24,637 bases of DNA, from NCBI GenBank assembly GCA_024653345.1, contig JANLFV010000008.1:1-24637 (forward strand), read 5' to 3'. The notes beneath the pieces were generated by a model. It had not been told where the DNA came from. It ran no database searches and saw nothing but the letters and a program-made list of their open reading frames with translations. The translations under genes and the position numbers were made by a program. This DNA is from Candidatus Acetothermia bacterium (GTDB taxonomy: Bacteria > Bipolaricaulota > Bipolaricaulia > RBG-16-55-9 > JANLFV01). Position 1 is the stretch's first letter; each line of letters begins with the position of its first letter. Below are positions 1 to 24,637 of the stretch, piece by piece.

Positions 1-949
1 GCCACCTCCCTAGCCAGAGGCCAAAATCTGTCCAACTCCAGGGGTCCACTTCACTACTATCAGTTGTCGTCGTGGCAGATTTGGCCCCGGAGAGCGTTAC
101 TGTGACGTCCGCCAAACCTTTTCCATCGGCCGTAACCCGGCCAGAGATAGAGTAGAGAAGTTCAAGGCCCGGAATGACCACCTGATATTTAGACTGCAGG
201 GAGGTATTGTCCCTCGTTAGGGAAGTATTAGCCACAACTACAGCCACCCCCTTGACATCTTCTCCGAAACCTGCGAGTTCATATTCCTGCGTCGAAGGAG
301 CTATACCAACCGAAGTTATATCTCCATCCTCCTTTTCGATGAACAGTCTTACTCTCCAGGCCCCATCGCCCCTGCTCCAATCGAACCCGAGGTTCAGTGT
401 GCCCCTTGCTCCTTCTCCAGGCACAATCCGAAAGGCACTCCCGCTGAGATGATCTCCTCGGATTGTCTCCGTTCTCCCCGCTGTGGCGGCTTTGAGGACT
501 ACAGCTGCGGTCTCCAGCCGGTCGCGCTCTAGTCCCATTACCTGCTGAAGCCATCGGGACTCGCGCGCATAGGTGTATTGGACTGCAAAGTCGAAATAGA
601 CCTCTGACAGTGAGGCACCAGCCTTGTGCAAGGCATTATCGATGGCTTCAAGGGGTGGCTGGTTCGCTCGGAGCCTGTCCCATGTTTCCTTAATCACGCT
701 AGTCCCATATCTCTCCTCGATGAAGCGCACAAATGCCCCGGCTCTGTAGCGCTGATACCCCTCTAAGCTGTCCAAGGGTCGGGAAAGGAAGGAGTGCGGC
801 TCCATCTTATAGAAGCGCCGATGTTCCAAGTGCTCCCTCTCTCCTAAGGCCTTCGCCCCGATCCAGGTAGCTGTAGCCTCCATCCACCAGAGTAACGGCG
901 TCAATTCCTCCATCCGCCGGGGGTGCAAGTAGCTGCTGATCTGAACGAT
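1..949 (-). pseudogene. Downstream part of frameshifted zinc metallopeptidase (continues past window start)
   Basis: Reading the minus strand in the frame that starts at 949 gives an open frame with no stop down to base 1. It begins IVQISSYLHP and carries WWMEATATW, whose Glu codon is at 880-878. This is the usual third zinc ligand about 25 residues after HELFH, and HELFH itself lies in the other frame at 965-951. A helical peptidase-like stretch follows, then a beta-rich region, then a carboxypeptidase-regulatory-like beta segment (ISGRVTADGKGLADVTVTL). The last 20 or so codons before the edge no longer look like that domain, so a second shift there is possible. I read this as the C-terminal part of the gene starting at 2051, separated by an indel near 950. 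Whether the indel is real or a sequencing error cannot be told here. Confidence 0.7.
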
Positions 950-2051
950 TATGGAACAGCTCATGAGTTGGTATTACCGCGAGCAAGTCGCTCGGCTCTA
1001 GGACCGAGGTATCATCCTCGAAATCTGGCCCCAGATAGATGCTGTAATTCACATAAGCTAGAAGCCTCTCCCGAATCTGCTTCTCCAACCATCCCCCGGT
1101 CCGACCACCTCCTACGGTAGGAACAATCCAGACCTGAATCTTCGCCCCACTCTTCGTTTGGGTGGGCAACTCATACCCCAACTCGCTAATGATCAGATCC
1201 CAAGCCTTCTCCAGTTGTTGGCCCAATTGCTCCAGGGTGTAGCTCGAGGGGGCAGCCAGAAACGGGATGATTCTGAAATGCTCTGTGGTTAAGGGGGTGA
1301 TAGATAGGACTCGGCGTAGGACAGAGAAAGAGCTGAAATGCCTTGTCTCCACAGTAATCGCTCCAGCTTGCTCATTTACCTCGCCCCCGAGAGGGAGCCA
1401 CTCAGTCCCACTCCAATAAGCCACGGTCAGCAAGGTCTTCTCGTCACGCTGCTGTAGCGCTTCCGGAAGAAGGGGTATAGTGAGCTCTGCTGGGCTATCC
1501 AATAGCTGCTCTTGGGGGTCGAGCGCGATATCATAAGCTAAGCTGGCGAAGCTCGTTCCGGGCGGCGGAGGGGGCGGATCAGCCATCCGCCTGACCGTGA
1601 TTCTCGTGTCTTCAGCCAGTGCCCGAGGAGGAACTACTAACTTGACTTCTTCAGGAACGATGATCCTTCCGCCCTCTGGCCCAACTACTTCCCCAGTTGA
1701 AGGTGCTGATCCTTCAGGAGGAGTCGGACCAGCCATAGTGATGGGGCTGAGGCTGACATCGACAACCTGAGCCCCCTGCTTGATCTTTAATTCCCTTGTG
1801 TATTCCTCATATCCTGGAGCCGTGACTCTAAGAGTGCGCGTGCCAACGGGGATGCCGGTGATCTGGTAGGAGCCCATCGCGCCGGTTCGAGCTGATTTAT
1901 CGCCGACGGTGACCTGTGCTCCAGCGACCGGCTTGCCCGTAGCTTGGTCGATTACCCTGCCCGATATCGCTCCTAGATTGCATCCCCACAAGAACAGGAG
2001 TAGAGAAAGCAGCAGGCCGATGCCGAGGATTCCCCTAACTTTCCATCTCAT
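807..2051 (-). CDS. Lipoprotein-type metallopeptidase with carboxypeptidase-regulatory-like domain, N-terminal part, prematurely stopped
   Basis: The 414-residue frame starts with a basic N-terminus, a hydrophobic segment and LLLFLWGC, a plausible lipobox with Cys at about residue 24, so the product is probably exported and lipid-anchored. Next come a carboxypeptidase-regulatory-like beta domain (about 28-105), a ZU5-like beta segment (about 122-245, with a Pro-rich turn) and a peptidase domain with HELFH at residues 363-367. After that motif the frame runs into unrelated sequence and a stop, while the true continuation is one frame over. An in-frame TGA lies just upstream of the ATG, so the start is fixed; AGGAGG sits about 13 bases before it. 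Base composition is visibly less GC-rich than in the genes to the right, which would suit an acquired or decaying gene. The substrate is unknown. Confidence 0.7.
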   Translation of the reverse strand: MRWKVRGILGIGLLLSLLLFLWGCNLGAISGRVIDQATGKPVAGAQVTVGDKSARTGAMGSYQITGIPVGTRTLRVTAPGYEEYTRELKIKQGAQVVDVSLSPITMAGPTPPEGSAPSTGEVVGPEGGRIIVPEEVKLVVPPRALAEDTRITVRRMADPPPPPPGTSFASLAYDIALDPQEQLLDSPAELTIPLLPEALQQRDEKTLLTVAYWSGTEWLPLGGEVNEQAGAITVETRHFSSFSVLRRVLSITPLTTEHFRIIPFLAAPSSYTLEQLGQQLEKAWDLIISELGYELPTQTKSGAKIQVWIVPTVGGGRTGGWLEKQIRERLLAYVNYSIYLGPDFEDDTSVLEPSDLLAVIPTHELFHNRSDQQLLAPPADGGIDAVTLVDGGYSYLDRGEGLRREGALGTSALL

Positions 2052-2095
2052 CCTCGTTCACCCCCCTCCTTAATGCTCTCTTCTTTGGGATAATC

Positions 2096-2647
2096 TTACG
2101 CGCTACCCTGCCCCAATTCAAGCTGACAGTAGGAGCAGAGCTTCCATGTCCCCTTGTAGAGGACGCCGCACCGCGTGCAGCGGTTGAACCCCCGCGCGAG
2201 CCGGGCCTTCTCGATCCTCCGCTCGGTGATGAAGAATCTGCGGAGGGCCTCCCGCAGCCTCGCCTCTTCGACATCACTTATCAGACGATCGATCTCCTCT
2301 TCTTCCTCCGCGGTCAAGGGAATCTTCTCGAGATGAACCGGCTCCTCGGCCGGCTCCTGCAGCACGCCGCCGACGCGGAAACGGATCTCCCGGACCCGCT
2401 CCTCGCCGAGGAGCTTGTTGAGCTTCCGGAGATACTCCCCCTTCAGGAGACTCAGCTCCTGCGCCAGCACATGGTTCGGGACCTCGACGAAGATGATCCC
2501 CTCACGGACCCGCAGGGGCGAGGCGAGCCTGGCGATCCGCTCGCCCACGGCCTCCTCCCAGAGGAAGAGCGGCTCCTGCTCGTGGAACTCCTCCGCCAGG
2601 CCATGGCGGGTGAAGATCTGCCGCAGGAGGCTCCGGATGGGGATCAT
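2096..2647 (-). CDS. dciA: DciA-type (DUF721) helicase-loader protein with C-terminal zinc ribbon
   Basis: This 183-residue protein begins with the DUF721/DciA fold: FLWEEAVGERIARLASPLRVREGIIFVEVPNHVLAQEL-type residues at about 25-65, then LLKGEYLRKLN and an IRFRVG strand. DciA is the ancestral bacterial factor that helps load the replicative helicase DnaB in genomes without DnaC/DnaI. After an acidic linker (about 97-125) and a basic helix, the C-terminus carries two CxxC pairs (C157/C160, C171/C174), which form a probable zinc ribbon. Its ATG overlaps the recF stop by four bases (ATGA), so the two are translationally coupled. Its place beside recF and oriC is typical of DciA. The family call is sound; the role of the zinc ribbon is unknown. 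Confidence 0.85.
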   Translation of the reverse strand: MIPIRSLLRQIFTRHGLAEEFHEQEPLFLWEEAVGERIARLASPLRVREGIIFVEVPNHVLAQELSLLKGEYLRKLNKLLGEERVREIRFRVGGVLQEPAEEPVHLEKIPLTAEEEEEIDRLISDVEEARLREALRRFFITERRIEKARLARGFNRCTRCGVLYKGTWKLCSYCQLELGQGSA

Positions 2648-3732
2648 GCCCGCTCCTTGATCTCTCCCCCGTCCACGAGGTAGACCCGCTCCGCCAGCTC
2701 GCTCAGGCCCGGCCGCATCTCAGTGGCGGTGAGGAAGGCCTGGACGCCCGAGGGGAGCGCGCCGAGGAAGAGCTGGCCCGCTCGGGGATCGAGCTCGGAG
2801 AGGAGGTCGTCGAGGATCAATATAGGATACTGCCCGACCCGGCGGCGATGGAGCTCGAACTGGGCGAGCTTGGCCTGGACGATCGCCGCGCGCTGCTCCC
2901 CCTGCGAGCCGAACTTCCTCAGGTCCACGCTGTTGCTCGTGAACTGGAGGTCGTCCCGGTGAGGCCCGACGAGGGCCAGCCCGCGCCTTCGCTCCTCAGC
3001 GGCCTTTGCCGCCAAGCCCCGGGAAAGCCAGCCTCCTAGCTCCCGTCGGTCGCGCGGCATCCCCGGGAGCGAGGAGAGATAGTCCAGCCTGAGCGGGCCC
3101 ATCCCCAGGCGCAGCCGGGCGTGGAGCGACTCGAGCTCCCGGTTGAACTCCTCGAGGTAGGTGAGCCGGCGGGTGATCAAGAACGCGCCGTGCTCGACCA
3201 GTTCATCCTCGTAGACCGCGAGCAGTTCCTCGTTCAGCGGCTCCTGCCGGAGGAGCGCGTTCTTCCGGCGGACGATCTCCTCGTAGCGCCTGGAGCGGTA
3301 GCGATACTCCCGATCGAGCTGGCCGATCGCCCCGTCCAGGAAGGCCCTCCGGGCCTGAGGCTCGCCCTTGGCGATCTGGAGCTCGTCAGCGGTGAAGGCC
3401 ACGGCCTGGAGGCGCTCCTGAAGCTGGGCCGCTCGGGCCGGCTTCCCGTTCAGCTCCACCCGCTTCACCTGGGCCGCGCCGTCGAGCACGATCCTCAGCC
3501 GGTCCTCATCCACCTCCAGCTCGATCAGGGCCAGGGTCTCGCCCCAGGCGATCAGCTCCCGCTGGCGCTCGCCCTTCAGCAGCTCGCCCCGGGCCGCGAA
3601 GTAGATCGCCTCGCAGAGGTTGCTCTTCCCCGCGCCGTTCGGCCCAAGAAGCAGGTTGTAGCCCCCCGCGGGGAGGAGCTCCACCGCCCGCAGGTTTCTG
3701 AAGTTCCTTAAGGCGATCCGTCGGAGCCTCAT
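2644..3732 (-). CDS. recF: DNA replication and repair protein RecF
   Basis: The product is 362 residues, the normal RecF length. It has an SMC-like ABC ATPase head split by a coiled-coil insert: Walker A GPNGAGKS at 30-37, the signature GSQGEQR at 275-281, and Walker B ILILDDLLSELD at 304-315, the classic RecF signature with its D-loop. RecF binds ATP and gapped DNA and loads RecA, with RecO and RecR, at stalled forks. The gene lies immediately after oriC and heads an operon with dciA. dnaN, usually found between dnaA and recF, is absent. The start is the ATG at 3732, directly behind a TATAAT box, so the message may be leaderless. Confidence 0.95.
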   Translation of the reverse strand: MRLRRIALRNFRNLRAVELLPAGGYNLLLGPNGAGKSNLCEAIYFAARGELLKGERQRELIAWGETLALIELEVDEDRLRIVLDGAAQVKRVELNGKPARAAQLQERLQAVAFTADELQIAKGEPQARRAFLDGAIGQLDREYRYRSRRYEEIVRRKNALLRQEPLNEELLAVYEDELVEHGAFLITRRLTYLEEFNRELESLHARLRLGMGPLRLDYLSSLPGMPRDRRELGGWLSRGLAAKAAEERRRGLALVGPHRDDLQFTSNSVDLRKFGSQGEQRAAIVQAKLAQFELHRRRVGQYPILILDDLLSELDPRAGQLFLGALPSGVQAFLTATEMRPGLSELAERVYLVDGGEIKERA

Positions 3733-3738
3733 CGCTCC

Positions 3739-3744
3739 ATTATA
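3739..3744 (-). promoter_or_regulatory. recF -10 box, probably leaderless start
   Basis: The minus strand reads TATAAT, then GGAGCG, then the recF ATG at 3732. A start site 6-7 bases after the -10 box would fall on the A of the ATG. No good -35 box is seen 16-19 bases upstream. Confidence 0.55.
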
Positions 3745-3777
3745 TCCCCCGGCAGGGGGATGGCCCTCCCGAGGCTG

Positions 3778-3827
3778 TTACTACAACAACTACAGAGTAT
3801 TTACTTTATAGATAGTAGTTGTAGTAG
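3778..3827. other. DNA unwinding element with DnaA-trio repeats
   Basis: This is the only AT-rich patch in the origin. On the plus strand, in-register triplets TAG, TAG, TTG, TAG, TAG occupy 3813-3827. A GC-rich stretch of about 14 bases follows, then the reverse DnaA box at 3842. This order (AT-rich, trios, GC cluster, box) matches the basal unwinding system described in Bacillus subtilis. The left side (3779-3793) is an imperfect inverted copy of 3815-3826, so a second set of trios reads on the minus strand at 3792-3778, but without a box beyond it. Confidence 0.65.
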
Positions 3828-3928
3828 GGGGAGGCCCGAGCTGTGCAAAACTCGGCCCAGCGCTGATTGGAAGGGCTCTCTTGCCTGTGCAAAACTCTGC
3901 ACAGGGGCTGTGCATAACCCGGCCTTCC

Positions 3929-3987
3929 CTGTGCAAAACTCCTGTGCAAAACTGCCCGGTCAGGTTATGCACAGGAGTTATGCACAG
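3929..3987. repeat. Inverted repeat at the centre of oriC
   Basis: The arms 3929-3952 and 3964-3987 are reverse complements at 22 of 24 positions, around an 11-base loop (3953-3963). Each arm holds two DnaA boxes. The two mismatches fall at the A/T-variable third base of the box: left-arm boxes read TTTTGCACA and right-arm boxes TTATGCACA. Confidence 0.85.
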
Positions 3988-4051
3988 CCTGGGAGGGGTT
4001 TTGCACAGGTTATGCACAGGGGGTGTGCAAAGTTATGCACAGCCGGGAAGA

Positions 4052-5104
4052 TCACGATTGGATGGCCACTTTCGCGCCGAACTTCGTGCGCAACGAGGAC
4101 TTCAACTCCTCCAGCTCGCTCTGGAAGAGCGGGATCCCCTCGAGCTCCTTCACTCGCCGATAAGCGCGGATCACTGTGGAATGGTCCCGACCGCCGAACT
4201 CCTTCCCGATCTCGGGGAAGGAGCTGCGCGTCAGCTCGCGGGCCAGGTAGATCGCGATCTGGCGGGCTTGGGCCACGCGCTTGTCCCGGTTCTCGCTCTC
4301 CAGGTCGGCCACGCTCACCAGATATTGGGAGGCGATCTCGGCCTTGATCACGCCGATGTCCAGCGCCCCAGCGCGCTGCTCGAGCGGGAGGAGCCTGCCC
4401 ACGAGGTCCGGGGTGAGCTCTACCCCGTTCAGCGCGGCGTAGGCCACGGCCCGGATTAGGGCCCCCTCGAGCGAGCGGACATTGGACGAGATCCGCGAGG
4501 CGATCAGCTCCAGGATCCGGCTCTCGATCGGCAGCCCGTTCGCCCGGGCCTTGGCCTCGAGGATCGCCAGCCGCGTGGCGAAGTCCGGCGGCTCGATCTC
4601 CGCGACCAGCCCCCAGCGGAAGCGCGAGACCAGCCGCTCCTGAAGCTCGCGTAGCTCCTCCGGCGGGCGGTCAGAGGAGAGGACGATCTGCCGGTTCAGG
4701 TTATACAGCTCGTTGAAGGTGTGGAAGAGCTCCTCTTGCGTCCCCTCCTTGTTCTTGAGGAACTGGACATCGTCGAGCAGCAGGAGGTCGACCTCGCGGT
4801 ATCTCCGGCGGAAATGCGCGGTCCGGTTGGACTGGATCGACTCGACCAGCTCGATGGCGAACCTCTCGGAGGTGGTGTAGAGCGCCCGCAGCTCTGGCGC
4901 GTTCTCCAGGACGTAGTTCCCGATCGCTTGGAGGAGATGGGTCTTCCCCAGGCCGACCCCGCCGTAGATGAAGAGGGGATTGTAGGCTCGGCCGGGGTTC
5001 TCCGCGACTGCCTGGGCAGCGGCGCAGGCCAAGCGGTTCCCCGGGCCGCGCACGAAACGGGCAAACGTGTAGTCAGGCCTTAGGGAGAGCCTCTCCTCCA
5101 TCAT
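4052..5104 (-). CDS. dnaA: Chromosomal replication initiator DnaA, short form lacking domain I
   Basis: The AAA+ core has Walker A GGVGLGKT (48-55), Walker B LLLLDDVQF (107-115), sensor I around LSSDRPP (142-148), the box VII region RLVSRFRWG (157-165) and sensor II Arg210. The C-terminal DNA-binding domain carries the family signature ending in FGGRDHSTV (303-311). The protein is 350 residues, against about 440-470 in most bacteria. It starts only about ten residues before the YTF..FV motif that opens domain III, so domain I (DnaB and DnaA self-contacts) and linker II are missing. No ATG, GTG or TTG lies in frame before the upstream TGA at about 5172, so the short form is not a start-choice error. 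It binds the box array immediately downstream. Confidence 0.95.
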   Translation of the reverse strand: MMEERLSLRPDYTFARFVRGPGNRLACAAAQAVAENPGRAYNPLFIYGGVGLGKTHLLQAIGNYVLENAPELRALYTTSERFAIELVESIQSNRTAHFRRRYREVDLLLLDDVQFLKNKEGTQEELFHTFNELYNLNRQIVLSSDRPPEELRELQERLVSRFRWGLVAEIEPPDFATRLAILEAKARANGLPIESRILELIASRISSNVRSLEGALIRAVAYAALNGVELTPDLVGRLLPLEQRAGALDIGVIKAEIASQYLVSVADLESENRDKRVAQARQIAIYLARELTRSSFPEIGKEFGGRDHSTVIRAYRRVKELEGIPLFQSELEELKSSLRTKFGAKVAIQS

Positions 5105-5130
5105 TCCTGTTACCGGGTGGGCTGAGGCTG

Positions 5131-5160
5131 AAGATAGCAGGTCGCCGAGGCGGGCGTCAA
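5131..5160 (-). promoter_or_regulatory. Probable dnaA promoter
   Basis: On the minus strand TTGACG (5160-5155) is followed after 18 bases by TATCTT (5136-5131). Transcription would start near 5124, leaving a leader of about 20 bases before the dnaA ATG. The -35 box is strong and the -10 box moderate. Confidence 0.5.
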
Positions 5161-5172
5161 GCGATCCTCACG

Positions 5173-5505
5173 GACGGAATCGCTCTGCCGAACAGGGCTT
5201 CTGCCCCCTGATCTCCGAGTGAAGCCGTCCCATCGGGAGGGCCTCGGCCGCGGGCGACTGGGGGCGGGAAGGTTAGAGGGATTTGAGGCTGCAAGGGAAG
5301 CGCGGGAAATATTTCCCTCGGAAACGGGGCCTCCCGCCCTAGCCGGCTCTGGAAAGCTCCTGCTCGCTCAAGGCTAGGGATCTCCTGCCGCCCCCGCTAG
5401 GCGATCTTTCCCAAGGGAATGGCCTTGGAAGGGCTCGACGATGATCGGCAGGACCCTGGCCGTGATGCTGCTCAGGGAGTGCTGAGCCGCTCGTCGCCTT
5501 GCCAG
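5173..5505. other. Non-coding gap between dnaA and the hydrogenase operon
   Basis: I see no gene in this stretch. The open frames that cross it are extensions of frames overlapping the neighbouring ferredoxin-like gene and do not resemble protein. It holds a perfect 14-base palindrome, GGGAAATATTTCCC (5304-5317), the only AT-rich spot here. It also holds an 8-base inverted repeat (5337-5344 with 5372-5379) and the hairpin listed at 5470-5487. No function can be assigned. Confidence 0.5.
5470..5487 (-). terminator. Hairpin after the mbhKLMN operon
   Basis: GCTCAG and CTGAGC form a 6-base-pair stem with a 6-base loop, about 19 bases after the mbhN stop. No U-tract follows, so this is at best a weak or factor-dependent terminator. 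Confidence 0.25.
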
Positions 5506-5886
5506 CTACTCCAGGACCAGGTTCTTGGAGTATTTGTTGTAATCGGCGAGGAGGAACTCGTTGCTCATCTCGATCGCGTCCGCGGGGCAGATGTCGGTGC
5601 ACTGGCCGCAGAAGGTGCACCTTGCGAGATAAAACCGGACCTTCTTCTCCTGGGGGACGAACTGGATCACATTAGCAGGACAGACCCTTCCGCACTGCTC
5701 GCAGCCCACGCATTTCTCGCGGTGGTAGATGAGCTTCCCGCGGAACCGCGGGGGCGTCGGGACCGGTGGGACGATCGGCCTCCCCGACTTCAAGAAGGCG
5801 CTGACCGACTTGGGCATATACTTTACGGGGAACTTGTTCGTCGCCGGCTTCTTGAAGAGCTGCTCGATGATCTGGGCCAGGATCAT
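5506..5886 (-). CDS. mbhN: Membrane-bound hydrogenase ferredoxin-like subunit (MbhN/NuoI family)
   Basis: This 126-residue protein has two [4Fe-4S] motifs, CVGCEQCGRVCP (C59, C62, C65, C69) and CTFCGQCTDICP (C90, C93, C96, C100). The layout is that of NuoI and of MbhN in group 4 hydrogenases. It would pass electrons from reduced ferredoxin to the cluster of the small subunit on the cytoplasmic side. The N-terminal segment (KFPVKYMPKSV) resembles the amphipathic lead-in of MbhN/MbxN proteins. It is the last gene of the minus arm, 11 bases after mbhM, with a clear AAAGGAG ribosome site. A longer NuoI of a true complex I is less likely because no NuoE, F or G is nearby. Confidence 0.88.
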   Translation of the reverse strand: MILAQIIEQLFKKPATNKFPVKYMPKSVSAFLKSGRPIVPPVPTPPRFRGKLIYHREKCVGCEQCGRVCPANVIQFVPQEKKVRFYLARCTFCGQCTDICPADAIEMSNEFLLADYNKYSKNLVLE

Positions 5887-5897
5887 TCTCGGCTCCT

Positions 5898-6884
5898 TTA
5901 CTTGAAGAAGAGCCCATCGAGGACGATCAGGACCAGCCCGGCCAGGGCCACCCCGGTGAGCGGGACCCAGAAGCTGTAGGCTACCTGGCTCACCTTCAGG
6001 CGGGCCGCGGCGACCCGGACGGTCGTGACCCCGACCAGGATGATCAGGAAGAGCTTGACCAGGAAGAAGGCGGTGTCCACGGCCCCGCCGGCCAGGCCCG
6101 CAAGCCCCAGCACCCCGCCGAGCCGATAGGGGAAGAAGAGGGCGATGATCAGGGCCCCCATGACCACGGTCTTCACCCCGTCGGCCAGGCGGAGCAAGGC
6201 CAGGTTCCGCCCGGAATACTCGACCGTCACCCCCCCGGCCAGCTCGGTCTCCGCCTCGGCGATGTCGAACGGGATCTTCGAGAGCTCAGCCGGCATCACC
6301 AGGAGGAGGACCCCCACAAGGAGGATCGCCCCGATGAACCCCAGCGGCCCGAGATAGGCCCAGACCGGATTGGAAGAGATCGCCCCCAGAGAGAAGGCCG
6401 CGATCCCCGGGAGGGCCTGGTTCAGCCGCCAGGCTAAGGCCACGATCGCCGCCGCGAGCGGAAGCTCGTAGCTCATCATCATCACGATCTCCCGCTGGGC
6501 CCCGATCACGGCATAAGGCGAGCCGGAGGCAAAGCCCCCGATCGCCAGGGCCACGGCCGGAAGGGCGAGAAGGTAGAGGACCAGGATGAGGTCGCCATAC
6601 CCGCTGAAGAGCGGCCGCTGGTCCCCCAAGGGAAGGTAGAAGAGGACCGTCACGACCGATGCGAGGGCCAGGAACGGCGCGCCGTTGTAGATCCAGGGGA
6701 CCGCGCTCTCCGGGACGATGTTCTCCTTCACCAGGAGCTTCTTGATGTCCCGGAAGGGCTGGACGATCGGCGGCCCGATCCGGGCCTGCATCCTTGCGGC
6801 CAGCTTCCGGTCGATCCCCTGGTAGACGAGCCCGAGGACCACCCCGCCGAAGAGGATCACCACCGAGCCCCAGAGGAGTTCCAT
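5898..6884 (-). CDS. mbhM: Membrane-bound hydrogenase subunit M (NuoH / complex I subunit 1 family)
   Basis: This 328-residue polytopic membrane protein has about eight hydrophobic segments. The early cytoplasmic loop ARIGPPIVQPFRDIKKLLVKE (about 34-54) is the family signature near the quinone-site loop of NuoH. A second conserved loop, ELSKIPFDIAEAETELAGG, lies near residue 200 and carries the acidic cluster of this family. In Mbh complexes this subunit anchors the hydrogenase arm to the membrane and links redox chemistry to the ion-pumping subunits. It begins one base after mbhL stops and precedes mbhN. The short form and the neighbours favour a hydrogenase over respiratory complex I. Confidence 0.92.
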   Translation of the reverse strand: MELLWGSVVILFGGVVLGLVYQGIDRKLAARMQARIGPPIVQPFRDIKKLLVKENIVPESAVPWIYNGAPFLALASVVTVLFYLPLGDQRPLFSGYGDLILVLYLLALPAVALAIGGFASGSPYAVIGAQREIVMMMSYELPLAAAIVALAWRLNQALPGIAAFSLGAISSNPVWAYLGPLGFIGAILLVGVLLLVMPAELSKIPFDIAEAETELAGGVTVEYSGRNLALLRLADGVKTVVMGALIIALFFPYRLGGVLGLAGLAGGAVDTAFFLVKLFLIILVGVTTVRVAAARLKVSQVAYSFWVPLTGVALAGLVLIVLDGLFFK

Positions 6885-6885
6885 G

Positions 6886-8142
6886 CTAACCCTTGAGCCT
6901 CCTCGTCTTCTCCCAGCTCTTCGCCAGCAGCTGGGCTATCTGCCAAGTCTCCTCCCGCCCGTCCCGGCGGACGATCACCCGGTCCATGCAGGCGATGCAG
7001 GGGTCGATGCAGGCTATAATTATGGGTATATCGGCGATCTGGGCCCCCTGGAACATCGGGCGGTAGCTCATCAGATTCGAGTAGGTCGGGCACTTCACCT
7101 TCCACAGGATCGGGATCTCGCTGTCCCTCTGGAAGCGGATGTAGTGGAAGAGCTCCCCACGCGGGGCCTCGTGCCTCCCGATCCCCTCGCCCTCCCTTTT
7201 CTTGATCTGGACCAAGAGCTCGGTCATCTCCTCCTTGGTGGCGCGGCCGATCTCGCCCTCGGGCATCTTCTCTAAGGCCTGCTCGATCAGCCCGATCGAC
7301 TGCTCGACCTCGAGCAAGCGGACGATGATCTTGTCGTAGACATCGCCGTGGACCTCGGGCCGGAAGAGGTCCGGGGTGATCGGCTCAAGCTCGAGTGCGG
7401 GATAGGCGAGGTAGGGCTGGTCGACCCGGATGTCCTTCTTGACGCCCGAGGCCCGCGCCGTCGGCCCGACGGCCATCAGCTCCAGGGCATCCTTGTAGCT
7501 CAAGACCCCGACATCGCGGGTCCGAAGCTCGATCGTCGGGTCATGGAGGAAGGCGTCGACGAGCATCTCCAGAAGGTCTTTGTAATACCTGAGGGCCTGG
7601 CGGACGAGCGGCTCCTGCTCTCTAGTGATGTCCCGGCGGACGCCCCCAATCGTGACTAAGGCATAATTGACGCGGTTCCCGGTGAGCAGCTCGAGGATGT
7701 CCATCACCTGCTCCCGGACCCGCCAGGTAAGGTGTAATAAAGTATCGAACCCCAGCTCGTGGGCCGCGACCCCGGCCCAGAGGATGTGGGAATGGATCCG
7801 CTCGAGCTCGGCGATGATCACCCTGATGTATTCCGCCCTCGGGGGGACGGCGATCCCGAGGGCGTTCTCCACGGCCCTCGAGAAGGTGATCAGGTGGGAG
7901 ACCGAGCAGATCCCACAGAGCCTCTCGGCGAGATACAAGGTCTGGAGGGGATTCCGCTTCATCCCCAGGACCTCGAGCCCGCGGTGGTTCCAGCCCGGCT
8001 TGATCTCGACATCCACGACGCGCTCGCCCTCGAGGTCAAAGCTGAACTGGAGTGGCTCCTTGAGCGAAGGGTGCGTCGGGCCGATCGGGATGGTGTAGTA
8101 AGTCCGCTGGAGGCGCGCCTCCTCTTCTGTCATTCTAGCCAT
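6886..8142 (-). CDS. mbhL: [NiFe] hydrogenase large subunit, group 4 (MbhL/NuoD family)
   Basis: This 418-residue protein is of the NuoD/hydrogenase large-subunit family. It keeps both Ni-ligand pairs: C76 and C79 in RLCGICSVSH, and C382 and C385 in DPCIAC near the C-terminus. NuoD of complex I lacks these cysteines and Mbx/Mbs-type complexes lack part of them, so this should be a working [NiFe] hydrogenase. The tail after the second pair is 33 residues. Some hydrogenases need C-terminal cleavage, and I see no protease or hyp genes here. The start overlaps mbhK by 13 bases. A second ATG at 8133 would give the common ATGA overlap and cannot be excluded. Confidence 0.93.
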   Translation of the reverse strand: MARMTEEEARLQRTYYTIPIGPTHPSLKEPLQFSFDLEGERVVDVEIKPGWNHRGLEVLGMKRNPLQTLYLAERLCGICSVSHLITFSRAVENALGIAVPPRAEYIRVIIAELERIHSHILWAGVAAHELGFDTLLHLTWRVREQVMDILELLTGNRVNYALVTIGGVRRDITREQEPLVRQALRYYKDLLEMLVDAFLHDPTIELRTRDVGVLSYKDALELMAVGPTARASGVKKDIRVDQPYLAYPALELEPITPDLFRPEVHGDVYDKIIVRLLEVEQSIGLIEQALEKMPEGEIGRATKEEMTELLVQIKKREGEGIGRHEAPRGELFHYIRFQRDSEIPILWKVKCPTYSNLMSYRPMFQGAQIADIPIIIACIDPCIACMDRVIVRRDGREETWQIAQLLAKSWEKTRRLKG

Positions 8143-8624
8143 GTCCCTTTCACCCCGGCCGCGTCCTTCCGCCAGGGGTGTCCCTCCATATCATAGGGCA
8201 GGAAGATGTTCCTGGAGTCGGGAATCCCCTCAAACTCGACCCCCAAGAATTCGATCTTCTCCCGCTCGGCCGTGAGGGCCCCGGGGATGAGGTCGCAGAT
8301 CGAGCGGACCTTCGGGTCGGCCTTCGGGACGGTGAACCGGAAGTTGACCGACTGCTCACCCCGCCGCTGGCCGTAGCCGATCGAGAAGTGGTAGCAAAGC
8401 TCGAGCTCCCCCCCTAGGTCCCGCCCGGAGATCGTGGCGAGATGGGGGAACTGGAAGGTGATCAAGTGGGCGACAGCCTCGTGGAGGATCTCGCGGTCGA
8501 TCTCGAACCAGATGACGGGGTAGGAGTAGATCCCCAGGTTCGAGCGGATCTCATCTATCCGGGTGGCGCGGATCCGCGGGCCAAACCTGGCCTGGAAGGA
8601 CTCCGCCAATCCGTTCGGCTCCAT
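8130..8624 (-). CDS. mbhK: Membrane-bound hydrogenase subunit K (NuoC family)
   Basis: This 164-residue protein is of the NuoC 30-kDa family. It has an N-terminal alpha/beta part, then YHFSIGYGQRRGEQSVNFRFTV-type strands and the C-terminal DMEGHPWRKD motif (about 143-152), equivalent to the D.EGHP.R.D signature of NuoC. It is a structural partner of the large subunit at the cytoplasmic face. It is the first gene of the minus-strand arm, with AGGA seven bases before the ATG. It is divergent from the Mrp-type arm, with 120 bases between the two starts. Confidence 0.9.
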   Translation of the reverse strand: MEPNGLAESFQARFGPRIRATRIDEIRSNLGIYSYPVIWFEIDREILHEAVAHLITFQFPHLATISGRDLGGELELCYHFSIGYGQRRGEQSVNFRFTVPKADPKVRSICDLIPGALTAEREKIEFLGVEFEGIPDSRNIFLPYDMEGHPWRKDAAGVKGTWLE

Positions 8625-8660
8625 GATTCAATCCTGACTCTAGCCACGGCCGGGTCGAGC

Positions 8661-8730
8661 TGCCCATGAGCTCGATCATCGTCGGACTTGAGCTCGGTCA
8701 TAGACACCTCACTTTTGAGAGGGCTATTCT
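8661..8730. promoter_or_regulatory. Divergent promoter region of the hydrogenase locus with a 13-base direct repeat
   Basis: Two near-identical 13-mers, TGAGCTCGATCAT (8667-8679) and TGAGCTCGGTCAT (8689-8701), lie 22 bases apart, about two helical turns. A possible plus-strand promoter follows: TAGACA (8701-8706), 18 bases, TATTCT (8725-8730). A weaker minus-strand one is TGGGCA (8666-8661), 18 bases, TAGAGT (8642-8637). The repeats therefore abut both candidate -35 boxes, as expected for sites of a regulator controlling both arms. Confidence 0.4.
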
Positions 8731-8744
8731 CGTCGGAGGCTGTG

Positions 8745-9254
8745 ATGCTGAGATCGCTGACCACAGGGCTAGGGGCTCTTGTCATCTACCTAATCCTGAC
8801 GATGGAGTCGGGCTCGCTCGGCCTCTGGAGCCTCGAGGAGCTCATTGTCGGGGCAGTCCTCGCCCTCGGGGTCGGGCTCATCGCCGGGAGGGTCCTGGGG
8901 AAGGGCGAGGCCGATTACAAGAAGCTCTTGAACCCCCGCCGCTGGGCGCTCTTCCTGGTCTACCTCGTGGGGCCTTTCTTCTTCGCCATGTTCCGGGCGA
9001 ACCTCGATGTCGCCTACCGGGTGATCACCGGGAGGATCAAGCCCGGGATCATCAAGATCAGCCCGGGCCTGAAAAGCGACCTGGCCGCCAGCCTCCTCGG
9101 GAACTCGATCACCCTCACCCCGGGGACCTTGACTGTCGATATCGATAAAGAGAACAACTTCTACATCCACTGGATCAATGTCCGGAACCCGCAGCCCTCC
9201 CCGGAGGAGGTCTGCGGAAGGTTCCCCCGCTGGGCGAGGAGGATTGCCGAATAA
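8745..9254 (+). CDS. mnhE: Na+/H+ antiporter subunit E (MnhE/MrpE; MbhA equivalent)
   Basis: This 169-residue membrane protein has two to three N-terminal hydrophobic segments, then the MrpE core (NLDVAYRVITGRIKPGIIKI, then SDLAASLLGNSITLTPGTLTVDI), which is diagnostic for the family. I chose the ATG at 8745 because GGAGG lies five bases before it and the product then begins at the first membrane helix as in homologues. The frame stays open to a TTG at 8688, which lacks such a site. MrpE is a small structural subunit of the Mrp antiporter and corresponds to MbhA in archaeal Mbh hydrogenases. It opens the plus-strand operon. Confidence 0.88.
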   Translation: MLRSLTTGLGALVIYLILTMESGSLGLWSLEELIVGAVLALGVGLIAGRVLGKGEADYKKLLNPRRWALFLVYLVGPFFFAMFRANLDVAYRVITGRIKPGIIKISPGLKSDLAASLLGNSITLTPGTLTVDIDKENNFYIHWINVRNPQPSPEEVCGRFPRWARRIAE

Positions 9255-9258
9255 TAAG

Positions 9259-9516
9259 ATGAGCGCCTTCGCGATCGCCGCGATCTTCTTGGGGTTCTAC
9301 ATGCTCTTCTGCCTCATCCGGGTCGCCGCCGGGCCGACGGTCCCCGACCGGGTGGTCGGGGTCGATACGATCAACACCCTCGTCGTGGCCCTGATGGTCC
9401 TGCTCGGGACATTCTACAAAGAGGTCATCTTCATCGATGTGGCGATCGTCTACGCCCTCCTCTCTTATATCGCCACTCTCTATATCGCCAAGTATCTGGA
9501 GGGCTCGCCATGGTGA
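9259..9516 (+). CDS. mnhF: Na+/H+ antiporter subunit F (MnhF/MrpF; MbhB equivalent)
   Basis: This 85-residue protein has three membrane helices. It carries the family motif CLIRVAAGPTVPDRVVGVDTINT (about 15-37) and the final FIDVAIVYALLSYIATLYIAKYL helix. The start at 9259 lies four bases after mnhE. The frame is open further back, but that sequence lies inside mnhE in another frame and is not MrpF-like. GAGGA lies about 16 bases upstream, a poor spacing, so translation is probably coupled to mnhE. It overlaps mnhG by seven bases. Confidence 0.88.
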   Translation: MSAFAIAAIFLGFYMLFCLIRVAAGPTVPDRVVGVDTINTLVVALMVLLGTFYKEVIFIDVAIVYALLSYIATLYIAKYLEGSPW

Positions 9517-9869
9517 TCTTCATCTATGTCCTTTTAGGGATCGGGGTCCTCTTCAACGGGCTCGGCTCGTTCGCCCTCCTCCGCTTCCCCGATGTCTTCA
9601 CCCGCTTGCATGGGGCCACGAAGTGCACCACCTTCGGCTCGATCTTCACGATTCTCGCGACCGTGGCTTATGGCTTCTGGGGTGTTGCAAGGGGCATCCA
9701 AGGCGACCTGACCCTGGCGATCCATGCCCTCCTCGCGTTGATCGCCCTGCTCTTGACCAACCCCACGGGGGCCCATGCGATCGCCCGTGGGGCAAGGCGG
9801 AGCGGGGTCCTCCCCAAGCGGGCGGTCGTGGACGCCTACGAGGGCTATAAGTTCGAGGAGGAGGAATAA
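9510..9869 (+). CDS. mnhG: Na+/H+ antiporter subunit G (MnhG/MrpG; MbhC equivalent)
   Basis: This 119-residue protein has three hydrophobic segments and the MrpG motif FALLRFPDVFTRLHGATKCTT (about 21-41), followed by the AIHALLALIALLLTNPTGAHAIARGA helix and tail. The C-terminal extension is hydrophilic and acidic (YEGYKFEEEE). It is part of the ion-translocating module with MnhE and MnhF. Its ATG lies inside the end of mnhF, and the next gene starts one base after its stop. Confidence 0.9.
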   Translation: MVIFIYVLLGIGVLFNGLGSFALLRFPDVFTRLHGATKCTTFGSIFTILATVAYGFWGVARGIQGDLTLAIHALLALIALLLTNPTGAHAIARGARRSGVLPKRAVVDAYEGYKFEEEE

Positions 9870-9870
9870 G

Positions 9871-10122
9871 ATGATGGACGCGGTCGTCCAGGTGGTCCTT
9901 CTGGTGGTGATCTTGGGCGCGGGCTTCCTCGCGATCAGGTTCAAGGACCTCCTCTCCTCGGTCGTGGCCCTGGCGGCGGTGAGCCTGGCCTTATCACTCG
10001 AGTTCTATGTCCTCCAGGCCCCGGATGTGGCGATCGCCGAGGCCGGGATCGGGGCGGGGCTGACCACGGCCGTCTTCGTCCTGGCCCTCCGCAAGACGCG
10101 GCGGAAGGAGGAGGAACGTTAA
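9871..10122 (+). CDS. mbhD: MbhD-like membrane subunit (DUF4040 / N-terminal MrpB-like)
   Basis: This 83-residue protein has three hydrophobic segments. The motif [26 protein letters not shown]-type sequence (about 42-68) is shared by MbhD, by the C-terminal part of MrpA and by related hydrogenase subunits. I chose the ATG at 9871 because a purine-rich GAGGAGGAGGAA run precedes it; the longer frame upstream lies inside mnhG. In Mbh-type complexes MbhD and MbhE together replace the C-terminal end of MrpA and help form the ion path. Confidence 0.87.
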
Positions 10123-10123
10123 G

Positions 10124-10396
10124 ATGAGGATCGTCGGGTTCGTGGCCTTCCTGGTGGTCGCGGCCTTCCTCTTGGTCGTGCCGGCGGCGATGCGCCCCTT
10201 CGGCGAGCCCCGGCTCTGGGAGATGGACCGCTACTTCCTCGACCACGCCCAGGAGGAGCTGGCGGCGAACAATGTCTGCACGGCCATCGTCTTCGACTAC
10301 AGGGGCTACGACACCCTGGGGGAGGCGACCGTGCTCTTCACCGCCGTCGTGGCCGTGGCCGCGGTCCTGCGAAAGCTCAAGGAGGGCGAGGCCTAG
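10124..10396 (+). CDS. mbhE: MbhE-like membrane subunit
   Basis: This 90-residue protein has an N-terminal membrane helix, a middle soluble stretch and a C-terminal helix. The sequence [30 protein letters not shown] (about 50-79) is the hallmark of MbhE and of the matching end of MrpA, including the DYRGYDT..E motif with the acidic residue in the last helix. It starts one base after mbhD and ends directly against mnhB, so the whole set is one tight transcription unit. Confidence 0.88.
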
Positions 10397-10846
10397 ATGT
10401 CCAAGCTCGTCCGGACGATCGGCTGGCTCCTCTATGCTCCGATCCTGATCTTCGGGTTCTATGTGATCATGCACGGCCACCTCACCCCTGGCGGGGGCTT
10501 CCAGGGCGGGGCGGTCGTGGCGAGCGGATTTGCTTTGCTGATCGTGGCCTACGGGGCCAAGGGGGCGGGGCTGAAGGAGCGGCTCCTCTCGGTCGTCGAG
10601 AGCGGTGGGGCCCTCATCTTCGTCGGGCTGGCCTTCCTCGGGTTGGGCGCGACCTTCTTTTACAACTTCCTCGCCGCCGGCGGCGGGGTGGTCTTCAATG
10701 AGCTCGTCCCTCCCGGGCCGAATCCCGGGGACCTGAACACCGCCGGGACGCTCCCGCTGATGAACTGGGCCGTCGGGCTGAAGGTCCTGGCCGGGCTGGG
10801 GAGCATCGTCCTGCTGTTGGCCCTCTTCCCCAGCGAGGAGGAGTGA
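10397..10846 (+). CDS. mnhB: Na+/H+ antiporter subunit B (MnhB/MrpB; MbhF equivalent)
   Basis: This 149-residue protein has four membrane helices and the MrpB motif GFYVIMHGHLTPGGGFQGGAVVASG (about 20-44). A loop rich in Gly and Pro follows, then a final helix with NWAVGLKVLAGLGSIVLLL. It is a core ion-path subunit of Mrp antiporters and Mbh hydrogenases. It begins immediately at the end of mbhE (stop TAG, then ATG), with GGAGGGCGAGG as a possible ribosome site inside mbhE. Confidence 0.92.
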   Translation: MSKLVRTIGWLLYAPILIFGFYVIMHGHLTPGGGFQGGAVVASGFALLIVAYGAKGAGLKERLLSVVESGGALIFVGLAFLGLGATFFYNFLAAGGGVVFNELVPPGPNPGDLNTAGTLPLMNWAVGLKVLAGLGSIVLLLALFPSEEE

Positions 10847-10852
10847 AGTGAG

Positions 10853-11203
10853 ATGATCGCGAACTTCCCCTATGTTACAGCTATCCTGCTGATGATCTTC
10901 GGGCTCTATGCGGCCCTCTTCCGGAGGAACTTGATAAAGATCGCGATCGGGATCACATTGATGGAGAGCGGGGTCAACCTCTTCTTGGTCAGCCTCGGCT
11001 ATCGGCGCGGCGGGATCGCGCCGATCTATACCCTCGCCCCGGAGGCCGCCGAGAGGATGGTCCTCCCCACGCCCCAGGCCCTCACCCTTACCAGCATCGT
11101 CATTGGGCTGGCGACGACGGCGGTCTTGCTGGCGCTCATCGTGGTCATCTACCGCCATTACGGAACCCTGGACGCGGACAAGGTCAATAAGCTGAGAGGA
11201 TGA
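10853..11203 (+). CDS. mnhC: Na+/H+ antiporter subunit C (MnhC/MrpC/NuoK family; MbhG equivalent)
   Basis: This 116-residue protein has three membrane helices and the NuoK/MrpC signature: GLYAALFRRNLIKIAIGITLMESGVNLFLV (about 17-46), with the membrane Glu in LMESGVNL, then the C-terminal PTPQALTLTSIVIGLATTAVLLALIV helix. This is the small partner that sits beside the large antiporter subunit D. GAGGAGTGAAGTGAG precedes the ATG. Confidence 0.93.
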   Translation: MIANFPYVTAILLMIFGLYAALFRRNLIKIAIGITLMESGVNLFLVSLGYRRGGIAPIYTLAPEAAERMVLPTPQALTLTSIVIGLATTAVLLALIVVIYRHYGTLDADKVNKLRG

Positions 11204-11210
11204 GCTCGCG

Positions 11211-12782
11211 ATGGACATCTTAGCCCATGTGCCGATCCTGGTCGTGGGGATCCCGCTTTTGGGGGCCTTCGCCACGCCGCTGATCGCCCGGGCCGGGGCC
11301 AGGGCCCGGAACTGGTTCGCTATCTTCATCCTGCTCCTCACGACTGCCCTGGCGATCGCGCTGGCCGTCTCGGTCTTCCAGGCCGGCCCGCGGGTCTATG
11401 TCCTCGGGGGGCAGAGCTTCGGGTTCACCCTTCCCTCGGGCTACTTCTTCCCGATCCGGATCATCCTCGAGGCCGACGGCCTGAGCGCCTTCTTTGTCCT
11501 CATCATCGCCGTCACCACCCTGCTCGGGGCAATCTACTCCACGGCCTTCATGCGGGCCCACTCCGGGCTGGAGAAATACTATGCCCTCCTCCTGCTCCTC
11601 GCCGCCGGGATGTTCGGGATGGTCGTAACTGGTGATGCCTTCAACTTCTTCGTCTTCCTCGAGATCACCTCGATCGCCGCCACGGGGCTGGTAGCCTTCC
11701 GGACCGGGCGGGCCGAGTCGGGCGAGGCGGCCTTCAAGATGATGGTCCTCTACAACATCGGCGGGCTCCTCGTCCTCTTGGCCGTAGCCATCCTCTACGG
11801 CCAGTATGGGGCCCTCAACTTCGCCTATCTCGCCAAGCTCATCGAGTATTCCCTGCTCGATGTGGTGGCCCTGGCCCTCTTCGTCCTCGCACTGGCGCTG
11901 AAGGCCGGGGCCGTCCCGATGCACATGTGGGTCCCCGACGCCTATCCCGCCGCCCCAGCGCCGGTCACCATGGTCATGGTCGCGAACACCCAGATCGGCC
12001 TCTACGGCTTATATCGGATCTGCTTCTCACTCTATGGGCTGAAGCTCACCCCCGCCCTGGTCGGCTGGATCGTGATCATCCTCGGGATATTGTCGATCTT
12101 CATCGGGGTCTCGATGGCCGTGATCCAGCGCGACCTCAAGCGGCTGATCGCCTATTCGGGGATCGCCCAAATCGGGTATATGCTCCTCGGGGTGGGCGTG
12201 GGCCTGGCGGTCCTGGGGACCCCGGCCTTAGACTCCTACGGCCTGATGGCGATGAAGGGCGGGATCTTCCACATCGTCAACCATGCATTATACGAGGGGC
12301 TGCTATTCCTGGCTGCGGGGGCGGTCTCCTACCGGGCGGGGACAAGGAACTTGGACCAGCTCGGCGGCCTGGCTCATAATATGCGCTGGACCGCGTTCTT
12401 CTTCATCATCGGCGGGGCAGCGATCGCCGGCCTCCCGCCGTTCAATGGCTTTGCGAGTAAGCTGATCATCTACGAATCAGTCTTCAAGTTCAACCCGATC
12501 TTGGCTGTGATCGCGCTCCTCGCCTCGATTATCACTCTGGCCATCTATGCCCGGGCCTTCCAGAGCGTTTTCGTCGGGCCGAAGCTCCCCGCTTACAAGG
12601 ATGTCCGGGAGGCCCCGCCGAGCATGATGTTCGCCATGGCGATCTTAGCCGCCCTCGTTGTCCTCTTCGGCCTCTTCCCCGACCTGGTGGTAAGATATCT
12701 TGTCAGCCCCGCGGCCCAGGCGCTGGTGAACCGGGCCCAGTATATCGAGGCGATCCTGGGGGCTGGGCTGGGGGTGAGGTAG
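11211..12782 (+). CDS. mnhD: Na+/H+ antiporter subunit D (MnhD/MrpD, NuoL/M/N family; MbhH equivalent)
   Basis: This 523-residue protein has about 14 membrane helices and is the main ion-pumping subunit. It keeps the family's charged residues: Glu151 in the fifth-helix motif FVFLEITSIAATG, Lys231 in the ALKAGAVPMHMWVPDAYP motif with His238, and a further Lys in RDLKRLIAYSGIAQIGYML (about residue 310). These form the proton or sodium path along the middle of the membrane. Length and motif order are normal. Only one such large subunit is in the operon, as in Mbh (one MbhH) rather than Mbx (two). Confidence 0.95.
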   Translation: MDILAHVPILVVGIPLLGAFATPLIARAGARARNWFAIFILLLTTALAIALAVSVFQAGPRVYVLGGQSFGFTLPSGYFFPIRIILEADGLSAFFVLIIAVTTLLGAIYSTAFMRAHSGLEKYYALLLLLAAGMFGMVVTGDAFNFFVFLEITSIAATGLVAFRTGRAESGEAAFKMMVLYNIGGLLVLLAVAILYGQYGALNFAYLAKLIEYSLLDVVALALFVLALALKAGAVPMHMWVPDAYPAAPAPVTMVMVANTQIGLYGLYRICFSLYGLKLTPALVGWIVIILGILSIFIGVSMAVIQRDLKRLIAYSGIAQIGYMLLGVGVGLAVLGTPALDSYGLMAMKGGIFHIVNHALYEGLLFLAAGAVSYRAGTRNLDQLGGLAHNMRWTAFFFIIGGAAIAGLPPFNGFASKLIIYESVFKFNPILAVIALLASIITLAIYARAFQSVFVGPKLPAYKDVREAPPSMMFAMAILAALVVLFGLFPDLVVRYLVSPAAQALVNRAQYIEAILGAGLGVR

Positions 12783-12787
12783 ATAGA

Positions 12788-13123
12788 ATGGAAGTGCTGA
12801 AGACCGGCTCGGGCTTCTGGAGCGCGCTCATCTGGGTGGCCATCGCCTTAGGGGCATTCCTGATCATCTGGCTCTTCTCGAGGGCCTTCGAGAGAGGCTA
12901 CAAGCGGGGGACGGACCAGGCCGACCCCTTCCTCTCGGGGAACCCACCTTCCCCAGGCCAGCGGGTGACGGCCTCGGACATCTACTGGGGGTTCGTCGAG
13001 GCCCTCAAGGGGTATTATCGGCCATTGGTGCGGGCCCATAGCGGGGTGGTGAACGACTATCTCGCCTGGGCGATCCTCGTCGGGGCGATCGTCTTCGTCC
13101 TCCTGGGAGGATTCATGCGATGA
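12788..13123 (+). CDS. mbhI: MbhI-like membrane subunit
   Basis: This 111-residue protein has a membrane helix near each end (about 12-32 and 88-108). A hydrophilic middle between them contains PPSPGQRVTASDIYWGFVEALKGYYRPLVRAHSG-type sequence. This plan and the place between subunits D and J match MbhI. MbhI ties the antiporter arm to the hydrogenase arm and resembles the lateral-helix tail of NuoL. Sequence similarity in this family is low, so context carries much of the call. The end overlaps the next gene by the four bases ATGA. Confidence 0.75.
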   Translation: MEVLKTGSGFWSALIWVAIALGAFLIIWLFSRAFERGYKRGTDQADPFLSGNPPSPGQRVTASDIYWGFVEALKGYYRPLVRAHSGVVNDYLAWAILVGAIVFVLLGGFMR

Positions 13124-14988
13124 AGAAGGTCATCTACCTCAACCGGGCGCTGTGGGTCTTCCACATGAACACCGGCTCCTGCAACGGCTGTGACATCGAG
13201 ATCATCGCCGCCCTCACCCCCCGCTACGATGTAGAGCGGTTCGGGATCAGGTTGGTCGGCTCGCCCCGCCACGCCGATGTCCTGCTCGTCACCGGGCCGG
13301 TCACGAAGTGGATGGAGCCGGTCTTAAGGCGGGTCTACGACCAGACCCCGGACCCGAAGGCCGTGGTCGTGATCGGGAACTGCGGGAACGACGCCGGGGT
13401 CTTCTACGACTCCTATGCCGTCCTCGGCTCGGTTGACAAAGTGATCCCGGTCGATGTCTACATCCCCGGCTGCCCGCCCCGCCCGGAGGCGATCATCTAC
13501 GGCGTGGTCAAGGCCGTCCAGAAGCTTGAGAACATCAAGGTCGTCGAGGAGGTCGAGGTCCGGGCTCCCCGGCCCGATGAGCGGCGGATCGAGGTCTATG
13601 TCAAGTATGAGCCGCGGGAGCCGGTCCCCGAGCTCGCCGTGGCCGAGCGGATCACCAACTTCCGCGAGGTGCTGGGGCCCTACACCGAGGAGGGCCTCAG
13701 GCGCGAGGCCAGCCGCTGCTTGCAGTGCCCCGACCCCGCCCCGTGCGTCGAGGCCTGTCCGGCCCATGTGAACGCCAAGAGATACATCAAGGAGGCGAGC
13801 GAGGGGCGCTACTGGGATGCCTTGCAGACGAACCTCGAGCGCCTCCCCTTCCCCGCCACTTGCGGGCGGGTCTGCCCTCACCCCTGCGAGACGGAATGCA
13901 CCCGGGGGGAGTTCGACCAGCCGATCGCGATCCGGGCGATCAAGCGGTTCGTGGCCGATCGGGGGATGAAAGAGCGGTGGTATCCCGAGGTCCAGGCTCA
14001 CCGGTCCGAGCGGATCGCCGTTGTAGGGAGCGGCCCGGCGGGCTTGACCGTCGCAGTGAAGCTGGCCCTCGAGGGCTTCCGTGTGACCGTCTTCGAGCGG
14101 AGCGAGGCCGTCGGGGGGATGCTGATGCAATCGATCCCGGACTACCGCCTGCCTCCTGACATCCCGCCGAAGGAGGTCGAGGAGATCAAGCGCCTGGGGG
14201 TCGAGATCAAGACCGGGAAGGAGCTGGGGCGGGACTTCACCATCCAGTCCCTCAAGGACGAGGGCTATGCCGCGATCTTCCTGGCGATCGGGGCCCACAA
14301 GGACCAGTGGATGGGGATCCCCGGGGAGGACCTCGAGGGGGTCCACGCCGCGGTCGACTGGCTGAAAGGGATCAAGCTCTCCCAGGATCGCCCCTCCCTC
14401 GCGGGGAAGAGGGTGATCGTCGTCGGCGGCGGGGATGTGGCGATGGACGCCGTCTGCACGGCCTTGAGGCTGGGGGGCGAGGTAATGATCGTCTACCGCC
14501 GGGCGCGGGAGCAGATGCCGGTCACACCGGAGGAGCTCCTCGCCGCGGAGAAGGAGGGCGTTGCGTTCAATCTCCTGGCAAACCCGGTCGAGATCCTCGG
14601 CAAGGATGGGAAGGTCCGGGGCGTCCGGCTCATCCGGATGGAGCTGGGCGAGCCGGACGAGTCCGGGAGGCGGCGGCCGATCCCGATCAGAGGCTCGGAG
14701 TTCGAGCTCCCCGCTGACATGGTCATCGAGGCCATCGGGGAGAACCCCGAAGGGGAGGCCCTCGCGCAGATGGGCCTGAAGGTGACCAAGTGGGGCGGGA
14801 TCGAGGTCGATGACCAGATGAGGACCAACCTCGAGGGGGTCTTCGCCGCCGGGGATGCTGTGACTGGCGCGGCCACGATCATCCAAGCGGTCGCGGGCGG
14901 GCTCAAGGCCGTGGAATCGATCAAGGAATACTGTGAGAAGTCACTCGTCGGGGTCGCTGGCTCTCGAACGCGCGAGATGGAGTCCTAG
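13120..14988 (+). CDS. Hydrogenase small subunit (MbhJ/NuoB) fused to a GltD/NfnB-like FAD- and NAD(P)-binding oxidoreductase
   Basis: This is one uninterrupted 622-residue frame. Residues 1-145 are an MbhJ/NuoB small subunit with all four ligands of its [4Fe-4S] cluster: C21 and C24 (TGSCNGCD), C88 (GNC) and C118 (IPGCPP). A hydrophilic linker (about 145-185) follows. Residues 186-605 match the glutamate synthase small-subunit / NfnB family: two cluster motifs (C200, C203, C209, C213 and C248, C252, C256, C260), an FAD site VVGSGPAGLT (301-310), a second dinucleotide site VIVVGGGDVAMDA (432-444), YRRAREQMP (459-467), and the FAD motif VFAAGDAVTGAATIIQA (574-590). The family normally oxidises NAD(P)H or works in electron bifurcation. 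No stop or restart site lies at the junction and codon style does not change. Which nucleotide is used, and in which direction electrons flow, cannot be read here. Confidence 0.92.
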   Translation: MKKVIYLNRALWVFHMNTGSCNGCDIEIIAALTPRYDVERFGIRLVGSPRHADVLLVTGPVTKWMEPVLRRVYDQTPDPKAVVVIGNCGNDAGVFYDSYAVLGSVDKVIPVDVYIPGCPPRPEAIIYGVVKAVQKLENIKVVEEVEVRAPRPDERRIEVYVKYEPREPVPELAVAERITNFREVLGPYTEEGLRREASRCLQCPDPAPCVEACPAHVNAKRYIKEASEGRYWDALQTNLERLPFPATCGRVCPHPCETECTRGEFDQPIAIRAIKRFVADRGMKERWYPEVQAHRSERIAVVGSGPAGLTVAVKLALEGFRVTVFERSEAVGGMLMQSIPDYRLPPDIPPKEVEEIKRLGVEIKTGKELGRDFTIQSLKDEGYAAIFLAIGAHKDQWMGIPGEDLEGVHAAVDWLKGIKLSQDRPSLAGKRVIVVGGGDVAMDAVCTALRLGGEVMIVYRRAREQMPVTPEELLAAEKEGVAFNLLANPVEILGKDGKVRGVRLIRMELGEPDESGRRRPIPIRGSEFELPADMVIEAIGENPEGEALAQMGLKVTKWGGIEVDDQMRTNLEGVFAAGDAVTGAATIIQAVAGGLKAVESIKEYCEKSLVGVAGSRTREMES

Positions 14989-15009
14989 GCTCTCTCAAGG
15001 GAGAAAGTT

Positions 15010-15240
15010 GTGCCCAGATTCTCATCTCTAGAGGAGTTTGCCCAGGCCGTCGCCGGCCAGGACCTCGAACTCCGCGAGTATCTCAAGCGGGAGATGTTCG
15101 TCCAGATCGGGGAGGACTTCTACAAATGGGTCGGCTCGGTCTGCCCCAACTCCCGCGAGCACCATATCGTGGTGAAGGGCCCGGACGGCCAGTGCTACTG
15201 CCCCCACTGCCGCTCGTTCATCGAGCCGGTCTGGTTCTGA
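15010..15240 (+). CDS. Small cysteine-rich protein of unknown function
   Basis: This is a 76-residue soluble protein that I do not recognise. It has an acidic helical first half (SLEEFAQAVAGQDLELREYLKRE) and a C-terminal metal-site candidate: C45, H51, H52, then C62, C64 and C67 in QCYCPHC. It starts with GTG at 15010, with AGGGAGA about seven bases upstream. It lies 21 bases after the hydrogenase-flavoprotein fusion, on the same strand, so it is probably the last gene of the operon. A small zinc or iron-sulfur accessory factor for the complex is a guess from position only. Confidence 0.65.
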   Translation: MPRFSSLEEFAQAVAGQDLELREYLKREMFVQIGEDFYKWVGSVCPNSREHHIVVKGPDGQCYCPHCRSFIEPVWF

Positions 15241-15242
15241 AG

Positions 15243-15282
15243 CTTCCCCCCTCATCCCCGCCTTTTCCCTCCGGGGGAGAAG
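15243..15282 (+). terminator. Possible hairpin terminator after the hydrogenase operon
   Basis: CTTCCCCC at 15243 can pair with GGGGGAGAAG ending at 15282, with one bulge and a loop of about 22 bases. No U-tract follows. The sequence also looks like a generic intergenic palindromic repeat. Together with a second C/G-rich pairing around 15342-15361, this is all I see in the 167-base gap. Confidence 0.25.
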
Positions 15283-15391
15283 GAGACCAGAATGCCTCAG
15301 CCGGTCTCTCCAGTCCATGCGAGGAGCTTCTGCTAGAGTTCCCCACTCCGAACGGGGGAGCCGAGCTCATCTTCCTTCGATAACGCGACTC

Positions 15392-15400
15392 TGTTAGAAT
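15392..15400 (+). promoter_or_regulatory. Extended -10 promoter of the MFS gene, probably leaderless
   Basis: TGTTAGAAT is an extended -10 (TGn plus TAGAAT). Only seven bases separate it from the ATG at 15408. No ribosome site fits in that gap apart from a run of G, so the transcript probably begins at the ATG. Confidence 0.5.
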
Positions 15401-15407
15401 CGGGGGC

Positions 15408-16613
15408 ATGAGCGAAGGCGAGGGGGAGGTCTGGGTGAGGAGGCTAGGGCGGGTCAGCCGGAATGTCCTCCTCCTCGGGCTCACGAGCCTGATCCAGGAT
15501 GTCTCGAGCGAGCTGATCCAGGCCGTCCTCCCGGGGTTCATCGCCGCCTTAGGCGGTGGCGGGCTAGGGGTGGGCCTGATCGGTGGGCTCGAGGAGAGCG
15601 CCAAGAGCCTCCTGAGTATCTTCTCCGGCCACTGGTCCGACCGGTTCGGGCGAAGGAAGCCGCTCGTGGCCGCCGGCTACGCTCTGGCGAACCTGGCCAA
15701 GCTCGGCCAGGCCTTCGTCGGTGGCTGGGGCCAACTTCTGGGCTTGCGGCTCTTGGATCGGGTGGGGAAGGGCTTGCGGACCGCCCCGCGGGATGCCCTG
15801 ATCGCCGACTCCGCGGCCAAGGCAGTCCGGGGCTTGAACTTCGGCCTCCATCGGGCGATGGACAGCCTCGGCGCGGTCCTGGGGACGATCTCGGCCTACC
15901 TGCTCTACCACTATCTGGCGCTAGACCTGCGGCAGATCATCCTCCTCGGAGGGCTGATCGGCCTTGGGGCCCTCCTCCCGCTCATCGGGGTCCGGGAGAG
16001 GCCGGGCACGCCCCGCCTGAGGTCCCTTCTCCTCGGGCTGCGCGGGCTCTCCCCCGCCTTCTGGCTCAATCTTAGCGCGATGATGCTCTTCGCCATGGCA
16101 AACTTAAGCTATATGTTCTTCTGGCTCAAGGCGAGCCAAACCTTCCCGGAGAGGCTCTCGATCGAGCTACCCATCCTGATGTATGCCCTCTTCAATCTCT
16201 CTTATACCGCTCTCTCCCTCCCCGCGGGGGCGATCGGGGACCGGCTCGGTCGGCGGGCGGTCCTGCTCGGGGGCTACCTTCTCTTTATCCCGATCGCCTC
16301 GGGCTTCATCTTTGCCGCCTCGCTCGGGGCCTTCATCCCCCTCTTCCTCGCTCTGGGGGCCGTCTACGCCCTGGTCGAGGGGAACCAGCGGGCCTTAGCC
16401 GCCGACCTGGCGGCCCGGGAGGGGCGGGGCCTGGCGTTGGGGGTCTTCCACATGGGGATCGGCCTGGCGGCCCTCCTAGGGGGCGCCATTGCCGGAGCGA
16501 TCTGGGAGTTCGCCTCCCCCGCAGCCGCCTTCACCTACGGGAGCGCGGTCGCACTCGCCGCGGCCCTGCTGGTGGCCTGCTCTGGCCGGGCTCGGCCGAG
16601 GCCGGTCGCCTGA
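15408..16613 (+). CDS. Major facilitator superfamily (MFS) transporter
   Basis: This 401-residue protein has about 12 hydrophobic segments in two halves. The loop between helices 2 and 3 holds the MFS motif GHWSDRFGRRKPLV (about 73-86). The first half also holds RLLDRVGKGLRTAPRDALIADS (about 114-135), and FGLHRAMDSLGAVLG follows. A matching loop in the second half reads GAIGDRLGRRAVLLGG. The RTAPRDALI segment is typical of a clade annotated as multidrug or sugar-phosphate-like permeases, but the substrate cannot be told. It stands alone, followed by the Crp-type regulator, which has its own promoter. Confidence 0.9.
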   Translation: MSEGEGEVWVRRLGRVSRNVLLLGLTSLIQDVSSELIQAVLPGFIAALGGGGLGVGLIGGLEESAKSLLSIFSGHWSDRFGRRKPLVAAGYALANLAKLGQAFVGGWGQLLGLRLLDRVGKGLRTAPRDALIADSAAKAVRGLNFGLHRAMDSLGAVLGTISAYLLYHYLALDLRQIILLGGLIGLGALLPLIGVRERPGTPRLRSLLLGLRGLSPAFWLNLSAMMLFAMANLSYMFFWLKASQTFPERLSIELPILMYALFNLSYTALSLPAGAIGDRLGRRAVLLGGYLLFIPIASGFIFAASLGAFIPLFLALGAVYALVEGNQRALAADLAAREGRGLALGVFHMGIGLAALLGGAIAGAIWEFASPAAAFTYGSAVALAAALLVACSGRARPRPVA

Positions 16614-16614
16614 C

Positions 16615-16643
16615 TTGCGCCCACTCCTCAGGCGGGTTACAAT
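16615..16643 (+). promoter_or_regulatory. Promoter of the Crp/Fnr-family gene
   Basis: TTGCGC (16615-16620) is followed after 17 bases by TACAAT (16638-16643). The start site would be near 16650, giving a leader of about 43 bases that contains the operator-like site at 16651-16677. Confidence 0.45.
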
Positions 16644-16650
16644 GATCTGG

Positions 16651-16677
16651 GTCAATCCAATGCTTGACTCATATCAT
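16651..16677 (+). promoter_or_regulatory. Candidate Crp/Fnr-type operator in the leader of its own gene
   Basis: Two overlapping palindromes share the half TTGAC (16664-16668). One is TTGAC-TCAT-ATCAT (16664-16677), which matches the Fnr-type consensus TTGAT-N4-ATCAA at 8 of 10 positions. The other is a perfect GTCAA-N8-TTGAC (16651-16668). Their place downstream of the -10 box would suit self-repression. Confidence 0.4.
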
Positions 16678-16692
16678 CGAGGAGGGAAGGGG

Positions 16693-17397
16693 ATGGACGC
16701 GGAGCCGGTCGCGGGCGAGCAGAGGCTGGCGCTCTTCGCCAAGCTCTATGGCAGGGAGCTGGAGGAGCTGGTCCCCCTGGCGCGCCCGCTCGAGTATGAG
16801 GAGGGGCAGATCATCTTCGAGGAGGGGGAGCCGGTCTTCGGGGTCTACTTCATCGACCGCGGGAAGGTCAAGCTGGCCAAGCGCTCGCTCGGCGGGCGCC
16901 GGCAGATCCTCAAGCTGGTCGGCCCCGGGGAGATCCTCGGCGAGGAGGCCCTCTTCGATGAGCAGGCCTACTCCGCCCATGCGCGGGCTCTGGAGCGGAC
17001 GGCCACGGAGTTCGTGACCGTGAAGGAGTTCCACGCTTTCCTCGAGGCCCATCCGCGGGTGGCGCTCAAGCTGATCGAGCAGCTCTCGCGGGAGATCAAG
17101 GGCTTCCAGAGCAAGCTTCTGGAGACATCCTACGAGAGCAGCCTCGGGCGGGTCGCAAACCTCCTGCTCTCGCTCGTCGACAAGTGGGGTGAGGAGGAGG
17201 ACGGCGGCCTCTACATCGGGGTCAAGCTCTCGCGGACCGAGCTGGCCGAGCTGGCAGGGATCGCGAGCGAGACGGCCAGTCGGCTGCTCGCCCGCCTCCG
17301 CGAGCGGGGGATCCTTGCCCTCGACGGGCAGAGGATCATCATTCGCGACCGAGCCCGGCTGGCCGTGCTGTCAAGCAAGGTAAAGTCCGCTCGCTAG
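16693..17397 (+). CDS. Crp/Fnr-family transcriptional regulator
   Basis: This 234-residue protein has a cyclic-nucleotide-binding-like beta-barrel at about 20-125 (EEGQIIFEEGEPVFGVYFIDRGKVKL, then GPGEILGEEALF), a dimer helix, and a winged helix-turn-helix at about 178-208 (LSRTELAELAGIASETASRLLARLRERGIL). It contains no cysteine at all, so an Fnr-type oxygen-sensing cluster is excluded. A nucleotide or other small effector, or none, is more likely. I chose the ATG at 16693 because GAGGAGGGAAGGGG directly precedes it; the frame is open far upstream but runs through the MFS gene. It could control the MFS gene or the hydrogenase locus, but only self-control has sequence support. Confidence 0.9.
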   Translation: MDAEPVAGEQRLALFAKLYGRELEELVPLARPLEYEEGQIIFEEGEPVFGVYFIDRGKVKLAKRSLGGRRQILKLVGPGEILGEEALFDEQAYSAHARALERTATEFVTVKEFHAFLEAHPRVALKLIEQLSREIKGFQSKLLETSYESSLGRVANLLLSLVDKWGEEEDGGLYIGVKLSRTELAELAGIASETASRLLARLRERGILALDGQRIIIRDRARLAVLSSKVKSAR

Positions 17398-17450
17398 GCT
17401 ACCTTCGCCGCCTGGGCCCCTCGGGGAGGAGCTCGTCCACTCTTTGCTCA

Positions 17451-17464
17451 GAGGGAGCGCCCTC
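17451..17464. terminator. Short hairpin between convergent crp-family gene and yebC
   Basis: GAGGG and CCCTC form a 5-6 base-pair stem around the loop AGCG, at the yebC stop. Neither side has a T-tract. It is a weak candidate for a shared terminator in this 67-base gap. Confidence 0.25.
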
Positions 17465-18217
17465 TCAAGCGACCTTCTCCAGGATCTCGTCGGGGATGTC
17501 GAAGTTGGCGTAGACCTCCTGGACATCCTCCTGGTCATCGAGCCGCTCCAAAAACCGGAGGAGCCGCTCGGCCTCCTTCCCCTCGAGGCGGACCGTGCTC
17601 TGGGGGACCATGGTGACCTCAGCCCGAGCGGCGGGGATCCCCAACTCCTCCAGCCCGGCCTTGACGGAGGAGAGGGCTTCTGGCTGGCAGTAGAGCTCGA
17701 TCTCTTCCTCCTTCTCCTGGATGTCCTCCGCCCCGAGGTCGATGAGCGACATCAGCAGCTCTTCGAGGTCCCGGCCGGCGACGGCCTCCCGGCTGATGCC
17801 CACAAGCCCCCGGCGGCTGAAGAGCCAGGCGACCGACCCGGACTCACCGAGCGAGCCGTCGAACTCCTCGAAGATGTGCCTGATCTCCGCGGCCGCGCGC
17901 TTCCGGTTGTCGGTCACTAGGCGGAGGAGGAGGGCCACCCCTCCGGGGCCATAGCCCTCGTAGGTGATCTCTTCATACTTGATGCCCGGAAGCTCGCCCG
18001 TGGCCCGCTTGATCGCCCGCTCGATGTTCTCCTTCGGGAGGTTGAAGGCCCGCGCCCGCGCCAGGGCATTAGCCAAGGCGGCGTTCTTCTCCGGATCAGC
18101 CCCCGCGCGGGCGGCGAGGGTGATCTCCTTCGCCAGCTTGGAGAAGATCGCCCCGCGCTTCTGGTCCTGCTTCTCCTTGCGATACTTGATGTTCGCCCAT
18201 TTCGAATGCCCGGCCAT
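17465..18217 (-). CDS. yebC: YebC/PmpR family protein
   Basis: This 250-residue protein is the usual length for the family. It opens with the hallmark MAGHSKWANIKYRKEKQDQKRG, followed by KLAKEITLAARAGADPEKNAALANALARARAFNLPKENIERAIKRA-type sequence and the YEGYGPGGVALLL motif at about 86-98. YebC proteins were long annotated as transcription factors; recent work assigns at least some of them to helping ribosomes through proline stretches. The start is well supported, with GGAGGAG eight bases upstream and a good promoter. RuvC, often next to yebC, is not here. Confidence 0.95.
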   Translation of the reverse strand: MAGHSKWANIKYRKEKQDQKRGAIFSKLAKEITLAARAGADPEKNAALANALARARAFNLPKENIERAIKRATGELPGIKYEEITYEGYGPGGVALLLRLVTDNRKRAAAEIRHIFEEFDGSLGESGSVAWLFSRRGLVGISREAVAGRDLEELLMSLIDLGAEDIQEKEEEIELYCQPEALSSVKAGLEELGIPAARAEVTMVPQSTVRLEGKEAERLLRFLERLDDQEDVQEVYANFDIPDEILEKVA

Positions 18218-18237
18218 GGTCTATCTCCTCCGGGTTG

Positions 18238-18266
18238 ATCATAGGTCATCTGGCGAACGATTTCAA
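18238..18266 (-). promoter_or_regulatory. yebC promoter
   Basis: On the minus strand TTGAAA (18266-18261) is followed after exactly 17 bases by TATGAT (18243-18238). Transcription would start near 18231, about 14 bases before the yebC ATG. This is one of the two best sigma70-type promoters in the window. Confidence 0.7.
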
Positions 18267-18279
18267 CCCCCGCACGGCC

Positions 18280-18315
18280 GAGGAGGTAGCGAGACCTCCT
18301 CTTATCGACTATAAT
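18280..18315 (+). promoter_or_regulatory. Promoter region of the ABC importer with an operator-like palindrome
   Basis: A perfect inverted repeat, GAGGAGGT and ACCTCCTC (18280-18287 and 18294-18301) with a 6-base spacer, lies just upstream of TATAAT (18310-18315). It covers the place where a -35 box would be; none is seen there. That pattern suits an activator-dependent or repressed promoter. The repeat has no U-tract and lies before the start site, so it is not a terminator for this gene. Confidence 0.45.
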
Positions 18316-18345
18316 CTTCCGAACTCCCGAGGTGAACAATGAGCA

Positions 18346-20064
18346 GTGGAGGAGAAGGTGCGTCAGCATCGTTGGAACCCGTTCTTGTTCGCCTTGCTCC
18401 TGGCGGCCCTGGCCATCGCGGCCTTCTACGGGAGCCGGACCTATCTCCTTGGGCCGGGGTTCGTCGTCCCTGTGGAACTGCCCCGGCTCCCCTTGTATGC
18501 CCTTTACTCCTTCGCCAGGATGCTGGCCGCTTATCTTATCTCGCTCCTCTTCTCCCTCAGCTACGGCTACCTCGCGGCTACCAGCCGGCGGGCTGAGCGG
18601 CTCCTCATCCCGACACTCGACATCCTCCAGTCGGTCCCGATCCTCGGCTTCTTCCCCGCGGCGATCTACCTCTTCGTCAGCCTCACCGGTGGTGGGCGGC
18701 TGGGGGTCGAGCTGGCCTCGGTCTTCCTGATCTTCACCAGCCAGGCCTGGAACATGGCCTTCGGGGTCTACGAGGCGATCCTCACCATCCCCCAAGATGC
18801 GCACGAGGCGCTCGCGGCCTTCGGGGCCGGAAGGTGGCTCGCCTTCAGGCGGCTCCTCCTCCCCGCCTGCGTCCCGAAGCTGGTCTACAACACGATCATG
18901 TCCTGGGCCGGGGGGTGGTATTTCCTCATGGCCGCGGAGATCATTGCCATCGGCCCGGCGCGGTATGACCTCCCCGGGCTGGGCTCGCTGATGTATCGTG
19001 CCGCAGAGGAGGGCCGGCTCGGGCTGATGCTCTTGGCCCTGGGGGCCCTGATCGGGCTGATCGTGGCCATGGACCTCTTGCTCTGGCGGCCGCTCTCGGT
19101 CTGGGCCGAGACCTTCCGCTACGAGTTCGCTGCCTCCTCGCCGGGGAGGTCGGCGGTCCTCGATTGGTGGCACCGCTCGGGGGCCGTCAGGCAGATGAAG
19201 GCCCTCCTCCGGAGGGCGGCCGGATTGGCCGGCTCGGTCCTGGCCGGCCTGGCGAGGCGCTCCCCCGCGAGGGCCCTCTCGACTGGGGAGGCCCACCGCC
19301 TCTGGCGGGCCTGCGGCCTGGGGCTAGGCATCGCGGGGCTTGCGCTCCTGGGGTATCTCACCTGGGCGGCCGGCTCGGCCTTGGTCCGGGCCCTCGCCCA
19401 GCCCTGGCCGCGGGAGGCGGCCCAGATCCCGCTGGCAATCCTGGCCTCCTTCGGGAGGCTGGCCCTCGCGTATGTCATCTCTTTGGCCTGGACGGTCCCG
19501 TTGAGCATCTGGATCGGGGAGAACGAGCGGGTCGCCAGGATCGCGACCCCGATCGCGGAGATCGGGGCCTCAGTCCCCGCCACGGCCCTCTTCCCGCTGA
19601 TCATCCTCTTTGTGATCCGGGTCTTCGGGGGGATGAATGTCGCCTCGGTCTTGCTGATCCTCACCGGGATGCAGTGGTATCTTCTCTTCAACTTGATCGC
19701 CGGGGCGAGGGCCATCCCCCAGGACCTCAAGGAGATGGCCCGGAGCCTCCGGCTCAGCCGCTGGCGCTACTGGCGGAGGGTGGTCCTCCCCGCCCTCTCC
19801 CCCTCGCTCCTCACGGGGAGCATCACCGGCTGGGGTGGGGGGTGGAACGCCTTGATCGTGGCGGAATACATCGTGTATAATCAAAGAGCCTATCAGGTCG
19901 TGGGAATCGGGGCGCTCCTCGACCGCGCGACCTACGAGCTGGGGAGCGGGGCCTTGATCTTCCTGACCTTGAGCGCGATGGTGATTGTGATCCTACTCCT
20001 CAATCGGCTCCTCTGGCGGCGGCTCTACCGCCTCGCCGTGGCGCGCTACCGGATCGAATACTGA
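18346..20064 (+). CDS. ABC transporter permease, two fused NitT/TauT-type permease domains
   Basis: This 572-residue membrane protein contains two binding-protein-dependent permease domains in tandem. Each has an EAA loop that docks on the ATPase: around residues 152-172 (HEALAAFGAGRWLAFRRLLLP) and 459-480 (LKEMARSLRLSRWRYWRRVVLP). Both loops are followed by the W.GGW motif seen in nitrate/sulfonate/taurine-type importers. A charged linker of about 60 residues joins the halves. The start is the GTG at 18346, because an in-frame TGA at 18340-18342 closes the frame upstream. GAGGTGA lies ten bases before it, and a GTG at 18358 is an alternative. The ATPase gene follows after one base. No substrate-binding protein is nearby and the substrate is unknown. 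Confidence 0.92.
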   Translation: MEEKVRQHRWNPFLFALLLAALAIAAFYGSRTYLLGPGFVVPVELPRLPLYALYSFARMLAAYLISLLFSLSYGYLAATSRRAERLLIPTLDILQSVPILGFFPAAIYLFVSLTGGGRLGVELASVFLIFTSQAWNMAFGVYEAILTIPQDAHEALAAFGAGRWLAFRRLLLPACVPKLVYNTIMSWAGGWYFLMAAEIIAIGPARYDLPGLGSLMYRAAEEGRLGLMLLALGALIGLIVAMDLLLWRPLSVWAETFRYEFAASSPGRSAVLDWWHRSGAVRQMKALLRRAAGLAGSVLAGLARRSPARALSTGEAHRLWRACGLGLGIAGLALLGYLTWAAGSALVRALAQPWPREAAQIPLAILASFGRLALAYVISLAWTVPLSIWIGENERVARIATPIAEIGASVPATALFPLIILFVIRVFGGMNVASVLLILTGMQWYLLFNLIAGARAIPQDLKEMARSLRLSRWRYWRRVVLPALSPSLLTGSITGWGGGWNALIVAEYIVYNQRAYQVVGIGALLDRATYELGSGALIFLTLSAMVIVILLLNRLLWRRLYRLAVARYRIEY

Positions 20065-20065
20065 G

Positions 20066-20803
20066 ATGGCACTGCTGGAGCTTGAGCGGGTGAGCAAGGA
20101 GTTCGGGCCCTTGGCGGCGCTAGAGGAGGTTTCGCTCGCGGTGGAAGAGGAGGAGTTCGTCGCGATCGTCGGCCCCTCGGGCTGCGGGAAGTCGACGCTC
20201 TTGCGGATCATGGCCGGCCTGATCCCTCCGACCTCGGGGCGGGTCCTGCTGGAAGGGCGAGCCCTGAACGGGGTCAATTACGAGACGGCCCTGGTCTTCC
20301 AGTCCTTTGCCCTCCTCCCCTGGCTCACCGTCCAGGCCAATGTCGAGCTCGGGCTCGAGGCCCGGGGTCTCCGGCCCGAGGAGCGGAGGCGGAAGGCCGC
20401 CTTCTACATCGACAAGGTCGGGCTGGAGGGGTATGAGGAGGCCTACCCGCGGGAGCTCTCGGGGGGGATGAAGCAGCGGGTCGGGCTGGCGAGGGCCCTA
20501 GCGGTCGAGCCGAAGATCCTCCTGATGGACGAGCCCTTCTCCTCGCTCGACGCGCTGACCGCGATCAGCCTCCGCGAGCTGGTCCTGGACCTCTGGGCCG
20601 ACCCCCAGGTCCCCGTGGCCGCCTGCGTCATGGTCACCCACCTCATCGACGAGGCCGTCGAGCTGGCCGACAGAGTGGTCGTCCTCTCGGCCCGCCCGGG
20701 CCGAATTCTCAAGGAAGTGCGGGTCGAGCTCCCCCGCCCGCGGGATAAGCGCCTGGAAGCGTTCAACGGCTACATTGACCGGATCTTCTCCCTCATGGCA
20801 TAA
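20066..20803 (+). CDS. ABC transporter ATP-binding protein, NitT/TauT (NrtD/SsuB-like) type
   Basis: This 245-residue ATPase has all motifs: Walker A GPSGCGKS (36-43), Q-loop Gln79 in VFQSFALLPW, signature LSGGMKQR (131-138), Walker B ILLMDEP (151-157) followed by SSLDA, and the switch His192 in VTHLIDEA. The FALLPWLTV and MVTHLIDEAVELADRVVVL segments are typical of the nitrate/sulfonate/taurine group. It powers the tandem permease just upstream. Relatives of this type often carry an AAA-associated C-terminal domain; here that domain is the next, separate gene. Confidence 0.95.
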   Translation: MALLELERVSKEFGPLAALEEVSLAVEEEEFVAIVGPSGCGKSTLLRIMAGLIPPTSGRVLLEGRALNGVNYETALVFQSFALLPWLTVQANVELGLEARGLRPEERRRKAAFYIDKVGLEGYEEAYPRELSGGMKQRVGLARALAVEPKILLMDEPFSSLDALTAISLRELVLDLWADPQVPVAACVMVTHLIDEAVELADRVVVLSARPGRILKEVRVELPRPRDKRLEAFNGYIDRIFSLMA

Positions 20804-20820
20804 TAGGGCGAGGATTAAGG

Positions 20821-21342
20821 ATGGAAGACAAAGTAGATCCTCTTCCTAATACCGGCGTGAATCGGATCTTCGGGCTTCTTGAGCTCCTCGATGATCGCGG
20901 CGGGCGCGAGGACATCTACCGCCTGGCCGATGAGCTGGGCTACGAGCTCGGCGAGCTTTTGGCCGTGATCCAGGCCGCGGAGCTGTTGGGATTCCTCGAG
21001 ACCCCCGGAGGGGATGTGCTCCTTCTCCCCTTGGGCAAGCGGGCCATCGAGGGGGACACCAACCTGAAGAAGGCGCTCTTCAAGGAGCAGCTCCGGCGGC
21101 TCGGGCTCTTCCGCCATTTGAGCGACTATCTGCAGGCTCGGGAGGGCCAGGCCGCCTCGCGCGAGGAGATCCTCGAGGAGTTGGCCCACCTCCTCCCCCA
21201 GGAGGACCCGGAGCAGCTCTTCGAGACCCTCCTCAACTGGGGGCGGTATGGCGAGCTCTTCGGCTATGATCCGGACGAGGACCGGTTCTACCTCGATCAG
21301 CTCTGGGTCAGCGGCCCCGCGAGGCCGGGCGGGCTGGACTGA
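20821..21342 (+). CDS. Stand-alone AAA-associated-domain protein of the ABC importer (PF09821-like)
   Basis: This 173-residue soluble protein is acidic and mostly helical. The first half looks like a winged-helix fold (MEDKVDPLPNTGVNRIFGLLELL, then IYRLADELGYELGELLAVIQAAELLGFLETPGGDVLLLPLGKRAI). A second helical part follows (FKEQLRRLGLFRHLSDYL, then LLPQEDPEQLFETLLNWGRYGELFGYDPDEDRFYLD). This pattern is the AAA-associated C-terminal domain otherwise found fused behind NitT/TauT ATPases. It starts 17 bases after the ATPase stop with GAGG and AAGGA upstream. It may sense a ligand and gate the ATPase, but that is inference. The family call is from pattern memory. Confidence 0.7.
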   Translation: MEDKVDPLPNTGVNRIFGLLELLDDRGGREDIYRLADELGYELGELLAVIQAAELLGFLETPGGDVLLLPLGKRAIEGDTNLKKALFKEQLRRLGLFRHLSDYLQAREGQAASREEILEELAHLLPQEDPEQLFETLLNWGRYGELFGYDPDEDRFYLDQLWVSGPARPGGLD

Positions 21343-21354
21343 CGGGGAGAGTTG

Positions 21355-21960
21355 ATGGTCCAAAGCGACCACTGGATCAGGGAGATGGCCCTCCAGGGGA
21401 TGATCGAGCCGTTCGTCCCGGAGCAGGTGAGCGAGGGGGTCATCTCCTACGGCCTCTCGAGCTATGGCTACGATATCCGGGTCGCGGACGAGTTCAAGAT
21501 CCTCAGCGGCCGGAGCGGGGCCACGCTCGACCCAAAGGAGTTCGATCCGTCCACCCTCGTGGACTTCAAGGGCCCGAGCTGCACCATCCCCGCGCACTCC
21601 TTCGCCCTGGCCCGCTCGGTCGAGTATCTCCGCATTCCCCGCGAGATCCTCGGCCTGGTCGTGGGCAAGTCCTCTTATGCCCGCTGCGGGATCTTCTGCC
21701 ATGTCACCCCCCTGGAGCCGGGGTGGTGCGGGCACATAACGATCGGGATCTACAACCTGGCGCCGCTCCCCGCCAGGGTCTATGCCCACGAGGGGATTGC
21801 GCAAGTCATCTTTCTGCAGGCGAGCGAGCCCTGCCAGGTCTCCTACGAAGACCGGCAAGGGAAGTATCAGGACCAGCGAGGGATCGTCTTGCCGAAAGTG
21901 GAGCGGGGATCGGGCCCCCGCGGGTCCAGGGTTGGCAGGGGCGGGGGCGGTCCTGTATAA
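21355..21960 (+). CDS. dcd: dCTP deaminase
   Basis: This 201-residue protein has the Dcd fold and motifs. They are GLSSYGYDIRV (about 33-43), LVVGKSSYARCGI (about 101-113, with the nucleotide-binding S-x-A-R), VTPLEPGWCGHITI with the catalytic Glu (about 119-132), and APLPARVYAHEGIAQVIFL. It converts dCTP to dUTP (or to dUMP if bifunctional, which I cannot decide) on the route to dTMP. The start is the ATG at 21355, behind GGGGAGA; a TTG one codon earlier is less likely. The last 20 or so residues are a Gly/Arg-rich tail beyond the usual end. Its stop codon lies inside the -10 box of the next promoter. Confidence 0.92.
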   Translation: MVQSDHWIREMALQGMIEPFVPEQVSEGVISYGLSSYGYDIRVADEFKILSGRSGATLDPKEFDPSTLVDFKGPSCTIPAHSFALARSVEYLRIPREILGLVVGKSSYARCGIFCHVTPLEPGWCGHITIGIYNLAPLPARVYAHEGIAQVIFLQASEPCQVSYEDRQGKYQDQRGIVLPKVERGSGPRGSRVGRGGGGPV

Positions 21961-21961
21961 T
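21932..21961 (+). promoter_or_regulatory. Strong promoter for yajC-secD
   Basis: TTGGCA (21932-21937) is followed after 18 bases by a perfect TATAAT (21956-21961). The start site falls near 21968, which is also the ATG of a ten-codon reading frame that ends over the yajC start. The dcd stop TAA is part of the -10 box. Confidence 0.7.
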
Positions 21962-21967
21962 CCGGCC

Positions 21968-22000
21968 ATGTCGCGATCGAGCACAGGGAGGCAAGCGTGA
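21968..22000 (+). CDS. Possible ten-codon upstream reading frame before yajC
   Basis: ATG at 21968 opens MSRSSTGRQA and stops with TGA at 21998-22000, overlapping the GTG start of yajC as GTGA. The ATG is six bases behind the -10 box, so it would be read from a leaderless end. Translation of so short a frame is unproven; it may only be a coincidence. Confidence 0.3.
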   Translation: MSRSSTGRQA

Positions 22001-22308
22001 TAGTCGCATGGGCGATCCAGGAGGCGGAGCCGGCAGCGGGCGGAGGGCTGAGCGGCCTCATTCCCACGATCCTATTCCTGCTCGTCTTCATCGCGCTCTT
22101 CTACTTCATGCTCATCTGGCCCCAGCGGCGGAGGCAGAAGCAGCACCGGGAGTTGCTGGAGAACCTCAAGCGCGGTGACCAGGTGGTGACCAGCGGCGGG
22201 ATCGTGGGGACCGTGAAGCGGGTGGACAAGGACGAGATCATCCTCGAGGTCGAGGAGGGGATGAGCCTCAAGGTCCTGAAGGGCGCGATCGTGGAGCGAC
22301 GACAGTGA
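21997..22308 (+). CDS. yajC: Preprotein translocase accessory subunit YajC
   Basis: This 103-residue protein has one membrane helix (about 22-40, ending in FYFMLIWPQRRRQKQ). The conserved soluble part follows: LLENLKRGDQVVTSGGIVGTVKRVDKDEIILEVEEG (about 54-88). It is an accessory subunit of the SecYEG-SecDF holo-translocon. The GTG start has AGGGAGG five bases before it. The stop overlaps the secD start as GTGA. Confidence 0.94.
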   Translation: MIVAWAIQEAEPAAGGGLSGLIPTILFLLVFIALFYFMLIWPQRRRQKQHRELLENLKRGDQVVTSGGIVGTVKRVDKDEIILEVEEGMSLKVLKGAIVERRQ

Positions 22309-23672
22309 GAAGGAACGACTGGCTGAGGCTGCTCCTGATCCTGGCTGTGATCATCGCCGCGGTGATCTTCCTCTTCCTCCCCTCCTTCTCCGGCGCGGGG
22401 GAGAGGCTAGTGAACATCAACCTCGGGCTCGACCTCCAGGGCGGGTCGCAGTTGACGCTCGAGGCCCAGATCCCCGAGGGGACGAGCCTCCAGGACACGA
22501 GCGATATCATCGACCGGATCATCACGATCCTGAATAACCGCGTCGACCAGTATGGCATGACCAACCCCGTGATCCGCCGCGCGGGGACGAAGCGGATCGT
22601 GGTGGAGCTCCCCGGGACGAGGGACATCGCCCAGGCGCGCCAACTGATCGGCCGGACGGCACTCCTCGAGTTCCGGCGCGTCGTCGAGGAGGGGAAGAAG
22701 GGCGAGGTTCTCACCCCCACCTCGCTGAACGAGGAGGTCCTGACGGACCGCGACAGGAACCCCTATGTTGTGGAGCGCGAGCCGCTCCTCACCGGCGCGG
22801 CGCTCAGCAACGCCGTGGTCCGGACCCGCAGCACGCCCCAGCCGGGCCAGGGGCCGCTCTTCATCGAGCTCTCCTTCAATACTGAGGGGGCGAGGCTCTT
22901 CCGCGATGTGATCAACCGGCTCACCACCCAGGATCGGCTGGCGATCATCCTCGATAACACGATCTACAGTGCCCCTTACATCACCGAGAACATCAAGGAG
23001 GCCGCAGCCACCTCCCCCAGCTTGCGGGAGGCGGTGATCGAGGGGCGGTTCACCGCCGACGAGGCCCGGCTCCTCGCGATCGTCCTCCGGGCCGGCTCCC
23101 TCCCCGTCGAGGTGGAGATCGTCCAGGAGAGCTCGGTCGGGCCGAGCCTCGGCGAGGACTCGATCCGCCGGGGAATGATCAGCCTGATCACGGGGTTCGT
23201 CCTCGTCATGCTCTACATGTTCCTCCGCTACCGGCTCTCCCTGGGGCTGGTGGGGAACCTCGCGCTGCTCCTGAACATGGTGATCGTGTTCGGGGGGCTG
23301 GCGGCCTTCCGGGCCACGCTCACCCTCGACGGGATCGCCGGGATCATCCTGACCATCGGTATGTCCGTGGACGCGAATGTGATCATCTTCGAGCGGATCA
23401 AGGAGGAGCTCCGCGCGGGGAAGCTGAGCGGCCCGGCGGTCAAGGGCGGGTTCATGAAGTCCTTCTCCGCGATCCTCGACGCCAATGTCACGACCCTCGC
23501 GGTAGCTTTCATCCTCCTGCTGATGGGGACCGGCCCGGTGAAGGGCTTCGCCGTGACCCTCTCGATCGGGGTGGTCGGGAGCATGTTCTGCGCGCTGTTC
23601 TTCTCCCGGTTCCTGCTGGAGACAACGGGCCTCGCGGAGCGAGTGGGGGTGCCCCTCGAACAGAGCGGCTAG
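22305..23672 (+). CDS. secD: Protein translocase subunit SecD
   Basis: This 455-residue protein has an N-terminal membrane helix, then GLDLQGGSQLTLEA (about 42-55), the first conserved SecD motif. A large periplasmic region (P1) follows, and then a five-helix RND-type membrane block from about residue 285. That block includes RRGMISLITGFVLVMLYMFLRYR, GMSVDANVIIFERIKEELRAG (about 355-375, with the Asp of the ion path) and TTLAVAFILLLMGTGPVKGFAVTLSIG. SecD uses the proton or sodium gradient to pull exported proteins across the membrane. It normally works with SecF encoded immediately after or fused to it; here the next gene is on the other strand, two bases away. Confidence 0.95.
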   Translation: MRRNDWLRLLLILAVIIAAVIFLFLPSFSGAGERLVNINLGLDLQGGSQLTLEAQIPEGTSLQDTSDIIDRIITILNNRVDQYGMTNPVIRRAGTKRIVVELPGTRDIAQARQLIGRTALLEFRRVVEEGKKGEVLTPTSLNEEVLTDRDRNPYVVEREPLLTGAALSNAVVRTRSTPQPGQGPLFIELSFNTEGARLFRDVINRLTTQDRLAIILDNTIYSAPYITENIKEAAATSPSLREAVIEGRFTADEARLLAIVLRAGSLPVEVEIVQESSVGPSLGEDSIRRGMISLITGFVLVMLYMFLRYRLSLGLVGNLALLLNMVIVFGGLAAFRATLTLDGIAGIILTIGMSVDANVIIFERIKEELRAGKLSGPAVKGGFMKSFSAILDANVTTLAVAFILLLMGTGPVKGFAVTLSIGVVGSMFCALFFSRFLLETTGLAERVGVPLEQSG

Positions 23673-23674
23673 CA

Positions 23675-24637
23675 TCAGGGGAGGTCGCGGCCCCACTTGA
23701 GGGCCTCCTCCCCGAACCGGGCCCGCAGCTCGTCGATGAGCCGCTCGAGCTCCGCGGAGCGGGCCTCCCGCTCGTCTTGAAAGAGCGGGAGCTGCTCCTC
23801 GGCCTCGCCCACCAGGCCGCTCACCTGGACGCCCAAGAGCCGGACGCCCTGCTCTAGCGCGACCCGCTCGCTGAAGAGCCGTTGGACCTCCTCCCAGATC
23901 CGCTCCCCCAGTGCTGTCGGCCGGTCGAGGGTCGTCGCGCGGGTGATCGTCGAGAAGTCAGCGAGCCGGACCTTGAGCTGGACCGTCCTCGCCTTGAGCC
24001 GCTCCGCCCGGAGCCGCTGGGCCACCTCCTCGCTCAACCTGACCAGGACCCTCTTCAGCTCCGCCGGATCGGCAATGTCCTCGGGGAATGTCCGCTCTTG
24101 ACTGAGGGAGCGAGCCTCCCGGTCCGGGACGACGGGGCTTCGGTCGATCCCCCGCGCCAGCTTGTAGAACGAGCTCCCGAGCCTGCCAAACCGCTCAAGA
24201 AGCTCCGAGAGGGATAGGCCCTGTAGGTCGCCGATCGTGCTGATCCCCAGGCCCCGGAGCCGCCGAGCCGTCGCCTCTCCAACTCCCCAGAGGCGCTCGA
24301 TCGGGAGGTCCTTAAGGAACTCAACTTCCTCCCCCTCGTGGACGACGAGGAAGCCGTCCGGCTTGCACAGGTCGCTCGCCAGCTTGGCCAGGAACTTGTT
24401 CGGCGCGAGCCCCACGGAGCAGGTGAGGCCGGTCTCTTCGCGGATCTTCTGCTTGACTTCCCGAGCCACCTCCTCCGCCGGGCCGAGGAGCCGCTCCGTG
24501 CCGCTCAGGTCGAGGAAGGCCTCATCGAGCGAGATCGGCTCGACCAGCGGGGTGTAGCGGTAGAAGATCTGGCGGATCTGTTGGGAGACCTCCTGGTAGC
24601 GGGCGAACCTCGGGCGGAGGAAGACTGCCTGCGGGCC
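23675..24637 (-). CDS. dinB: DNA polymerase IV (DinB, Y-family), N-terminus beyond the window
   Basis: The frame is open to the right edge and gives 320 residues. It begins in the palm domain with the catalytic motif EPISLDEAFLDLSG about 35 residues in. TCSVGLAPNKFLAKLASDLCKPDGF (fingers/palm) and the helix-hairpin-helix thumb LPIERLWGVGEATARRLRGLGI follow. The little-finger domain comes next, and then the clamp-binding peptide QLPLF about 40 residues before the end. Roughly the first 60-70 residues are missing because of the edge. It is an error-prone polymerase for damaged templates. It converges on secD with only two bases between the stops. Confidence 0.95.
   Translation of the reverse strand, partial: GPQAVFLRPRFARYQEVSQQIRQIFYRYTPLVEPISLDEAFLDLSGTERLLGPAEEVAREVKQKIREETGLTCSVGLAPNKFLAKLASDLCKPDGFLVVHEGEEVEFLKDLPIERLWGVGEATARRLRGLGISTIGDLQGLSLSELLERFGRLGSSFYKLARGIDRSPVVPDREARSLSQERTFPEDIADPAELKRVLVRLSEEVAQRLRAERLKARTVQLKVRLADFSTITRATTLDRPTALGERIWEEVQRLFSERVALEQGVRLLGVQVSGLVGEAEEQLPLFQDEREARSAELERLIDELRARFGEEALKWGRDLP

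Follow-up and report, generated by a model that had tools for sequence, protein, structure and literature searches.

A GltD-type flavoprotein module fused to the MbhJ subunit of an Mrp-linked Mbh-type [NiFe] hydrogenase: a candidate NADPH port

The window, the stretch of 24,637 nucleotides analysed here, carries genes for all subunits A to N of an Mbh-type hydrogenase, and the reading frame of the small subunit, MbhJ, continues into a GltD-type flavoprotein (Table 1). Both Ni-Fe ligand motifs of the large subunit MbhL are intact, RLCGICSVSH (C76, C79) and DPCIACMDR (C382, C385). MbhN carries two [4Fe-4S] motifs, CVGCEQCGRVCP and CTFCGQCTDICP. Given these intact ligands, and the two cluster motifs of MbhN together with its match to 6cfw_N, the locus encodes a whole Mbh (group 4d-like) hydrogenase in which the ferredoxin entry is kept. 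The other features of group 4d membership, namely four cluster cysteines in MbhJ and the Mrp/Mnh subunits with MbhI, are also present.

Gene order is unusual in the window's genus, where K-L-M-N (5506-8624) diverges from A-J (8745-14988), while relatives have A to N in one row. With this change of order, nothing of the row follows mbhJ at its 3' end any longer, and this may have made the fusion possible. The small CYCPHC protein encoded after the fusion is 79% identical in the sister species and is a possible member of the operon.

Table 1. Genes and features of the hydrogenase locus (positions in the window; residues are numbered in the fusion protein)
Feature	Position	Strand	Basis or remark
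MbhN, 126 aa, putative ferredoxin entry	5506..5886	-	6cfw_N, E 5.7e-32
MbhM (NuoH-like)	5898..6884	-	family match
MbhL, [NiFe] large subunit	6886..8142	-	6cfw_L, E 1e-128 over 15-388 (374 residues)
MbhK (NuoC-like)	8130..8624	-	divergent from MbhA, 120-base spacer
MbhA (MnhE-like), 169 aa	8745..9254	+	putative: position and sequence character
MbhB (MnhF-like)	9259..9516	+	family match; start taken from sequence
MbhC (MnhG-like)	9510..9869	+	family match
MbhD	9871..10122	+	family match; start set by comparison with sister species (G001)
MbhE	10124..10396	+	family match
MbhF (MnhB-like)	10397..10846	+	family match
MbhG (MnhC-like)	10853..11203	+	family match
MbhH (MnhD-like ion-translocating subunit)	11211..12782	+	NF006240 above cut-off
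MbhI	12788..13123	+	NCBIfam NF053600 above cut-off
MbhJ::GltD-type fusion, 622 aa	13120..14988	+	ORF, Pfam and structure-sequence matches, motifs
MbhJ part, residues 1-138	13120..13533	+	match to 6cfw_J
Two-cluster domain (Fer4_20)	residues 177-290
FAD/NADP(H) domains	residues 291-607
Lys275 codon	13942..13944	+	position of NfnB glutamate / StnC K170 cluster ligand
CYCPHC protein, 76 aa	15010..15240	+	directly downstream of fusion, no family match

The fusion frame is open from its ATG, which overlaps the stop codon of mbhI, and contains no internal stop. Residues 6-138 match Pyrococcus furiosus MbhJ (6cfw_J, E 2.8e-58) and include the four cluster cysteines, C21, C24, C88 and C118. A linker of 30-40 residues (about 139-176) leads into the flavoprotein half, where Fer4_20 (2.7e-29) and Pyr_redox_2 (1.2e-39) are detected and residues 165-607 match NfnL/GltD proteins (5jca_L, E 1.2e-101). 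The two-cluster domain contains eight cysteines (C200, C203, C209, C213, C248, C252, C256 and C260), and the dinucleotide motifs GSGPAG and GGGDVA lie at 303 and 436. An earlier note on this DNA had described a small subunit joined in one frame to a full GltD/NfnB-like module within an Mrp-hydrogenase operon, had placed the MbhJ cysteines at exactly these positions, and had proposed two [4Fe-4S] sites, an FAD motif and a second dinucleotide fold in the module; all of this is borne out, with the Mrp-linked Mbh set complete and MbhN retained.

Both available genomes of the genus carry the fusion. In the sister species, an independent genome (G001), it is 624 aa long, lies at the same place and is 92% identical overall (98% in the J half, 91% in the flavoprotein half). 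The two-species alignment has no frame break and no gap ahead of the C-terminal tail; a stop between the halves in a related genome, which the earlier note had named as the mark of an assembly error, is thus not seen in this relative. The dN/dS values between the two species (J 0.017, linker 0.39, cluster domain 0.11, FAD/NADP domains 0.16) show every part to be under purifying selection and the protein to be maintained as a whole. GC and GC3 of both halves agree with the operon. The second half is unlikely to be translated on its own: the frame contains no internal ATG, and no clear Shine-Dalgarno sequence precedes GTG174 or GTG184. At the sequence level, the fusion is confirmed as genuine.

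The type of module is indicated by Lys275. In our alignment, this residue stands where NfnB has the glutamate ligand of its FAD-proximal cluster, and it is common to the fusion and the NfnABC chains 9bov and 9n5u. Stand-alone NfnB/GltD relatives examined have Glu in this column, including the genome's own NfnB on contig C11, except for one protein with Gln (L154). In modules fused to NuoF, HdrA or FlpD, the residue is Lys in most and His or Glu in a few; two Deltaproteobacteria-type proteins (L014, L039) have His. With column 275 masked and long rows left out, a tree separated the Lys-type from the Glu-type with 100/100 support and placed the fusion outside the NfnB/GltD clade. Within the Lys-type, the fusion grouped with other members in one tree (92/94) and formed a deep separate branch in another (78/69).

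A cryo-EM study of the Stn complex reported that the equivalent lysine of StnC, K170, coordinates the cluster and is essential, that the StnC flavin is non-bifurcating, and that electrons pass from NADPH to FAD and on through a chain of [4Fe-4S] clusters, bifurcation being the job of the HydBC-like StnAB (PMC10482914). K170 and Lys275 are equated here through the aligned 9bov/9n5u chains, together with the remark in that paper that a lysine stands in for the glutamate of NfnB. As a guide to the fusion module StnC has its limits, because its C114 is replaced by Ala219 and the equivalent of NfnB R201, the arginine that hydrogen-bonds FAD N5, is kept as R343 (IPDYRLP). The motif YRRAREQMP occurs as in NADP(H)-using relatives, and NADPH rather than NADH is most likely the coenzyme.

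In the AlphaFold model, residues 170-610 have pLDDT values mostly of 85-97, with dips to about 57-70; the J half, predicted without an alignment, stays below 50. The best fold matches of the module are 5jca_L (NfnI, TMt 0.88), 4ylf_B (T. maritima Nfn), 9n5u/9bov (NfnABC), 8oh5_C (StnC) and GltD. The flavoprotein half is complete; it is not an ordinary NfnB and would act as a plug-in NADPH module of the Lys type. No NfnA-like second-flavin partner is encoded in the window; the genome's NfnA-NfnB pair lies on C11. Similarly, the fusion contains no NuoG/FdhF domains and the window no StnAB genes, the partner domain being MbhJ.

Lys-type modules occur in other redox hubs of the same genome, as NuoF::GltD and HdrA::GltD. 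On contig C22 (L150, 5887-11852), NuoE, a 1053-aa NuoF::GltD of the Lys type, a NuoG-N-like protein and a glutamate-synthase-domain-like protein form a row that resembles an unusual Stn/Hyd-type complex. On C11 (L149, 4983-15118), HdrBC-like proteins, HdrA::GltD, NfnA, NfnB, the small and large subunits of a group 3 [NiFe] hydrogenase and a maturation protease stand in one row, possibly encoding an Hdr-Nfn-hydrogenase complex. A second group 4 hydrogenase with Mrp subunits lies on C25 (L140, 6347-18135; large-subunit motifs RICGICSMSH and DPCYCCTER). Ahead of it come a small subunit of the group 3 type and a protein that resembles a large subunit but lacks cysteine altogether, with SSRISGLASW replacing the Ni-ligand motif; this active-site-less pair is perhaps an electron-transfer module.

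We think it probable that the fusion is the small, proximal-cluster subunit of an ion-translocating, Mrp-linked Mbh-type [NiFe] hydrogenase that has its own NADPH dehydrogenase and reversibly shares electrons among H2, ferredoxin and NADP(H). The NADPH specificity, the electron path, its direction and the absence of bifurcation are what we infer for such an enzyme. NADPH would bind the second Rossmann domain and hand a hydride to FAD. Electrons would then leave FAD singly through the FAD-proximal cluster, probably held by C213, C252, C256 and Lys275, and pass to the second module cluster, probably held by C200, C203, C209 and C260; we assume these cysteine sets by analogy with dihydropyrimidine dehydrogenase. 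From there they would enter the Mbh wire, through the MbhN clusters, the MbhJ cluster or both, and reach the Ni-Fe site of MbhL, where H2 chemistry would be coupled to ion movement by the Mrp modules; MbhN would still accept ferredoxin. The cluster domain adjoins the linker, so that along the chain, in sequence order and not in a spatial sense, the exit clusters of the module are nearest MbhJ.

The direction of flow can be considered from textbook potentials. For NADPH at -370 mV and 25 °C, H2 formation costs about +8 kJ/mol at 1 atm H2 and yields about -14 kJ/mol at 1e-4 atm, and at high H2 the opposite transfer, from H2 to NADP+, runs downhill. NADPH-driven ion pumping is unlikely, because about 14 kJ/mol at 1e-4 atm H2 moves little charge. 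Since NADPH oxidation to H2 is uphill at 1 atm and gains little at low H2, and the reverse is downhill at high H2, we favour a reversible port that is equally likely to form NADPH from H2 when H2 is high and to dispose of NADPH when H2 is low. At high H2, NADPH would be made, plus reduced ferredoxin against the ion gradient; at very low H2, NADPH would be disposed of as H2. The built-in NAD(P)H port that the earlier note had proposed gains support, as a route that would be reversible and pass one electron at a time.

The genome encodes CODH/ACS, which makes it plausible that NADPH, ferredoxin and H2 are all of importance in it. Acetogenic redox networks have been proposed for the phylum (PMC6092417, PMC9469722, PMC9992828), and CODH/ACS and the Hdr-Nfn-group 3 row agree with them. 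More tentatively, it is possible that a single membrane complex directly interconverts H2, NADPH, reduced ferredoxin and the ion gradient without a separate transhydrogenase, the membrane potential setting how much goes to ferredoxin and how much to NADP+.

The earlier note had also suggested flavin-based bifurcation or confurcation, in which the FAD of the module would split or merge electrons of NADP(H), ferredoxin and H2. The NfnB/NfnL fold, the retained arginine R343 and the encoded ferredoxin subunit MbhN are consistent with this suggestion, but Lys275 takes the place of the glutamate ligand and the module falls outside the Glu-type NfnB/GltD clade. Furthermore, StnC, with the same lysine and an equivalent arginine, is reported to be non-bifurcating and leaves that task to its HydBC-like partner (PMC10482914), and neither an NfnA-like nor a HydBC-like partner is encoded in the window. 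We therefore regard bifurcation by this module as unlikely.

It is likewise improbable that the module serves as a tethered ferredoxin:NADP+ reductase, passing electrons from MbhN to NADP+ past the Ni-Fe site and so dividing them between H2, with pumping, and NADPH, without it. MbhN is kept, transfer from ferredoxin to NADP+ is downhill, and Mbh is known in the phylum as a ferredoxin-oxidising enzyme (PMC6092417). However, NfnA and the Glu-type NfnB on C11 already serve that job, and the coupling would be wasted. This activity would use the same wires as a reversible NADPH port and is compatible with it.

A module unwired to the hydrogenase, acting as a sensor, as an assembly or docking domain, or for another partner such as glutamate synthase, seems quite unlikely. 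Within the protein body, constraint is weakest in the linker (dN/dS 0.39), which fits a flexible tether, and GltD modules work with many partners; yet all cofactor motifs have been conserved along with the two-cluster domain (dN/dS 0.11-0.16), and the cluster domain follows directly on the linker, with its exit clusters closest to MbhJ in sequence. An assembly or binning artefact joining two genes, conceivable for a draft genome of 31 contigs, has a negligible chance. The second species has an unbroken, 92% identical counterpart in the same location, selection acts on it, and GC and GC3 of both halves also fit the operon; an artefact would require one and the same error in both assemblies.

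The reading as a reversible NADPH port concerns an architecture found in a single genus so far. The taxon is Candidatus Bipolaricaulota: over the compared region, a GltD protein from a genome of the window's class has the same sequence as one in a named Bipolaricaulota record (L045 and L172). The fusion was not found in the other 98 genomes searched in this phylum. Where they have a close MbhJ orthologue, 70-78% identical to the MbhJ of the fusion over its length, it stands alone at about 145-150 aa and its gene keeps the usual place in the A-to-N row. In the neighbourhoods inspected, none of these relatives has a GltD gene adjoining its unfused mbhJ. Beyond the phylum, a 290-residue query across the junction was run against samples of 398, 300, 301, 297 and 246 genomes from five phyla, Thermotogota not among them; there were many MbhJ matches and no fusion among the matches listed. 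A contig scan of genomes returned mostly ordinary GltD proteins, and no fusion was found in the viral contigs and plasmids searched. Five candidates for a second fusion, G088 (730 aa), G252 (479 aa), G774 (564 aa), G253 (match 7-215) and G535 (match 11-214), proved to be a plain MbhJ ending in a stop, long frames that overlap it, or an MbhJ with a C-terminal tail. None has a flavoprotein of the fusion's type adjacent to its MbhJ.

The Thermotoga maritima Mbx cluster (TM1205-TM1217) may include a GltD-like gene, of which we found no confirmation in the papers retrieved. In the open-access literature that we found, no report describes MbhJ or NuoB in fusion with a module of the GltD type, and the earlier note's remark that no complex of this architecture has been described holds within that literature. 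The component modules are already known; their combination was found nowhere else.

A covalent NADPH module on Mbh would join the NADP pool, H2 and an ion gradient in one enzyme, a linkage important for acetogens and for fermenters near the thermodynamic limit. It also bears on the origin of the NAD(P)H input arm of complex I, as here the nicotinamide module is added at the NuoB-type subunit and not through NuoEFG. The fusion would also lend itself naturally to biotechnological constructs that connect H2 with NADPH.

To our knowledge, group 4d energy-converting hydrogenases are held to exchange electrons only with ferredoxin. The closest known systems belong to the ferredoxin-coupled, Mrp-linked group 4d of HydDB: the Mbh of P. 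furiosus (6cfw), which J, L and N match best, and the Mbh A-N of Ca. Bipolaricaulota Ran1, described as ferredoxin-driven (PMC6092417). All subunits and the intact Ni ligands are shared with these enzymes, but here MbhJ bears a 480-residue NADP(H) flavoprotein, and K-L-M-N, encoded on the other strand, does not continue the row after J.

On the side of the module, StnC (8oh5) and the NfnABC subunit NfnA (9n5u, 9bov) are similar in that a subunit of the redox wire carries a fused GltD-like NADPH module, with Lys at the FAD-proximal cluster; the short C-x3-C-x3-C spacing is common to the fusion, 9bov and 9n5u. Their partner, in contrast, is of the NuoG/FdhF type and supplies a bifurcating core that resembles HydBC, and the CLxC strip follows the flavin domains in 9bov/9n5u but precedes them in the fusion, as in NfnB. 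NfnB/NfnL (5jca, 4ylf) and GltD share the overall fold, domain order, FAD and NADP(H) motifs and two clusters, whereas the fusion has Lys for the Glu ligand, belongs to a separate clade and has no NfnA or GltB partner.

Other systems resemble the fusion in principle. HdrA-NfnB insertions described in ANME-1 (PMC9012536), like the NuoF::GltD and HdrA::GltD of this genome, use the same type of module to add NADPH to another electron hub; the hub in the fusion is instead a membrane hydrogenase subunit, the one that holds the proximal cluster. In Saganbacteria, AsrA/AsrB-like genes have been described together with Mrp-linked group 4 hydrogenases (PMC6349859), and we found three loci of this kind with separately encoded AsrA/AsrB-like genes (L141, L204, L205). 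These too combine an ion-translocating group 4 hydrogenase with an extra module that could bring NAD(P)H, but theirs is an unrelated FNR-type module encoded by separate genes and that of the fusion is GltD-type and covalent. Finally, the glutamate synthase-linked [FeFe] hydrogenases of group A2 in HydDB (PMC5037454) also link a GltD-type protein to a hydrogenase, in that case a soluble [FeFe] enzyme with the GltD-type protein encoded by a separate neighbouring gene.
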